Of a DNA stretch of 64,000 nt, positions 1 to 64,000 are shown piece by piece (position 1 is the first letter of the stretch; every line of letters begins with the position of its first letter). Origin of the DNA: Pseudomonadota bacterium (GTDB lineage: Bacteria > Pseudomonadota > Alphaproteobacteria > Rhizobiales > Phreatobacteraceae); contig JAIUOO010000010.1 of assembly GCA_020161695.1 (NCBI GenBank), positions 62,001-126,000 on the forward strand, given 5' to 3'. The notes below the pieces were generated by a model. The model searched no databases. It was not told the origin of the DNA and saw only the letters and a list, made by a program, of their open reading frames with translations. The translations under genes and the position numbers were made by a program.

Positions 1-824
1 ATGTCGCGGGAGCGGGCTCCCACCGGGCGCGCGCCCGGGACGGCCGCGATCAGCGCCCTGGTGTAGTCGTGCTGCGGCGAACGAAGCACGGCCTCCGCCG
101 TCCCCTGTTCGACAACCTGACCGTTGCGCATGACGACCACGCGATCCGCCATGTCGGCGACCACGCCGAAATCGTGGGTGATCAGCAGCACGCCCATGCC
201 GCGTTCCCGCTGCAGGTCGCGGATCAGGCCGAGGATCTGCTTCTGGGTGGTCACGTCGAGCGCCGTGGTCGGCTCGTCGGCGAGAAGCAGGGCGGGATTG
301 TTCGCCATGGCCATGGCGATCATCACGCGCTGGCGCTGGCCGCCCGACAGCTGGAACGGGAACGAGCGCACGATGGTCGCGGGTTCCGGAAGCCCGACCG
401 CGGTGACCAGTTCGATCACCCGCGCATCGACGGTCTCGCGCGCCGGCGCGGGCTTCGCGTGGGTGACAATGGCCTCGGCGATCTGATCGCCGATCCGCGC
501 AAGCGGGTTCAGCGCCGACATCGGTTCCTGGAAGATCATCGAGATCTCGCCGCCGCGCAGGTCGCGCATGGCGGCCTCGTCGAAGGCGGCGATGTCGCGA
601 CCCTTGAAGTGGACCGCGCCGCTGGCGATCGAAACCCGCTCGGGAAGCAGGCGCAGGATGGCATGGGCGGTCATCGACTTGCCCGAGCCGGACTCGCCGA
701 CGAGGCAGACGATCTCGTTGGCGCCGACGGTGAGAGAGACCTCCTCGACCGCATGGGCGCGGTCCGCCCCGCGGGGCAGGGCGATGGACAGGTTCTCGAC
801 GGAAAGCAGCGTCGCCTCAGCCAT
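1..824 (-). CDS. Peptide/nickel-type ABC transporter ATP-binding protein (DppD-like), 3' part outside the window
   Basis: This is the cytoplasmic ATPase of an oligopeptide/nickel-type importer; it would hydrolyse ATP to drive the two permeases encoded just upstream. Reading leftward from the ATG at 824, 274 codons are visible and the frame stays open to the window edge, so the C-terminus (including any oligopeptide-family C-terminal extension) is missing. Visible motifs in order are Walker A GESGSGKS (about residue 42), a Q-loop [13 protein letters not shown], the signature LSGGQRQR, Walker [13 protein letters not shown] and the H-loop ITHDFG. The start overlaps the stop of the preceding permease by one base (TGATG), which implies translational coupling as the fourth gene of a leftward operon. 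The family is certain; the substrate is not readable. Confidence 0.93.
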
Positions 825-1660
825 CAGTGCCTCCCCGACCGGGCATTGCGCGGGTTGAGCGTGTCGTTCAGGCCCTCGCCGAGCAGGTTGATGGCCAGCA
901 CGGTCAGGAGGATCGCGATGCCCGGGAAGACGCTCATCCACCAGGCCTGGCGGATTACGGTGCGCGCCGCGCCGACCATGAAGCCCCACGACATGGCGTT
1001 GGGGTCGCCGAGGCCCATGAAGGACAGGGCGCTCTCGATCAGGATGGCGCTGGCGATGGTCAGCGAACCCGTGACGATGATCGGCGAGATCGCGTTCGGC
1101 AGAATGTGTCGCAGGACCACCTGCAGCGGCGTCTCGCCCTGACAGGCGGCGGCCTGCACGAATTCGCGCCCGCGCAGACGCAGAAACTCGGCCCTGGTCA
1201 ATCGTGCCAGCGGCGGCCAGCTGACCACGCTGATGGCGACGATGACATTGACGAGCGAGGGACCGAGCGTCGCCACCAGCAGGATCGCTAGGATGAAGCC
1301 CGGAATGGTCTGGAACAGTTCGGTGACGCGCATCAGGAAGTCGTCGACGCGGCCGCCCCAGTAGCCGGCCATGGCGCCGATCAGCACGCCGATCAGCACC
1401 GCCGCCAGCGTCGAGGTGACGCCGATGGTCAGCGACACGCGCGTCCCATGGATGATGCCGGCGGCGACGTCGCGGCCGAGCGTGTCGGAGCCGAGCAGGA
1501 AGCCGTCGGTGAGCGGCGGCGCGAAGGGCCGGCCGACCATCTCCCACGGGTCTTCCGGATAGAGGACCGGCGCAAGGACGGCGAGGACGAGCACGACCAG
1601 CAGGATGGCGAGGCCGATCATGCCGCTTGGGTGCCGGGAGAAGGCGCGGATGGTGTCCAT
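824..1660 (-). CDS. ABC transporter permease, DppC/OppC family
   Basis: Inner-membrane permease of the same importer, 278 residues. It begins with a short cytoplasmic tail (DTIRAFSRHPSGMIG), then a first membrane span followed by the DPW motif that is typical of DppC/OppC proteins (YPEDPWEMVGRPF), the LLGSDTLGRD motif near residue 56, and a block of spans. The EAA-loop that contacts the ATPase is visible around QAAACQGETPLQVVLRHILPN. The gene lies 10 bp downstream of the DppB-like gene and its stop overlaps the ATPase start, so the four genes form one operon. The two permeases would form a heterodimer. Substrate is not deducible; di/oligopeptides are the commonest choice in this family, but glycosides and nickel are also known. 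Confidence 0.93.
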   Translation of the reverse strand: MDTIRAFSRHPSGMIGLAILLVVLVLAVLAPVLYPEDPWEMVGRPFAPPLTDGFLLGSDTLGRDVAAGIIHGTRVSLTIGVTSTLAAVLIGVLIGAMAGYWGGRVDDFLMRVTELFQTIPGFILAILLVATLGPSLVNVIVAISVVSWPPLARLTRAEFLRLRGREFVQAAACQGETPLQVVLRHILPNAISPIIVTGSLTIASAILIESALSFMGLGDPNAMSWGFMVGAARTVIRQAWWMSVFPGIAILLTVLAINLLGEGLNDTLNPRNARSGRH

Positions 1661-1670
1661 ATGCGCCTCC

Positions 1671-2693
1671 TCAGTTCGTCGCGCGCGTGGTGACGCGCGG
1701 ATCGATCAGCCGGTAGATGGCGTCGGTGACGAGGTTGAGCACGATGACCAGCACCGACATGACGAGGAAGATGCCGAGAAGCACCGGATAGTCGCGCTGC
1801 ATCACCGCCTCGTAGGTCAGGCGGCCGAGCCCCGGCCAGGCGAAGACGGTCTCCACGACGACCGCGCCGCCGACCAGCGCGCTTGCCTGCATGCCGGCGA
1901 TGGTGACGACCGGCAGGATGGCGTTGCGCAGGATGTGGCCGGTGATGATGCGGGACTGGGTCAGGCCCTTGGCGCGGGCCGTCTTGATGAAGTCCTGATG
2001 GGCGACCTCGATCACGGAGGCCCTCATCAGGCGCGTGTAGATGGCAAGGTAGATGGCGGCGAGGGATACGGCCGGCAGAACCAGATGGGAGGCCACGTCG
2101 AGCATGCGCGCGAACGGGCCCATGGTGACGCCGATGGTCTGGTAGCCGAAGGCGGGCAGCCAGCCGAGCTGCACGGAGAACAGCAGCACCATCATCAGGC
2201 CGAGCCAGAAGACCGGCATGGCGTAGAGGATGAGGGAGATGACGGTCAGCAGCGTGTCGGACCATTTGCCGGCGCGCAGGCCCGCCAGCGTGCCGAGCAG
2301 AATGCCCGAGAAGAGCGCGAGCAGGAAGGCGGTGCCGGTCAAGAGCAGGGTCGCCGGCAGGCGCTCGAGGATGAGGGTCGAGACCGGCTGGCGCTGGCGA
2401 TAGGAAAAGCCGAGATCGAGCGTGAGTACCCGTTTCAGGTGGGTGCCAAGCTGCACGATGACCGGCTTGTCCAGTCCGTATTCCTGACGGATCTGCGCCA
2501 GCATGCGCTCGTCGGCGGCGCCGGTCTGGCCGGCCATGACCTGCGCGGGATCGCCCGGCGCGGCCTTGACCAGAACGAAGGCGAAGGTGGCGATGACCAG
2601 GACCACGGCGATGAATTTAGCCGCCCAGCCAAGAATGGCGAGGGCCACCGCGATGCCGCGATGGCCCTGTGCGCCGGAGGCAGACGTCGTCAT
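1671..2693 (-). CDS. ABC transporter permease, DppB/OppB family
   Basis: Second inner-membrane permease of the importer, 340 residues from the ATG at 2693. I chose this start because it overlaps the end of the binding-protein gene by 4 bp (ATGA arrangement) and gives a normal DppB length; the longer open frame upstream is only the shadow of the binding-protein gene. Features seen are an N-terminal span, the APGDPAQVMAGQ segment followed by the QIRQEYGLDKPVIVQ motif characteristic of this family, and the EAA-type loop (TARAKGLTQSRIITGHILRNA) near residue 235. It sits between the binding protein and the DppC-like permease. The substrate is not known. Confidence 0.93.
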   Translation of the reverse strand: MTTSASGAQGHRGIAVALAILGWAAKFIAVVLVIATFAFVLVKAAPGDPAQVMAGQTGAADERMLAQIRQEYGLDKPVIVQLGTHLKRVLTLDLGFSYRQRQPVSTLILERLPATLLLTGTAFLLALFSGILLGTLAGLRAGKWSDTLLTVISLILYAMPVFWLGLMMVLLFSVQLGWLPAFGYQTIGVTMGPFARMLDVASHLVLPAVSLAAIYLAIYTRLMRASVIEVAHQDFIKTARAKGLTQSRIITGHILRNAILPVVTIAGMQASALVGGAVVVETVFAWPGLGRLTYEAVMQRDYPVLLGIFLVMSVLVIVLNLVTDAIYRLIDPRVTTRATN

Positions 2694-4279
2694 CCGAACC
2701 GAACCGCGCCGAAGGTCTCGTGGACGCCGATGCCGGACGTGATGACGTTCTTGAGCTTCTTGTCGTAGAAGGTCGGGTAATCCTGCTCGATCAGCCAGAC
2801 CACCGGCATATCCTCGACGACGATCTTCTGGACCTGCGAATAGAGCTCTTGCCGCTTGGCGTCGTCGGTCGCCACGGCTGCGGCCTCCCACAGCTTGTCG
2901 GCTTCCGGATTGGAATAGCCCTGCGTGTTGGAGAACAGCACGCCCTTGCGGATGTTCGAGGTGACATAGGTGCGCGACACGCCGAGGGCCGGGTCGCCGA
3001 GCTGGTAGAGGAGATTGCTGGTCATCTCGTATTCCCAGTTCGACACCTTCTGGCCCCAGCCGGCGACGTCGGTGCCCTCGAGCACCACCTCGATGCCGAC
3101 GCGGCCGAGCGACTGGCGCACGAACTCGGCGATGCGCTGCCAGATCTCGCCGAAGGGAACGACGAGGAACTTGATCGTCACGCGCTTGCCGCCGGGACCT
3201 GCCTTCAGGCCCATGTCGTCGAGCAGGGCCCGCGCCTTTTCGAGCGAGTATTCATACTTCTTGACGTTGCCGTCGTAGAAGCGCGTCTTCGACGAGATCG
3301 GACCGGTAGCCTCCTTGCCGAGGCCGAAGAACACCCGATTCTTCATCGCCGTCTTGTCGATGGCGTGGGCGACGGCCTGCCGGAAGCGCTTGTCGTTCAT
3401 CGGCGCAACGCGATTGTTCAGCTCGACCCACAGATGCGGCGCGAACAGCTCGTAGCCCTGCGTGGTCATTTCCAGATGCGGCAGGCCCTTGAGACGCGTC
3501 ACGTCGAAGAACTCGACGTCGGTCCACTGGGTGAGCTGCACCGTGCCCTTTTCGAGCGCGACCGAACGGGAGGCCGCGTCCGGGATGATGCGGTAGATGA
3601 TCTCGTCGAGATGCGGCTCGCCCTGGCGGTAGTAACCTTCGTGCTTCGCGAGATGGATGTGGCTGCCGCGCACCCACTCCTTCAGCTTGAACGGACCGGT
3701 GCCGATGGCCCGGGCATTGGCCGGATTGTTGCGGTAGTCTGTGCCGTCATAGATGTGCTTCGGCTGGATCGGCGTGGTCGTGCAGTCGAACGACGACAGG
3801 AAGGGCGCGAAGGGCTCCTTCAGCGTGAACACCACGGTCAGCGGATCGGGCGCCTCGGCCTTCTCGACGCGCTGGAACGTGCCGCGGGCGCGCGGGTGGG
3901 TCTCCATCAGCATCTTGGTGCAGGTGAAGATCACGTCCTCGGCGGTGCACGGCTTGCCGTCGTGGAAGGTGATGTTGGGGAACAGCTTGAACGTATAGGT
4001 TCTGGCGTCCGGCGAAATCGTCCAGGACTGGGCGAGGCCCGGCATCGGCTTCAGGTCGGTGCTGTAGCGCAGCAGACCCTCGTAGATCTTGCCGCCCAGC
4101 GTCAGCGTCGGCTGCTGCTGGTTGATCGCCGTGACCAGCACCGGCGGCTCCGGCTGGATGATGGCGTTGAGCGTGCCGCCGCGCGTCTGGCCGACGGCGC
4201 GGGTGATGCCCCAGGGGATCTCGGCCGCCCCGGCAACGCCTGCCGCCGCCGCGAGTTTTGCGAATTCGCGCCTGTTCAT
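2690..4279 (-). CDS. ABC transporter substrate-binding protein, SBP_bac_5 family
   Basis: Periplasmic solute-binding protein of the importer, 529 residues. The N-terminus MNRREFAKLAAAAGVAGAAE is a twin-arginine-type signal (NRREFAK), so export through Tat is likely. The mature part has the family 5 hallmarks: LTLGGKIYEGLLRYSTDLKP, the ITFHDGKPCTAEDV block, GTGPFKLKEW, and a conserved C-terminal section ending in HETFGAVRFG. The ATG at 4279 is preceded by GAGGGG at a suitable distance; the longer frame to 4522 has no signal peptide. It is the first gene of the leftward operon, divergent from an AraC-type regulator that may control it. Ligands of this family range from peptides to glycosides and metals; nothing visible here decides between them. 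Confidence 0.93.
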   Translation of the reverse strand: MNRREFAKLAAAAGVAGAAEIPWGITRAVGQTRGGTLNAIIQPEPPVLVTAINQQQPTLTLGGKIYEGLLRYSTDLKPMPGLAQSWTISPDARTYTFKLFPNITFHDGKPCTAEDVIFTCTKMLMETHPRARGTFQRVEKAEAPDPLTVVFTLKEPFAPFLSSFDCTTTPIQPKHIYDGTDYRNNPANARAIGTGPFKLKEWVRGSHIHLAKHEGYYRQGEPHLDEIIYRIIPDAASRSVALEKGTVQLTQWTDVEFFDVTRLKGLPHLEMTTQGYELFAPHLWVELNNRVAPMNDKRFRQAVAHAIDKTAMKNRVFFGLGKEATGPISSKTRFYDGNVKKYEYSLEKARALLDDMGLKAGPGGKRVTIKFLVVPFGEIWQRIAEFVRQSLGRVGIEVVLEGTDVAGWGQKVSNWEYEMTSNLLYQLGDPALGVSRTYVTSNIRKGVLFSNTQGYSNPEADKLWEAAAVATDDAKRQELYSQVQKIVVEDMPVVWLIEQDYPTFYDKKLKNVITSGIGVHETFGAVRFG

Positions 4280-4405
4280 CGCGCTGGTCCCCTCGTTGTT
4301 GAGGTCCGTCCACGGAGGCGGACCCAATGGCCGGATGTTCCCGTCCGGCCCTCGCGCGCGCTGGCGTCCGAGGGCCGAGAACTGTCGCAAACGGGCCTTC
4401 CTCCG

Positions 4406-4438
4406 GAATCGGCATGATTCGTGCTTCCCGTTTGGGAA
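4406..4438. promoter_or_regulatory. Paired short inverted repeats between the ABC operon and its divergent AraC-type regulator
   Basis: The 241 bp divergent intergenic region holds GAATC-5 bp-GATTC at 4406-4420 and TTCCC-GTTT-GGGAA at 4425-4438. Their position between an importer and a divergent regulator suits an operator region. AraC-type proteins more often bind direct repeats, so this is only a candidate. Confidence 0.3.
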
Positions 4439-4520
4439 TAACGCTATCTTGCGGTCGCCGCCGGTCTGTGACGAGATCGCGCCTTGCACATCGCAACCGC
4501 ATCGCGCAGGGAGCCGCGGC

Positions 4521-5411
4521 ATGGTCCAGTCTTCGGCAAGTGCGCCCGCCGCGAGAGGCCCGGGCCGCAGAACGGCCCGCTCGGCAGCCCTCGTCAGCTA
4601 TACGGGCCACCGGGCCAGCGGCCAGCAGGCGGCCGCGCTGCAGGATGTGCAGCGCCCCGTGGTCGCCATGGCCGCCGAGTTCGCCAATGGCGAGGTTGGC
4701 ACGCGGCACTGCCACCGGCGGGCGCAGTTCCTCTATGCAACGTCCGGCATCATGACAGTCATCACCGACGAGGGGAGCTGGGCGGTGGCGCCCCAGCATG
4801 CCCTGTGGATTCCGCCCGGCCTGATGCACCAGACGCGCTGCTGGGGGCAGGTCAATCTGCGCACGCTGTATGTCGAGCCGGATGCCGCGGCCGGGCTGCC
4901 CGCGACCTGCCAGTTGATGACTCTCACGCCGCTGCTCGCGGCCCTTGTCCAGGAGGCCGTCGCGCTGCCGGTCGAATACGATCCCGCAGGCCGCGAGGGG
5001 CGGATCATCGACCTGATTCTCATCGAGATCGGGCGCGTGCCGGTCCTGGCCAGCAGCGCGCCCATGCCGAAGGACCGGCGTCTCGCCCGCATCTGCGAGG
5101 CCATCCTGCGCGACCCCGGCAACAATCACGACCTCGACCACTGGGCGCGCCACGGCGGCCTTGCCCGCCGCACGCTGACGCGGCTGTTCCGCTCCGAGAC
5201 GGAGATGAGCTTCACGCAATGGCGCCAGCAGGTGCGGCTGATGGAGGCACTGACCCGCCTGACGTCCGGAGACACGGTGACGAATGTCGCGCTGGATCTT
5301 GGCTATGACAGTCCGAGCGCGTTCACCGCCATGTTCCGGCGCACCATGGGACTGTCGCCGCGCGACTATCTGCGCTGGGGCGATCCTCATGATGGCGACC
5401 GGCACGACTGA
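4521..5411 (+). CDS. AraC-family transcriptional regulator with cupin-type sensor domain
   Basis: A 296-residue regulator. The N-terminal half is a cupin-like ligand domain (HCHRRAQFLYATSGIMTVITDEGSW, then WIPPGLMHQTRCWG), the arrangement seen in AraC proteins of the AraC_N/cupin type. The C-terminal quarter has the two helix-turn-helix units: DLDHWARHGGLARRTLTRLF and the conserved VTNVALDLGYDSPSAFTAMF followed by MGLSPRDYLR. The ATG at 4521 follows a GGGAG element; the open frame further upstream is non-coding in character. Being divergent from the ABC importer, it probably regulates that operon or itself, but the inducer is not known. Confidence 0.9.
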   Translation: MVQSSASAPAARGPGRRTARSAALVSYTGHRASGQQAAALQDVQRPVVAMAAEFANGEVGTRHCHRRAQFLYATSGIMTVITDEGSWAVAPQHALWIPPGLMHQTRCWGQVNLRTLYVEPDAAAGLPATCQLMTLTPLLAALVQEAVALPVEYDPAGREGRIIDLILIEIGRVPVLASSAPMPKDRRLARICEAILRDPGNNHDLDHWARHGGLARRTLTRLFRSETEMSFTQWRQQVRLMEALTRLTSGDTVTNVALDLGYDSPSAFTAMFRRTMGLSPRDYLRWGDPHDGDRHD

Positions 5412-5520
5412 GCCATTCTGGCCGGAGCACGACAGTCCACGTCCCGTGCGATGAAGTCCTGTGGCGGACGCGGTGCTATTGGAAGCTGGCGGCTCGACGG
5501 CCGCCGCGAGGAGCAAGCCC

Positions 5521-6144
5521 ATGAGCGACGGCATCAGCGTCATTACCGACACGACCGCCCTGCGGCAGACCTACGAGCCGCCTGTCGAGATGGCCCGCAA
5601 GAAGGTGCTGGACTACCTGGATCCGCATGCGCGTCGGTTCATCGCCATGTCGCCCTTCCTGACCATCGCCAGCACCAGCGCGGCGGGAACGGACTGCTCG
5701 CCGCGCGGCGACGAGCCGGGCTTCGTCCAGGTCGTCGACGACCGCACGATGCTGCTGCCGGACCGGCGCGGCAACAATCTGCTTGATACGATGCAGAACG
5801 TGCTGGAGCATCCGCAGATCGGCCTGCTCTTTCTCGTTCCGGGCCTGAACGAGACCCTCCGGGTTAACGGGAAGGCGAAGATCGTGACCGATCCGGTGGT
5901 CCTCCAGTCCATGGCGATCAAGGGCAAGATCGTCCCTGCGTCGGCGATGCAGATTGCGGTGGAACAGGTCTATTTCCACTGCGGCCGCGCCATCCTGCGC
6001 GCCGATCTGTGGAACCCGGAGAAGAAGGTCGCGCGGGAGGATTTCCCGATGCTCGGCACGGTGCTCGCCGACCAGATCAAGGGCTTCGATGCCGATGCCG
6101 CCAACAAGCGGCTGGAGGTCGCCTATACGACCAACCTCTACTAG
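5521..6144 (+). CDS. Pyridoxamine 5'-phosphate oxidase-family (PPOX) FMN-binding protein
   Basis: A 207-residue split-barrel flavoprotein. The core is visible from about residue 35 to 150: RRFIAMSPFLTIASTSAAG, then DRTMLLPDRRGNNLLDTMQNVLEHPQIGLLFLVPG, then ETLRVNGKAKIV, which is the signature order of the MSMEG_1061-type PPOX subfamily. A C-terminal segment with a cysteine (VYFHCGRAILRADLW) follows. Members bind FMN or F420 and reduce or oxidise small molecules, but few have a known substrate. The ATG at 5521 follows GAGGAG; a GTG at 5461 in the same frame would add 20 poorly conserved-looking residues. The neighbours give no functional hint. Confidence 0.85.
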   Translation: MSDGISVITDTTALRQTYEPPVEMARKKVLDYLDPHARRFIAMSPFLTIASTSAAGTDCSPRGDEPGFVQVVDDRTMLLPDRRGNNLLDTMQNVLEHPQIGLLFLVPGLNETLRVNGKAKIVTDPVVLQSMAIKGKIVPASAMQIAVEQVYFHCGRAILRADLWNPEKKVAREDFPMLGTVLADQIKGFDADAANKRLEVAYTTNLY

Positions 6145-6182
6145 CGCTTGCGGAGCGGAATCCGCGGGCTGATTAGCCGGCT

Positions 6183-6203
6183 TGTTGCCAATAGTTTGCA
6201 ACA
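6183..6203. promoter_or_regulatory. Inverted repeat TGTTGC-9 bp-GCAACA upstream of the porin gene
   Basis: A 21 bp inverted repeat with 6 bp perfect arms lies about 50 bp upstream of the porin start. The size fits a dimeric repressor operator. It lies in a noticeably AT-richer stretch than its surroundings. No cognate regulator is obvious. Confidence 0.3.
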
Positions 6204-6254
6204 GCCTTGCGAAGTGACCGAACCTGTGGCAGTCGTCCCGCAAGCAGCCGCGGG

Positions 6255-7688
6255 ATGACGAGCATGGCCGGATCAGCAGTACGTCGCCCTTGGCCTGCCG
6301 CGGGCCTGATGCGGGGTTGCGGCCTTGTTCGCCGCCGCATTCTCGCTGCCGCCGTCGCCACCGCATGCCTGGTCGGCGCGCCCGGGCCCGCTGCGGCTGA
6401 TCAGGCCGAGTATACGCCGGCCGGCCTGCCCGTGCCGTCGATCGCCACCAGCCTTCCCGCCAATGGCGATCCGATGGGCTATCGCCGGCTGCTCGCCGAG
6501 CGCGGCATCAACTACCACTTCGTCTATACCAACGACATTCTCGCCAACATGGCCGGCGGCCAGCGGCGCGGTGTGATCAACCAGGGCAAGCTGGACATGG
6601 CGCTGCAGCTCGATCTGCAGAAGCTGATCGGCATGCAGGGGCTGACCTTCTTCGCCAACGTCTTCGTCATCCACAATACCGGCCGCATCCGCCGCGACTA
6701 TGTCGGCGGCATCAACACGATCGCCGCCATCGAGGCGGTGCCGACCGTCCGCCTGTCGGAACTGTGGCTGGAACAGAAGCTGGGCGGCGATCTCGCCAGC
6801 CTCCGGTTCGGCCAGCTCGCGGCGGATGTGGAATTCTTCTTCTCCGGCCTCAGCACACTGCTGCTGCAAAGCGACTGGGCGACGATTGCCGCCACCAACA
6901 TGTCGAGCGGCGGGCCGGCTTATCCGCTGTCGACGCCGGGCGCCCGGCTGAAGATCGATCCGACACCCAACCTCTCGCTGCTCTTCGCCGTGTTCAATGG
7001 CGATCCCGCCGGACCAGGACCGGGGGACGAGCAGGCGCGCAACCGCTACGGGCTCAACTTCCGTGTCCAGGATCCGCCGCTGCTCATGGCCGAGGCGCAG
7101 TTCCGGACCAACCGCGCGCCCGGCGACACGGGCCTTGCCTCCACCGTCAAGGTCGGCGGCTGGGCGCATCTCGGCCGTTTCAACGACCAGCGTTTCGCCA
7201 ATGACGGGACCCTGATCGCAAACCCCGCCGGGTCGAGAATCCCACTGGCGCGGCGCGGCAACTGGGGGCTCTACGGCGTTGCCGAGCAGCAGGTCTACCG
7301 CCCCGCCGGCGGCGACGCCGATAGCGGCATCTCGCTGTTCGGCCGCGTTTCTGTCAGCCCTTCGGACCGCAACCTCGTGAGCTTCTACGCCGATGGCGGC
7401 GTCGTCTTCGCCGGCATGATCGCCAGCCGGCCGGATGACAAGTTCGGCTTCGGCGTCATCTATTCGCGCTTCTCGGACAGCGTGCGCGCCTTCGAGCGGG
7501 ATGTCGCCGCCTTCACCGGCCTGCCGGTCGTGGTCCGCGACTACGAGCTCAACATCGAGGCCACCTATCTCGCCCAGATCCGGCCGGGCCTGACGGTGCA
7601 GCCGGTGCTGACCTATGTGATCCACCCGAACGGCGACCGCAGCCGCAACGCGGTGGTCGGCGGCATGCGGACGATGGTCCGCTTCTGA
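6255..7688 (+). CDS. Carbohydrate-selective porin, OprB family
   Basis: An outer-membrane beta-barrel porin of about 477 residues. After a basic N-terminal region there is a hydrophobic segment (RRRILAAAVATACLVGAPG) and a likely signal-peptidase site at GPAAADQ. The mature protein shows the OprB pattern: GINYHFVYTNDILANMAGG, then many amphipathic strands with aromatic girdles, and it ends in a terminal phenylalanine (RTMVRF), the usual outer-membrane sorting signal. OprB-type porins pass sugars across the outer membrane. The start is uncertain: ATGs at 6255, 6264 and 6309 are in frame, none with a strong ribosome site; 6309 would give the most compact signal peptide. The gene stands alone between the PPOX gene and the GntR regulator. 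Confidence 0.87.
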   Translation: MTSMAGSAVRRPWPAAGLMRGCGLVRRRILAAAVATACLVGAPGPAAADQAEYTPAGLPVPSIATSLPANGDPMGYRRLLAERGINYHFVYTNDILANMAGGQRRGVINQGKLDMALQLDLQKLIGMQGLTFFANVFVIHNTGRIRRDYVGGINTIAAIEAVPTVRLSELWLEQKLGGDLASLRFGQLAADVEFFFSGLSTLLLQSDWATIAATNMSSGGPAYPLSTPGARLKIDPTPNLSLLFAVFNGDPAGPGPGDEQARNRYGLNFRVQDPPLLMAEAQFRTNRAPGDTGLASTVKVGGWAHLGRFNDQRFANDGTLIANPAGSRIPLARRGNWGLYGVAEQQVYRPAGGDADSGISLFGRVSVSPSDRNLVSFYADGGVVFAGMIASRPDDKFGFGVIYSRFSDSVRAFERDVAAFTGLPVVVRDYELNIEATYLAQIRPGLTVQPVLTYVIHPNGDRSRNAVVGGMRTMVRF

Positions 7689-7858
7689 CGGGGCGCGGGT
7701 CCCGCGGAGCCGAGAAACACCGACGATCCGGCAGGCGTTGAAGCTGCCGCGGACGAAGCCTGCCCACGCGCGCGCCGCCCTGTGGCCGGATGTTCGGAAT
7801 TCATGGAAATATCTGCCTGGAGGGCCGCTCCGGGCAAAACGCAAAAGCAATTGCCAAT

Positions 7859-7870
7859 CTGATATATCAG
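7859..7870. promoter_or_regulatory. Perfect 12 bp palindrome CTGATATATCAG in front of the GntR regulator
   Basis: The palindrome ends 26 bp before the start of the GntR-family gene. FCD-type GntR regulators commonly bind short AT-centred palindromes of this kind, so autoregulation of the regulator, and perhaps control of the TRAP operon, is plausible. It is seen directly; binding is inferred. Confidence 0.55.
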
Positions 7871-7896
7871 GTGTACCTCACTCGCACGGGGGATGA

Positions 7897-8625
7897 ATGC
7901 TCACCATCGTGCGATCCAGGGACCCGCACTGGCCACGCGGCCTGACAGCCGCGGCGACGATCCATGGCGTCCTCCGGGACGAGATATTGTCGCTGAAGCG
8001 CGAGCCCGGGTCGCAGATCAGCGAGAAGGACATTGCCGCTGGCCACGGGGTCAGCCGCACGCCGGTCCGCGAGGCGCTGCTGCGCCTCGCCGAGGAAGGT
8101 CTCGTCGATATCGTCTCCAAGTCGGGCACCTACGTTTCGCGTATTCCGATGGCGGACCTGCCGGAGGCGATCACCATTCGCGGCGTGCTGGAGCAGTTCG
8201 CCGCGCGGGAAGCGGTGGCCCGCGCCAGCCGCAGCCAGATCATCGAACTCAGAGCGATCGTGGCCCGGAGCCACGAGGCCGCCGAGGCCGGCGATACCGA
8301 AGCCTTTCACCGTGCCGACGAAGCCTTCCATGAAGCGGTCGCGGCCGTCGGCCGCCATCCCGGCGTGTGGACGCTGGTCAGCCAGGTCAAACTGCAGGTG
8401 GACCGGTTTCGCCGCCTGACCCTGCCGATCGCCGGGCGCATGGCGCGCGTCGTCGCCGAGCACGAGGAGGTGCTGAAGGCGATCGAGGCGCGCGACGCCG
8501 ATGCCGCCGCCGCGGCCATGGCCAGCCATATCGCGGGATTGCAGGTCGGCCTGGACGATGTCCGACGGTTCAATCCGGACTTCTTCCTGGAGGACATGGC
8601 GCGGCCTGATCTCTTGCGGGCCTGA
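7897..8625 (+). CDS. GntR-family (FadR/FCD subfamily) transcriptional regulator
   Basis: A 242-residue repressor-type regulator. The winged helix-turn-helix covers about residues 20-85 (ISEKDIAAGHGVSRTPVREA, LVDIVSKSGTYVSRI). The remainder is an all-helical FCD ligand domain; the residues that usually hold its metal ion are visible in the HRADEAFHEAV segment, in EHEEVLKAIEARD and in the C-terminal MASHI. The ATG at 7897 follows a GGGGGA element. It is directly upstream of and co-oriented with dctPQM, the standard place for a TRAP-operon regulator, and probably responds to the transported organic acid or its CoA product. A 16 bp tandem duplication spans its stop codon. Confidence 0.92.
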   Translation: MLTIVRSRDPHWPRGLTAAATIHGVLRDEILSLKREPGSQISEKDIAAGHGVSRTPVREALLRLAEEGLVDIVSKSGTYVSRIPMADLPEAITIRGVLEQFAAREAVARASRSQIIELRAIVARSHEAAEAGDTEAFHRADEAFHEAVAAVGRHPGVWTLVSQVKLQVDRFRRLTLPIAGRMARVVAEHEEVLKAIEARDADAAAAAMASHIAGLQVGLDDVRRFNPDFFLEDMARPDLLRA

Positions 8626-8635
8626 TCTCTTGCGG
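8604..8635. repeat. Perfect tandem duplication of a 16 bp unit across the gntR stop codon
   Basis: The unit GCCTGATCTCTTGCGG occurs twice without mismatch. The stop TGA at 8623-8625 lies in the second copy. With one copy removed the same frame would read GCC TAA, so the encoded protein end (PDLLRA) would be the same. It looks like a recent slippage or duplication event. Confidence 0.95.
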
Positions 8636-8736
8636 GCCTAAGGCCCGACCATTCGCCCGCCGGCAGAGCGGGACGCAGAACCAGCGGCGGCAGAACCGCC
8701 CGATATCGAACGGAAACGGGTAGGGAGGATTACCCA

Positions 8737-9729
8737 ATGACAGTTACTCGCCGCAGCGCGATCATCGCAGGCGCCGGACTTGCCACACTTGCCACGCCGC
8801 TGCGCGCGCAGCAGGCCAAGCTCAAATGGGCGCATGTCTACGAGACGGGCGAGCCCTACCACACGGAAGCGGTCTGGGCTGCGGGCGAGATCGCCAAGCG
8901 GACCAACGGCAAGTACCAGATCGACGTGTTCCCGGCATCGCAGCTCGGCAACGAGAACCAGATCAACGAGGGCCTCGCGCTGGCGACCGTCGACATGATC
9001 TATACCGGCGTCGCCTTCGCCGGCTCGATCCACCGGCCCATCGCGATCACCAACGCCCCCTATGTGCTGCGCGACTTCAACCACTGGAAGGCGTATCGCG
9101 ACGCGCCGCTGTTCCGGCAGATCGCCGGCGGCTACGAGAACCGCACACGCCACAAGGTGGCGGCGCTGACCTATTACGGCGAGCGGCACGTGACCGCCAA
9201 CAAGGCGATCAACAAGCCGGAAGACATGCGCGGCATGAAGCTGCGCGTGCCGCCGGCGCCGCTGTTCCTGATGTTCACCAAGTCGGTTGGCGCGAACGCG
9301 ACGCCCATCGCCTTCGCCGAGGTCTATCTGGCGCTCCAGCAGGGCACGGTGGACGGGCAGGAGAACCCGCTGCCGACCATCATGGCGAAGAAGTTCTACG
9401 AGGTGCAGAGCCACATCATGCTCACCGGCCACATCACGGAGTCGCTCGTCTCCGTGGTCGGCAACCATGTCTGGGGCAGGCTCTCGAGCGCCGAGAAGGA
9501 TATTTTCAGCGAGGTGCTGATGCAGGCGGCCGCGCGCGCGAGCGACCAGATTCGCGAGCAGGAGCAGAAGCTGGCCGACGAGTTCCGCAAGCTCGGCAAG
9601 ACGGTCATCGCGCCTGATCGGGCGGCGTTCCGCGCCGCGGCGCTGCCGCTGCACAACGACGCGGGCTCCGGCGCCGGCTGGTCCAAGGCCGAGTACGACG
9701 CGCTGCAGGGCCTCGCGCCGGCCAGCTGA
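8737..9729 (+). CDS. dctP: TRAP transporter substrate-binding protein, DctP family
   Basis: Periplasmic receptor of a tripartite ATP-independent transporter, 330 residues. The N-terminus MTVTRRSAIIAGAGLATLAT is a signal peptide with a twin arginine, cut probably after LRAQ. The DctP fold is shown by WAHVYETGEPYHTEAVWAAGEIAKRT, VFPASQLGNENQINEGLALATVDM, and the region LRVPPAPLFLMFTKSVGANATPIAFAEVYLALQQGTVDGQENP, which contains the conserved arginine that binds the ligand carboxylate and the QGTVDGQENP signature. A GGGAGG ribosome site precedes the ATG. It is the first gene of dctP-dctQ-dctM. The carboxylate carried is not known. Confidence 0.95.
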   Translation: MTVTRRSAIIAGAGLATLATPLRAQQAKLKWAHVYETGEPYHTEAVWAAGEIAKRTNGKYQIDVFPASQLGNENQINEGLALATVDMIYTGVAFAGSIHRPIAITNAPYVLRDFNHWKAYRDAPLFRQIAGGYENRTRHKVAALTYYGERHVTANKAINKPEDMRGMKLRVPPAPLFLMFTKSVGANATPIAFAEVYLALQQGTVDGQENPLPTIMAKKFYEVQSHIMLTGHITESLVSVVGNHVWGRLSSAEKDIFSEVLMQAAARASDQIREQEQKLADEFRKLGKTVIAPDRAAFRAAALPLHNDAGSGAGWSKAEYDALQGLAPAS

Positions 9730-9827
9730 CGGACCTTCCGCCTCAAGGGGTGCCGGATGATCCGGCGCCCTTCCGTCCTTCCTGCCACGAGCCGGGCGCG
9801 GCTAGCGCCCGCCCGCGAGAGCGCCCC

Positions 9828-10409
9828 ATGTCGGAACCACCGAAATCCCCGTCCGCGCCCGGAGTCGACCCGAACCTCGAGGACGTCCATCTGATCGTTG
9901 CGACCGACGAGGAGGTCACCGTCGAGTATTTCCCCGAGGACTGGCTCGCCATCGGCATCTTCTGGTCGCTCGCCGTTATCGTCTTCCTGCAGTTCTTCAC
10001 CCGCTACGTGCTCAACAACTCGCTCGCCTGGACCGAGGAGATCGCCCGCTACCTGCTGATGGTGCTGGTCTTCGTCGGCGGCGCGATGGTGACGCGCCGG
10101 CGCACGCAGATCGCCGTGGAACTCGTCAGCAACGTCATGAAGGATGGACCGGCCAAGCGGGTGCTGATCGCCGCCGTCGGCCTTTTCAGCCTTGGCTTCG
10201 TCGCCATCCTCGCCTGGCTGTCGGTGCTAATCACCGAGCGGATGCACAACCTCTACATGACCGTCTTCGACTGGCCGATGTCGCTGGTCTATGGCGGCAT
10301 CGCCATCGGCTGCTTCCTGATGGTCTGGCGGCAGGCCCAGAACCTCTGGCGCGACGCCCGCGCCGGCTTCCGGCGGGAACCCGCCTCACCCCAGGACACG
10401 AACGGCTGA
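9828..10409 (+). CDS. dctQ: TRAP transporter small membrane subunit, DctQ family
   Basis: Small inner-membrane subunit of the TRAP transporter, 193 residues, with four predicted membrane spans (about WLAIGIFWSLAVIVFLQFF, YLLMVLVFVGGAMVT, VLIAAVGLFSLGFVAILAWL and SLVYGGIAIGCFLMVW). The DctQ motif FTRYVLNNSLAWTEEIARYLL lies between the first two spans. It carries a 40-residue, acidic and proline-rich N-terminal tail that is longer than usual for the family. I chose the ATG at 9828 (GAGAG upstream) over the in-frame ATG at 9750, whose extra residues look like translated intergenic sequence. It lies between dctP and dctM. Confidence 0.93.
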   Translation: MSEPPKSPSAPGVDPNLEDVHLIVATDEEVTVEYFPEDWLAIGIFWSLAVIVFLQFFTRYVLNNSLAWTEEIARYLLMVLVFVGGAMVTRRRTQIAVELVSNVMKDGPAKRVLIAAVGLFSLGFVAILAWLSVLITERMHNLYMTVFDWPMSLVYGGIAIGCFLMVWRQAQNLWRDARAGFRREPASPQDTNG

Positions 10410-10425
10410 GCGGGCGCGCATCGTC

Positions 10426-11706
10426 ATGACCATCGTCATCTTCATCTTCCTCATCGCCCTGCTCGCGGGCATTCCGGTCTTCATCGCGCTGTCGAGTTCG
10501 GCGCTGATCTACACCCACTTCATCGCCCATATCCCGGACTTCGTGGTGCTGCACCGGATGGCGGGCGGGCTGGATTCGTTCCCGCTGCTCGCGGTGCCCT
10601 TCTTCATCCTCGCCGGCAACCTGATGAACTCGGCCGGCATCACCAACAAGATCTACGACTTCGCGGTGGCGGTGGCCGGCTGGATGCGCGGCGGCCTCGC
10701 GCAGGTGAACATCGTCGGCTCCGTGATCTTCGCGGGCATGTCCGGCACCGCCATCGCGGATGCCGCCGGGCTCGGCACGATCGAGATCAAGGCGATGAAG
10801 GACCACGGCTACTCGACCGAGTTCGCCGTCGGCGTCACGGCGGCGTCATCGACGCTCGGGCCGATCATCCCGCCGTCGCTGCCCTTCGTCATCTACGGGA
10901 TGATGGCGAACGTCTCCATCGGCGCGCTGTTCCTCGGCGGCGTCGTACCCGGCATCGTCATGACGGCCTTCATGATGTTCTACGTCTGGTGGTGCGCGCG
11001 GAAGTACAATATGGGCCGCGACCAGATCTTCCGCTGGACCGTGCTCGGCCAGACCTTCATTGCCGCCCTGCCGGCGCTGCTGACGCCCATGATCATCATC
11101 GGCGGCATGACGTTCGGCTGGTTCACGCCCACCGAGGCTGCGATCGCCGCCTGCACCTGGGCGCTGATCCTAGGCTTCCTCCTCTATCGCTCGCTGACCT
11201 GGAAGCGGCTCTACAAGGTGACGCTCGACACGATCGAGACGACGGCGGGCGTGCTGCTGATCGTCGCGGCGGCCTCGCTGTTCGGCTGGGTGCTGACCAC
11301 GACGCGGCTGACCGAGATGGCGGCCGAGGGTCTGCTGTCGATCACCTCCAACCCCTATGTGATCCTCGTCCTCGTCAACATCCTGCTGCTGATCGTCGGC
11401 TGCTTCCTGGAGCCCATCGCCTCGATCAGCATCCTCGTGCCGGTGCTGATGCCGATCCTCCTGAAGGTCGGCATCGACCCCGTCCATTTCGGCGTGATGA
11501 TGACGCTCAACCTGATGATCGGGCTGCTGCACCCGCCGCTGGGCATGGTGCTGTTCGTCCTCGCCCGAATATCCGGCCTCACCGTGGAGCGGACGACCGT
11601 CGCGATCCTGCCCTGGCTGATCCCGCTGCTCCTGTCGCTGGCGGCCGTCACGTTCATTCCCGAACTGACGCTGTGGCTGCCGCGGCAGATGGGCATGCTG
11701 AAATGA
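10426..11706 (+). CDS. dctM: TRAP transporter large permease, DctM family
   Basis: The large, sodium-motive permease of the TRAP system, 426 residues with about twelve hydrophobic spans. Family hallmarks are visible in order: AVPFFILAGNLMNSAGIT, GSVIFAGMSGTAIADAAGLG, GVTAASSTLGPIIPPSLPFVIYG, the TPTEAA motif and the C-terminal LNLMIGLLHPPLGMVLFVLA. It starts 16 bp after dctQ stops and ends the operon. It would exchange an organic acid for sodium. Downstream genes are convergent and encode a MaoC hydratase and an acyl-CoA ligase, which hints that the imported acid may be activated to a CoA ester. Confidence 0.95.
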   Translation: MTIVIFIFLIALLAGIPVFIALSSSALIYTHFIAHIPDFVVLHRMAGGLDSFPLLAVPFFILAGNLMNSAGITNKIYDFAVAVAGWMRGGLAQVNIVGSVIFAGMSGTAIADAAGLGTIEIKAMKDHGYSTEFAVGVTAASSTLGPIIPPSLPFVIYGMMANVSIGALFLGGVVPGIVMTAFMMFYVWWCARKYNMGRDQIFRWTVLGQTFIAALPALLTPMIIIGGMTFGWFTPTEAAIAACTWALILGFLLYRSLTWKRLYKVTLDTIETTAGVLLIVAAASLFGWVLTTTRLTEMAAEGLLSITSNPYVILVLVNILLLIVGCFLEPIASISILVPVLMPILLKVGIDPVHFGVMMTLNLMIGLLHPPLGMVLFVLARISGLTVERTTVAILPWLIPLLLSLAAVTFIPELTLWLPRQMGMLK

Positions 11707-11731
11707 CGTGTTGAAGTAACTTGCGAGCGGC

Positions 11732-11749
11732 GGCGGGCAAAGGCCCGCC
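11732..11749. terminator. GC-rich hairpin between the convergent dctM and maoC-like genes
   Basis: A 7 bp perfect stem GGCGGGC/GCCCGCC with an AAAG loop sits in the 55 bp convergent gap. It has no T-run on either side, so it may slow or help end transcription from both directions but is not a classical intrinsic terminator. Confidence 0.4.
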
Positions 11750-11761
11750 CCGCGCCCCGTC

Positions 11762-12208
11762 TCAGTCCTGCGGCGGGCGCGACATCATGATCTTCGCCTT
11801 GCCGCGCTGAACCACTTCGTCGCGCTGGTTGACGATGTCGAGGGCGAAGTCGACGATGCCGCGATCCGGCTTGCTCGTCGCGCGCTTGTCCGAGACCGTC
11901 ACGCGGACATGGACCGTGTCGCCGGGCCGGACAGCACCGCTGAACGTCCAGGCGATGTCGAGCAGGGCCAGAACCGTGCCGTCGAACAGGCCGGCGCGGG
12001 AGGCGAGGCCGAAGGCCATGCCGACCAGCATGGGCCCATGGGCCACGCGCCCGCCGAAGGGCGTTGCCGCGGCGAAGACATCGTCGGTGTGCAGCGGGTT
12101 GTAGTCGGCCGTCAGTCCGGCGAACTGCATGATGTCGGCGTCGATGATGGTGCGGCGGGGCGTGACATGAACCGCGCCGATCTCCAGGGCGTCGAAGGTC
12201 AGGCCCAT
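11762..12208 (-). CDS. MaoC-family hot-dog dehydratase ((R)-enoyl-CoA hydratase-like)
   Basis: A 148-residue single hot-dog protein. The hydratase 2 motif is clear: FAGLTADYNPLHTDDVFAAATPFGGRVAHG holds the catalytic Asp (AxDYNPLH) and His, near residues 34-39. It ends with a beta strand set typical of MaoC (RPGDTVHVRVTVSDKR, VVQRGKAKIMM). Such enzymes add water to trans-2-enoyl-CoA to give (R)-3-hydroxyacyl-CoA, or act on mesaconyl-type CoA esters in the MaoC-like subgroup. It lies 3 bp downstream of the acyl-CoA ligase and is evidently co-transcribed with it, which fits hydration after activation and desaturation of an acid. Confidence 0.9.
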   Translation of the reverse strand: MGLTFDALEIGAVHVTPRRTIIDADIMQFAGLTADYNPLHTDDVFAAATPFGGRVAHGPMLVGMAFGLASRAGLFDGTVLALLDIAWTFSGAVRPGDTVHVRVTVSDKRATSKPDRGIVDFALDIVNQRDEVVQRGKAKIMMSRPPQD

Positions 12209-12211
12209 GAT

Positions 12212-13888
12212 CTAGCCCGCCGTTCCCGGATTGCGCTTCTTCGCGGCGCGCAGGTCGAAGACCTCGGGCAAGGTCCGCGGATCGACGCCGGAGGGGTAGA
12301 TGTTGTGCTTCTGGATCTTCTGCGTGCCGGTGGTCGGCAGGGTCTCGACGAAATGCAGCCAGCCGGGCGCCTTGAAATAGGCAAGCTCGGCGTTGCAATG
12401 GGCGAACAGCGCCTCCGCCGTGGCGCGCGTTGCCGGAGCGTCGTCGGCCAGCACGATGCAGGCCAGCACTTCCTCCTCGCGGATGTCGTCGGGGATGGCG
12501 AGGACCGCCACTGACTTCACCCAGTCATGGGCCTGCAGCACCGCTTCCACTTCGGCCGCCGCGATGTTCTCGCCGGAGCGGCGGATGATGTTCTTCTTGC
12601 GGTCGACGAAATGCAGCATGCCGTCCGCGTCCTGCCGCACCGTGTCGCCGGTGTGGAACCAGCCGCCGCGCCAGGCTTCGGCGGTCGCCTTCTCGTCCTT
12701 GAGATATCCCGAATAGAAGTGCTTGCGCGGTGTCGCCTCGGAATGGCGGATGACCATTTCGCCGGGCTGGCCGCGCGGCACGTCCGCGTCGCGCTCATCG
12801 ACCACGCGCACCTCCACGCCCGGCACGGGGTGGCCGAAAGCGCGGGTGCCGGCCGCGCGCGGCGGAACGTTGTCGAGCAGCACGCGCACCATTTCGGTCA
12901 TGCCCCAGACCTCGAGGAGGGGAAAGCCGAACCGCTGCTCGAAAGCCGTGTGGAGCTGTGGTTCGACGCCCGCGCCAATGGCGAAGCGCACGCCGTGGCT
13001 CCGGTCGGTGTCGCTCGCCGGGCGGTTCATGAGCAGGGGAATGATGATGCCGAGATAGTGGGCGATGGTCGCGCGCGTCTCCGCGATTTCCGGCCACCAG
13101 CGTTCCGGATTGAAGCGGTCGGGCTGGATCTGGCAGCTGCCGGTCAGCATGGCCGCATAGAACGACACGATCGAGGAATTGACGTGGTAGACGGGCAGCG
13201 GGTTGTAGATGCGCTCCCCGCCCGCCCGAAATGCCGCGAGGTGGCCGCGCTCGGCATACCAGGCTCCCGACGCGAGTTCGTAGCCGTGGGACAGCATGCA
13301 GCCCTTCGGCCGCCCCGTCGTCCCCGAGGTGTAGAGGATGCTCGCCTCGCTCTCTGCCGACACGGCGCCGCCGCGGGGCGCTGTTGTGGGCCGAGCGAGG
13401 TTTGACAGGTCCTCGAATACGGCGACGGGGGGCCGGTGGTTGCTGGCCGTGATGCCGGCCGCAAGCTGGTCCTGACGCTCGGGCGCGACGATGGCGAGAT
13501 CCACCTCGGAATGATCGACCAGATAGGCGATCTCGCCGGCGCGATAGTCCGGATTGACCGGCACGCAGGAAACGCCGAGCGTGTTCAGAGCCAGCTTGTG
13601 CAGGAAGTGCTCGGGGCGGTTGTCGAGCAGCATGGCAACGCGGTGGCCGTGGCCGAAGCCGGCGGCTCGGTAGGCTTCCGCGAGGCGGGTCACCTCGCGC
13701 CGCGCGGCCGCATAGTCGATCTCGTAGCCCTGCCGGTGCCACGGCCGGCGCGCGCCGGACGGCACGGCGAGGAAGGCACGGCCGGAATAGGCTTCGGCGG
13801 CCCTGGCGAAGGCCTCGCCGATGGTCGTGTCCTCGCCGAAGGGGATCAGCGGCGCCGCGGTCGGGTCAGGATCAGCGGATGGCCCCAT
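12212..13888 (-). CDS. AMP-forming acyl-CoA ligase (ANL superfamily)
   Basis: A 558-residue adenylate-forming enzyme that activates a carboxylic acid with ATP and CoA. The ANL motifs are complete: ILYTSGTTGRPKGCMLSHG (A3, about residue 188), GMTEMVR (A5), GGWFHTGD (A7), KKNIIRRSGENIAAAEVE (A8) and a C-terminal TGTQKIQKH with the catalytic lysine. The short-patch similarities (YHVNSSIVSFYAAMLTG) resemble crotonobetaine/carnitine- and long-chain-type ligases, but the substrate cannot be fixed. It is followed by a MaoC hydratase in the same operon and is convergent with the TRAP genes. It may activate the acid they import; that is inference. Confidence 0.92.
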   Translation of the reverse strand: MGPSADPDPTAAPLIPFGEDTTIGEAFARAAEAYSGRAFLAVPSGARRPWHRQGYEIDYAAARREVTRLAEAYRAAGFGHGHRVAMLLDNRPEHFLHKLALNTLGVSCVPVNPDYRAGEIAYLVDHSEVDLAIVAPERQDQLAAGITASNHRPPVAVFEDLSNLARPTTAPRGGAVSAESEASILYTSGTTGRPKGCMLSHGYELASGAWYAERGHLAAFRAGGERIYNPLPVYHVNSSIVSFYAAMLTGSCQIQPDRFNPERWWPEIAETRATIAHYLGIIIPLLMNRPASDTDRSHGVRFAIGAGVEPQLHTAFEQRFGFPLLEVWGMTEMVRVLLDNVPPRAAGTRAFGHPVPGVEVRVVDERDADVPRGQPGEMVIRHSEATPRKHFYSGYLKDEKATAEAWRGGWFHTGDTVRQDADGMLHFVDRKKNIIRRSGENIAAAEVEAVLQAHDWVKSVAVLAIPDDIREEEVLACIVLADDAPATRATAEALFAHCNAELAYFKAPGWLHFVETLPTTGTQKIQKHNIYPSGVDPRTLPEVFDLRAAKKRNPGTAG

Positions 13889-13913
13889 GGTGGTCGTTTC
13901 TCCCGAAGCTTAT

Positions 13914-13926
13914 TGAATTTTGTTCA
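13914..13926. promoter_or_regulatory. Inverted repeat TGAA-5 bp-TTCA upstream of the acyl-CoA ligase
   Basis: A 13 bp imperfectly spaced palindrome in an AT-rich island 25 bp upstream of the ligase start. Repressors of fatty-acid and aromatic-acid operons (TetR type) use such sites, but the motif is short and could be chance. Confidence 0.22.
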
Positions 13927-14089
13927 TTTGCGCGGACGATAGGCTCGACTGCGGGCCGCGGGCAAGACCCGTAAACCGCTGCGCGAAGCCCACAGGCTCC
14001 GGTGGCCGGCGGCTGGCAAGCCGGAGCGCGAGGCCGTAGCTTCTATCACGACCGACCGCCGCTTTCCCGCGATCCCGAAGGACTTTCGC

Positions 14090-14971
14090 ATGCCCGTATC
14101 GCTCGACACGCTGAACAGCGCCTCAAGGGAAGAGTTCGTCGCCGCGCTCGGCGGCCTGTTCGAACACTCGCCCTGGGTGGCCGAGGCCGCGTTTGGCAAG
14201 AGGCCCTTCGCGACCGTCGCGGCGCTGCACGAGGCGATGATACAGGCGGTTCTCGACAGCCCGCGCGAGACCAGGATCGCGTTCCTGAAGGCGCATCCGG
14301 ACCTTGCCGGCAAGGCGGCACGGGCAGGCGACATGGCGCCCGCCTCGGTGTCGGAACAGGCGGGCCTCGGACTGGACCGGCTGTCGGACGAGGAATACGA
14401 GACGTTCCAGAGGTTGAACGCTGCCTATCTCACGCGTTTCGGCTTTCCGTTCATCGTCTGTGTGCGCCGGCAGACGCGCGACGCGGTGCTGGCATCCTAC
14501 GAGCCGCGCCTCGCCAATGACGAGGCGAGCGAACTTGCCCGCGCCCTCGACGAGATCGCCCATATCACCCGGCTCAGGCTGGCCGAGGCGGTGGAGGGGC
14601 CCGGCATGCCAGCCGTGGCAGGCCATCTCTCGACCCATGTGCTCGACACCTATCACGGCGAGCCGGCGGCAGGCATCCGGATCGAACTGTTCGAGGTGGG
14701 CTCAAGCGGGCGCGCCCGGATCGCGGAGGCGGTGACCAACAAGGACGGGCGCACCGATGCGCCGCTGATCCACGGCAAGCCGCTCAGGCGCGGCCGCTAC
14801 GAACTGGTGTTCCATACGGAGGCCTATTTCCGGCGGCGCGGCGTGACACTGCCCGAAATCCCGTTCATCGGCGATGCGGTGATCCGCTTCGGCATCGACC
14901 AGCCCGAGGGCCGCTACCACGTGCCTCTCGTCATGACGCCCTGGAGCACGGCGACCTACCGCGGAAGCTGA
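14090..14971 (+). CDS. Fused OHCU decarboxylase / 5-hydroxyisourate hydrolase
   Basis: A two-domain enzyme of 293 residues for the last steps from urate to (S)-allantoin. Residues 1-165 are a UraD-type decarboxylase: catalytic His26 in FEHSPWVAE, HPDLAGKA at 69-76, SVSEQAG near 87 and FGFPFIVC at 117-124. Residues 179-293 are a transthyretin-like HIU hydrolase (UraH): LSTHVLDTYHGEPAAGI with the conserved His183, a central RR segment, and the diagnostic C-terminal YRGS tetrapeptide. Both active sites look intact. In the pathway UraH acts first, then UraD, so the domain order is reversed relative to the reactions, as in plant allantoin synthase. No urate oxidase or other purine gene is in the window; an MFS carrier follows. 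Confidence 0.95.
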   Translation: MPVSLDTLNSASREEFVAALGGLFEHSPWVAEAAFGKRPFATVAALHEAMIQAVLDSPRETRIAFLKAHPDLAGKAARAGDMAPASVSEQAGLGLDRLSDEEYETFQRLNAAYLTRFGFPFIVCVRRQTRDAVLASYEPRLANDEASELARALDEIAHITRLRLAEAVEGPGMPAVAGHLSTHVLDTYHGEPAAGIRIELFEVGSSGRARIAEAVTNKDGRTDAPLIHGKPLRRGRYELVFHTEAYFRRRGVTLPEIPFIGDAVIRFGIDQPEGRYHVPLVMTPWSTATYRGS

Positions 14972-15062
14972 TGGCGCGAGCGGTCGCACGGCTGCCGTGC
15001 GGCGATATCCGCGCGGCGCGGTCGCCGTTCGTGCTATGGGCAGCGTCCCTGATGGCCCGCTC

Positions 15063-16286
15063 ATGACGATCCGCCCCGACAGCGCACCGGCCCTTGCCGC
15101 CACCCCGTCCGAGATGCCGCTTCTCGTGCAGGTCTCGCTGGCGCATCTCGTCAGCCACCTGCACATCATGACGCTGCCCGCGCTGTTGCCGCTGCTGCCG
15201 GCGCATTTCGGCACGACCTTCGTCGGCATCGGCTTCGCGCTGACGGTGTTCAACCTCGTCTCGCTGCTGGTCCAGACGCCGATGGGCTTCATCAGCGACC
15301 GGTTTGGCGCGCGCCGCGTGCTGATCGGCGGGCTGCTGCTGGGCGGCGCCAGCTTCATGCTTCTCGCCGTCACGCAGAGCTACGCGGCACTGATCGTCGC
15401 CATGGCGGCAGCCGGCATCGCCAACGGCGTCTATCACCCGGCCGATTACGCGCTGCTCGCCAATGGTATCGACGGCAAGAGGATGGGGCGCGCCTTCTCG
15501 ATCCACACGTTCGCCGGCTATCTCGGCACGGCGATCGCACCCGTTCTGCTGCTCGGCACCGCGGCTTTCGCAGGTCTGCCGCAGGCCTTCGCGGTCGCGG
15601 GCCTGATCGCCTTCGCCGTCGCGCTGCTGCTCATCCTCGCGCCTGCCGCCGGCGCGATGCCGCGCAAGGTCGCCAGGTCGGCGGCGGAGGGTGGTGCACC
15701 GGCGCCGCGCCGCACCGGGCTCGTCACCGGCGCGGTGGTCTCGCTGACGATCATGTTCGCGCTGCTGAGCCTCTCGACCGGCGGCATCCAGTCCTTCTCG
15801 GTCTCGGCGCTGGTCGCGGGCTATGGCATCGACCTGCCGTCGGCCAATGCGGCGCTGACCGCCTTCCTGTTCGCCAGCGCGGCCGGCGTGCTTGCCGGCG
15901 GCGGGCTCGCCGACCGAACCGCGCGCCACGGCATGGTGGCGGCCGGCGCTTTCCTCGCCACGGCGGCGATCAGCCTCACGCTGGCGCTGACCAGCCCGTC
16001 CGCGCTGGTTGCGCTGCTGCTGCTCGGCCTTGCCGGCTTCCTGTCCGGCATCATCACGCCCTCGCGCGACATGATGGTGCGCGCCGCGGCGCCCCCGGGC
16101 GCTGAGGGCATCGTCTTCGGGATGGTCTCGACGGGTTTCAATATCGGCGGGCTGGTCGGCCCGCTGCTCTATGCGGCGCTGCTGGACAGCGGCGCGAACC
16201 GCATGATCTTCGCGGTCGCCGCCTGCTTCATGGTGGCGACCGTCTTGCTCGCGCTCGTTCAGGAACGTCGGAGCAGCGCCACCTGA
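15063..16286 (+). CDS. MFS transporter
   Basis: A 407-residue major facilitator with about twelve hydrophobic spans and a longer central loop (about residues 195-215, rich in Arg, Ala and Pro). The MFS motif between spans 2 and 3 is visible as GFISDRFGARRVLIGG, and the related loop in the second half as GGGLADRTARHG. The ATG at 15063 was preferred to the in-frame ATG at 14997 because it gives a compact N-terminus. It starts 91 bp after the ureide-pathway fusion gene and reads in the same direction, so a purine or ureide substrate is possible, but sugar-efflux and drug-efflux types look similar and I cannot decide. Confidence 0.88.
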   Translation: MTIRPDSAPALAATPSEMPLLVQVSLAHLVSHLHIMTLPALLPLLPAHFGTTFVGIGFALTVFNLVSLLVQTPMGFISDRFGARRVLIGGLLLGGASFMLLAVTQSYAALIVAMAAAGIANGVYHPADYALLANGIDGKRMGRAFSIHTFAGYLGTAIAPVLLLGTAAFAGLPQAFAVAGLIAFAVALLLILAPAAGAMPRKVARSAAEGGAPAPRRTGLVTGAVVSLTIMFALLSLSTGGIQSFSVSALVAGYGIDLPSANAALTAFLFASAAGVLAGGGLADRTARHGMVAAGAFLATAAISLTLALTSPSALVALLLLGLAGFLSGIITPSRDMMVRAAAPPGAEGIVFGMVSTGFNIGGLVGPLLYAALLDSGANRMIFAVAACFMVATVLLALVQERRSSAT

Positions 16287-16314
16287 CGCGGCGCTGCCGG
16301 GCCTTCAGGCCGGC

Positions 16315-19107
<2,793 letters not shown>

Positions 19108-19502
19108 GTGCGTTCCTTCACTTGGGGCCGGCCGGGAGAGTGTCGAAAGGCTCAGTCGCGACGAAAGCCTTCCGGGTTCAACCCGGTCCCGCACCCCACA
19201 AGGCGGGTGGCGGAGCGCCCCGTGCGCTCCGGCCTGAAGCCCCGGCGGGATTGGGGTCGCGGAGCGGCGCGAAAACCACGCATTTCCGACAACCCGCGAC
19301 AGATATGGACGGGGCATAGGGTTGTCAATTCGGCCGGAAACGGGCATTGCTGCCGCAACTGGCGGTCCCGTCCCGGCGTCGTCCCTCCAGGCCCATGCCT
19401 TCCCCTCCCGCCGCCGCGTCAAGTTCGGGCGGCATTGGACCTTCAAAGCGCCACAAGTGCCCGCCAAGGCACATATTCCGTGACACGAGGCTCCGCTTCC
19501 CG
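19108..19502. other. Divergent secA / prolyl-isomerase intergenic region with hairpins in the secA leader
   Basis: This 395 bp stretch has no gene. On the secA side it would be a leader of about 185 nt holding two hairpins: CGGAGCGC/GCGCTCCG at 19211-19231 (8 bp stem) and CCGGG/CCCGG around a five-base loop at 19172-19186. The half facing the isomerase gene has no promoter I could pick out with confidence. Confidence 0.5.
19300..19328 (-). promoter_or_regulatory. Sigma-70-type promoter of secA
   Basis: Reading leftward, TTGACA (19323-19328) and TATCTG (19300-19305) are separated by exactly 17 bp. The -35 box is a perfect consensus match. Transcription would start near 19293, giving a leader of about 185 nt before secA. 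Confidence 0.65.
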
Positions 19503-20447
19503 ATGACCGTCCGCCTGCCCCTGGCCCTGGCCGCTCTTTCGCTGGTTCTCGCCGCGCCGCTCGCCGCCCAGACGCCGGCGCCGTCTCCCGCGCCGGCCGC
19601 CCCCGCGACGCCTGCTCCGGCCCCGGCCCTGCCGACGCCGGCGGACGGCATCCTCGCCCGCGTGCAGGGCGTCGAAATCCGGCAGGCCGATCTCGACGCT
19701 GCCGAGGAGGATATCGGCGGACAGGCCACGGCGCAGATGAATCCGGAGCAGAAGCGGGAATATCTCCTGTCCTTCGTCATCGACCTGACGCTCGCCGCCA
19801 AGGCGGCCGAGCAGCGCAACATCCAGGGCGGACCGGACTTCGCCCGCAAGCTCGCCTATTACCGCAACAAGCTCCTGGTCGAGACGCTGCTCAACAGCGA
19901 GACCGCCGCGCGCGTCAACGAAGCCGAGATGCGCAAGATCTACGACGAACAGCGCGCCCGCGTGACGCCCGAGGACGAGGTGCGGGCCCGCCACATCCTG
20001 GTCGAGAGCGAGGACGAGGCCAAGGCGATCATCGCGCAGCTGCGCGGCGGCGCCGATTTCGCCACCATCGCCAAAGAGAAGTCGAAGGATCCGGGCGGCG
20101 CGGCCAATGGCGGCGATCTCGGCTTCTTCTCCAAGGCGCAGATGGTGCCGGAGTTCGCCGAAGCAGCCTTCGGCATGCAGGCGGGCCAGCTTTCCGAAGC
20201 GCCGGTGAAGACGCAGTTCGGCTGGCACATCATCAAGGTCGAGGAGCGCCGCCAGCGGCCGATCCCGAGCTTCGAGCAGGTGCGCGGCCAGATCGAGGAC
20301 TTTCTGACCCGCCGCGTGCAGGCCGATCTCGTCCAGCGCCTGCGCGCCGAGGCGCAGGTCGAGCGTTTCGTCCAGCCGCCGCGCCCGACCATGCCGACCA
20401 TTCCCGGCGCGCCTGGCACGCCCGCTCCGGCGACGCCGCGCCCCTGA
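19503..20447 (+). CDS. Periplasmic peptidyl-prolyl cis-trans isomerase, parvulin (PpiC/SurA) type
   Basis: A secreted folding catalyst of 314 residues. The signal peptide is [23 protein letters not shown]. An Ala/Pro-rich linker follows (about residues 25-45), then a helical SurA_N-like chaperone part, and the parvulin domain from about residue 160: [61 protein letters not shown], and [12 protein letters not shown], holding the usual His and Phe residues of the active site. The C-terminus is another Pro/Ala-rich tail. The ATG at 19503 gives the clean signal peptide. It is divergent from secA, so a role in folding newly exported envelope proteins is likely. Confidence 0.93.
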
Positions 20448-20632
20448 CCCACGGCCGGGCTCCTCGCGCCGTTGTGATGGCGCGAGGCGGGAATCCAGGG
20501 CGAATCGCCAGCATTTCGCGCTTCGGCGCGGTGTCGGACTGCCCGATCCCAACCGTTTCTTAAAGCTCGCGGGCTATGTCTTGCCGACGCGTGGCTCCTG
20601 TCCGGGCCAGCGGATCATGAAGGCTGTGCCTC

Positions 20633-22042
20633 GTGTCGGTGATGGGTTCGGAAGAAGCGGAGATGGGGCGCGGCGCCAAGACGCTGCTGTCGCCGTCTGC
20701 CATAGCCGGCCGCCTGCGCGCCTTCCTCGCGGATCGTTCCGACCATTCCGTCGCCCAGCGCATGGCGGGTGCTGCCTTCGTCATCCGCGTGATGAGCGCC
20801 GCCATCGCCTATGTCAGCCAGGTGCTCATGGCGCGCTGGATGGGCGGGGCCGAATTCGGGACCTACGTCGCCGTCTGGGTCTGGGTGCTGCTGATCGGCC
20901 ATTTCTCAAATGCCGGACTTGCCTCCGCCGCCCAGCGATTCGTGCCGGACTATGCCGAACGGGGTGACGGCGAAGGTCTGCGCGGCTTCATCGTCGGCTC
21001 GCGCCTGATCGGCTTCGTTCTGGCGACGGCGGTCGCGGCCGTCGGGCTTCTCGCGCTCTGGCGTTTCGGCGCCTTCCTGTCGCAGACCATGATCATGCCG
21101 CTGGCGCTCGCCGCGCTGTGCCTGCCGATGTTCGTGCTGACCGATATCCAGGACGGCATTGCCCGCTCCTATAACTGGACCGACCTTGCGCTCGGGCCTC
21201 CCTATCTGATCCGGCCGATCCTGCTGCTCGCCGGCATGGCGGCAGGCCATGCGCTGGGCTTTGCCGCGACGGCGGTCACCGCCATGGCCTGCGCGGTGGT
21301 CGCGACATGGATCGCCGCGATGGTGCAGATGGTGCTCATCGATCGCCGCCTCGCCGAGAAGGTGACGATCGGTCTGCGTCGCATCGAGCCGGGCGTCTGG
21401 CTGAAGGCGAGCCTGCCGATCTTCGTGGTCGAGACCTTCTATCTGGCGCTGACCTACACCGACATCGTGCTGCTCAAGGCGCTGGCGGGCCCGCAGGAAG
21501 TCGCGGTCTACTGGGCGGCGGTAAAGACTCTGGCCCTCGTCGCCTTCATCTACTTCTCGGTGGCCGCCGCCGCCGCGCACCGTTTCAGCGAGTATCACGT
21601 CGCCGGCGACCGGGAGAAACTGGCGGACTTCCTTGCCGCCTCGATCCGCTGGACGTTCTTCCCCTCGCTCGCCGCGACCATCCTGATCCTCGCCCTCGGC
21701 AAGCCGTTCCTGATGATGTTCGGCCCGGACTTCGTCCGTGGCTATCCCGCCATGTTCATCGTGTCGGTCGGCCTGCTCGCCCGCGCGGCCGTCGGCCCCG
21801 TCGAGCGGCTACTGGTCATGTCGGGCCACCAGACCATCTGCGCGATCATCTATGGGGCTGCCTTCGGTCTGGCGGTCGTGCTTTGTTTCCTGCTCATTCC
21901 TCCGTTCGGGATGATGGGAGCGGCGGTGGCGACTGCCGCGGCGCTGGTGCTTGAATCGATCCTGCTGTTCTGGATCACCACCACGCGGCTCGGCCTGTCG
22001 CTGTCGCTGCGTCGGTCCCCGAAGCCGGTGGCGGCGGAATGA
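20633..22042 (+). CDS. Lipopolysaccharide/polysaccharide flippase (Wzx/MATE-like, oligosaccharide flippase family)
   Basis: A 469-residue integral membrane protein with 12-14 hydrophobic segments and the polysaccharide-synthesis signature of the family: FVIRVMSAAIAYVSQVLMARWMGGAEFGTYVAVWVWV near the N-terminus, a conserved charged QRFVPDYAERGD loop, and VYWAAVKTLALVAFIYFSVAAAAAHRFSEYH in the second half. Such proteins flip lipid-linked oligosaccharides from cytoplasm to periplasm. The start is uncertain: GTG 20633, ATG 20642 and ATG 20663 are in frame, the last having GGAAGAAG about 10 bases upstream. The stop overlaps the following acetyltransferase start by 4 bp (ATGA), so the two are translationally coupled. 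No glycosyltransferase is nearby. Confidence 0.87.
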   Translation: MSVMGSEEAEMGRGAKTLLSPSAIAGRLRAFLADRSDHSVAQRMAGAAFVIRVMSAAIAYVSQVLMARWMGGAEFGTYVAVWVWVLLIGHFSNAGLASAAQRFVPDYAERGDGEGLRGFIVGSRLIGFVLATAVAAVGLLALWRFGAFLSQTMIMPLALAALCLPMFVLTDIQDGIARSYNWTDLALGPPYLIRPILLLAGMAAGHALGFAATAVTAMACAVVATWIAAMVQMVLIDRRLAEKVTIGLRRIEPGVWLKASLPIFVVETFYLALTYTDIVLLKALAGPQEVAVYWAAVKTLALVAFIYFSVAAAAAHRFSEYHVAGDREKLADFLAASIRWTFFPSLAATILILALGKPFLMMFGPDFVRGYPAMFIVSVGLLARAAVGPVERLLVMSGHQTICAIIYGAAFGLAVVLCFLLIPPFGMMGAAVATAAALVLESILLFWITTTRLGLSLSLRRSPKPVAAE

Positions 22043-23172
22043 GCTCCATGACGCTGTCGCCGGTTCGCGCCATCGCCGCGCCGCCGCTCCAGCCGGCACA
22101 GGCGCCGAGTGGCATGGGGGCGGTGACGGCCCAGTGGCTCGCGGCGGAGGATTGGCCCTCGGTCCGGGACGAGTGGCAGGCGCTGTTTCAGGCGTCGCAG
22201 CCGAACGTTTTCCTCGCGCCGGCCTTTGCGCTGGCCGCGCGGGCCATCGACCCTGCGCCAGGACTCGGCGCGATCGTGGTCATGCGGGATGGCCGGTGCA
22301 TCGGCTTCGTGCCCGGCCGCATCGGCTTCGGCGGCATGGTCTTCTCGGTCTGGACGCATGATTATGCGCCCTACGGACTGCCGCTGGTCCATGGGGGCGA
22401 CGAGGCGGCCGTTCTCGCCGCCCTGTTCTCGGTGCTGCACGACCGGCGCGTCGCGGCGCTCGACTGGCCGATGCTCGACGAGGGTCCGTTCTCCGCAGCA
22501 CTGGTGGCGTTCTGCGCCGCCCGGCGCGTCGCGGTGCTCGACCGGCACGACCGCGCCTGTCTCGCCGGTGCTCCGCCGAAGCTCTCGAAGGACCACAGGC
22601 GGCTCGCGCGCCGGCTCGCCGGCCTTGGCGCGCTGGACCGGGTCTCGACTGCGGCCGGCCACCCGCTCGATGCCGCGCTGGATGCCTTCCTCACGATCGA
22701 GGCAGCCGGCTGGAAGGGCCGGAAGGGCACCGCGCTCACCGGCTCGGCCGCGACGCGCAACCTGTGCCTCGCCGGCATTTCCGGCCTGGTATCGGACGGA
22801 ATGGCGCGTATCGACATCATGCGGCTGGACGGCCGTCCGGTTGCTGCCGGCGTCGCGCTGACGGCGGGCGACCGCGCCTGGTACTGGAAGACGGCCTATG
22901 CCGAGGACCTTGCCCGCTATTCGCCCGGTCTCCTGCTCAGCCATGCCATCGGCGACGAACTGATGGCCGGCGGCGGCATCCGCCTCGCCGATTCCTGCGC
23001 CATTCCCGGTCATTCGATGATCGAGCGCATCTGGCCCGGCCGGATGACGATGACCCGCCAGCTGATCGCCGTTCAGGCCGGCCCGGCGGGCTGGCGTTTC
23101 CGTGCCGCCCTGCTGGCTATGCGCGCATGGATCGACGGCAAGGCGGCGGCGAAACGCCTGCTGAAGCGCTGA
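22039..23172 (+). CDS. CelD/BcsL-like GNAT-fold acetyltransferase
   Basis: A 377-residue protein of the Acetyltransf_6 (CelD-like) group. The double GNAT fold is recognisable by WPSVRDEWQALFQASQPNVFLAPAFA near the N-terminus, the KLSKDHRRLARRLAGLG block, FLTIEAAGWKGRKGTAL near residue 215-235 (the best-conserved motif), and the [40 protein letters not shown] section that resembles the FemAB/GNAT catalytic half. Proteins of this family are found in cellulose and exopolysaccharide loci and are thought to acylate sugars. Overlap with the flippase gene points to modification of the same glycan. Substrate unknown. Confidence 0.85.
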   Translation: MSSMTLSPVRAIAAPPLQPAQAPSGMGAVTAQWLAAEDWPSVRDEWQALFQASQPNVFLAPAFALAARAIDPAPGLGAIVVMRDGRCIGFVPGRIGFGGMVFSVWTHDYAPYGLPLVHGGDEAAVLAALFSVLHDRRVAALDWPMLDEGPFSAALVAFCAARRVAVLDRHDRACLAGAPPKLSKDHRRLARRLAGLGALDRVSTAAGHPLDAALDAFLTIEAAGWKGRKGTALTGSAATRNLCLAGISGLVSDGMARIDIMRLDGRPVAAGVALTAGDRAWYWKTAYAEDLARYSPGLLLSHAIGDELMAGGGIRLADSCAIPGHSMIERIWPGRMTMTRQLIAVQAGPAGWRFRAALLAMRAWIDGKAAAKRLLKR

Positions 23173-24792
23173 TCAGGACCGGGCGCGCAGGGCGCGGCGG
23201 ATGACCTTGCCGGTGGTGGTCATCGGCATCTCGTCGATGAATTCCACCTCGCGCGGATAGGAATGGGCCGACATCCGGGTCCGGACGAAATCGCGGATGT
23301 CCCGAGCCAGCGCATCGGATGGCGCGACACCGCTCTTCAGCACGACGAAGGCCTTGACGATTTCGGTCCTCAATTCGTCCGGCTTGCCGACCGCAGCGGC
23401 CAGCGATACGGCGGGATGTTTCAGGAGCGTGTCCTCGATCTCGCCGGGGCCGATGCGGTAGCCGGCCGAGGTGATGACGTCGTCGTCGCGGCCGAAGAAA
23501 TGGACATAGCCCTCGTCGTCGCGGATGCCCTGGTCGCCGGTGGTCATCCAGTCGCCGACGAACTTGGCGGCCGTGGCCTCGGGGTTGTCCCAATATTCCA
23601 GGAACATGACGGGGTCCGGCCGCTTCACCGCGATCTGCCCCTGTTCGCCGGCGTCGCAGAGCGAGCCGTCCGGCCGGATGATGCCGACCTCGTGACCCGG
23701 TACGGGCCGCCCGATCGCGCCGGGTCTTGAGACGCCGATGGCGGCGCAGGAGGCGAGGACGAGATTGCATTCGGTCTGGCCATAGGCCTCGTTGATGGTC
23801 AGGCCGAGTTGGTCCTGCCCCCAGACATAGGTCTCCGCGCCCAGCGTCTCGCCGGCCGAGGCGAGCGTGCGCAGCTTCAGGTCGTATGTCGCCCGCGGGT
23901 TTTCGACCGAACGCAGCATGCGCAGCGCGGTCGGCGGAACGAAGGCATTGCGCACGTCCATATCGGCCATCAGGGCGAAGGCCTCGTCGGCGTCGAATTT
24001 CTCGAACTTGCGGGCAATGACGGGCACGCCGAAATGCAGCGCCGGCAGCAGCGCGTTCAACAGTCCGCCGGCCCAGGCCCAGTCGGCCGGCGTCCACATG
24101 CGGTCGCCGGGCTGCGGCATGAATTCGTGCGGCATCTGGATGCCCGGCAGGTGGCCGAGCAGGACGCGGTGGCCATGCAGCGCACCCTTCGGCTGACCGG
24201 TGGTGCCGGAGGTGTAGATCATCATGGCGGGGTCGTCGGGGGATGTATCGACGGTGGCGAAGGACGAGGCGGCCTGCGCGAGGTTCTCGTCGAAACCCTC
24301 GACGCCGTGGGCGGCGGGGCCATCGATGGACAGGATGACGGCGAGTTCGCCCAGTCCGTCGCGGATCTGCTCGACCTTGGCGAGGCCCTCGGCATTGGTG
24401 ATCAGCGCTCGGGCGCCCGAATTGGCGAGGCGATAGGCGAGGGCATCCGTGCCGAACAGGATCGCCAGAGGCACCGCGATAGCACCCATCTTGTAGATGG
24501 CCATATGGGCGATGGCCGCCGGCGCGCCTTGCCCGAGAACCAGAGCGACGCGGTCGCCGCGTCTCACGCCCCTGGCGACGAGCGTGTTGGCGAGGCGGTT
24601 CGAATCCGCCTCCAGCCGGCCATAGGTGACCGGCTCGACCGAGCCGTCCGGCTTCTTCCAGATGATCGCAATGCGGTCCGGTTCGGTCAGCGCCCAGCGG
24701 GTGCAGGTGCTCGATGCGATGTTGTAGCGCTCTGGGATCTGCCAGCGGAAATCGCGGGTCAGCGCGTCGAAGTCGCGAAGGTCGGGCAGCAT
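23173..24792 (-). CDS. AMP-forming acyl-CoA synthetase (medium/short-chain, AcsM-like)
   Basis: A 539-residue ANL enzyme. The start region (FRWQIPERYNIASSTCTRWA) is characteristic of the medium-chain acyl-CoA/acetyl-CoA synthetase branch. Motifs: MMIYTSGTTGQPKGALHGH (A3), AYGQTECNLVLASC (A5), GDWMTTGDQGIRD (A7), RDDDVITSAGYRIGPGEIED (A8) and MTTTGKVIRRALR with the catalytic lysine at the end. It activates a short or medium acid to its CoA thioester for entry to acyl-CoA metabolism. Its stop directly abuts that of the upstream convergent acetyltransferase gene. The thioesterase gene 85 bp upstream reads the same way, so ligase and thioesterase may share a transcript controlled by the TetR-type repressor. 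Confidence 0.92.
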   Translation of the reverse strand: MLPDLRDFDALTRDFRWQIPERYNIASSTCTRWALTEPDRIAIIWKKPDGSVEPVTYGRLEADSNRLANTLVARGVRRGDRVALVLGQGAPAAIAHMAIYKMGAIAVPLAILFGTDALAYRLANSGARALITNAEGLAKVEQIRDGLGELAVILSIDGPAAHGVEGFDENLAQAASSFATVDTSPDDPAMMIYTSGTTGQPKGALHGHRVLLGHLPGIQMPHEFMPQPGDRMWTPADWAWAGGLLNALLPALHFGVPVIARKFEKFDADEAFALMADMDVRNAFVPPTALRMLRSVENPRATYDLKLRTLASAGETLGAETYVWGQDQLGLTINEAYGQTECNLVLASCAAIGVSRPGAIGRPVPGHEVGIIRPDGSLCDAGEQGQIAVKRPDPVMFLEYWDNPEATAAKFVGDWMTTGDQGIRDDEGYVHFFGRDDDVITSAGYRIGPGEIEDTLLKHPAVSLAAAVGKPDELRTEIVKAFVVLKSGVAPSDALARDIRDFVRTRMSAHSYPREVEFIDEMPMTTTGKVIRRALRARS

Positions 24793-24877
24793 TCGGCGGT
24801 GTCAGCACTTGTCCTAGGGGCGCGGAAGCTGGCACAGATGACGCAGGACGTCACCCTTGGCCGACATCGCCTTTCGA

Positions 24878-25312
24878 CTATTGCGCGGTCATGAGGATGG
24901 TGGAGCCGCCTGCGACCAGGCGTTCCTCGGTGTCCGTCGCGGCAAACAGCTCGGCGGCGGTGAAAACCTGCCGCCTGCCGGCTTTCACGACCCGTGCGCG
25001 CGCAACGAAGCGCTCGCCGACGGCGGGCGCGAAGAACGAGACTTGGCAATTGGACGCGAGCACCCGCCCGACCAAGGTCGCCGCCGCGAAGCCACAGGCC
25101 GTGTCGATCAGGGCGCCGATCATGCCGGCATGCAGGAAACCGGCATATTGTCCGAGTTCCTCACGCCAGCGCAGCGTCAGAACGGCCTCGCCGCTTTCGG
25201 CGCGTTCGACCTCGATGCCGGCCCAGCGGTTGAACGCGGCCGTGCGGTTGATCGCTCTGATCTGGTCGGTGCCGATGGTTGGATTGTCGCGTGTTTCGGC
25301 GGCTGCGGTCAT
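24878..25312 (-). CDS. PaaI-family hot-dog thioesterase
   Basis: A 144-residue acyl-CoA thioesterase of the PaaI/YbgC type. The motif GQYAGFLHAGMIGALIDTACGFAA holds the conserved HxGxxxxLxD pattern where a water is activated, and VLASNCQVSFFAPAVGERFVARARVVKAGRR is the central strand block. It would release free acid from phenylacetyl- or other acyl-CoA esters that trap CoA. Two ATGs are in frame, 25318 and 25312; I prefer 25312 because the GAGGGG element sits at a normal spacing from it. It is divergent from a TetR regulator across a perfect palindrome and upstream of an acyl-CoA synthetase. Confidence 0.9.
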   Translation of the reverse strand: MTAAAETRDNPTIGTDQIRAINRTAAFNRWAGIEVERAESGEAVLTLRWREELGQYAGFLHAGMIGALIDTACGFAAATLVGRVLASNCQVSFFAPAVGERFVARARVVKAGRRQVFTAAELFAATDTEERLVAGGSTILMTAQ

Positions 25313-25347
25313 CGCCATTCCCCTCGTCGCTCAAGGGCTGGAAGAAT

Positions 25348-25365
25348 AGATAACGATCGTTATCT
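25348..25365. promoter_or_regulatory. 18 bp perfect palindrome, probable TetR operator
   Basis: AGATAACGATCGTTATCT is its own reverse complement and lies in the 95 bp gap between the divergent thioesterase and TetR genes. Size, symmetry and place are those of a TetR-family operator controlling both directions. A second perfect palindrome, AATCCATGGATT, follows at 25369-25380. Confidence 0.8.
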
Positions 25366-25407
25366 GTCAATCCATGGATTACGGTCGTTCTCGATAAGGA
25401 GCTGCCG

Positions 25408-26004
25408 ATGAGAATGAAGCCGGAGCAGAAACAGGCAGCGCGGGCGGCGATTGTCGAGGCTGCCGGCAGGCGGTTTCGGCTGGAAGGACGGGCCGGCGTC
25501 GGCATTGACGGGCTGGCTGCGGAGGCGGGTCAGACGTCCGGGGCCATCTACGCGCATTTCGGCTCGAAGGCGGAGGTTTTTGCGGCCGTCGTCGAGGCGG
25601 GGCTCCAGCGCCTCAATGCCGGCATCGCGCGGACACGGGCCACCGGCGGGGCCTGGGTTGCGGCCTTCGCGGCAGGATATCTGTCGCGCGGGCATCGCAG
25701 GAGCGTGGCCGAAGGTTGCGCTTTGCCGAGCCTCAGCGCGGATGTGGCGCGGGCGCCCGCCGAGGTCCGGCAGGTTTATGCGGACGGGCTCGACAGGGCG
25801 ATCAGGGCCCTTTCGGAAGGCTGTGCCGGGGCAACGCCGGAACAGCGGCGAGCGCAGGCCATCGCGGTTCTCGCGCTGTCCGCCGGCGGCATTCTTCTGT
25901 CGCGCGCCGTTCCGGACGGTCCACTGGCTGAGGAGATACTGGCTGCCTGCAAGGCGGCGACGAGTTCCCTCGTCGAGCCGATGGACCGCGACGCGTCGGC
26001 CTGA
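25408..26004 (+). CDS. TetR-family transcriptional repressor
   Basis: A 198-residue regulator. The N-terminal DNA-binding domain has the canonical TetR pattern: AAIVEAAGRRFRLEGRAGVGIDGLAAEAGQTSGAIYAHFGSKAEVFAAVVEAGL, helix-turn-helix at about residues 32-53. The helical C-terminal ligand domain includes EGCALPSLSADVAR, seen in a subgroup of TetR proteins that often sense hydrophobic or electrophilic compounds. An AAGGAG ribosome site stands 8 bp before the ATG. Divergent from the PaaI thioesterase with a perfect palindrome between; the simplest reading is an acyl-CoA or acid-responsive repressor of the thioesterase/ligase unit and of itself. Confidence 0.92.
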   Translation: MRMKPEQKQAARAAIVEAAGRRFRLEGRAGVGIDGLAAEAGQTSGAIYAHFGSKAEVFAAVVEAGLQRLNAGIARTRATGGAWVAAFAAGYLSRGHRRSVAEGCALPSLSADVARAPAEVRQVYADGLDRAIRALSEGCAGATPEQRRAQAIAVLALSAGGILLSRAVPDGPLAEEILAACKAATSSLVEPMDRDASA

Positions 26005-26035
26005 TCGCGATCCTGCGGAACCGAGCGCCGGCGCC

Positions 26036-28012
26036 TCAGGCCGCCTGTTTCGCGCCGGCGCCGACGATGCGCACGATGTCGGCCATGATGGCGTTGAGCT
26101 GGAAATCCTTCGGCGTATAGACCGCCGCGACGCCGGCCCTGCGCAGCACCGTCTCGTCCTCGGGCGGAATGATGCCGCCGACGATGACCGGCACGTCGTC
26201 GAGGCCCTCGGCGCGCATCCGCTCCATCACTTCGGTGACGAGAGGGATGTGGCTGCCGGAGAGGATCGACAGGCCGACGACATGGACGCCTTCCTCCAGC
26301 GCCGCGTTGACGATCTCGGCCGGGGTCAGGCGGATGCCCTCGTAGACGACCTCCATGCCGCAGTCGCGGGCGCGCACGGCGATCTGCTCGGCACCGTTGG
26401 AATGGCCGTCGAGGCCTGGCTTGCCGACCAGGAACTTGATGCGCCGGCCGAGTGCGCGGGACACCTTCTCGACCTCGTCGCGGATCGGCGCCAGGTCGCC
26501 CGCGTCCGCGCGCGCGGCGCGGCCGACGCCGGTCGGCGCACGATATTCCCCGAAGACTTCCCGCAGGACCTGCCCCCACTCGCCGGTGGTGACGCCCGCC
26601 TTCGCCGCGGCGATGGAGGGCTCCATGATATTGCGGCCCTCGCTCGCGGCGGCGCGCAGGTCGGCCAGTGCTTTCGCGGCGGCCTTGGCGTTCCGCTGCT
26701 CGCGCCAGGCCTTCACGTTGGCGATCTGGTCCGCCTCGACGGCCGGGTCGACCACCATGATGGATCCCTCGCCTGTCGTGAGCGGGGAGGGCTCCGTCTC
26801 GGTGAAGCGGTTGACGCCGACCACGACCTGATCCCCGGCCTCGATGGCCTCCAGTCGCTTCGTATTGCTCTCGACCAGCTTGGATTTCATGTAGGGCACG
26901 GCGGCGATGGCTCCGCCCATCTCCTCGATCAGCTTCATCTCGGCGGTCGCTTCCGCTTTCAGCGCCTCGACCTTGGCCGAAACAGCCGGATTGCCGTCGA
27001 ACAGGTCGCCGAATTCCAGCAGATCGGTCTCATAGGCGAGAATCTGCTGGAGACGCAGCGACCATTGCTGGTCCCAGGCGCGTGGCAGGCCGAGTGCCTC
27101 GTTCCAGGCGGGGAGCTGAAGGGCGCGGCAGCGCGCCTTCTTCGAGATCGTCACCGCCAGCGCCTCGATGAGGATGCGATAGACGTTGTTCTCCGGTTGC
27201 TGCTCGGTGAGGCCGAGCGAGTTCACCTGAACGCCATAGCGGAACAGCTTGTGCTTCGGGTCGGTGACGCCGTAGCGCGTCTCGACCAGTTCCTCCCACA
27301 GGTCGACGAAGGCGCGCATCTTGCACATCTCCGTCACGAACCGCATGCCGGCGTTCACGAAGAACGAGATGTGGCCGACCACCTCGCCGAAGCCGCCCTC
27401 CGGCACCTCGCCCGAGGCCTTCACCGTGTCGAGGATGGCGATGGCGTTGGCGAGCGCGAAGGCGAGTTCCTGAACCGGCGTCGCACCCGCCTCCTGCAGG
27501 TGGTAGGAGCAGACGTTCATCGGGTTCCACTTCGGCATCTCGGCCGTCGTGAACAGGATGGTGTCCTTGGTCAGGCGCAGGGACGGCTCCGGCGGGAACA
27601 CATAGGTTCCGCGCGAGAGATACTCCTTGAGGATGTCGTTCTGCGTCGTGCCGGTGAGCTTCGCGCGCGACACGCCGGTTTCGTCGGCCGTTGCCGCGTA
27701 GAGGGCCAGCAGCCAGGCGGCGCAGGCATTGATGGTCATCGACGTGTTCATCTCGCCGAGCGGGATGCCGTCGAACAGGGTCCGCATGTCGCCGAGATGG
27801 GCGACGGGCACGCCGACCTTGCCGACTTCGCCGCGCGCCAGCGGGTGGTCGGCGTCATAGCCGGTCTGGGTCGGCAGGTCGAAGGCGACGGAAAGGCCGG
27901 TCTGGCCCTTGGCGAGATTGGCGCGATAGAGCGCATTGGATTTCGCGGCCGTGGAATGGCCCGCATAGGTGCGGATCAACCAGGGTTTGTCGCGCGTGTC
28001 TTTGGTGCGCAA
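26036..28012 (-). CDS. ecm: Ethylmalonyl-CoA mutase (coenzyme B12-dependent)
   Basis: A 658-residue B12 mutase that turns (2R)-ethylmalonyl-CoA into (2S)-methylsuccinyl-CoA in the ethylmalonyl-CoA pathway. The catalytic barrel begins at once with RDKPWLIRTYAGHSTAAKSNALYRANLAKGQTGLSVAFDLPTQ, the wording typical of Ecm (MeaA in methylotrophs) rather than of methylmalonyl-CoA mutase. The C-terminal cobalamin domain has GLDGHSNG (Asp535, His537, Gly540), GLSILSGSH and VIVGGIIPP. Start and fold domain are in one chain, about 80 residues shorter than methylmalonyl-CoA mutase large subunits. The start is TTG at 28012, chosen because GGAGG stands directly before it and no ATG or GTG is near. It faces away from ccr, the preceding enzyme of the same pathway, 0.7 kb off. 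Confidence 0.95.
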   Translation of the reverse strand: MRTKDTRDKPWLIRTYAGHSTAAKSNALYRANLAKGQTGLSVAFDLPTQTGYDADHPLARGEVGKVGVPVAHLGDMRTLFDGIPLGEMNTSMTINACAAWLLALYAATADETGVSRAKLTGTTQNDILKEYLSRGTYVFPPEPSLRLTKDTILFTTAEMPKWNPMNVCSYHLQEAGATPVQELAFALANAIAILDTVKASGEVPEGGFGEVVGHISFFVNAGMRFVTEMCKMRAFVDLWEELVETRYGVTDPKHKLFRYGVQVNSLGLTEQQPENNVYRILIEALAVTISKKARCRALQLPAWNEALGLPRAWDQQWSLRLQQILAYETDLLEFGDLFDGNPAVSAKVEALKAEATAEMKLIEEMGGAIAAVPYMKSKLVESNTKRLEAIEAGDQVVVGVNRFTETEPSPLTTGEGSIMVVDPAVEADQIANVKAWREQRNAKAAAKALADLRAAASEGRNIMEPSIAAAKAGVTTGEWGQVLREVFGEYRAPTGVGRAARADAGDLAPIRDEVEKVSRALGRRIKFLVGKPGLDGHSNGAEQIAVRARDCGMEVVYEGIRLTPAEIVNAALEEGVHVVGLSILSGSHIPLVTEVMERMRAEGLDDVPVIVGGIIPPEDETVLRRAGVAAVYTPKDFQLNAIMADIVRIVGAGAKQAA

Positions 28013-28042
28013 TGTCGCCTCCCGAGCGGGTTCTTGGCGACT

Positions 28043-28071
28043 ATTCTGGGCTCTGTCCGGATTTATTGCAA
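28043..28071 (-). promoter_or_regulatory. Candidate promoter of ecm with a TTGCAATGCA element
   Basis: Leftward, TTGCAA (28066-28071) and CAGAAT (28043-28048) stand 17 bp apart, about 30 bp before the TTG start. The plus-strand sequence TTGCAATGCA (28066-28075) overlaps the -35 box and differs by one base from TTGCACTGCA in the ccr promoter. Confidence 0.5.
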
Positions 28072-28130
28072 TGCAGCGAAAGTCGCCCGCGCTCGGCCGT
28101 CCGGGGGAGGGCGGCGCGGGCGACCGAAGG

Positions 28131-28385
28131 TCACGCCCGTCTGACGAGGCTGATCAGGAAGAGGAGAATGACCGCGCCGAGCGTCGCTGAAATGATCGCG
28201 GAGACGATGCCGCCACCGATCGAGACGCCGAGGCGCGGAAACAGCCAGGTGGCGATCAGCGCGCCGATAATGCCGACGACGATGTTGCCGACCAGCCCGA
28301 AGCCGAAACCCTTGACGATGACGCCGGCGAGCCAGCCGGCGACGGCGCCGACGATGATCAGAATGAGCAGGCTTTCGATAGGCAT
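28131..28385 (-). CDS. GlsB/YeaQ/YmgE-family small membrane protein (transglycosylase-associated)
   Basis: An 84-residue inner-membrane protein with three hydrophobic segments (ESLLILIIVGAVAGWLAG, LVGNIVVGIIGALIATWLF, IVSAIISATLGAVILLFLISLV) and the glycine-rich GWLAG and GNIVVGIIGA motifs of the family. Homologues are stress-related in enteric bacteria but have no defined biochemical role; the 'transglycosylase-associated' name is historical. A strong GGAGGAAG site precedes the ATG. It lies between ecm and ccr and reads the same way as ecm. A role in the ethylmalonyl-CoA pathway is not implied by the family. Confidence 0.9.
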   Translation of the reverse strand: MPIESLLILIIVGAVAGWLAGVIVKGFGFGLVGNIVVGIIGALIATWLFPRLGVSIGGGIVSAIISATLGAVILLFLISLVRRA

Positions 28386-28643
28386 GTCAGTCTTCCTCCT
28401 CCGATGCCCGGAACGGGGAGCCCTCCCGGCACCGGGACACGTTAAGTGGGTATCGCTGTGACCGATAGCCCGGTCCGGCAACGTGCGGAGCGCGCAAAGG
28501 TTCATTCCGCGCTGCGAGGAAAATGCTGCCAGCAGCGACTGCCACCGGCGATCTGTTCGGCGGATTGTCGCAACCCGGCGCAATATGCCGAAAGGATGAG
28601 GGCATCCGACGGATTGATTATGTCGATGGCGGTGAGAAGGCGC

Positions 28644-28672
28644 TTGCACTGGAATGTTGCACTGCACATAAT
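28644..28672 (+). promoter_or_regulatory. Promoter of ccr with tandem TTGCACTG repeats
   Basis: TTGCAC (28644-28649) and CATAAT (28667-28672) are 17 bp apart, 50 bp before the ccr start. TTGCACTG occurs twice, at 28644-28651 and 28657-28664, 13 bp apart, so one copy covers the -35 box and the other the spacer. This suits repressor or activator control. The rest of the 337 bp gap (28386-28722) holds no gene I can see. Confidence 0.65.
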
Positions 28673-28722
28673 CCGCCTCCCCACGCGCCCGGCCAAGAAG
28701 GCGCAGAACACGAGGTGACACC

Positions 28723-30003
28723 ATGGCAGCCGCTGCCCCCGCTCCCGCGTCCAAGCCGCTCAAGGACCTTTACGAGCTCGGCGAGGTCCCGCCGCTCGGC
28801 CATGTGCCGGCCAATATGTATGCCTGGGCTATCCGCAGGGATCGCCATGGCCCGCCGGAACAGTCGTTCAAGGTCGAGGTCGTGCCGACCTGGGAGCTCG
28901 GCGAGGAAGAGGTGCTGATCTACGTCATGGCCGGTGGCGTGAACTACAACGGCATCTGGGCTGGCCTCGGCCAGCCGATCTCGCCTTTCGACAGCCACAA
29001 GCAGCCTTTCCACATCGCCGGTTCCGATGCCTCGGGCATCGTCTGGGCCGTCGGCTCGAAGGTGAAGCGCTGGAAGGTCGGCGACGAGGTCATCGTCCAC
29101 TGCAACCAGGACGACGGCGACGACGAGGAATGCAATGGCGGCGACCCGATGTTCTCGTCGTCCCAGCGCATCTGGGGCTACGAGACGCCTGACGGCTCCT
29201 TCGCCCAGTTCTGCCGCGTCCAGTCGCGCCAGCTCATGGTCAAGCCGAAGCACCTGCCGTGGGAGGAGGCCGCCTGCTACACGCTGACGCTGGCCACCGC
29301 CTACCGCATGCTGTTCGGCCACCCCCCGCACACGCTGAAGCCGGGCGACAACGTGCTGGTCTGGGGCGCTTCGGGCGGCCTCGGCGTCTTCGCCGTGCAG
29401 CTCGTCGCGGCGGCCGGCGCCAATGCGATTGGCGTCATCTCGGACGAGAGCAAGCGCGACTATGTGATGCAGCTCGGCGCCAAGGGCGTGATCAACCGCA
29501 AGGACTTCAATTGCTGGGGCCAGATGCCCAAGGTGAATTCCGACGAATACACCGCCTGGACCAAGGAAGCCCGCAAGTTCGGCAAGGCGATCTGGGACAT
29601 TACCGGCAAGAAGGACGTCGACATCGTCTTCGAGCATCCGGGCGAGGCGACCTTCCCCGTCTCCTGCCTTGTGGTGAAGCGCGGCGGCATGGTGGTGTTC
29701 TGCGCCGGCACGTCGGGCTTCAACATCACGTTCGACGCCCGCTACGTGTGGATGCGGCAGAAGCGCATCCAGGGCTCGCACTTCGCCCATCTCAAGCAGG
29801 CCGCCGCCGCCAACCAGTTCGTACTGGACCGGCGGGTCGATCCCTGCATGAGCGAGCTGTTCCCGTGGGACAAGATTCCGGCCGCCCATGCCCTGATGCT
29901 CGCCAACAAGCACCAGCCCGGCAACATGGCCGTTCTCGTCAACTCGCCGCGACCGGGCCTGCGCACGCTCGACGACGTTATCGAGGCGACGGGCGGAGCG
30001 TGA
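28723..30003 (+). CDS. ccr: Crotonyl-CoA carboxylase/reductase
   Basis: The key enzyme of the ethylmalonyl-CoA pathway: it reduces crotonyl-CoA with NADPH and adds CO2 to give ethylmalonyl-CoA. The 426-residue protein is a zinc-independent medium-chain reductase: VMAGGVNYNGIWAGLGQP (with the conserved Asn-rich strip at 74-76), the insert HCNQDDGDDEECNGGDPMFSSSQRIWGYETPDGSFAQF that is diagnostic of Ccr, the NADPH fold VLVWGASGGLGVFAVQLV, and QGSHFAHLKQA near the C-terminus. The WGYE pair and the His in GSHF match positions known from structural work on the family to hold CO2. GAGGTG precedes the ATG. It is divergent from ecm. Its last 26 bp overlap the convergent acyltransferase gene. Confidence 0.97.
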   Translation: MAAAAPAPASKPLKDLYELGEVPPLGHVPANMYAWAIRRDRHGPPEQSFKVEVVPTWELGEEEVLIYVMAGGVNYNGIWAGLGQPISPFDSHKQPFHIAGSDASGIVWAVGSKVKRWKVGDEVIVHCNQDDGDDEECNGGDPMFSSSQRIWGYETPDGSFAQFCRVQSRQLMVKPKHLPWEEAACYTLTLATAYRMLFGHPPHTLKPGDNVLVWGASGGLGVFAVQLVAAAGANAIGVISDESKRDYVMQLGAKGVINRKDFNCWGQMPKVNSDEYTAWTKEARKFGKAIWDITGKKDVDIVFEHPGEATFPVSCLVVKRGGMVVFCAGTSGFNITFDARYVWMRQKRIQGSHFAHLKQAAAANQFVLDRRVDPCMSELFPWDKIPAAHALMLANKHQPGNMAVLVNSPRPGLRTLDDVIEATGGA

Positions 30004-31180
30004 GTTCCGTCCGGCGGCCTTTCTCCGGCGCTATGCCGAGGAAGGGCCGCAGCCAGGGGATTCGCCGCGCGGTCTCGTAGGCCGCGTAGCATCCGGCGAT
30101 CGTCGCGGCGATGACCACCGCGGCTTCGGCTGCCGCTGGCAATGCCAGCGGCTTCAGCCAGTGCGCGACCACGACGATGATGGTCTGGTGGACGATGTAC
30201 CAGCAGAACACCGCGCCGGCGGCGTAGCGCAGCAGCGGGCCGTCGCGGTGTTTCAGCCAGCGACGGGCAAAGCCGAGAATGGCGAGGATGAAACACCATT
30301 GGTCGAGGCCATAGGCCAGCGGCAGCATCTGCCGCAGCGACGCGCCGGGTGGCAGCGCGCGCAGCCAGACCAGCGACAGATAGGCCGTGAGGGCGAGAGC
30401 CAGCGCCGGCCAGCGGAGCCGCTCCGTCGCTTCGGCAAATGAGCTGGATCGCGCGACCAGAAAGCCGAACAGGAAGGCCGAGCCGTAGACCGCATGCGCG
30501 TAGAGGTCGTCGACCAGCGCATGGGTAACCGGAAAGCGCGGGAAGACGAAGGCGCGGAGCGCCGCGAGCGCGAGGGCCGGGCCAACCAGCAGGGCAAGCC
30601 CCGATAGCCGGTCCGCCTTTCGGGACACGGCCGTGAGGGTTGCTGGCGCGAGAGCGGCGACCGCCAGAAGCACCATGGTGTAGGCCCAGAGATAGACCAC
30701 GAACCACAGATGGTTCCAGGTCGGCAGGATCAGGCAGGCCTGCCGGCCGTTCTCGATCCGGCAGAAGCTCTGGTCGAAGGCGAGGTAGTGGCCGAACCAG
30801 AAGGTCCCGTAGCTGCCGGCAAAACCGAGTTTCTCCACGACCTCGGCGTAGGATTGCGGAGGCACCACGATTGCCATCCCGAAGGCGAGCGGCAGGAGCA
30901 GCCGCCACGAGCGCCGACCCGCGAGAGGGCCGGGCGACGTCTTGTCGAGCATGAAGCGCGTGGCGGCGCCGGAGACAAGGAACAGGATCGAGAGCCGCCA
31001 CGGGTTGAGCGCGATCATCAGCGTCTCGAGAGCGCGGCTCTCGTGGATGCTCTTCACATGGAAGCCCCATGACACATAGAGCATGCCGACATGGTAGAGG
31101 ATGAGCAGCGCGAAGGCCGCGACGCGGATCCAGTCGAGGTCGGAGCGTCGGGCTTCGGCGGGCATGGTCTGGTGGGGCAT
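29978..31180 (-). CDS. Membrane acyltransferase, acyltransferase family 3
   Basis: A 400-residue integral membrane protein of the family that O-acylates sugars and other envelope compounds (OatA, NodX, OpgC relatives). It begins with RRSDLDWIRVAAFALLILYHVGMLY, the classical first span with the D-W-R and catalytic H, and continues with about ten spans including NPWRLSILFLVSGAATRFML and WNHLWFVVYLWAY. The ATG at 31180 has AGGA upstream; an in-frame ATG at 31222 would add 14 residues. It is divergent from a membrane-bound LytTR regulator, 104 bp away, which may control it. The 3' end overlaps ccr by 26 bp in antisense. Confidence 0.88.
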   Translation of the reverse strand: MPHQTMPAEARRSDLDWIRVAAFALLILYHVGMLYVSWGFHVKSIHESRALETLMIALNPWRLSILFLVSGAATRFMLDKTSPGPLAGRRSWRLLLPLAFGMAIVVPPQSYAEVVEKLGFAGSYGTFWFGHYLAFDQSFCRIENGRQACLILPTWNHLWFVVYLWAYTMVLLAVAALAPATLTAVSRKADRLSGLALLVGPALALAALRAFVFPRFPVTHALVDDLYAHAVYGSAFLFGFLVARSSSFAEATERLRWPALALALTAYLSLVWLRALPPGASLRQMLPLAYGLDQWCFILAILGFARRWLKHRDGPLLRYAAGAVFCWYIVHQTIIVVVAHWLKPLALPAAAEAAVVIAATIAGCYAAYETARRIPWLRPFLGIAPEKGRRTELTLRPSPR

Positions 31181-31284
31181 GGGTCCTGTCCTCGTGTCCG
31201 GGCGGGATTTCGTCCTCGGCATTCACCGGGGTCGAGAGGGCAGGGGATGGAAGGCCGGGGCGCGGTGATGAGCAGGGCCGGGCG

Positions 31285-32175
31285 GTGACGAGCGGTGGCG
31301 ACAGCGTGACGGATGGCAGCCGGGAACAGCCGCCAGGCCTGCCGCTGCGCCTCGTCTATGGGTTGATCGCTCTGGGCACGGCGCTGACCTGTCTCGTCAA
31401 CGCCTTCTCGACCGCCCACGATCTCGCGCGGCTGGGGCGGCCGGCGCCGTTCTGGCAACCCTTCCTGTGGGAGGCGACCAGCGGCATCGTCGTCGTCGCG
31501 CTGGCGCCGCTGATCCGCTGGCTCTTCCGGCTGGGGCAACGGATGCAGGACCGCCCGGTACTGCTGTTCGCTGTCCATCTCGGCGGGGCGCTCGCCTTTT
31601 CCCTTGTTCATGTCGGCGGCATGGTTCTGTTGAGGAAGGCCGGCTATGCGGCTTTTTCGTCGGAGCCTTATGCCTTCGGGCCGGCGCTGGCCGGATTTCT
31701 CTACGAGTTGCGCAAGGACGTGCTCGTCTATGCGCTGATCGTCTCGGTGTTCTGGATGGCGGGGCGCCTTGGCGGCGGGCAGCCGGCGCCAGCGCCGGCT
31801 CCGGCCGAACCAGCCCCCGTGCCTGAGGCGATCTGGCTGCGCGACGGCACGGTCAGCGTCCGGGTCGCGCCGGGCGATATCGTCTGGGTGGCATCAGCCG
31901 GGAACTATGTCGAGTTCTGCCTCGTCTCCGGCGCGAAACATCTGATCCGCTCCACGCTGCAGGCGGAGGAGGAACGGCTGAGGCCGTTCGGCTTCGTCCG
32001 CATTCACCGCATGAGGCTGGCCAATTCCCGGCGCCTCAGGCGCATCGAGACGCGCGCCTCGGGCGATTTCGACATGGAGATGGATACCGGCGAGCGGCTG
32101 GGCGGCAGCCGGCGCTATCGCGCCGACGCCATGGCCATGCTGCGGCCGGGGGGCTTGATCGGCCCAGCGGCCTGA
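31285..32175 (+). CDS. Membrane-bound LytTR-domain transcriptional regulator
   Basis: A 296-residue one-component regulator tied to the inner membrane. Four hydrophobic segments fill residues 20-165 (LVYGLIALGTALTCLVNAF, FLWEATSGIVVVALAPLIRWLF, PVLLFAVHLGGALAFSLVHVGGMVL, DVLVYALIVSVFWMAG), a Pro/Ala linker (APAPAPAEPAPVPEA) follows, then a LytTR DNA-binding domain at about 180-290 with IVWVASAGNYVEF and FVRIHRMRLAN, the best-conserved strips. It starts with GTG at 31285. LytTR domains bind tandem direct repeats about 21 bp apart. It is divergent from a membrane acyltransferase, a gene pair that suggests a membrane-state signal acting on envelope acylation. Confidence 0.88.
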   Translation: MTSGGDSVTDGSREQPPGLPLRLVYGLIALGTALTCLVNAFSTAHDLARLGRPAPFWQPFLWEATSGIVVVALAPLIRWLFRLGQRMQDRPVLLFAVHLGGALAFSLVHVGGMVLLRKAGYAAFSSEPYAFGPALAGFLYELRKDVLVYALIVSVFWMAGRLGGGQPAPAPAPAEPAPVPEAIWLRDGTVSVRVAPGDIVWVASAGNYVEFCLVSGAKHLIRSTLQAEEERLRPFGFVRIHRMRLANSRRLRRIETRASGDFDMEMDTGERLGGSRRYRADAMAMLRPGGLIGPAA

Positions 32176-32481
32176 TCAGGCGGGCTGGGCGCCCTCGTAG
32201 CCTTCAATGACGATCGCATCCATCACCGCGCCGCCCTTCTGCTCGGCCTTGGCGGCCTGATATTCCGACGAATGCCAGCAAGCGAGCGCCTGATCGTAGC
32301 TCGGGAACTCGATGACGACGTTGCGCTGGCGCGCATTGCCGGCCAGAACCTCGAACTTGCCGCCACGGATGACGAAGCGACCGCCGAACTTGGCGAAGGC
32401 AATGCCGTTCTTGGCGACGTAGTTCTTGTAGGCCTCGGCGTCGTTCACATCGACGCGCGCGATCCAGTAGCCCTTGGGCAT
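32176..32481 (-). CDS. DUF1330 family protein
   Basis: A 101-residue ferredoxin-like (dimeric alpha-beta barrel) protein. The family pattern is complete: KGYWIARVDVNDAEAYKNYVAKNG, KFGGRFVIRGGKFEVLAGN, RNVVIEFPSYDQALACWHSSEYQAAK. No enzymatic function has been established for the family. The ATG at 32479-32481 follows GAGGAAAC. It is tail-to-tail with the LytTR gene, with no gap. Confidence 0.93.
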   Translation of the reverse strand: MPKGYWIARVDVNDAEAYKNYVAKNGIAFAKFGGRFVIRGGKFEVLAGNARQRNVVIEFPSYDQALACWHSSEYQAAKAEQKGGAVMDAIVIEGYEGAQPA

Positions 32482-32570
32482 GGTTGTTTCCTCCGAATGA
32501 GGCCGGCATCTTTGTCGGAGCCCTTCGCGGGTGCAAGCCGCGGGCTTCATGGCGCTCCCGGCGCAACCTC

Positions 32571-32599
32571 TTGCCCGCCGCCAGCTTCTCCTGTATAGG
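32571..32599 (+). promoter_or_regulatory. Candidate promoter of rpmI-rplT
   Basis: TTGCCC (32571-32576) and TATAGG (32594-32599) are 17 bp apart, giving a leader of about 130 nt. That leader has a hairpin TTCCGGGT/ACCCGGAA at 32680-32701 with a six-base loop and no T-run after it, 34 bp before rpmI. Confidence 0.5.
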
Positions 32600-32734
32600 C
32601 CCGCCCTTCGGATCGACCGGCTGATTAAGGGCTGCCGTGGCGATCCCGAAAGCTCGTTCCCGAGCCTTCAGAGACGTCCTTCCGGGTTTTCGGACCCGGA
32701 ACGCCAGGTGTCTCGCAACGATGAAGAGAGCCAA

Positions 32735-32935
32735 ATGCCCAAGATGAAGACGAAGTCGGGCGCCAAAAAGCGCTTCAAGATCACGGCGACCGGCAAGGTG
32801 ATGTACGCCCAGTCCGGCAAGCGCCACGGCATGATCAAGCGGTCGAACAAGCAGATCCGCGAGCATCGCGGAACCACTGCCCTGTTCGAGACCGATGCCT
32901 ACAACGTCAAGCGGTACTTCCTCCCGAACGGCTGA
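32735..32935 (+). CDS. rpmI: 50S ribosomal protein L35
   Basis: A 66-residue basic ribosomal protein with the full L35 pattern, [20 protein letters not shown] then [17 protein letters not shown]. Length is normal. It is followed 51 bp later by rplT. In many bacteria infC precedes these two; it does not here, as is usual in alphaproteobacteria. Confidence 0.99.
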
Positions 32936-32986
32936 TCGAAGCGTTCGATTTGGAAAATCCTATCAGATAGTTGAAAGAGATCAGCC

Positions 32987-33352
32987 ATGGCCCGCGTCAA
33001 AAGGGGCGTTACCGCCCACGCCAAGCATAAGAAAGTCATCAAGGCAGCCTCGGGTTTCCGCGGCCGCCGCAAGAACACGATCCGCGCCGCGAAGGCCGCC
33101 GTCGACAAGTCGCTGCAGTACGCGACGATCGCCCGCCGCCTGAAGAAGCGCAATTTCCGTTCGCTCTGGATCCAGCGCATCAACGCCGCGGTCCGCGAGC
33201 ACGGCCTCACCTATTCGCGTTTCATCTCCGGCCTGATCAGCGCTGGCATCCAGGTGGACCGCAAGGTCCTCTCGGATCTCGCCATCACTGCGCCGGAGGG
33301 TTTTGCGGCCTTGGTCGAAAAGGCCAAGGGATCGCTGCCGGCGAACGCCTGA
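32987..33352 (+). CDS. rplT: 50S ribosomal protein L20
   Basis: A 121-residue ribosomal protein, needed early in 50S assembly. The N-terminal basic tail ([30 protein letters not shown]) and the C-terminal globular part ([23 protein letters not shown]) match L20 closely. In enterobacteria L20 represses its own operon by binding a leader RNA; the hairpin upstream of rpmI could be a counterpart. An intrinsic terminator follows 27 bp after the stop. Confidence 0.99.
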
Positions 33353-33379
33353 TCCTTCACTTCGGGATCACGACATTAG

Positions 33380-33417
33380 AGCCCGCGCGACCCTCCCCGA
33401 GGGTGGCGCGGGCTTTT
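33380..33417 (+). terminator. Intrinsic terminator of rpmI-rplT
   Basis: A long stem AGCCCGCGC/GCGCGGGCT continues, after one G-G mismatch, into ACCCTC/GAGGGT with a three-base loop, and TTTT follows. It separates the ribosomal genes from the Rieske gene. Confidence 0.88.
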
Positions 33418-33466
33418 CCGTTTCACGCCTGACCGCCGACGCGACGCCAGACAGCGCGGAGACATC

Positions 33467-34525
33467 ATGCAGGGCCTGACGGCACCGATCATCAAGGGAC
33501 TCTGGTACGTGGCGCTGAACGGCCGCGACCTGAAGTCGGGCAAGATGCAGCCGAAGAAGCTGCTGGGCGAGCCGATGCTGTTCGGCCGCACCGACGACGG
33601 TGCGGTCTTCGCCATCCGCGATGCCTGCCCGCACCGCGGCATCCCGCTGCGCTACGGCTCGTTCGACGGCCAGTCGATCCAGTGCTGCTATCACGGCTGG
33701 CGCTTCGACCGGACCGGAGCCTGCGTCGAGATTCCCTCGCTTCGCGAGGGCCAGCAGATGGATCTCACCAAGATCTGCACGCCATCCTATGCCTGCGTCG
33801 AGCGGCAGGGCATGGTCTGGGTCTTCGTGCCGCGCGCCGGCGAGACGCCGGCCGAGGCCGGCTTCCCCGAACCGCCGCTGATGCCGGATTTCGCCGCGGA
33901 TGCCGACCCGCGATTCCACTGCATGCTGCCGTTCCACTGCTCGATGGACCATGCCGCCTTCGGCCTGATGGACCCGACGCACGCGGCCTATGTCCACACC
34001 TCCTGGTGGTTCAAGAAGGGCGCGCGCAAGCTGCGGCCCAAGGAGAAGCACTTCGCTCCGTCCGAACTCGGCTGGTCGATGGTGCGCCACGAACTTCCAC
34101 CCCAGAACATCGCCTACAAGATTCTCGGCACGCCGGTGACGACCGAGATCAGCTACATGCTGCCGGGACTCCGGATCGAGAATATCCGTGGCTCGAAGAT
34201 GCAGGCGACCGGGCTCACCGCCATCACGCCGGTGGACGAGGGCGAGACCGAGGTCCACCAGTTCTTCTGGGTGTCCGCGGCCTGGATGTCGCTCGGCAAG
34301 CCGCTGTTCCAGCACCTCATGCGCGTCTTCCTCGACCAGGACCGGCGCGTGGTCGTGCAGCAGCGCGAGGGTCTCGTCCATGATCCCAAGCTCATGCTCA
34401 TCAACGACGCCGATACCCAGGCGCGCTGGTGGATGCGGGTGAAGGACGCCTTCGTGAAGGCTCAGGCCGACGGCAAGCCATTCGAGAACCCCATCCAGCC
34501 GATGACTCTCAGGTGGCGAAGCTGA
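33467..34525 (+). CDS. Rieske 2Fe-2S aromatic-ring-hydroxylating oxygenase
   Basis: A 352-residue oxygenase component. The N-terminal Rieske domain has Cys54-x-His56 (ACPHRG) and Cys73-x2-His76 (CCYHGW). The catalytic half shows the mononuclear iron motif in [17 protein letters not shown] near residues 165-182. Such enzymes use electrons from a reductase to hydroxylate or demethylate aromatic, steroid or betaine-like substrates; vanillate O-demethylase-like proteins are near relatives. GGAGA stands before the ATG. It sits between rplT (after a terminator) and pheS, with no reductase or ferredoxin gene nearby, so its partner is encoded elsewhere. Substrate unknown. Confidence 0.92.
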
Positions 34526-34589
34526 GCCGCTTGACCCGACCGCAGCCAATCGCCAAACGAAGCCACCCCACCTCCGCGTGTCCGAGCCG

Positions 34590-35672
34590 ATGACCGATCT
34601 TTCAACTCTCGAAACCGATCTCACCGCCCAGGTGGCCGCGGCCGCCGACGAGGCAGCGCTGGAAGCCGTGCGCGTCGCCGCGCTTGGCAAGAAGGGCTCC
34701 ATTTCGGCCCTGCTCGCCACCCTCGGCACCATGGCGCCCGACGAGCGCAAGACCGCCGGCGCGGCGATCAACCAGGTCAAGGACCGCGTCACGGAAGCCA
34801 TCGGCTCCCGGCGCGAGGTGCTGAAGGCCGCGGCGCTCGACGCGCGGCTCGCCTCCGAGACGGTGGACGTGACACTCCCCGTTCGCGAGAGCCCGACGGA
34901 AACGGGGCGCATCCACCCGATCAGCCAGGTGATGGACGAACTGACCGCCATCTTCGCGGATATGGGCTTCGCCATCGCCGAAGGTCCGGATATCGAGACC
35001 GACGACTTCAATTTCACCAAGCTGAACTTTCCCGAGGGCCATCCGGCCCGCGAGATGCACGACACGTTCTTCTTCAATCCGAAGGCGGACGGCGAGCGGC
35101 TGCTGCTGCGCACGCACACCTCGCCGGTGCAGGTGCGCACCATGCTCGGGCAGAAGCCGCCGATCCGCGTCATCTGCCCGGGCCGGACCTATCGCAACGA
35201 CAGCGACCAGACCCACACGCCGATGTTCCATCAGGTCGAGGGCCTCGTCATCGACAAGGGCAGCCATATCGGCCACCTGAAATGGATCCTCGAGGAGTTC
35301 TGCAAGGCCTTCTTCGAGGTCGACAGCGTCAAGATGCGCTTCCGCCCGTCGTTCTTCCCGTTCACCGAGCCGTCGATGGAAGTCGACATCCAGTGCAACC
35401 GGCAGGGCGGCGAGGTCCGTTTCGGCGAGGGCGAGGACTGGCTGGAGATTCTCGGCTGCGGCATGGTCCATCCGAACGTCATCCGCAATTGCGGCCTCGA
35501 TCCCGATGTCTATCAGGGCTTCGCCTGGGGCATGGGTATCGACCGCATTGCCATGCTGAAATACGGCATCAACGACCTGCGCCAGTTCTTCGAGGGCGAC
35601 GTTCGCTGGCTGTCGCATTACGGCTTCAAGCCGCTCGACCTGCCGACGCTGGCCGGCGGCCTGTCGAGCTGA
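34590..35672 (+). CDS. pheS: Phenylalanine-tRNA ligase alpha subunit
   Basis: Catalytic alpha subunit of the (alpha beta)2 enzyme, 360 residues. The N-terminal coiled coil ([19 protein letters not shown]) leads to the class II core with [26 protein letters not shown], motif 2 [17 protein letters not shown] and motif 3 [25 protein letters not shown]. The usual Ala near the Phe pocket cannot be checked without alignment. ATG 34590 was preferred to the in-frame GTG 34578, which would add only four residues. The beta subunit pheT follows after one interposed ASCH gene. Confidence 0.99.
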
Positions 35673-35681
35673 GCCGGCATC

Positions 35682-36101
35682 ATGAGCGGCGTGCCCGACA
35701 TCTATGGTGACGCTCCGCGCTGGGCCTTCGGCGACAGCCCGGAGCTTGCCGATGAACTGCTGGCGCTCGTGCTGAGCGGCGCCAAGCGGGCGACATGCGA
35801 TTCGCTGGCCTTCTGCGAGCAGAACATCATGCCGCGCGCCGGCGAGGTGAGTGTCGTTCTCGACGGTTCGGGCAAACCGGCCTGCGCCATCGAGACGACC
35901 GGCGTCGAGGTGATGCGGTTTGGCGAGGTCACCGCCGATATCGCCGCCGAGGAGGGGGAAGGAGACCTTTCGCTCGCCTACTGGCGTTCCGCACATCAAG
36001 CCTATTTCGAGCGTCAGGGCACGTTTGCCCGGGACATGCAGGTCGTCTGCGAGCGCTTCAGGCTCCTTCAGGTCTTCGAACATCCGGAAACAGTCCGATG
36101 A
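35682..36101 (+). CDS. ASCH-domain protein
   Basis: A 139-residue protein with the ASCH RNA-binding-like fold (related to PUA). The hallmarks are [19 protein letters not shown] near residue 26-45, [44 protein letters not shown] and the C-terminal [16 protein letters not shown]. Functions in the family are varied: some cleave N4-acetylcytidine, others are proposed RNA binders. It lies between pheS and pheT; the gap to pheS is 9 bp and its stop overlaps the pheT start by 4 bp (ATGA), so the three are almost certainly made from one message. Confidence 0.9.
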
Positions 36102-38515
36102 AATTCACGCTTTCCTGGCTCAAGGAGCACCTTGAGACCGAAGCCTCGCTGGCGGAGATCACCGAGACGCTGACGCGCATCGGCCTCGAGGTCGAGCATG
36201 TCGAGGACGCCGGTGCGAAGCTCGCGGCCTTCACCATCGCCTATGTCATCTCGGCCGAGCAGCACCCGAACGCCGACCGGCTGCGCGTGTGCATGGTCGA
36301 TACCGGCTCGGGCGATCCGGTGCAGGTCGTCTGCGGCGCGCCGAACGCCCGCACCGGCATGAAGTCGGTGTTCTCGCCCCCCGGCACGTTCATTCCCGGC
36401 AAGGGCATCACGCTCGGTGTCGGCACGATCCGCGGCGTCGAGAGCCGGGGCATGCTGTGCTCGGCGGCCGAACTCGAAATCTCCGAGGATCATGACGGCA
36501 TCATCGACCTGCCGGGCGACGCGCCGGTCGGCACGCGCTATGCAGACTGGGCCCATCTCGGCGACCCCGTGGTCGAGATCAACCTGACGCCGAACCGGCC
36601 GGACTGCACCTCCATTCACGGCATTGCGCGTGACCTCGCGGCTGCCGGCCTCGGCAAGCTGAAGGCCGACGTGATCCCGCAGGTGAAGGGCGCCTTCGCC
36701 AATCCGCAGCAGGTGAACCTCGCCTTCGCCAAGGGCGAGGAAAAGTACTGCCCGGCCTTCGCTCTCCGCCTCGTGCGCGGCGTGAAGAACGGCCCCTCGC
36801 CGGACTGGATGCAGCGCCGGCTCAAGGCCATCGGCCTCCGCCCGATCAACGCGCTGGTCGACATCACCAATTACGTGACCTTCGACCGGGGCCGCCCCCT
36901 GCACGTCTTCGATGCCGCCAAGGTGAAGGGCGCGCTGGTCGTGCGCCGCTCGAAGGCGGGCGAGACCGTTCTCGGCCTCGACGGCCGCGTCTATGGCTTC
37001 ACCGGCCACGAGACGGTGATCGCCGACGACAATGGCGTCGAATCCATCGCCGGCGTCATGGGCGGTGAGCATTCGGGCTGCGACGAGGCGACGACCGACG
37101 TGCTGATCGAATCCGCGCTCTGGGATCCGATGGATATCGCCCGCACCGGCCGCAATCTCGGCATCGTCACCGATGCGCGCTACCGGTTCGAGCGCGGCGT
37201 CGATCCGAATTTCACCCTGTCGGGCGTGGAACTCGCGACGAAGCTGGTCATGGACCTGTGCGGCGGCGATCCGTCCGAGGTGACACTCGCGGGCTCCATT
37301 CCCGATACCGGCGCGATCATCAATTTCCCGCTCGCCGAGACCAAGCGTCTGACCGGCCTCGACGTTTCCGACCGCGAGCAGAAGCGCATCCTGGAGGCGC
37401 TTGGCTTCGACGTGTCCGGCAACGGTCCGATGGTCAAGGTCTCGCCGCCCTCCTGGAGGCCGGACGTGCACGGCAAGGCGGACCTCACCGAAGAGGTGAT
37501 GCGCATCGCCGGCGTCGACCGCGTACCCTCGACGCCGCTTGATCGCGGCGGCACCGTGCCGAAGCCGGTGCTGACGCTGATTCAGAAGCGCACCCGCATG
37601 GCGAAGCGCACGCTCGCGGGGCGCGGCCTTGTCGAGGCAGTGACCTGGAGCTTCATCGCCAAGGATCAGGCGGAACTGTTCGGCGGCGGCCAGCCGGAAC
37701 TGGCGCTCGCCAATCCCATCGCTTCCGACCTCTCCGACATGCGGCCGACGCTGCTGGTCGGGCTCGCGATGGCGACGCAGCGCAATGCCGACCGCGGCTA
37801 TGGCGATGTTGCGCTGTTCGAGGTCGGCCAGGTGTTCAGGGGCGACAAGCCGGAAGACCAGTTCATGGCGGCGACCGGCATCAGGCGCGGCCTTGCCAGG
37901 TCCTCCGGCGCCGGCCGCCACTGGCAGGGTTCAGGCGCTGCCGACGTGTTCGATGCCAAGGCCGACGCGCTTGCCGTTCTGGCGGCGGTCGGCGCGCCGC
38001 TCGCCGGCATCCAGGTCGTGCCGGGCGGCCCGGCATGGTTCCACCCCGGCCGGTCCGGCACGTTCCAGATGGGCCCGCAGACCGTGTTCGGCTCGTTCGG
38101 CGAGCTGCATCCGCGCGTGCTGGAAGCCCTCGACGTGAAGGGGCCTGTCGTCGCCTTCGAGCTGCTGCTCGACAAGCTGCCGCCGCCGAAGGTGCGCCCG
38201 ACCCGCACGAAGCCGCAACTCGCACTGTCGCCGTTCCAGCCCGTCGAGCGCGACTTCGCCTTCCTCCTCGATCGTTCGGTGAAGGCTGGCGACCTCGTCA
38301 AGGCGGCGCAGGGCGTCGACAAGCAGCTCATCACCGGCGTGCAGGTCTTCGATCTCTACGAGGGCAAGGGCATCGACGAGGCGAAGAAGTCGGTCGCCAT
38401 CGCGGTGACGCTGCAGCCCAAGGACAAGACGCTGACCGATGCCGAGATCGACGCGGTTGCCGCGAAGATCGTCGCCGAGGTGACGAAGAAGACCGGCGGC
38501 ACGCTCAGGGCTTGA
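36098..38515 (+). CDS. pheT: Phenylalanine-tRNA ligase beta subunit
   Basis: Beta subunit of 805 residues, the full bacterial length. Domains in order: N-terminal [12 protein letters not shown], tRNA-binding EMAP-like domain at about 40-150 ([15 protein letters not shown]), B3/4 editing domain at about 210-375 ([23 protein letters not shown]), B5 at about 400-475, the catalytic-like domain, and a C-terminal ferredoxin-fold anticodon-binding domain at about 710-803 ([16 protein letters not shown]). It edits mischarged Tyr-tRNA. Its start overlaps the ASCH gene end. A perfect palindrome lies 20 bp after the stop. Confidence 0.99.
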
Positions 38516-38535
38516 ACGGCATAGCGGTACGGTAT

Positions 38536-38562
38536 CCACCTCTCCCCGCCGGGGAGAGGTGG
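38536..38562. repeat. Perfect 12 bp palindromic element (CCACCTCTCCCC stem)
   Basis: CCACCTCTCCCC-GCC-GGGGAGAGGTGG lies between pheT and the convergent isochorismatase-like gene. It has no T-run. Sequences of the type CCTCTCCCC..GGGGAGAGG are widely scattered as intergenic repeats in alphaproteobacteria. It may serve as a bidirectional terminator or RNA-stability hairpin. Confidence 0.8.
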
Positions 38563-38605
38563 CGTCGCGCCCGCAATAGCTGGTGATCGACGGGACCGAT
38601 CAGGC

Positions 38606-39196
38606 TCAGACGATCTCGTCCACCCTGAACACGCCGGCGAATCGGTCGGCCAGCGCTGCCAGTTCCGCCTCGTGCAGGCTCTTCGCGTCGATAACGCCGC
38701 CGTCCGGCCTCGGCAGGTCGCGCGTCGCGCAGGCGTCCGCCGCGACCGCCGTCTGGTAGCCGAGGTCGAGCGCCGCGCGCGCCGTGGACGACACGCACAT
38801 GTGGGTCATGAAGCCGATCATGATCAGCGGCGCGCCAGGTGCTCCGATGGTCTCGGCGAGGCTCGTCCCCGAGAATGAATTCGGCCGCGGCTTCTCGATG
38901 ACGGTTTCGCCTTCAACGGGGGCGACGGCATCGACGATCGCGCCACGATGCGCGTCGCGGTCGAACAGGCCGCCCTTGCCCCCCTTGTGCGCGACGTGGA
39001 CAATCTTCGCACCGGCCTTGCGGGCGCGCGCCAGCAGGTCCGTCGCCCTTGCAACCGCCGTCCCGGCGCCGGGCAGCGCTATCGGGCCGTCGAGATACTC
39101 GTTCTGGATGTCGATCAGCACGAGGATGCTCTCGGCCAGCTTCGGCGGCGCGGGCTTGCGGCCAGCCATTTCCAGAAGGGTTTTCGGGGTGGTCAT
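38606..39196 (-). CDS. Isochorismatase-family cysteine hydrolase
   Basis: A 196-residue hydrolase of the nicotinamidase/isochorismatase fold. Catalytic residues of the Asp-Lys-Cys triad can be placed: Asp in ILVLIDIQNEYLDG, Lys in VIEKPRPNSFSGTSL and Cys in IGFMTHMCVSSTARAALDLGY, with the conserved non-proline cis-peptide region before the Cys. Substrates in this family include nicotinamide, isochorismate, carbamoyl compounds and ureides, so naming one is not justified. It is tail-to-tail with pheT. Confidence 0.9.
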   Translation of the reverse strand: MTTPKTLLEMAGRKPAPPKLAESILVLIDIQNEYLDGPIALPGAGTAVARATDLLARARKAGAKIVHVAHKGGKGGLFDRDAHRGAIVDAVAPVEGETVIEKPRPNSFSGTSLAETIGAPGAPLIMIGFMTHMCVSSTARAALDLGYQTAVAADACATRDLPRPDGGVIDAKSLHEAELAALADRFAGVFRVDEIV

Positions 39197-39363
39197 GGGC
39201 TTGTCCTCTGATCAGTCGGTCGTCGCGGGCGCGCATCAAACGACGGGATGGCCGTGCCGTAAACCATGTGGTGCGCGGCCCGCATCTGCGCGCAACGCGC
39301 GAGATGACAGATGGCGCGGCAAGGCACTAGCCTGTTGAGATTCCCCACCGCCGAAGGCCCCCC

Positions 39364-40749
39364 ATGCATCCCGCTCTCAGACCAGCCGGCACGACCGGCG
39401 CCGTGCCGGTGACATTCGTGACCCGCAAGACCTATCCGGCGGCGAAGGCGAAGCTGAAGGCCGCGCAGCAGGCCTTTCTCGACGCAACGGGCTATGAGCC
39501 GAAAGCGGGGCGGGCGGCGGTCATCCCCGATGCCAAGGGGAGCATCGCCGCGGTCTTCTTCGCGCTGGAGTCCGAGGACGCTGCTCACCGCGACCCACTG
39601 CTCGCGGGCAAGCTGCCGGGCCAGATCCCACCGGGTACCTACGCCTTCGCCAACGATCCCGGCGACGCCGCGACCGCCGCGCTCGCCTGGGCGATGGGGC
39701 AGTATCGCTTTTCCCGCTACAGGAAATCGGAGGTCAGGCCCGCCATACTCGTCGTGCCAAAGGGGGTTGATGGCGAGGCCGTCACGCGCACGGCCGAGGC
39801 GGTGTTCCTCGCCCGCGATCTCGTCAACACGCCCGCCAACGATCTCGGGCCGGCGGAATTGGAGGCCGCTATCCGCGACCTCGGCAAACGTCACCGCGCG
39901 AAAGTCACGTCGATCGTCGGCGAGGCGCTGATCGGCGCCAATCTGCCGATGATCCACGCGGTCGGCGCCGGTTCGCCGCGGGAACCGCGCCTCGTCGACC
40001 TCGTCTGGGGCAACGAGAAGCACCCGAAGGTGACGCTGGTCGGCAAGGGCGTCTGTTTCGATACCGGCGGCCTCGACATCAAGCCCGATGCGGCCATGCT
40101 GCTGATGAAAAAGGATATGGGAGGCGCGGCGGCGGCCATCGGCCTCGCCCACATGATCATGGCGGCGAAGCTGCCCGTGCGGCTGCGCCTGCTGGTGCCG
40201 GCGGTCGAGAACTCCGTCTCCGGCACGGCCTTCCGGCCGGGCGACGTGTTCCCGACGCGCAAGGGCCTGACCGTGGAGATCGGCAATACCGACGCCGAGG
40301 GACGGCTCGTCCTTTGCGACGCGCTGGCGCTCGCCGACGAGGAAGCGCCGGCCCTGATCGCGGATTTCGCCACCCTGACCGGCGCGGCCCGTGTGTCGCT
40401 CGGACCGGACCTTCCGCCGATCTACACCCATGACGACACGCTGGCGGCGGAACTGACGGCGGCCGGGCTCAGGGTGGGCGACCCTGTCTGGCGCCTGCCT
40501 CTCTGGAGGCCCTATGCAGCCGGCCTCGACAGCAAGGTCGCCGACATGAACAACGTCACGGCCGGCGGTCTTGCCGGCTCGATCACTGCTGCGCTCTATC
40601 TCGACCGCTTCGTCGAGAAGGCGAAGGCCTGGCTGCATGCCGACATCTATGCGTGGGTTCCGGCCGAGAGGCCTGCCCGTCCCGTCGGCGGCGAACTGCA
40701 CGCGGCGCGCGCGCTGTTCGAGGTGTTGAGCCAGCGGTACGGGAAATAG
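39364..40749 (+). CDS. M17-family leucyl aminopeptidase
   Basis: A 461-residue metallo-aminopeptidase of the cytosol. The catalytic half is clear: VTLVGKGVCFDTGGLDIKP (metal ligands Lys and Asp), LMKKDMGGAA, and the family signature NTDAEGRLVLCDAL, followed by LTGAARVSLG. The N-terminal domain is shorter than in PepA from E. coli, so this is the PepB-like or short M17 group common in alphaproteobacteria. It removes N-terminal residues from peptides with two metal ions. A GNAT gene begins 6 bp after its stop and is probably co-transcribed. Confidence 0.95.
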   Translation: MHPALRPAGTTGAVPVTFVTRKTYPAAKAKLKAAQQAFLDATGYEPKAGRAAVIPDAKGSIAAVFFALESEDAAHRDPLLAGKLPGQIPPGTYAFANDPGDAATAALAWAMGQYRFSRYRKSEVRPAILVVPKGVDGEAVTRTAEAVFLARDLVNTPANDLGPAELEAAIRDLGKRHRAKVTSIVGEALIGANLPMIHAVGAGSPREPRLVDLVWGNEKHPKVTLVGKGVCFDTGGLDIKPDAAMLLMKKDMGGAAAAIGLAHMIMAAKLPVRLRLLVPAVENSVSGTAFRPGDVFPTRKGLTVEIGNTDAEGRLVLCDALALADEEAPALIADFATLTGAARVSLGPDLPPIYTHDDTLAAELTAAGLRVGDPVWRLPLWRPYAAGLDSKVADMNNVTAGGLAGSITAALYLDRFVEKAKAWLHADIYAWVPAERPARPVGGELHAARALFEVLSQRYGK

Positions 40750-40755
40750 CAGCGC

Positions 40756-41160
40756 ATGGATCTCGCGGTACTCGAACCCGGCGATGAGGCCTATGCCGAG
40801 CTGAATGCGCGGCTGGTGGCGTTCAACCGCCAGCAGGTCGACTGGTCCGACCAGACGTTCACGGTGGTCGTCAGGGACGGGACGGACGATGTCCGGGGCG
40901 GCGCACGCGGCTTCCTGCGCATGGGAGCGGTCGAGGTCCGGGGTGTCTGGCTCGACCCTGATCTGCGCAAGTCCGGCCTCGGGCGGCGGCTGATCGAGAG
41001 GCTGGAGGAGGAGGCGCGCGCGCGCGGCGCCTCCGCTGCTCTTCTGGATACATACGAGTTCCAGGCGCGCGGCTTCTACGAAAGCTGCGGCTACACAGTC
41101 TTGGCCGAATTCGACTATCCGGCCGGCCTGCGCCGCTTCTACATGACCAAGCAGCTTTGA
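40756..41160 (+). CDS. GNAT-family N-acetyltransferase
   Basis: A 134-residue acetyltransferase. The acetyl-CoA-binding loop is read in VRGVWLDPDLRKSGLGRRLIERLEEEARARGA (R-x-x-G-x-G pattern slightly relaxed to RKSGLG), followed by ALLDTYEFQARGFYESCGYTVLAEF, the usual strand 5 and 'FY' pair. The acceptor is unknown. It lies 6 bp downstream of the aminopeptidase gene. Confidence 0.9.
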   Translation: MDLAVLEPGDEAYAELNARLVAFNRQQVDWSDQTFTVVVRDGTDDVRGGARGFLRMGAVEVRGVWLDPDLRKSGLGRRLIERLEEEARARGASAALLDTYEFQARGFYESCGYTVLAEFDYPAGLRRFYMTKQL

Positions 41161-41257
41161 CAGGGAGGCACTGGTCTCCCTCTCACGGCCCGTTGCCGCA
41201 TGGCGGGCCATTCCCTATGGTCGCCATCCCTTCCAAGGAACGCTCCGAAGACAATCC

Positions 41258-43543
41258 ATGGCGACCGACAAGACTTCCGGCCGACGCAACCGCCCGACCA
41301 TCACCGATCAGGAAGCGCTTGCGTTCCACCAGATCGGCAAGCCCGGCAAGCTCGAGATCGTACCGACCAAGCCGATGGCGACGCAGCGCGATCTGTCGCT
41401 CGCCTATTCGCCCGGCGTCGCCGTGCCGGTTCTGGCCATTGCCGAGGAACCGAACCGCGCCTTCGACTACACGACCCGCGGCAACATGGTGGCCGTGATC
41501 ACCAATGGCACCGCCATTCTCGGCCTCGGCAATCTCGGTGCGCTGGCCTCGAAGCCGGTGATGGAGGGCAAGTCCGTCCTCTTCAAGCGCTTCGCCGATG
41601 TCGATTCCATCGATCTCGAAGTCGATACCGAGGATGCCGACAAGTTCATCGAGGCGGTGCGCTATCTCGGCCCCTCCTTCGGCGGCATCAACCTCGAGGA
41701 CATCAAGGCGCCCGAGTGTTTCATCATCGAGCAGCGCCTGCAGGAGCTCATGGACATTCCGGTGTTCCATGACGACCAGCACGGCACGGCGATCATCGCC
41801 GCCGCCGGCCTGATCAACGCGATGGACATTACCGGCCGCAACATCAAGACGACGAAGCTGGTGGTGAACGGCGCCGGTGCTGCGGGCATCGCCTGCGTCG
41901 AACTGCTCAAGGCCATGGGCTTCAACCCCGAGAACGTCGTCCTCTGCGACACCAAGGGGACGATCTGGCGCGGCCGCACCGAGGGCATGAACCAGTGGAA
42001 GTCGGGCCATGCGGTGACCACCGACGCCCGCACCCTGGCGGAAGCCGTGAAGGGTGCCGACGTGTTCTTCGGCCTCTCCGTGAAGGGTGCTCTGACCCGC
42101 GAGATGGTCATGTCGATGGCGGCGCAGCCGATCATCTTCGCCATGGCCAATCCCGATCCCGAAATCACGCCCGAGGAGGTCCATGCCGTGCGCACGGACG
42201 CGATCGTGGCGACCGGCCGCTCGGACTATCCGAACCAAGTCAACAACGTCCTCGGCTTCCCCTTCCTGTTCCGTGGCGCGCTCGACGTGCGCGCCACCAA
42301 GATCAACATGGAGATGAAGGTCGCCGCCGCGGAAGCTCTTGCGGCGCTGGCGCGCGAGGACGTGCCGGACGACGTTGCAGCGGCCTATGGCGGCGGGCGG
42401 CCGAAATACGGACCGGAATACATCATCCCCGTGCCGTTCGATCCGCGTCTCATGTATGCGGTGCCGACGGCCGTCGCTCAGGCCGCCATGGACACCGGCG
42501 TCGCCCGCCGCCCCATCGTCGATATGGCCGGCTACAAGGCGCAGCTCACCGCGCGCCTCAATCCGGTCGCCGGCGTTCTCGCCCGCATCTTCGAGCGCGC
42601 CCGCCGCTCGCCGCGCCGCGTCGTCTTCGCCGAGGGCGAGGAGGAGCAGGTGATCCGCGCCGCCCAGAGCTTCGTCAACCAGGGCCTTGGCACCGCGATC
42701 CTGGTCGGGCGAGAGGACCGCGTGCGCGCCACGGCGCAGGCGGCCGGCATCGAACTGAAGGACGGCATCGAGGTTGCCAATGCGCGGCTGTCGACGCGCA
42801 ATGCCGACTATGCCAGCCAGCTCTATGAGCGCCTGCAGCGCGAGGGCTACCTGTTCCGCGATTGCCAGCGCCTCGTCAATCAGGACCGCAACGTCTTCGG
42901 TGCGGCCATGGTGGAGGCCGGCGATGCCGACGGCATGGTCACCGGCGTCACCCGCAACTATTCCTCCGCGCTGGAGGATGTTCGCCGCGTCATCGACGTG
43001 AAGCCGGGGCACCGGCTGATCGGCGTCTCCATCGTGCTGTCGCGCGGGCGTACCGTGCTGGTGGCCGATACCGCCATCACCGAGATGCCTTCGGCGGAGG
43101 ATCTCGCGGAGATCGCCATCGAGGCCGCCCACGCAGCCCGCCGCCTCGGTACCGAGCCGCGCGTCGCACTGCTCGCCTTCTCCACCTTCGGCCAGCCGAA
43201 GGGCGAACGTTCGGAGAAGGTTATCGAGGCGGTCCGCATCCTCGATTCCCGCCGCGTCGATTTCGAGTACGATGGCGAGATGGCGGCGGATGTCGCGCTC
43301 AATCCGGACCTGATGACGGCCTATCCGTTCTGTCGCCTGACCGGCCCGGCCAATGTCCTGGTCATGCCGGCTTTCCACTCCGCGTCCATCTCGACCAAGA
43401 TGATGCAGGAGCTGGGCGGCGCGACGGTGATCGGCCCGCTGCTGGTCGGCCTCGACAAGCCGGTCCAGATCGTGCCGCTCGGCGCCAAGGACTCGGACAT
43501 CGTCAACATGGCCGCGCTCGCCGCCTACAATATCGGCGGATAG
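41258..43543 (+). CDS. maeB: NADP-dependent malic enzyme with C-terminal phosphotransacetylase-like domain
   Basis: A 761-residue two-domain protein. Residues 20-430 are a malic enzyme: [16 protein letters not shown], the catalytic Tyr and Lys region, [19 protein letters not shown] for metal binding, and the NAD(P) fold [17 protein letters not shown]. Residues 435-755 resemble phosphate acetyltransferase ([58 protein letters not shown]). In this class the PTA domain is non-catalytic and senses acetyl-CoA. The enzyme makes pyruvate, CO2 and NADPH from malate, which suits growth on compounds entering through acetyl-CoA and the ethylmalonyl-CoA pathway. Confidence 0.96.
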
Positions 43544-43550
43544 AGTCGGT

Positions 43551-46136
43551 TCAGACGCCGATCGTGGCGGCGCCGATCAGCGCGTCGTCATCGTTGCCGG
43601 GAGCGAGGGCGGTCGCCCTCACGCCGCGCGCGCGCTCGATCGAAGCGGCGATGACCGGCGCCATGTCGGGCGTCACGGGGCGGGCGAAGACGAAGCCCTG
43701 AACGATGTCGCAGCCGAGTTCGGTCAACACGTCCACTTCGGCTGCCCGTTCGGCGCCCTCGGCGACGACGGTCATGCCGAGGCCGCGCGACAGCGCGATG
43801 ATGCCGCCGAGCAGCTTGCGCTTCTCGGGCTTGGTGGCGATGCCATCGACGAAGGACCGGTCGACCTTCAACCGGTCGAAGGGCAGCCGCGTCAGGTAGC
43901 CGAGCGAGGAATAGCCCGAGCCGAAATCGTCGAGGGCGAGGCGCACGCCGAGAGCCGACAGGGCGGTCAGCGTCCGGCTGATGCGCTGTTCGGAATGATC
44001 GACGAACAGGCTCTCGGTCAGTTCGAGGCACAGGAGATCGGGCGGCAGTCCGGTTTCCCAGAGAACGGCGGACACCGCCGTCTCGAAATCCATGTTCCAG
44101 AATTGAGCCGGCGAAACATTGACCGACACGGTGCGCGCGGGCAGACCGGCATCGAGCCAGGCCCGGCCCTGACGGCAGGCTTCGCGCAGAACCCAGAGGC
44201 CGAGATCGACGATCAGGCCGGAACTTTCCGCGATCGGTATGAACTCGGCCGGCGAGATCGGTCCGCGCTCGGGATGGGTCCAGCGCAGCAACGCCTCGAA
44301 GCCGATGACGCGTCGGGTCGAAAGGTCGACCTGCGCCTGATAATGCGCGTTGAGCGCGCCCTCCTCCACGGCATGGCGCAGGTGGCGGCCGAGATCGAGA
44401 CGCTGCTCGACCGCGACGGCATAGGCGGGTTCGAAGACCATGGCCCGACCCCGCCCGGCCTCCTTCGCCATGTAGAGCGCGAGGTCGGCATTTCGCATGG
44501 CGATATCGACGCTGCCGCCGTTGTCCGGCAAGTTGGCGATGCCGACCGTCGCGCCGATGAAGGCTTCGCCCTCGCTGAGATCGACCGGCCCGGACAGGCG
44601 GGCGATGATCCGCTCGGCGAGCTCGATCACGTCCTCCCCGCTCGCGTGGCGCTCGGGAAGGATGGCGAACTCATCGCCGCCGAGACGGGCGACGAAGGCT
44701 CGTGGCCCCAGTTCCTGGCGCAGCAGCAGGGCGACGCGGGTGAGCAACTCGTCGCCGGCCGCATGGCCGAGCGAGTCGTTGACCTCCTTGAAGCGGTCGA
44801 GGTCAATGAGCAGCAGCGAGCCGTTGGTTCCGTTCCGGAAACAGGCGTCGATGAGGGCAGCCAGCTCGCGTTTGAACAGGGCGCGGTTGGCAAGCCCGGT
44901 CAGCGGGTCGGAATAGGCGAGATGTTCGAGCTGGCGCTGGGCGTGCTTGCGCTCGGTCACGTCCTGGATTGTCCCGATCAGGCCGAGGACGCGACCTTCG
45001 GCGAGTTCGGCCTTGCAGGTGAGGGCGAGGTCGCTGACCGAGCCGTCGGCGTGGCCGACCTGTACATCCACGGTCTCGGTGCGACGGGTGCGGATGACGC
45101 TGCGCTGCATTTCCACGACGCGCGCCGCGCCGTCATCCAGAAAGCGCGCGAGAATGTTCTGGTGGGTGGTGTCGAAGGTCTCCGGGTCGAGACCGAGGAG
45201 AGCGAAGACCTCGGGCGCCCAGGCGACCTGCTTGTCGCCGAGCCGGTAGCTCCAGGTGCCGATCTTGCCAAGGCGATGCGCCTCCTGAAGGGCGCTGGTG
45301 CGGCGGTCGAGCATGTCCTCGGTGCGACGCAGCTTGGTGATGTCGCTGGCCGTGCCGCGGTAGCCGAGGAAGACGCCGTTCGCGTCGAAATTCGGCTTGC
45401 CGCTGGAGCGGATCGTGACGCAGGAGCCGTCCCCTCCTATTACCGAATAGGCGAAGTCTCGAAACGGCCTGTGGGCCTCCATGTCGGCGCGGTGGGCAGC
45501 CATGGCGTCGCGGTCTTCAGGCAGGAAGGGCAGCTCCCAACGCGGCTTGCCGCCGGCGGCGACGGTCTGGATCGCCGAGAAGCCACCGTCGTGTATCGCG
45601 TGTGGCAGCAGCCGGTGTTCCGCGTCGCTTTCCCAGCACCAGTCCGAGGCCGTCGCGACGAAGTCAGCGAGACGCTGTTCGCTTTCCGCCAGCCGGCGCA
45701 TGGCGCGCATTTCCTCGCTGACGTCGCGCACGATGCCGGATACGCGACGGATATCGCCGTCTTCATCGCGCTCGGCCTCGCCGTGCACCATGTAGTCGAT
45801 AATCTCGCCACACCGCCGCAGGAAGCGGCCATGGACCGCATAGGCCTCGCCGGTGCGCCAGCACTGCTCGTAGGCGCGGGCGATGATCGGGCGGGACTCG
45901 GCCAGATAGCCGCCGCGCACGGTCAGGATCGGCACCGCGCCGTCGTCGGTTTCCATTTCATACATCGCCGCGAGTTCCGGCGAGATCCAGAAATTGGGGC
46001 TGTCCGCGGCCGCTGCCTGCCAATAGCCCATCCGCGCGATGCCCATCGCGCGCTTCAGAAGGTCGTCGCCGCTGATCCGGGGGGCCGGCGGATGTTGTCT
46101 GGCCTCGCGCCGTCGCGGGGCCTTCTTTGCGGCCAT
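43551..46136 (-). CDS. PAS-GGDEF-EAL cyclic-di-GMP signalling protein
   Basis: An 861-residue protein for synthesis and breakdown of c-di-GMP. There are about three PAS-like domains (residues 20-430), no membrane span, then GGDEF with the intact ARLGGDEFAIL, then EAL with GFEALLRWTHPERG, NVSPAQF, ELTESLFVD, LDDFGSGYSSLGYL and KVDRSFV, so all usual phosphodiesterase residues are present. The RxxD inhibitory site is absent: the residues five before GGDEF read RAFV. A GTG at 46142 is an alternative start two codons before the ATG. It is divergent from a HAD gene and convergent with maeB. The sensed signal is unknown. Confidence 0.93.
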   Translation of the reverse strand: MAAKKAPRRREARQHPPAPRISGDDLLKRAMGIARMGYWQAAAADSPNFWISPELAAMYEMETDDGAVPILTVRGGYLAESRPIIARAYEQCWRTGEAYAVHGRFLRRCGEIIDYMVHGEAERDEDGDIRRVSGIVRDVSEEMRAMRRLAESEQRLADFVATASDWCWESDAEHRLLPHAIHDGGFSAIQTVAAGGKPRWELPFLPEDRDAMAAHRADMEAHRPFRDFAYSVIGGDGSCVTIRSSGKPNFDANGVFLGYRGTASDITKLRRTEDMLDRRTSALQEAHRLGKIGTWSYRLGDKQVAWAPEVFALLGLDPETFDTTHQNILARFLDDGAARVVEMQRSVIRTRRTETVDVQVGHADGSVSDLALTCKAELAEGRVLGLIGTIQDVTERKHAQRQLEHLAYSDPLTGLANRALFKRELAALIDACFRNGTNGSLLLIDLDRFKEVNDSLGHAAGDELLTRVALLLRQELGPRAFVARLGGDEFAILPERHASGEDVIELAERIIARLSGPVDLSEGEAFIGATVGIANLPDNGGSVDIAMRNADLALYMAKEAGRGRAMVFEPAYAVAVEQRLDLGRHLRHAVEEGALNAHYQAQVDLSTRRVIGFEALLRWTHPERGPISPAEFIPIAESSGLIVDLGLWVLREACRQGRAWLDAGLPARTVSVNVSPAQFWNMDFETAVSAVLWETGLPPDLLCLELTESLFVDHSEQRISRTLTALSALGVRLALDDFGSGYSSLGYLTRLPFDRLKVDRSFVDGIATKPEKRKLLGGIIALSRGLGMTVVAEGAERAAEVDVLTELGCDIVQGFVFARPVTPDMAPVIAASIERARGVRATALAPGNDDDALIGAATIGV

Positions 46137-46248
46137 GATCACGAACCCGAAGAGCTGCCATGCGATTGTCGCTGGGGTGACTTAGCAACTCGTTACGTTT
46201 CTCATGGCTGAACGCCAAAGTTGCAGAATTTCCGGAAGGCATGAAGCG

Positions 46249-46878
46249 ATGGCCGGTAGCGGTTCAAACGGTGCGACGATCCCTGTTTTCGACATCGGGC
46301 AAGTGCTGCTGCGCTGGGAGCCGAGAGCAGCGCTCGCCCGCATCACCGGCTCGGAGGCCGAGGCTGACGCATTCATGCAGGAGGTCGATTTTGCGGCCTG
46401 GCATGGACGGCAGGATGCCGGCCGTCTCGTGGCTGCAGCCGTTGCCGAGCACAGTGCGCGCTTTCCGCATCACGCCGCGGTCTTCGCGGCCTTTTACGAC
46501 CGCTGGCTGGATGCCGTGCCGGGCGAGGTGCCAGGCACGCGCGCCATTTTCGAGGCGTTGCGGATGCGCGGGCCGGTCTACGGCATCTCGAACTTTTCAC
46601 GCGAGCTGTTCGACCGCACCGTGCCGGCCCATCCGTTTCTCGGCGGATTCACCGGGCTGGTCCTTTCGGCCGATGTCGGCATCAACAAGCCGGATCCGCG
46701 CATCTATCGCATTCTGTGCGAGCGGCACGGTCTCGAGCCACAGGCCTGCGTGTTCATCGATGACAGCGCGAAAAACGTCGAAGCCGCGCGCGCCGCGGGC
46801 ATGCGCGGCATCGTCTTCACGGATGCTGGCGCGCTTTCTTCGGCGCTCGCCGCGATGGGACTTGCGACGACGGCCTGA
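46249..46878 (+). CDS. HAD-family (subfamily IA, YihX-like) hydrolase
   Basis: A 209-residue phosphatase-type hydrolase. Motif I is VFDIGQVLLRWEP with the nucleophile Asp, and as in YihX the second motif I Asp is replaced (FDxG type). Motif II is VYGISNFS, motif III GINKPDPRIYRIL and motif IV VFIDDSAKNVEAARAAGMRGIVF. Relatives act on glucose-1-phosphate and other sugar phosphates; 2-haloacid dehalogenases share the fold. ATG 46249 has GGAAGG upstream; ATG 46204 would add 15 residues. Its last 62 bp are antisense to the end of the histidine kinase gene. Confidence 0.88.
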   Translation: MAGSGSNGATIPVFDIGQVLLRWEPRAALARITGSEAEADAFMQEVDFAAWHGRQDAGRLVAAAVAEHSARFPHHAAVFAAFYDRWLDAVPGEVPGTRAIFEALRMRGPVYGISNFSRELFDRTVPAHPFLGGFTGLVLSADVGINKPDPRIYRILCERHGLEPQACVFIDDSAKNVEAARAAGMRGIVFTDAGALSSALAAMGLATTA

Positions 46879-48904
46879 CATGGGTGGCGATCGCCTCGGA
46901 CAGGCGATCCCGGTCCAGCGGCTTGGTCAGGAACGCGTCCATGCCGGCGGCGATGGCCGCGGCGCGATCCTCGGCGAAGGCATTGGCGGTCAGCGCCACG
47001 ATGGGCACCCGGCGGTCGGCCCCTTCACGGGCGCGGATCATGGCGGCTGCCGACAGCCCGTCGCACTCGGGCATCTGCATGTCCATCAGGACGAGGTCGA
47101 CGGCGAGGGCGGGATCGAGCGCCATGTCCACGGCGGCGCGGCCATCGCGCGCCCAGTGGGGCGTGTGCCCGAGTTTTTCAAGCAGGCGGCGAACGAGGAG
47201 CGCGTTGACGTCGTTGTCCTCGGCGACAAGCACCGATAGCCGCTGGAGCGGCGGCTCGGCCGTCGCAGACGGCACCAGCGCCGGCGCGTCGATCGAGCCA
47301 TCGGTGGTGGAAGCCGCATTGTCGATCGGCTGAAGCTGCATCAGCAGAGACGTTTCACGGACGGGCGAGACCAGCCAGCCGCCGACACCGCGCGCGCGCC
47401 AGCGCGCGATGTCGCCGCGCGCCGCCGGCGTCACCAGCAGGACGGTCCGGCCAGAGCGCTCGCCCAGCGCGGTCATGGCGTCGCCCAGCGCATCATCGCC
47501 CATGCGCCCGTCGAGAATGGTCGCGTCGAAACGGCCATCGGCGGCGATATCCGCAGCCGAGGCCGCCCGCGTGACCATTGCCCCGCGTGCGGTCAACCGC
47601 TGCGCGAGAATGCCGGCCTCGACCGCGGCGCTCGACAGGATCATCACGGCGAGGCCGCCGAGGCGTTCCGGCTGCTCCACCGGGCCGGCGGCGACCAGAG
47701 GCAGGCGCACCCGAAAGGTGGCGCCGCGGCCCGGCTCCGACTGCAGCGTCAGTCCGCCGCCCATGCGCTGGACGATACGGCGCGAGATGGCGAGGCCGAG
47801 ACCCGTGCCGGCATGACGGCGCGCGAATGTGGTTTCGCCCTGCTCGAACTCCGCGAAGATGCGCTCCGCATCGCTCTTGGCGATGCCGGGCCCGGTGTCG
47901 CGCACCTCGATGACCAGATGCGCCTCGTCGCGGTCGACGGTGATGGCGACGCCGCCGCTTTCGGTGAATTTCACGGCATTGCCGGCGAGGTTGATCAGCA
48001 CCTGGCGCAGCCGGGTCGCGTCGCCGAGCAGGCGCGCGGGCAAGGAGGGATCCACCGCGACCGCGAGATCCAGCCCTTTCGCGTGCGCGCGCGTTGCCAG
48101 CAGTTCGGCGACGCCCTCGACGAGGGGCAGAAGCTCGAAGGGGGCGGCCGTGAGGTCGAGGCGTCCGGCCTCGATCTTCGAGAAGTCGAGGATTTCATCG
48201 ATCAGCGACAGCAGCGCGGCGCCGGACGACCTGACGACCTCGGCGTAATTGCGCTGCTCGGGGGTGAGCGGAGTGTCGATGAGCAGGTCGGCCATGCCCA
48301 TAATGCCGTTCAGGGGCGTGCGTATCTCGTGGCTGACGGTGGCGAGGAAGCGCGACTTGGCCTCGTTCGCCGTCTGCGCGCGGGCGCGCGAGTGCGCGAG
48401 CGCCAGTTCCGCCGCCTTGCGCTCGGTGATGTCGCGGCCGACGGACTGAAGTTGTGCGGCGCCCTCGCCGTCGCGCACGGCGTGGTGGCGCCAGGCGATC
48501 CAGCGTTCGCCATCCGGCGTCTGGATGCGCTCGTCGATGCTCTGCGAACCGTCGCTCTCTCGTCGGCTGGTACCCCGCTCGAGCACATTCGGCTCGACGG
48601 CGCGGCCGACCAGTGCGTCGGGTGGCTCGCCGATCAGCGCGCTATAGGCGCGGTTGGCGAAGGTGATGGCGCCGGCATGGTCGCGGCGAACGATCAGGTC
48701 GCCCTGTGCATCGACGAGGCCACGATGAAGTTCCTCGCTCTCGGCCAGTTCGAACACGCGGTCCGTCAGCGTCTCGACGGTTTCCTCGAGCGCTGTGGCC
48801 TTGCGCGCGAGCGCGCGCCGCGCATGAACGAGATGCACGACGCCAGCCAGACCAGCGACGCCGAGCGCCGCCGCGCCGCCAGCGACCAGGGCGATAGCAT
48901 CCAC
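46817..48904 (-). CDS. Hybrid sensor histidine kinase (PAS-HisKA-HATPase-REC-REC)
   Basis: A 695-residue hybrid kinase. One N-terminal membrane span (IALVAGGAAALGVAGLAGVVHLV), a short coiled coil, a PAS domain (DLIVRRDHAGAITFANRAYSALIG), then HisKA with FLATVSHEIRTPLNGIMGMADLL, and the ATPase with RQVLINLAGNAVKF, DTGPGIA and GTGLGLAIS. Two receiver-like domains follow: the first is degenerate (no acidic pair at its start, MILSSAAVEAG), the second complete (VLVAEDNDVNALL, LVLMDMQMPECDG, ALTANAF, TKPL). I chose GTG 48904 because GGGGAGA stands 7 bp before it; a TTG at 48925 is the other choice. No response regulator or Hpt gene is adjacent, so its output is unknown. Confidence 0.92.
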   Translation of the reverse strand: MDAIALVAGGAAALGVAGLAGVVHLVHARRALARKATALEETVETLTDRVFELAESEELHRGLVDAQGDLIVRRDHAGAITFANRAYSALIGEPPDALVGRAVEPNVLERGTSRRESDGSQSIDERIQTPDGERWIAWRHHAVRDGEGAAQLQSVGRDITERKAAELALAHSRARAQTANEAKSRFLATVSHEIRTPLNGIMGMADLLIDTPLTPEQRNYAEVVRSSGAALLSLIDEILDFSKIEAGRLDLTAAPFELLPLVEGVAELLATRAHAKGLDLAVAVDPSLPARLLGDATRLRQVLINLAGNAVKFTESGGVAITVDRDEAHLVIEVRDTGPGIAKSDAERIFAEFEQGETTFARRHAGTGLGLAISRRIVQRMGGGLTLQSEPGRGATFRVRLPLVAAGPVEQPERLGGLAVMILSSAAVEAGILAQRLTARGAMVTRAASAADIAADGRFDATILDGRMGDDALGDAMTALGERSGRTVLLVTPAARGDIARWRARGVGGWLVSPVRETSLLMQLQPIDNAASTTDGSIDAPALVPSATAEPPLQRLSVLVAEDNDVNALLVRRLLEKLGHTPHWARDGRAAVDMALDPALAVDLVLMDMQMPECDGLSAAAMIRAREGADRRVPIVALTANAFAEDRAAAIAAGMDAFLTKPLDRDRLSEAIATHVRPSSQVPSRRAPKKARQHP

Positions 48905-49145
48905 GACCGATCTCCCCGCGACCAAACCCGGCGACGACCCTAGGCAATCGCGGTTGATGCGGGGTTACCGACGGCATCATGCAGCCCCATTGCGACACCG
49001 GCATCGTCTGCCCGCGATCGATCGCGCCAAGCCGGAGACCGCGAGGCGGTCTCGGGGGCGCCTTTTGCGGGGGCCGCCCCGGGGGAACTCGCCTCTGGCC
49101 GCATCGAGGCGCGCCCAAACGCGGGTGGGTCCCGGGTCACCGGCC

Positions 49146-50678
49146 TCACGCGGCGGCGCGAACCCGCTCTCCGGCGGCGCGGTAGGTCAGGGCTTCCGCC
49201 AGATGATTGCGGCCGATCATGTCCTCCTCCGCCAGATCCGCGATGGTTCGCGCCACCTTGAGAACGCGATGATAGGCCCTGGCCGAGAGACGCATCGCGT
49301 CCGCGGCGTTGCGCAGCAGGGCTAGCCCCGCAGCATCAGGTCGGGTCATCTCGTCGATGACCGAAGGCGGCGCATGAGCATTGAGCCGCACGCCGGCATG
49401 AGCCGCATAACGTGCGGCCTGCCGGGCGCGGGCGGCTGCAACCCGCGCTGCGACGGCGGCACTGCCTTCGGCCGGTGCCGGCAGGATCAGGTCGGCAGCC
49501 GAGACGGCAGGCACCTCGATCAGCAGATCCATGCGATCGAGCAGCGGACCCGAGAGCTTCGCCTGATAGTCGGCCATGCAGCGGTCATTGGGCATGCGCT
49601 TGCACGCGAATCCCGGCTCGGTGGCGTGGCCACAGCGGCAGGGGTTCATGGCGGCCACGAGCTGGAAACGCGCCGGAAAGGTCACGCGCTGGTTGGCGCG
49701 GGCGATGACGGCCTCGCCCGTCTCGATCGGCTGGCGAAGTCCGTCGAGGACATGCGGCTGGAACTCCGGCATCTCATCGAGGAACAAGACGCCGTGATGC
49801 GCCAGCGACACCTCGCCTGGGCGCACGCGCAGGCCACCGCCGATGAGCGCCGCCATCGAGGCGGAGTGATGGGGATTGCGGAACGGCCGCCGGGCGGTGA
49901 GCCGGCCGCCCTCCAGTTCGCCGGCGACCGAATGGATCATCGACACTTCCAGCAGCTCGGCAGGCGCGAGCGGCGGCAGGATCGACGGCATGCGGCTCGC
50001 CAGCATGGACTTGCCGGATCCGGGCGGGCCGCTCATCAGCAGGGCGTGCCCGCCGGCCGCGGCGATCTCAATCGCGCGCTTGGCGCTTTCCTGGCCCTTG
50101 ATGTCATGGAGATCGGCGAGGCCCGGTTCGACCGCCCTGATGCCCGGGACGGGCCGGGACAGAACCTGCGCGCCGCGGAAATGATTGACGAGCTGGAGGA
50201 GGTTGTCGGCCGCCAGCACCTCGACATCGTCGCCCGCCCATGCCGCTTCCGGGCCGCAGGCGGCCGGGCAGATGACGCCGAGACCCATGGCGTTCGCGGC
50301 CATGGCCGCCGGCAAGACGCCTGCGACGGGCGTGATGCGGCCATCAAGCGCCAGCTCACCGAGGACCATGAAGCCGCCGAGCGCGTCAGGCGGGATCGCG
50401 CCGATCGCGGCCATGAGGCCGAGCGCGATCGGCAGGTCGAAATGCGAGCCCTCCTTCGGCAAGTCGGCCGGTGCGAGATTGACCGTGATGCGCCGGCCCG
50501 GCAGTGCCAGCCCCGACGCCACCAGCGCCGAGCGCACTCGCTCCCGCGCCTCGCTGACGGCCTTGTCGGGAAGACCGACAATGTTGAACACCACCTGCCC
50601 GGAGAGGACGTGGACCTGCACGTCCACCAGCTTGGCCTCAATCCCCTCGAACGCGACCGTCGCGACCCGTTGAACCAT
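49146..50678 (-). CDS. comM: YifB/ComM-family Mg-chelatase-like AAA+ ATPase
   Basis: A 510-residue ATPase. The N-terminal lonC-like domain (GIEAKLVDVQVHVLSGQVVFNIVGLPDKAVSEARERVRSA) is followed by AAA+ motifs GPPGSGKSMLASR (Walker A) and GVLFLDEMPEF (Walker B), a CRCGH zinc-like segment, and the C-terminal YHRVLKVARTIADL. In naturally transformable bacteria ComM is a hexameric branch-migration helicase aiding recombination of incoming DNA. The ATG at 50678 gives MVQRVATVAFEGIEA, the conserved start. The kinase gene upstream in the window reads the same way, about 240 bp from its stop. Confidence 0.95.
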   Translation of the reverse strand: MVQRVATVAFEGIEAKLVDVQVHVLSGQVVFNIVGLPDKAVSEARERVRSALVASGLALPGRRITVNLAPADLPKEGSHFDLPIALGLMAAIGAIPPDALGGFMVLGELALDGRITPVAGVLPAAMAANAMGLGVICPAACGPEAAWAGDDVEVLAADNLLQLVNHFRGAQVLSRPVPGIRAVEPGLADLHDIKGQESAKRAIEIAAAGGHALLMSGPPGSGKSMLASRMPSILPPLAPAELLEVSMIHSVAGELEGGRLTARRPFRNPHHSASMAALIGGGLRVRPGEVSLAHHGVLFLDEMPEFQPHVLDGLRQPIETGEAVIARANQRVTFPARFQLVAAMNPCRCGHATEPGFACKRMPNDRCMADYQAKLSGPLLDRMDLLIEVPAVSAADLILPAPAEGSAAVAARVAAARARQAARYAAHAGVRLNAHAPPSVIDEMTRPDAAGLALLRNAADAMRLSARAYHRVLKVARTIADLAEEDMIGRNHLAEALTYRAAGERVRAAA

Positions 50679-50796
50679 GGCCCACCCCCGATGGCCATCC
50701 ATGCACGAGATCCGCATAAGAACAATAAGGGAACATCCGTATCGCCGCCGGCGAGGGCCCAGAGCATGCGTCGCGGCGTTGCAGAGGGCGGCTGCC

Positions 50797-50913
50797 GCTG
50801 GACCGCGATCTCCGAGGCGCTAATCGGGCGCCTTCAGAGATCGTGGTCTGGCTGTTAACAAGTAGCTAGTCTGCACCAGATAAGGGCGGCGCTCCGGCGC
50901 CGCCTTTTTCTTT
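50797..50913 (+). ncRNA. Candidate structured small RNA between comM and gshB
   Basis: The 326 bp gap 50679-51004 holds no gene of the flanking leftward operons, yet it carries a strong RNA-like structure readable only on the plus strand. Bases 50797-50812 pair with 50837-50852 as a 16 bp stem with thirteen Watson-Crick pairs and three G.U pairs (50799-50850, 50800-50849, 50805-50844); a 5 bp inner stem GGCGC/GCGCC (50816-50820 with 50828-50832) caps it. After 32 bases an intrinsic terminator hairpin and T-run follow. On the minus strand the G.U pairs would be A.C mismatches, so selection appears to be on the plus RNA. Its start may lie further upstream, near 50750-50790. Several trans-acting sRNA families (the alpha-r families) are known in Hyphomicrobiales; whether it belongs to one needs a covariance search. 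Confidence 0.65.
50885..50913 (+). terminator. Orphan rightward intrinsic terminator
   Basis: An 8 bp perfect stem GGCGGCGC/GCGCCGCC with a TCCG loop is followed by TTTTTCTTT. It faces right, but both neighbouring genes (comM and gshB) are leftward, so it cannot serve either. The minus-strand reading has no T-run after the hairpin. Confidence 0.88.
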
Positions 50914-51004
50914 GCGCTACCGCTTTCACGACGGCAGACGGGCCTGCGGCCTCGGAAATTCGCAAGGCCCGGAGCGCTCAGAACCGGAAGACAGTGGCCG
51001 CCGC

Positions 51005-51991
51005 CTACTTCCTCTTCGCCTCGATCACATCCCAGATCTGCGCGGCGATGTCCGGCCCGCCGAGCCGGCGGATGGCGCGGATGCCTGTCGGCGCCGTGAC
51101 ATTGATCTCGGTGAGGTTGCCGCCGATCACGTCGATGCCGGCGATGATGATGCCACGCTCCCTCAGCGCCGGCCCTATGGTCTCGCAGATTTCCCGTTCG
51201 CGCGGCGTGAGCTGCGTCGTCTCGGCGGCGCCGCCGCGCACCATGTTGGACCTGAGGTCGTCGGCTGCGGGCACGCGGTTGACCGCGCCTGCGAATGTCC
51301 CGTCGACGAGGATGATGCGCTTGTCGCCGTCGCGCACGGCCGGCAGGTAGTGCTGGATCACCCAGGGCTCGCGGGTGAGCGCCGCGAACGTGTCGAGGAA
51401 GGAGCCGAAATTCTCGTCGTCCTTGCGGATGCGGAAGACGCCGGCGCCGCCATGACCGTAGAGCGGCTTCATGACGATGTCCCCCATCTCCTTCCGGAAC
51501 GCGCGGATCGCGTCGAAATCGCGGGTGATCAGCGTCGCCGGCATCAGCTGCGGGAACAGCGTGACGAAGACCTTCTCCGGTGCGTTGCGGACGTGGAAGG
51601 GGTCGTTGACGACCAGCGTCTGCGGGTGGACGCGCTCGAGGAAATGCGTCGCCGTGATGTAGTGCAGGTCGAAGGGCGGGTCCTGCCGCATCAGAATCAC
51701 GTCGAAGCTCGCGAGCGGCACGCGCGCGCCCTCGCCGAGGGTGAAATGGTCGCCCTCGGTGTCGCGCACGGCAAGCGGATGGGCGAGCGTGCTCGGCACG
51801 CCGTCGCGCATGGCCAGCTTGTCGGGATGGTAATAGTGGAGGTCGTGACCGCGCGCCTGGGCTTCCAGCATCAGTGCGAAGCCGGAATCGCCGGCAATCC
51901 TGATCGACGCCATCGGATCGGTCTGCACCGCCACCTTCAGGCGCGCCCTGCCGCCGATTTGGGGGGCGGCTGCTTCGGCCTTCTCGCTCAT
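51005..51991 (-). CDS. gshB: Glutathione synthetase
   Basis: An ATP-grasp ligase of 328 residues that joins gamma-glutamylcysteine and glycine to make glutathione. Seen in order: [34 protein letters not shown] (GSH synthetase N domain), [40 protein letters not shown], the ATP-binding [17 protein letters not shown], and the metal-binding [14 protein letters not shown] near the C-terminus. Length is typical. It follows yraN by 12 bp and is the last gene of rsmI-yraN-gshB, a common alphaproteobacterial operon. Confidence 0.98.
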
Positions 51992-52003
51992 GCGGTATTC
52001 CTT

Positions 52004-52384
52004 TCAGGCATCGGCGTCGAATGCACCCTGTATATGGCGCGGCCAATGGCCTTTCGATACCAGCATCAGGTCGTAGCGCCTATCGCCGGCCGCATGGCGG
52101 GGATGCCGCGCGCACCAGAACTCGGCGGCCTGCGTGATCCGGCGGCGCTGCGCGGCGGTCAGGGCGATCTCGGCCGAGGCGAGGTCGCCCCGCGCCTTGA
52201 CCTCGACGAAGACGAGGATGCGGCCGCGCTTGGCCACCAGGTCGATCTCGGCGCCGGGCGCGCGCCAGCGCCGGGCGAGGATGCGATAGCCCTTGGCGAC
52301 GAGCATGAGCAGCGCGGCGGTTTCGGCCAGCCGGCCGCGTCCCCAGGCGGCGGTGCGGCGCGGATCGGCCTCGCGGCGCGCCAT
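52004..52384 (-). CDS. YraN/UPF0102-family putative endonuclease
   Basis: A 126-residue protein with the restriction-endonuclease-like core of UPF0102: RGRLAETAALLMLVAKGYRILARRWRAPGAEIDLVAKRGRILVFVEVKAR, holding the E..D..ExK catalytic pattern. The family has the nuclease fold; an in vivo role is unsettled. It sits between rsmI and gshB, with 2 bp to rsmI, so it is translationally close-coupled. Confidence 0.93.
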   Translation of the reverse strand: MARREADPRRTAAWGRGRLAETAALLMLVAKGYRILARRWRAPGAEIDLVAKRGRILVFVEVKARGDLASAEIALTAAQRRRITQAAEFWCARHPRHAAGDRRYDLMLVSKGHWPRHIQGAFDADA

Positions 52385-52386
52385 GG

Positions 52387-53292
52387 TCAATCCTTCGCGA
52401 GGGTCAGCGCCCGCTGATAGAGGTCGCGGCGCGGCAGGCCCGTGGCCTCGGCGATACGGGCGGCGGCATCCTTCACCGAGCCTTCGGCAAGGGCTGCGCG
52501 CAGCAGAGCATCGACATCCGCCGCCTCGGGGACGGCGGCCGGGCCGGGCGGGCCGACGACGAGGACGATCTCGCCGCGCGGTTCGCCGGCTTCGGCATAG
52601 TGGCCGGCAAGATCCGGGAGCGAGCCGCGCCTGATTTCCTCGTGGGCCTTGGTCAGTTCCCGGCAGACAGCCGCCGCGCGGGGGCCGAGCTCGGCGGCGA
52701 GATCGGCCAGCGATGCGGCAAGGCGCGGACCGGTCTCGAAGAAGACCAGCGAGCCGGGAACGCCAGCCAGCGCCTTTGCGCGCTGGCGCCGGCCGACGGT
52801 CTTCACGGGCAGGAAGCCGTCGAAGAAGAAGGCATCGGTCGGCAGGCCCGCCGCGACGAGGGCCGCGAGCGGCGCGGAAGGCCCGGGCACGGGGATGACG
52901 GGATGGCCCGCCTCGCGCGTGGCCTCCACCAGCTTGAAGCCGGGATCGGAGACCAGCGGCGTCCCGGCATCCGAGACCAGAGCCAGTGCCTCGCCGGCGG
53001 CGAGCCTTGCGAGCAGTTTCGGCCGCATCTCCGCGGCATTGTGCTCGTGATAGGGCGCAAGCCTGGTCGCGAGCCCGAAATGGTCGATGAGGCGGCGCGT
53101 CACACGGCTGTCCTCGCAGGCGACGAGATCGGCCGCCGCCAGCGTCTCGATTGCCCGGATGGTGATGTCGCGCAGGTTGCCGATGGGCGTCGCGACCACG
53201 TGGAGGCCCGGCTCCAGCGGGCGGGCGAGGAAATCCTTGCCGCCGATCAGGTAGCGGCGGCTGGACGGGGCGGGGGCTTCTGGGGCGGTCAT
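52387..53292 (-). CDS. rsmI: 16S rRNA (cytidine1402-2'-O)-methyltransferase
   Basis: A 301-residue SAM-dependent methyltransferase of the tetrapyrrole-methylase fold that modifies C1402 in the ribosomal P site. Signature strips: LHVVATPIGNLRDITIRAIETL, CEDSRVTRRLIDHFG, LALVSDAGTPLVSDPG and VIPVPGPSAPLAALVAAGLP. The start at ATG 53292 has AGAGAG eight bases upstream; an in-frame ATG at 53343 is possible. It is divergent from a PBP-activator-like lipoprotein gene with the 182 bp between them holding both promoters, an arrangement common in alphaproteobacteria. Confidence 0.96.
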   Translation of the reverse strand: MTAPEAPAPSSRRYLIGGKDFLARPLEPGLHVVATPIGNLRDITIRAIETLAAADLVACEDSRVTRRLIDHFGLATRLAPYHEHNAAEMRPKLLARLAAGEALALVSDAGTPLVSDPGFKLVEATREAGHPVIPVPGPSAPLAALVAAGLPTDAFFFDGFLPVKTVGRRQRAKALAGVPGSLVFFETGPRLAASLADLAAELGPRAAAVCRELTKAHEEIRRGSLPDLAGHYAEAGEPRGEIVLVVGPPGPAAVPEAADVDALLRAALAEGSVKDAAARIAEATGLPRRDLYQRALTLAKD

Positions 53293-53474
53293 CACGGTAC
53301 TCTCTTGCGCGGACACTATGGCCTTGCGCCGGGTCGCGTCCATCGCACAGCCGCATGTCAGAGGCCGCACCTGTTGCTGATTCACCACGCAGAATCGGTG
53401 CATGCTGTTTGACCCGGCCCCTGCCTCGCGGCTATGCCGATGCAGGGGGCGTTCAGCGCATATGGAGGCCAGCA

Positions 53475-54716
53475 GTGGTGACGACAACGGCGAAGCGGGG
53501 CGAAAACCCGGCGCAGGCGCGTTCCTTCGGGCTGCCGGACTTCCGGGTGGTTGAGGTTCTGCCACGGCGCGAGTTCATGCTCGGCGCGGCGTCGCTGACG
53601 CTTGCTGCCTGCTCCGGCGCCAATATTTCCGGTCCGGGCGGCCCGGTGGCGACGGGACCAGCGCCGACGGCTCCGGCCGCGCCGGGTTCGACCATCGGCA
53701 CCGGCTCGGTGAAGATCGCGCTGCTGCTGCCGCTTTCGGCCGGTGGGGCGGCCGGCAATACCGCGGCGGTGCTGCGCAACGCCGCCGAGATGGCCGTGGC
53801 GGAGTTCCAGGGCCCCGACATCACCATTCTGGTCAAGGATGACGGCGGCTCGGCCGCCGGCGCTCAGGCGGCCGCTCAGGCGGCCATCTCGGAAGGCGCG
53901 GAGATGATTCTCGGCCCGCTTCTGGCCGAATCCGTTCGGGGCGCGGCCGCCGTCGCGCGACCTGCCGGCAAGCCGATCATCGCCTATTCGACAGATACCA
54001 GCGTCGCCACCCGCGGCGTCTATCTGATGAGCTTCACGCCGCAGAACACGGTCGACCGCGTCGTCCAGTACGCGGCCCAGCAGGGCAAGCGCTCCTATGC
54101 CGCCTTCGTGCCGAATTCGGCCTTCGGGCAGGTAGTGCAGGGCGCCTTCCAGGAAGCGGTCAGCCGCTCGGGCGGGCGGGTCGTCGCGATCGAGACCTTC
54201 CCGCTGGAGGCGAACGGCGTGACCGCGGCGGCTTCGCGGCTGTCGGGCATTGCCGGCCAGATCGACGCCATCTTCGTGCCCGACCCCTATGACGGCACGG
54301 CTGTTCGCGCGCTGTCCTCGGCCGGTATCGATACGCGCCGCGTCCAGGTGCTGGGCGTCGGGCCGTGGGTCGGCAATCGTGCCGCCGCGCAGGCCGCGCC
54401 GACCGCCGTCTATGCGGCGCCGGACGAGGCGGGCTTTCAGAATTTCGCCGGCCGCTATCGTGCCCGCTTCAACCAGGACCCGGCGCGCATCGCCTCGCTG
54501 ACCTATGATTCCGTGTCGCTGATCGCCGCTCTCGTCCGCACGCAGGGCTCGCAGCGCTTTTCGGAAACCGTGCTCACCAATGCGTCCGGCTTCAACGGCG
54601 TCGATGGTCTGTTCCGTTTCCGGGCCGACGGCTCGCCGCAGCGCGGCCTCGCCATCATCCAGGCGGGCGGCCGCGTGGTCAGCCCGGCGCCGCGCAGCTT
54701 CGGCGGCAGCGCCTGA
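53475..54716 (+). CDS. Penicillin-binding-protein activator-like lipoprotein (LpoA/Peripla_BP_6 type)
   Basis: A 413-residue envelope lipoprotein. A long N-terminal leader ends in RREFMLGAASLTLAAC, a lipobox with the lipidated Cys near residue 50. The rest is a periplasmic-binding-protein fold: VKIALLLPLSAGGAAGNTAAVLRNAAEMAVAEF, VKDDGGSAAGAQAAAQAAISEGAEMILGPLLAESV, and QNTVDRVVQYAAQQGKRSYAAFVPNSAFG. In gammaproteobacteria LpoA, with the same fold, activates PBP1a; here that role is inferred from the fold and from synteny with rsmI-yraN-gshB. GTG 53475 has GGAGG at a spacing of 6. A terminator follows. Confidence 0.85.
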   Translation: MVTTTAKRGENPAQARSFGLPDFRVVEVLPRREFMLGAASLTLAACSGANISGPGGPVATGPAPTAPAAPGSTIGTGSVKIALLLPLSAGGAAGNTAAVLRNAAEMAVAEFQGPDITILVKDDGGSAAGAQAAAQAAISEGAEMILGPLLAESVRGAAAVARPAGKPIIAYSTDTSVATRGVYLMSFTPQNTVDRVVQYAAQQGKRSYAAFVPNSAFGQVVQGAFQEAVSRSGGRVVAIETFPLEANGVTAAASRLSGIAGQIDAIFVPDPYDGTAVRALSSAGIDTRRVQVLGVGPWVGNRAAAQAAPTAVYAAPDEAGFQNFAGRYRARFNQDPARIASLTYDSVSLIAALVRTQGSQRFSETVLTNASGFNGVDGLFRFRADGSPQRGLAIIQAGGRVVSPAPRSFGGSA

Positions 54717-54743
54717 CGGACATCCTCTCCGGGACGGATTGAT

Positions 54744-54775
54744 CGAGGCCGGCCGTCGTGCCGGCCTCGTTGTTT
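54744..54775 (+). terminator. Intrinsic terminator after the PBP-activator-like gene
   Basis: A 9 bp stem CGAGGCCGG/CCGGCCTCG with an eight-base loop is followed by TTGTTT. It lies in the convergent gap before the ChrA-like gene and could serve in both directions weakly. Confidence 0.7.
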
Positions 54776-54782
54776 GCAACGC

Positions 54783-56099
54783 TCAGCCAAGGCCGAATTT
54801 GACGGCGACGCCGAGCGTCGCCATCAGGCCGACGAGCGGCACCACGCCCACCTTGAAACGGAAGGCTGCGACGAAGGCGATGATCGCAAGTGCCGCCGCC
54901 TTCCAGTCCAGCGCCGCGATGTCGATGCGCGGCAGGCTGACAGGCCCGAATGCGATGCTGTCGACGCGTCCGAAGAAGACGTGGAGCGCGAACCAGACCG
55001 CGAGATAGAGGATGACGCCCACGACGGCAGCGGTGATGCCCTGCAAGGCGCCCGCTAGGCGGCTGTTGGCACGCAGGTCCTCCATGTAGGGCGCGCCGGC
55101 GAAGATCCAGAGGAACGACGGCGCGAAGGTGACCCATGTCGTCATGGCCGCTCCGAGTACGGCCGCGACCATCGGCGTGAACGGCTCGGGCATGCGCCAG
55201 CCGGCAAGGAAGCCGACGAACTGGGTAACCAGAATGGTCGGGCCCGGAGTCGTTTCCGCGAGCCCGAGCCCGTCGACCATTTCGGCGGCGGTCAGCCAGC
55301 CCTTCTGTTCGACCGCGGCCTGCGCCAGCCAGACGAGCAGGGCATAGGCGCCGCCGAAGGTCAGCATGGCGAGTTGCGAGAAGAAGACGCCGATCTCGGT
55401 CAGCAGGTGCCGAGGGCCGAGAAGCAGCGCGGCCAGAAGCACCGGCGCCCACCAGATCGCCGACCAGACCGCGACGGTACGCAGTGTCACCGCAAGACGG
55501 CCGGGCCGGGCGGGCGCCAGCGGTTCGGTTGCGGCCGGCATGCTGACCAGCAGCGCACCGGCCAGCGCCGCGAGCACGACGATGACGGGGTAGGGCACCT
55601 TGAACAGGAAGATCGCCAGGAAGGCAGCCGCCATGACGGCGTAAAGCGCCACCGTATGGCCGACGCGTTTGCCCATCTTGATCACCGCCTGCACGACGAT
55701 GACCAGCACGGCCGCCTTGATGCCGAAGAAGATGCCGTCCACGAGCGGCACGCCGCGCGCCGTGACGTAGAGCATCGACAGGCCCAGCACGACCAGCGCG
55801 CCAGGGACGACGAAGAACAGGCCGGCGACGAGGCCGCCGCGCAGGCCGTGCATGAGCCAGCCGATATAGGTGGCGAGCTGCTGCGCCTCGGGGCCGGGCA
55901 GCAGGGTGCAGTAGCTCAGCGCATGGAGAAAGCGCTTCTCGTCCAGCCACTTCTTCTCATCGACGACGATGGTGTGCAGCATGGCGATCTGGCCGGCAGC
56001 GCCGCCGAACGAGAAGAGACCGACCTTGGTCCAGACGGCGAGCGCCTCCGAGAAGGGAACGTCGGGGAGCGCGGCAACTCGGGTGTCGGCGGCGGTCAT
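54783..56099 (-). CDS. chrA: Chromate transporter ChrA (CHR family)
   Basis: A 438-residue two-domain CHR carrier with ten or more hydrophobic spans. Each half has the CHR motif: WTKVGLFSFGGAAGQIAML with LLPGPEAQQLATYIGW in the first, and FFSQLAMLTFGGAYALLVWLAQ with GLGLAETTPGPTILVTQFVGFLAGW in the second. The long-chain (LCHR) group expels chromate using the proton gradient; some members carry other anions. ATG 56099 overlaps the upstream rhodanese-ChrB stop by 4 bp (ATGA), showing one operon. No separate ChrB regulator or superoxide dismutase is in the window. Confidence 0.93.
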   Translation of the reverse strand: MTAADTRVAALPDVPFSEALAVWTKVGLFSFGGAAGQIAMLHTIVVDEKKWLDEKRFLHALSYCTLLPGPEAQQLATYIGWLMHGLRGGLVAGLFFVVPGALVVLGLSMLYVTARGVPLVDGIFFGIKAAVLVIVVQAVIKMGKRVGHTVALYAVMAAAFLAIFLFKVPYPVIVVLAALAGALLVSMPAATEPLAPARPGRLAVTLRTVAVWSAIWWAPVLLAALLLGPRHLLTEIGVFFSQLAMLTFGGAYALLVWLAQAAVEQKGWLTAAEMVDGLGLAETTPGPTILVTQFVGFLAGWRMPEPFTPMVAAVLGAAMTTWVTFAPSFLWIFAGAPYMEDLRANSRLAGALQGITAAVVGVILYLAVWFALHVFFGRVDSIAFGPVSLPRIDIAALDWKAAALAIIAFVAAFRFKVGVVPLVGLMATLGVAVKFGLG

Positions 56100-56923
56100 G
56101 CGCGGTTCGTCCAGGAATGGGTTTCGCTGCGGGCGGTGGTGATCCATGCGTAAAGCCCATCCAGCATGACAAAGCCATGACGCAGCATGGCCTGATCATC
56201 GTCGCCGGCGAGCGCCGACAGGCCCAGCGAGGCGGCGAGGTAGCCGGCAGCCTGGGGGCTCGACGCGAGATCGTCGGTATCGGCGGCGCGCACGATGACG
56301 GCAAGTTCCGCGAGCGGGGCGAAGCCGGCAAGGCCGCAGGCCTCCAGCAAGGTGTCGAACGAGCAGCGCGGTCCGTCATGTTCGATCGGTGCGCCGGGCG
56401 TGTCGAAGGCGATGCCGCCCGTGTCGGCGGCCACCGCGAGAACCTGATCCGGTTCGACGAAGAGGATGCGGGCCTCGGGGTCGAGGAACCGGCGGATCAG
56501 CCAGGGGCAGGCGACACGGTCGATCTTGGGCCTGCGGCGCGTCACCCAGACGCGGGCGGGGCCGCCATAGGCGTCCGCCGCGGCGCGGGGCAGCGTCGGA
56601 TGGCCGGCCGCAGCCCAGCCAAGGCTGCCGCCGGCGAGGATCGACGCGGATATTCCGAGTTCGCGGAGTTCGGCGGCTGTGCGCTGGCTGCGGTTGTGGC
56701 CGGCCTTGCAGGCGATCACGACCGGCCGGGACGGATCGATGAGCGCGGCCACCGCAGCCCCGGAACCGTTGGCCGTCCAGCGTGCGGCCGGAAGGTCGGG
56801 CTGGCTGGCGCGGATGTCGGCGGCGCGCACGTCGATGATCTGCGGCCAGCGTGGGCCGCCGAGCAGGCGCGCAAGCGCATCGGGAGACAGGGCAAAAGGT
56901 AGGGGATAGGCGTTGTCGGACAA
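56096..56923 (-). CDS. chrB: Rhodanese-ChrB fusion protein (chromate resistance)
   Basis: A 275-residue two-domain protein. Residues 1-95 form a rhodanese domain with the active-site loop CKAGHNRS (Cys72). Residues 115-270 are the ChrB C-terminal domain: VWVTRRRPKIDRVACPWLIRRFLDPEARILFVE and HDGPRCSFDTLLEACGL. ChrB-type proteins accompany ChrA; full-length ChrB is described as a chromate-sensing regulator, but here the N-terminal DNA-binding part is replaced by rhodanese. The start is open to doubt: I chose TTG 56923, with GGAGG five bases before it; GTG 56935 is in frame and adds four residues. Coupled by ATGA overlap to chrA. Confidence 0.87.
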   Translation of the reverse strand: MSDNAYPLPFALSPDALARLLGGPRWPQIIDVRAADIRASQPDLPAARWTANGSGAAVAALIDPSRPVVIACKAGHNRSQRTAAELRELGISASILAGGSLGWAAAGHPTLPRAAADAYGGPARVWVTRRRPKIDRVACPWLIRRFLDPEARILFVEPDQVLAVAADTGGIAFDTPGAPIEHDGPRCSFDTLLEACGLAGFAPLAELAVIVRAADTDDLASSPQAAGYLAASLGLSALAGDDDQAMLRHGFVMLDGLYAWITTARSETHSWTNRA

Positions 56924-57135
56924 GCGAGCCTCCACCGGGATACCGGTCGGAGACGGTGCTTGGGTGGCATTGGATAGCCACCTGACGGGGCGACCGCCGA
57001 AGGCCCCGCTGGCATCAGATTGCCGCCGTCCTCCGTCCTTTGCAAGAGGCCCGCACGGCTCCCATGCGGTCGATGGCAGCCGTTCCGCCACCAAATCGGC
57101 TAGACAGCCCAACAGGGACAGGAGGATCGACCGTC

Positions 57136-58038
57136 GTGGACCAGAGCCGCAACGCGGCCGCCGAGCAGGCCCAGCGCTCGCGGCTGAGGGGCATCGGACT
57201 GATGTGCGCGGCGCTCGCGTGCTTTGCCTGCCTCGACGCGCTCGGCAAATGGCTCGGCACGCAGATGGACCCGATGCAGGTGGTCTGGACGCGCTACTGT
57301 TCGGCCCTCGTCGTGGCGCTCATCATCTTCAATCCGCTGCGCAATCCGGGCGTGCTCGTCACCCAGCGCCCGTGGATCCAGGCGATCCGGTCGGCCCTGC
57401 TGTTCGGCTCCACGGCGATCAATTTCATCGCGCTGCAGTTCCTTCAGCTCGACCAGACCGCCTCGATCATGTTCGCCACGCCCTTTCTCGTCGCGATCCT
57501 TTCCGGCCCCTTCCTCGGCGAGTGGATCGGACCCCGGCGCTGGGCGGCCGTTGCCGTCGGGTTTCTCGGGGTGCTGGTGATCACCAGGCCGTGGAGCGGG
57601 TCCATGCACTGGGCCATGGGCCTGTCCATGGTCGGTGCCTGCTTCTATGCGGTCTATAATCTGCTGACACGCATGCTGGCGGGCCACGATTCAGCCGGCA
57701 CGACCTCGATCTATTCGGTTGCCTTCGGGGCGGTCGTGGCGACGATCCTCGTGCCGCTGGTCTGGACCACGCCGCAGAGCCTGTGGGTGGTCGCCGGCAT
57801 GATCGCGATCGGTGTCTTCGGCGCGGTCGGGCACTGGCTGCTGATCATCGCCCACGGCCTTGCCCCGGCCGGCATCCTCGCGCCGTTCATCTACACGCAG
57901 ATCGTCTGGATGACGGCGCTCGGCTGGCTCGCCTTCGCGCAGGTTCCGGCGCCCAACACGCTTGCCGGCGCGGCCATCGTCATCGCCTCGGGCCTGTACC
58001 TGCTGTACCGCGAGAGGGTCGTCCGCCACACCCGCTGA
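57136..58038 (+). CDS. EamA-family (DMT) transporter
   Basis: A 300-residue drug/metabolite exporter with ten hydrophobic spans in two EamA repeats. The first repeat has LRGIGLMCAALACFACLDALGKWL and VVWTRYCSALVVALII; the second begins at WAMGLSMVGACFYAVYNLLTRML and ends near ILAPFIYTQIVWMTALGWLAF. GTG 57136 stands ten bases after GGAGG; no better start is seen. RhaT/RarD-like members export amino acids or other metabolites, but the substrate is not evident. Divergent from the chrB-chrA pair. Confidence 0.9.
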   Translation: MDQSRNAAAEQAQRSRLRGIGLMCAALACFACLDALGKWLGTQMDPMQVVWTRYCSALVVALIIFNPLRNPGVLVTQRPWIQAIRSALLFGSTAINFIALQFLQLDQTASIMFATPFLVAILSGPFLGEWIGPRRWAAVAVGFLGVLVITRPWSGSMHWAMGLSMVGACFYAVYNLLTRMLAGHDSAGTTSIYSVAFGAVVATILVPLVWTTPQSLWVVAGMIAIGVFGAVGHWLLIIAHGLAPAGILAPFIYTQIVWMTALGWLAFAQVPAPNTLAGAAIVIASGLYLLYRERVVRHTR

Positions 58039-58160
58039 GCGACGGCGCGCATTATGCGGCGTTTTGTCGCATATGGACATGACCTGATGAGCGTGAGGAT
58101 GCCGCGCGAGCGCCTCCAGCCCTTCCGGCGGAAGCCGCGACAGTCGCGGGAGTGCCGATC

Positions 58161-58799
58161 ATGTCGACGGATGCGGGGCAGTCGGGCGACCTCTTCATCG
58201 TCGACGACGATGCGCCGGTGAGGGACGCCATGGCGGTGGCCTTCGAGCGGTGCGGCTATCGCGTTTCCATGTTCGGCGACGGCCCGTCGGTGTTGCAGGC
58301 GCTGGTGCAGCGCCAGCCCGATCTGATCCTGCTGGAATCCCATCTGCCGGGGCCGAGCGGCCTCGATGTGCTGCGCCAGCTCGCCAGCCGCAAATTTCAC
58401 GGGCCGGTGGTGATCATCTCGGCCCATGCCGACATTCCCATGGCCGTCGAGGCCATCAAGTCCGGCGCGGCCGACGTGATCGAGAAGCCCTGCGACATGA
58501 GTCGCCTCGTGGCGCAGGTCGGCGCGACGCTTTCCGCGCATGTGAAGCGGCGGGCGGAGCGATCCGACCCGGTCGCCGCCCTCGGGCCGGACGGAGCCAG
58601 TCTGCTGACCCCGCGCGAGCGCGACGTGCTGCACGAACTCGTCCGCGGCGCCTCCAACAAGGAGGCCGGCCGCAGCCTCGGCATCTCGCCCCGCACGATC
58701 GAGGTGCATCGCGCCCGCATCATGGAGAAGCTCGGCGCGAAGAACGCAGCGGACCTCGTCCGGGTGATCTACGACGAGCGGCGGCTCGGCATGCGGTGA
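58161..58799 (+). CDS. FixJ/NarL-type response regulator with Glu at the phospho-acceptor position
   Basis: A 212-residue receiver plus LuxR-type helix-turn-helix regulator. The receiver has the acidic pair (Asp15-17, FIVDDDAPVRD), Ser87 in ISAHAD and Lys109 in IEKPCD, and the FixJ-like ADIPMAVEAIKSGAADVIEKP. The phospho-acceptor position is Glu59 (LILLESHLPGPSG, codon GAA at 58335-58337) where nearly all receivers have Asp. The HTH (LTPRERDVLHELVRGASNKEAGRSLGISPRTIEVHRARIMEKLGAKN) is intact. GGGAG precedes the ATG; GTG 58152 is an alternative. No kinase gene is adjacent. In other receivers Asp-to-Glu changes often mimic the phosphorylated state. Confidence 0.93.
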   Translation: MSTDAGQSGDLFIVDDDAPVRDAMAVAFERCGYRVSMFGDGPSVLQALVQRQPDLILLESHLPGPSGLDVLRQLASRKFHGPVVIISAHADIPMAVEAIKSGAADVIEKPCDMSRLVAQVGATLSAHVKRRAERSDPVAALGPDGASLLTPRERDVLHELVRGASNKEAGRSLGISPRTIEVHRARIMEKLGAKNAADLVRVIYDERRLGMR

Positions 58800-58947
58800 G
58801 GCGTCGTGCCGGGGCCTTCTGTCGAAAGGACCCTTGATGCCGTCCCGATCAGGGCCTTTACTGCCTGCCTTGAAGGCGAACGACCCGGATGTGTGGGGCC
58901 GTTCGCGGGTTGGTGCATCTGCATTCCCGCGAAGCGAGAGGCCGGCC

Positions 58948-59223
58948 ATGTTCTCAGATGAAGCCACTGCCCCCGACCGCCCCAATCCCGGCGAAATCCT
59001 GGCCGAGGAGCCCGTCATCTATGCGCGCATCCACGATGGTGTGCTGGAGGTGGTCACCGATCGCCTGACGCTGCGCTCGCGAAGCGGCGCGCTCGTGCCG
59101 ATCGAGGATCATATCCGCGAGCTCTTCGCGCGCGTGCGCGAGATCCGCGTCATGACCCTCGAGGAAGCGCCCTGGCTCCTGTCCAAGCATGTCATCGCCC
59201 CGCCGATGCAGCGGGCCGCCTGA
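58948..59223 (+). CDS. Small uncharacterised protein
   Basis: A 91-residue protein I do not recognise. It begins MFSDEATAPDRPNPGEILAEE (acidic, disordered-looking), then a compact part with alternating beta-like strips (VIYARIHDGVLEVVTDRLTLRSRSGALVPIEDHIRELFARVREIRVMT) and a C-terminal helix-like LEEAPWLLSKHVI. No signal peptide or membrane segment. GAGAGG stands before the ATG. Codon use is like its neighbours. It lies between the orphan response regulator and the phosphohexomutase gene, and could be real or could be one of several short frames; the strand bias in third-position GC favours real. Confidence 0.6.
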   Translation: MFSDEATAPDRPNPGEILAEEPVIYARIHDGVLEVVTDRLTLRSRSGALVPIEDHIRELFARVREIRVMTLEEAPWLLSKHVIAPPMQRAA

Positions 59224-59338
59224 CGGCGCTTTTTCGGCCGCAATCATCATCCATTCATCTGTGCCATGCGATGGCCTGCAAATAGCTGCGTGCCTATTGT
59301 CGCAGTTCCCTTCTCTCTGCAGAGGCAGACCGATCCGC

Positions 59339-60838
59339 ATGTTCCCGAAGCCGCTCGCCAGCCTGAAGCCGAATACTGCCGCCTACGAATCCCTGCCCTT
59401 GGTGAAGCCGACAGGCTTCCGTGAATACGACGCCCGGTGGTTCTTCGGCGAGGAACTGAACCTGATGGGCGTGCAGGCGGTGGGCATGGGCCTCGGCACG
59501 CTGATCGGCCGGATGGGCGTCAAGCGCGAGATCGTCGTGGGCCACGATTTCCGCGGCTATTCGTCCTCGATCAAGATGGCGCTGGCGACCGGCCTGATGG
59601 CGGCCGGCTGCAAGGTGCGCGACATTGGCCTCGCCATGTCGCCCATGGCCTATTTCGCCCAGTTCGAGCTCGACGTGCCCTGCGTCGCCATGGTCACCGC
59701 CAGTCACAACGACAACGGCTGGACCGGCGTGAAGATGGGCGCGCAGCGGCCGGTGACCTTTGGCCCCGACGAGATGGGCGCCCTGAAGAAGATCGTGCTG
59801 GACGCCGATTTCGATCTGATCGGTGGCGGCTCCTACCTCTTCGTCGAGGATTTCGCCGCCCGCTATATCCGCGACCTGACCGATCGCCCGAAGGTGACGC
59901 GCAAGCTGCGCGTCATCGCCGCCTGCGGCAATGGCACGGCCGGCGCCTTCGCGCCGCAGATCCTCGAGAAGCTCGGTGTCGAGGTCATCCCGCTGGACGC
60001 GGAACTCGACCACTCCTTCCCGCGCTACAACCCGAACCCCGAAGACATGAAGATGCTCCATGCCATGGCGGATGCCGTGAAGGAGCATGGCGCCGACGTG
60101 GCGCTCGGCTTCGACGGCGACGGCGACCGCTGCGGCGTGGTCGACAACCACGGCGAGGAGATTTTCGCCGACAAGATCGGCGTCATGCTGGCGCGCGACC
60201 TCTGCAAGGTGCACGGGCCCTCGCAGTTCGTCGTCGACGTGAAGTCCACGGGACTGTTCGACTCCGATCCCGAGCTGAAGCGGCTCGGCGCCAAGACCGA
60301 CTACTGGAAGACCGGCCACTCCTACATCAAGCGTCGGGTTCGCGATCTGAACGCGCTGGCGGGCTTCGAGAAGTCAGGCCACTTCTTCTTCAATGCGCCG
60401 GTCGGCCGCGGCTATGACGACGGTCTCGTCACCGCCATCGCGGTCATCGACATGCTCGACCGCAACCCGACCAAGTCGATGGCGGACCTCTATGCCGAGG
60501 TGCCGAAGACCTGGGGCTCGCCGACCATGGCGCCGAAATGCGCCGACGAGATCAAGTACGAGGTGGTCGACCGCGTGGTCGCGCGCTTCCAGGGCATGGA
60601 GCAGCGGGGCGAACAGGTGGCGGGTCAGCCGATCACCTCGCTGGTTACCGTCAACGGCGTGCGCGTCGGCACGGCGGACGGCACCTGGGGGCTCGTGCGC
60701 GCGTCATCGAACAAGCCGGAACTCGTCGTCGTGGTGGAGAGCCCGGTTTCCGAGGCCCGCATGCGCGAGATGTTCCACGCCGTGGACGGCGTGCTGCGCG
60801 AGAACCCGGAAGTCGGGAAGTACAACCAGACGATCTGA
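59339..60838 (+). CDS. Phosphomannomutase/phosphoglucomutase
   Basis: A 499-residue alpha-D-phosphohexomutase. The phosphoserine loop is VTASHNDNGWTG, the metal loop is GFDGDGDRCGVVD, and the sugar-binding loop is GFEKSGHFFFN (EKSGH type). A C-terminal phosphate-binding segment ends the fold (VRASSNKPELVVVVES). This long, AlgC/ManB-like class turns mannose or glucose 6-phosphate to the 1-phosphate for envelope sugar synthesis. The ATG at 59339 was chosen because upstream residues in the open frame are non-conserved in character. A terminator follows 25 bp after the stop. Confidence 0.94.
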   Translation: MFPKPLASLKPNTAAYESLPLVKPTGFREYDARWFFGEELNLMGVQAVGMGLGTLIGRMGVKREIVVGHDFRGYSSSIKMALATGLMAAGCKVRDIGLAMSPMAYFAQFELDVPCVAMVTASHNDNGWTGVKMGAQRPVTFGPDEMGALKKIVLDADFDLIGGGSYLFVEDFAARYIRDLTDRPKVTRKLRVIAACGNGTAGAFAPQILEKLGVEVIPLDAELDHSFPRYNPNPEDMKMLHAMADAVKEHGADVALGFDGDGDRCGVVDNHGEEIFADKIGVMLARDLCKVHGPSQFVVDVKSTGLFDSDPELKRLGAKTDYWKTGHSYIKRRVRDLNALAGFEKSGHFFFNAPVGRGYDDGLVTAIAVIDMLDRNPTKSMADLYAEVPKTWGSPTMAPKCADEIKYEVVDRVVARFQGMEQRGEQVAGQPITSLVTVNGVRVGTADGTWGLVRASSNKPELVVVVESPVSEARMREMFHAVDGVLRENPEVGKYNQTI

Positions 60839-60863
60839 CCGGGGGCGAACCGCCGCTCTCGTG

Positions 60864-60897
60864 CCGGCGGGCCATGTGTGGTCCGCCGGTATTTCTT
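60864..60897 (+). terminator. Intrinsic terminator after the phosphohexomutase gene
   Basis: A 10 bp stem CCGGCGGGCC/GGTCCGCCGG with one G.U pair and a six-base loop, followed by TATTTCTT. The plus-strand G.U again agrees with rightward use. Confidence 0.75.
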
Positions 60898-60954
60898 CAT
60901 CCCCCGTTAACCATGGCGTGCCAGCCTCGCCGCAGGGATTTTGAGGGGGATCAC

Positions 60955-61302
60955 GTGAGTCAGGCGGCCGTCGTCAGCCAGGACATCCGGGACCAGAGCA
61001 TGCCGCGTCCGAACGGCATGAGCGAACTGGAACTGCTGCGCACCATCACCGGCGGCTTCGCCTCATTCGGCAGTGCCGTGCGCCTCGCGGCGCTGACCGA
61101 CGCGCAGAAGTCGCGGGTTCTCGCGCATCTCGCCGAAGCCTCGACCGCCATGATGCAGGCGACCAACGCCTATCTGTTCGAGCTCGGACAGGCGCGCAAG
61201 CAGGAGGCGGCTGCGTCAAAGGGCCCTTCGGATGTCGAGGCGACGCGGGCCGGCGCCGTCGGCACGCAGGCCGTTGCAGCCGCCCTGCTCGTTGCCGGCT
61301 AA
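60955..61302 (+). CDS. Small uncharacterised Ala-rich protein
   Basis: A 115-residue protein I do not recognise, predicted mostly helical (SELELLRTITGGFASFGSAVRLAALTDAQKSRVLAHLAEASTAMMQATNAYLFELGQARKQEAAASK). It has no signal peptide, membrane span or cysteine. The start is GTG at 60955 after GGGGGA; an ATG at 61000 is the next possibility. The size and helical Ala/Gln character loosely recall phasin-like or chaperone-like small proteins, but there is no motif to support a name. It is monocistronic between a terminator and olsB. Confidence 0.6.
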   Translation: MSQAAVVSQDIRDQSMPRPNGMSELELLRTITGGFASFGSAVRLAALTDAQKSRVLAHLAEASTAMMQATNAYLFELGQARKQEAAASKGPSDVEATRAGAVGTQAVAAALLVAG

Positions 61303-61430
61303 ACGCTCACAACTTCCGCCGTCGTCACCGATCCGTCGCTGATCCGTCATTGGCCTGTCGGCTCGCTGCGGCACGAGGTCCGATGACGCGCGCTGCCAGG
61401 ATTCGCTAGGCTCGCGCTCCGGGGGTCCCG

Positions 61431-62387
61431 ATGGTCGAGCCGACCGCAAACAGCGCCAATCCGTTCGCGCGCCACTTCAATCCCGCGCTCTGGGCCGACC
61501 AGGGCCGCAAAATCATTCCGATGATGCGGGCCTATGGCGGCATCCTGCCGCGCGATGCCCGGGCGGCGGCCTCGCGGACGCTTGGCCGGCTCGGTACCCT
61601 GGAGGTCCGCCTCGCCGCGAACGCCGCGGAAGTGCGCCGGGCCCAGAAGCTGCGCTGGCGCGTCTTCTACGAGGAGATGCGCGCCATCGCCGACGGCCCC
61701 TCCCGTCTCGCCCGCCGCGACATCGACGCCTTCGACGCGATCTGCGACCACCTCGTCGTGATCGACCATGCGGTCATCGAGCGACCGGCGCTCGGCGCGC
61801 CGCGCCCGGCCATTGTCGGCACCTACCGCCTGCTGCGGCAGGAAATCGCCGACCGCAACGGCGGCTTCTACACGGCCTCCGAGTTCGACATTTCTGGCCT
61901 GCTGGCCCGCCATCGCGGCAAGCGCTTCCTGGAGCTCGGCCGCTCCTGCGTGCTGCCGCCCTACCGCAACAAGCGGACGGTGGAACTGCTCTGGCACGGC
62001 ATCTGGACCTATGTGCTGGCGCATCGCATCGACGTGATGTTCGGCTGCGCCAGCCTCGAGGGGATCGAGCCCAGGGCGCTGTCCATGGAACTGTCGTTCC
62101 TGCACCACAACGCCAAAGCCCCGGCGGAATGGGCGGCCGGCGCGCTGCCGTCCCGCCATGTCGAGATGGGCCGCCTGTCGAAGGACGCGATCGACATGAA
62201 GAAGGCGCTGCATGCGCTGCCGCCCCTCATCAAGGGCTACCTGCGTCTCGGCGCCTATGTCGGCGATGGCGCGGTGGTGGACCGCCAGTTCAACACGACC
62301 GACGTGCTGATCGTGCTGCCGGTCTCCGCGATCAGCCCGCGCTACATCGGTCATTTCGGCGCGACCGCCGAGCGCCACGCGGCCTAG
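61431..62387 (+). CDS. olsB: Ornithine lipid synthase OlsB (L-ornithine N-alpha-acyltransferase)
   Basis: A 318-residue GNAT-related enzyme that takes a 3-hydroxyacyl chain from acyl-ACP to the alpha-amino group of ornithine, giving lyso-ornithine lipid. The OlsB/PlsC-associated 'hemolysin-like' signature is plain: LEVRLAANAAEVRRAQKLRWRVFYEEM, CDHLVVID, IVGTYRLLRQE, GRSCVLPPYRNKRTVELLWHGIWTYVLAHRIDVMFGCASLEG and HHNAKAP. A phosphate-free lipid of this kind is made when phosphate is short in many alphaproteobacteria. The usual partner olsA is not next to it. The stop codon TAG lies inside the left end of an interspersed repeat, so the last residues may have been changed by its insertion. Confidence 0.93.
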   Translation: MVEPTANSANPFARHFNPALWADQGRKIIPMMRAYGGILPRDARAAASRTLGRLGTLEVRLAANAAEVRRAQKLRWRVFYEEMRAIADGPSRLARRDIDAFDAICDHLVVIDHAVIERPALGAPRPAIVGTYRLLRQEIADRNGGFYTASEFDISGLLARHRGKRFLELGRSCVLPPYRNKRTVELLWHGIWTYVLAHRIDVMFGCASLEGIEPRALSMELSFLHHNAKAPAEWAAGALPSRHVEMGRLSKDAIDMKKALHALPPLIKGYLRLGAYVGDGAVVDRQFNTTDVLIVLPVSAISPRYIGHFGATAERHAA

Positions 62388-62489
62388 AGCATTTCCGCTT
62401 TTCTTCGAATCGCGAAAATACTCCGTCTCGTTTTTTTGTCGCGTTTTCTTCACGCGAACCGGTGCCCACTTCGCTTGAAAACGCTCTAG
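62384..62489. repeat. 106 bp interspersed repeat with terminal inverted repeats CTAGAGC
   Basis: The element begins CTAGAGCATTTCC and ends GAAAACGCTCTAG; the ends are inverted copies with two mismatches. Inside are AT-rich strips and CGCGAACCGGTGCCCACTTCG, a wording I associate with scattered repeats in Hyphomicrobiales genomes. It has no coding capacity. The left end supplies the olsB stop codon. Confidence 0.8.
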
Positions 62490-62547
62490 TCGCCGGCTGG
62501 CCAGACCTGCCGTCCGGCCGGCTTCCGCGCGGCCGGGCGGCTGCTAT

Positions 62548-62568
62548 CGTTTCGCCAAGAACGAAACG
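62548..62568. promoter_or_regulatory. Inverted repeat CGTTTCG-7 bp-CGAAACG before the acyl-CoA ligase
   Basis: A 7 bp perfect inverted repeat ends 10 bp before the ligase start, overlapping the ribosome-binding area. It could be a repressor site or an RNA hairpin that limits translation. Confidence 0.4.
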
Positions 62569-62578
62569 GAAGCGCCGC

Positions 62579-64000
62579 ATGCCCCAGCCAGCCCTCGGAC
62601 CACACCTCGCAGCCGACGGAACGGTGGTCGCGACGCCGATGACGCGGCGGGTGATGAACCTCGCCGATCTGCTCCATGGCGCGGCCCGCCGCCTGCCCGA
62701 CCATCCCGGCCTTGTCTGGCGCGGCGAGGCCTGGAGCTGGGCCGCCATGGCGCGGCGGGTCAACGCCATCGCGGCGGCCCTGAAGGCGCGTGGCGTCGCC
62801 AAGGGCGATCGCGTCGTCACGCAGGCGCGCAATTCCAACGCCATGTTCGAGAGCATGTTCGCGGTGTGGACGCTCGGCGCGATCTGGGTGCCGACCAACT
62901 TCCGCAACAGCCCGCAGGAGGTCGCCTATATCGCGAAGGCGGCACGCGCGAAGGTGCTGGTCTGCGAGAACATCTTCACCGACCATGCCGCGGCGGTCGC
63001 GACCGAGGATGCGGACCTGCGACTGACCATCTCCATCGGCGCCGCCGGTTTCGCCTCGGCGGAGTGGGAAGGGCTCGTCGCGGAGGGCGAGGCATTGTCC
63101 GCACCCTCCGTCGCATCCGTCGACTATGACGATCCCTGCTGGCTGTTCTTCACGTCGGGCACGACCGGCCGGCCGAAGGCGGCGGTGCTGAGCCATGGCC
63201 AGATGGGTTTCGTCGTCACCAATCACCTGGCCGATCTCGTGCCGGGCACGACCGAACAGGACGCCTCGCTGGTCGTCGCGCCGCTCTCGCACGGCGCGGG
63301 CATCCACCAGCTGACGCAGGTGGCGCGCGGGGCGCGGACGGTGCTGCTCTCCACCGAGCGTCTCGACTGCGAGGAGGCGTTCCGCCTGATCGCCGAGCAT
63401 CGCGTCACCAACATGTTCACGGTGCCGACGATCCTGACCATGCTGGCGAGCCACGAGGCGGCTGGCCGTCACGACCATTCCAGCCTGAAGCACGTCATCT
63501 ACGCGGGATCGCCGATGTATCGCGCCGACCAGCAGATGGCGCTGGGCGCGCTCGGCAAATGCATCGTGCAGTATTTCGGCCTCGGCGAAGTGACCGGCAA
63601 CATCACGGTGTTCCCCGCGCGCGAGCACGATGCCGACGACGGCGTGCAGGGCCGCATCGGCACCTGCGGCTTTCCGCGCACCGCGATGGACGTGCGCATC
63701 CTCGACGATGCGGGCCGCGACCTCGGGGCCGGCGAGACGGGAGAGATCTGCGTCGCCGGGCCGGCGGTCTTCGCGGGCTATTTCGACAACCCGGAAGCCA
63801 ATGCCAAGTCGTTCCGTGACGGCTTCTTCCGCACCGGCGATCTCGGTCACAAGGACGCCGAGGGCTATGTCTACATCACCGGCCGAGCCTCCGACATGTA
63901 CATATCCGGCGGCTCCAACGTCTATCCGCGCGAGATCGAGGAGGTGATCCTCACCCATCCGGCTGTCGCGGAGGCGGCGGTGCTCGGCGTGCCGGACCGG
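62579..64000 (+). CDS. AMP-forming acyl-CoA ligase, C-terminus outside the window
   Basis: An ANL-family ligase, 474 codons seen and open to the right edge. Motifs: CWLFFTSGTTGRPKAAVLSHG (A3), a divergent A5 reading YFGLGEVTGN in place of the usual YGxTE, GFFRTGDLGHKDAEGY (A7) and ITGRASDMYISGGSNVYPREIEE (A8). The last 60-80 residues with the catalytic lysine are missing. An open frame starting at ATG 62579 has GGAAG before it. It follows olsB, but the repeat between them makes co-transcription unclear. The changed A5 motif may point to an unusual acid. Third ANL ligase in the window. Confidence 0.92.
   Translation, partial: MPQPALGPHLAADGTVVATPMTRRVMNLADLLHGAARRLPDHPGLVWRGEAWSWAAMARRVNAIAAALKARGVAKGDRVVTQARNSNAMFESMFAVWTLGAIWVPTNFRNSPQEVAYIAKAARAKVLVCENIFTDHAAAVATEDADLRLTISIGAAGFASAEWEGLVAEGEALSAPSVASVDYDDPCWLFFTSGTTGRPKAAVLSHGQMGFVVTNHLADLVPGTTEQDASLVVAPLSHGAGIHQLTQVARGARTVLLSTERLDCEEAFRLIAEHRVTNMFTVPTILTMLASHEAAGRHDHSSLKHVIYAGSPMYRADQQMALGALGKCIVQYFGLGEVTGNITVFPAREHDADDGVQGRIGTCGFPRTAMDVRILDDAGRDLGAGETGEICVAGPAVFAGYFDNPEANAKSFRDGFFRTGDLGHKDAEGYVYITGRASDMYISGGSNVYPREIEEVILTHPAVAEAAVLGVPDR

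Follow-up and report, generated by a model that had tools for sequence, protein, structure and literature searches.

The window, by which we mean the whole 64,000-nucleotide stretch of DNA analysed, carries comM (YifB) and gshB on its minus strand, and no protein family explains the gap between the two genes, although mechanical open reading frames cross it (Table 1). Consistent with a first-pass annotation of this gap, all 16 positions of 50797-50812 (GCTGGACCGCGATCTC) were found to pair with 50837-50852 (GAGATCGTGGTCTGGC), three of them through non-Watson-Crick pairs that are each G.U on the plus strand. Gap-free stems of this length (G.U allowed, loops of up to ~60 nt) occur at two sites on the plus strand of the whole window, and at 0, 1 and 0 sites in three shuffles. 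The fold of 50780-50920 reaches -82.8 kcal/mol (z = -6.9), a value equalled or bettered in 0 of 200 shuffles. Also confirmed was a rightward rho-independent terminator, consisting of 50882-50907 and a T-run; it is the sole one in 50300-51300, where 0.4 would be expected by chance.

From these features the first-pass annotation had proposed a non-coding RNA gene on the plus strand, equipped with a terminator of its own and with selection acting on its pairing, interpreted as an independent small RNA (sRNA) that was either new or a member of an alpha-r family. The gene, its terminator and the selection for plus-strand pairing are upheld by the analyses below, while the assignment to an alpha-r or new independent sRNA is replaced. 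Furthermore, the functional unit corresponds to 50834-50910 rather than to the stem.

Table 1. Features between and including comM and gshB in the window.
Feature	Position	Strand	Basis
CRISPR-repeat-like segment, single, ~36 nt; probable comM-side end of a former array, containing the 5' arm of the stem	50791..50826	+	32/36 identical to the G011 repeat GTTGCCGCTGGACCGCGATCTCTGAAGCGCTAATCT
Degraded promoter-like element, TGGACC-16 nt-TAATCG	50799..50826	+	Weight matrix from relatives
tracrRNA body (anti-repeat, nexus region, terminator)	50834..50910	+	Held-out covariance model R1
Predicted tracrRNA transcript	~50832 to 50912	+	
Anti-repeat (CRISPR-repeat complement), the 3' arm of the stem	50834..50852	+	Pairs with CRISPR repeats
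Proposed nexus hairpin, GUAG-CUAGU-CUGC	50862..50874	+	Hand reading of conserved blocks; lies between conserved GTTAACAAG and GCACCAGATAAGG
Rho-independent terminator of the tracrRNA	50882..50913	+	Stem pairing kept through two-sided changes
comM (YifB family AAA ATPase), probable left flank of a former CRISPR-Cas locus	49146..50717	-	Orthologue flanks cas2/array in L131
gshB (glutathione synthase), probable right flank of a former CRISPR-Cas locus	51005..51991	-	Orthologue flanks tracrRNA in L131

Homology to type II-C tracrRNAs

When 101 related genomes were searched at the DNA level with the gap sequence, matches were identified in the congener G011 (91%) and in genomes of other families (G044, G085, G094 and G055), and in all of these a match to the Cas9 profile adjoins the copy of the feature. 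In G044, one arm of the stem was found to repeat a few kilobases away with a 66-bp period (36-nt repeat plus 30-nt spacer), the signature of a CRISPR array. The repeat-like segment of the window likewise aligns with the repeats of intact II-C arrays of this organization (36-nt repeat, 30-nt spacer, 66-bp period) in G011, G044, G374 and others.

Seven cas9-adjacent tracrRNAs from outside the genus, but neither the window nor G011, were used to build a covariance model, R1, which matched the body of the window feature on the plus strand with 88.5 bits (E 1.7e-22). Members of the aligned family share an anti-repeat, an invariant GTTAACAAG, the block GCACCA(G/A/C)AT and a terminator whose stem stays paired despite two-sided changes. 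Among eight distinct systems, 96.7% of the cells in the repeat/anti-repeat comparison were paired and six pairs had changed on both sides; no shuffle reached as high a value (0/500), and the signal was gone when the alignment was slid by 1 nt. That the anti-repeat co-varies with the CRISPR repeat found in its own genome provides direct evidence that the family is tracrRNA. The window anti-repeat pairs both with its own fused repeat and with the repeat of G011, and we regard the identity of the feature as a tracrRNA gene as practically certain. Within its body, the minimum-energy fold draws a longer stem over 50843-50874 in place of the proposed nexus hairpin.

In classifying the gene, a conserved core with a Rho-independent terminator was recognised by R1, a model not trained on this sequence, whereas a working tracrRNA would also be accompanied by a Cas9 and an array, which the window genome lacks. 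Searches of this genome (38 contigs, 98.9% complete) with a Cas9 profile, the G011 Cas9 protein and a Cas1 profile gave no match, and neither a Cas9 remnant nor a second copy of the repeat was found in it. Given this lack of Cas9 and array, we class the feature as an orphan tracrRNA gene or relic and not as a working tracrRNA. Relative to the type II-C tracrRNAs of Hyphomicrobiales and other Alphaproteobacteria, it has the same anti-repeat, GTTAACAAG...GCACCAGATAAGG core and terminator, as well as the same (divergent) orientation with respect to the lost cas9; it differs in that its genome is without cas9, cas1 and array, and in that its promoter is replaced by a CRISPR repeat.

The intact locus of G011 and the missing segment

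The corresponding locus of G011 (L131) is ordered comM, one-spacer array, cas2, cas1, cas9, tracrRNA (9893-9969) and gshB, with scores for Cas9, Cas1 (TIGR03639, type II form) and Cas2 that exceed curated cut-offs. Neither csn2 nor cas4 was seen in this locus, which on gene content suggests subtype II-C. Its array comprises a degenerate terminal repeat, a 30-nt spacer and a repeat at ~4903-4938; with a single spacer and a degenerate end repeat, the array (L131:4837-4938) holds an immune memory that is nearly empty.

Positions 49001-50823 of the window align with L131 3055-4870, positions 50798-50917 with L131 9857-9976, and the sequence from 51004 with L131 10143 onwards. Both edges of the locus are thus present in the window and its ~5 kb middle is absent, with the tracrRNA following immediately on the comM-side repeat. 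Of the three G.U pairs of the stem, two (U50799.G50850 and G50800.U50849) also occur between the CRISPR repeat and anti-repeat of related intact systems, and can so be traced to an inherited duplex of two CRISPR-system RNAs; the third (G50805.U50844) is due to a T in the window anti-repeat at a position where G011 has a C. The hairpin is a CRISPR repeat beside its own anti-repeat, most likely brought together by deletion.

Upon closer inspection the G011 tracrRNA promoter was found to be repeat-like, sharing 16 bp of exact identity with the repeat (GACCGCGATCTCTGAA) in the same orientation, and in G011 and the window alike, 29 nt separate this 16-bp segment from the anti-repeat. The anti-repeat of relatives is usually preceded directly by a TTGAC-(16-18)-TAT-like promoter, and the 5' end of the native tracrRNA is therefore expected close to the anti-repeat, with the 5' arm of the stem excluded. 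The window element sits at exactly the place of the relatives' consensus, TTGACC/G-16 nt-TAT(C/T/G)(A/C/T)T. It scores 5.3 on the promoter matrix (95% and 99% of background at 3.7 and 6.1, respectively), against 12.0-15.2 for the six relatives that have this spacing and 1.8-12.8 for all others; a sigma-70 promoter scan found none. The same matrix gives 10.6 on the repeat of G044, 8.0 on that of G011 and 5.3 on the window copy. Repeats of type II-C arrays have been described as able to carry promoters (PMC5052741, PMC10309648).

In view of the 16-bp identity and the shared 29-nt register, the absence of the ~5 kb middle is consistent with a repeat having recombined with the tracrRNA promoter that resembles it. 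The common ancestor of the window genome and G011 would have possessed a full CRISPR-Cas9 locus, in which homologous recombination between the CRISPR repeat and the tracrRNA promoter, in direct orientation, may have removed ~5 kb, cas genes included, with the window arrangement as product. Such a crossover would place a repeat directly beside the anti-repeat, generating the long hairpin, and would exchange the tracrRNA promoter for the weaker promoter-like sequence of the repeat in the same register. As Cas9 and crRNAs are missing and the promoter is weakened, the RNA would be at most weakly made and would probably have no current immune function. Between the -10 element and the anti-repeat, TAATCGGGCG stands against TATCATGAAG, for which a simple crossover is insufficient without further substitutions; as this interval differs from both parents, the exact crossover point cannot be placed. 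The direction of change is read from a comparison of two genomes, G011 being the only other congener to carry the locus, and from the reasoning that neither a repeat nor a tracrRNA originates in the absence of a system. Recombination of this kind would represent a route of CRISPR-Cas9 loss in which an array repeat and a repeat-like tracrRNA promoter remove every protein gene in one step.

We also examined the age of the loss. Values of dS between the window and G011 are 0.35 for comM and 0.32 for gshB, with a fourfold-site difference of 0.20-0.22. The tracrRNA body shows one difference in 88 positions, and the spacer between the tracrRNA and gshB aligns to G011 only with many gaps. Had the body been unconstrained over the whole window branch, 11-15 changes would be expected (P(<=1) = 2e-4 to 8e-6), which suggests either a loss within the last ~35-45% (a third to 45%) of the branch or continued constraint, alternatives that two genomes cannot separate. 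Given that the promoter has degraded, recent loss is favoured: a recent relic is most likely, and residual function is possible but unsupported. Taken together, these findings make it highly probable that a type II-C tracrRNA gene was orphaned here when its CRISPR-Cas9 locus was deleted, and that the remaining scar is a recent relic without current function.

Alternative readings and known CRISPR-derived RNAs

Retention of the orphan tracrRNA for a new function, either as a natural single-guide-like RNA directed at the Cas9 of an incoming plasmid or phage (a decoy or an anti-cas guide) or as a host sRNA, appears unlikely. Its DNA is laid out like that of a single-guide RNA (repeat, loop, anti-repeat, nexus and terminator) with a strong ~24-bp stem, the body is nearly unchanged relative to G011, and CRISPR leftovers can work, as illustrated by the type I-F orphan arrays of Escherichia coli, which can counter cas genes that enter the cell (Almendros et al. 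2016, as cited in PMC8616872). However, the 5' arm lies within the promoter zone, so that a native transcript would begin at the anti-repeat, and the sequence 5' of the repeat, where a guide matching a cas promoter would be sought, has no match in the G011 cas locus except in the orthologous flank. The fused form was also found in no second species in which constraint after the fusion could be seen. It seems quite improbable, in particular, that selection maintains the fused, single-guide-like RNA as a decoy or regulator with incoming Cas9 or host RNAs as its target.

A parallel in arrangement is tracr-L of the Streptococcus pyogenes II-A system, which similarly has a repeat-like segment on the same strand 5' of the anti-repeat (PMC11417352; Workman et al. 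2021), and a read-through transcript of the window could in principle fold as a single guide in the same manner. Whereas tracr-L depends on Cas9, on an upstream promoter dedicated to it and on a guide that matches Pcas, none of these was found for the window feature, and tracr-L has not been found in other subtypes (PMC8616872). As in the E. coli I-F orphan arrays (PMC8616872), a non-coding part of a CRISPR system has outlived the loss of cas genes; here, by contrast, what persists is a spacerless fusion of a single repeat and a tracrRNA. The Racr RNA anti-CRISPRs (PMC10651486) also consist of a solitary CRISPR-like repeat outside an array. Membership of this group, defined by a repeat unit on a phage or mobile element, was rejected: the window feature is chromosomal (comM-gshB), includes a full tracrRNA, and is accounted for by a deletion in the light of the syntenic CRISPR locus of G011.

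An assembly artefact, in which cas genes exist and short repeats led the assembler to join a repeat to the tracrRNA, is very improbable. The junction does fall within sequence that is repeated in the intact locus; however, a collapse would leave cas9-cas1-cas2 on another contig, the Cas9 and Cas1 searches found nothing in the 38 contigs, and the fused arm has substitutions of its own.

In 8 of the 9 other congeners with a readable gap, blastn, tblastn and R1 identified no tracrRNA or cas genes in the comM-gshB gap, so that the conservation of the stem expected by the first-pass annotation was observed solely in G011, which keeps the stem because it keeps the CRISPR system. That the feature is a trans-acting sRNA in its own right, belonging to an alpha-r or another Rfam family, as suggested by the stem, the terminator, an intergenic position opposed to both neighbours and weak matches to SorY (E 0.008) and suhB/mmgR, is scarcely credible in view of this absence from eight gaps, of Rfam scores far under gathering for every family (SorY 26.3 bits vs 111, mmgR/suhB 16.7 vs 41), which refute alpha-r membership, and of strong homologues that, decayed loci aside, are cas9-adjacent tracrRNAs. 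A literature search on sRNAs between comM and gshB found nothing relevant.

Orphan tracrRNA genes across Alphaproteobacteria

Applying R1 to two samples of 397 genomes of the order and 376 of the class (~770 Alphaproteobacteria), we identified 36 genomes with E <= 1e-7, nearly all with cas9 within ~0.1-2 kb or at a contig edge. The exceptions comprise the window genome (G000) and G365, both without cas9, together with G115 and G394, which possess an N-terminal cas9 fragment only. In the latter two (L193:7662-8115, G115:C6; L194:6526-6997, G394:C87), the tracrRNA and cas9 fragment lie well inside a contig, and these systems have apparently been caught in decay.

Similar orphans thus exist elsewhere, beside a tRNA-Ser gene in G365 and as solitary tracrRNA-like RNAs on phage-like contigs. 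The G365 orphan (L192:8690-8830; G365:C15:258749-258827) comprises a degenerate repeat-like segment, anti-repeat, nexus-like region and terminator ~80 bp beyond the 3' end of the tRNA-Ser gene; it has lost the GTTAACAAG motif, and no cas genes were detected in the surrounding 18 kb. Three viral contigs carry the tracrRNA core GTTAACAAG...GCACCA.ATAAGG and a terminator (L203:9694-9724, L202:1465-1495 and L201:3632-3661), and no relative of the G011 cas9, cas1 or cas2 was found in their examined DNA. L203 (IMGVR_UViG_3300036781_000420) represents a real phage or prophage, given a terminase large subunit gene ~1 kb downstream, and both L202 and L203 are without the usual anti-repeat. These RNAs are possible phage-borne tracrRNA mimics.

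A search of the literature for 'orphan tracrRNA' found nothing relevant; its coverage fell short of a full survey, and an earlier description is possible. Should such orphans prove to be retained, RNA-based control of incoming Cas9 would be a candidate role for them. With Rfam 15, no match to a tracrRNA was obtained for the window feature. The case illustrates that a hairpin and terminator resembling an sRNA can be the remnant of a CRISPR system, and tracrRNA models should therefore form part of any search for new sRNAs.

The comM-gshB gap ranges from ~90 bp to 6.7 kb among congeners (G001, G002, G003, G004, G007 and G008), marking it as a recurrent place of insertion, and the open reading frames of a 6-kb insert in G007 read like a putative Mrp/Mnh antiporter operon. 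Elsewhere in the window, positions 56953-57008 on the minus strand match the Rfam chrB-b RNA (RF03086) with 39.8 bits, against a gathering score of 36.5 bits.
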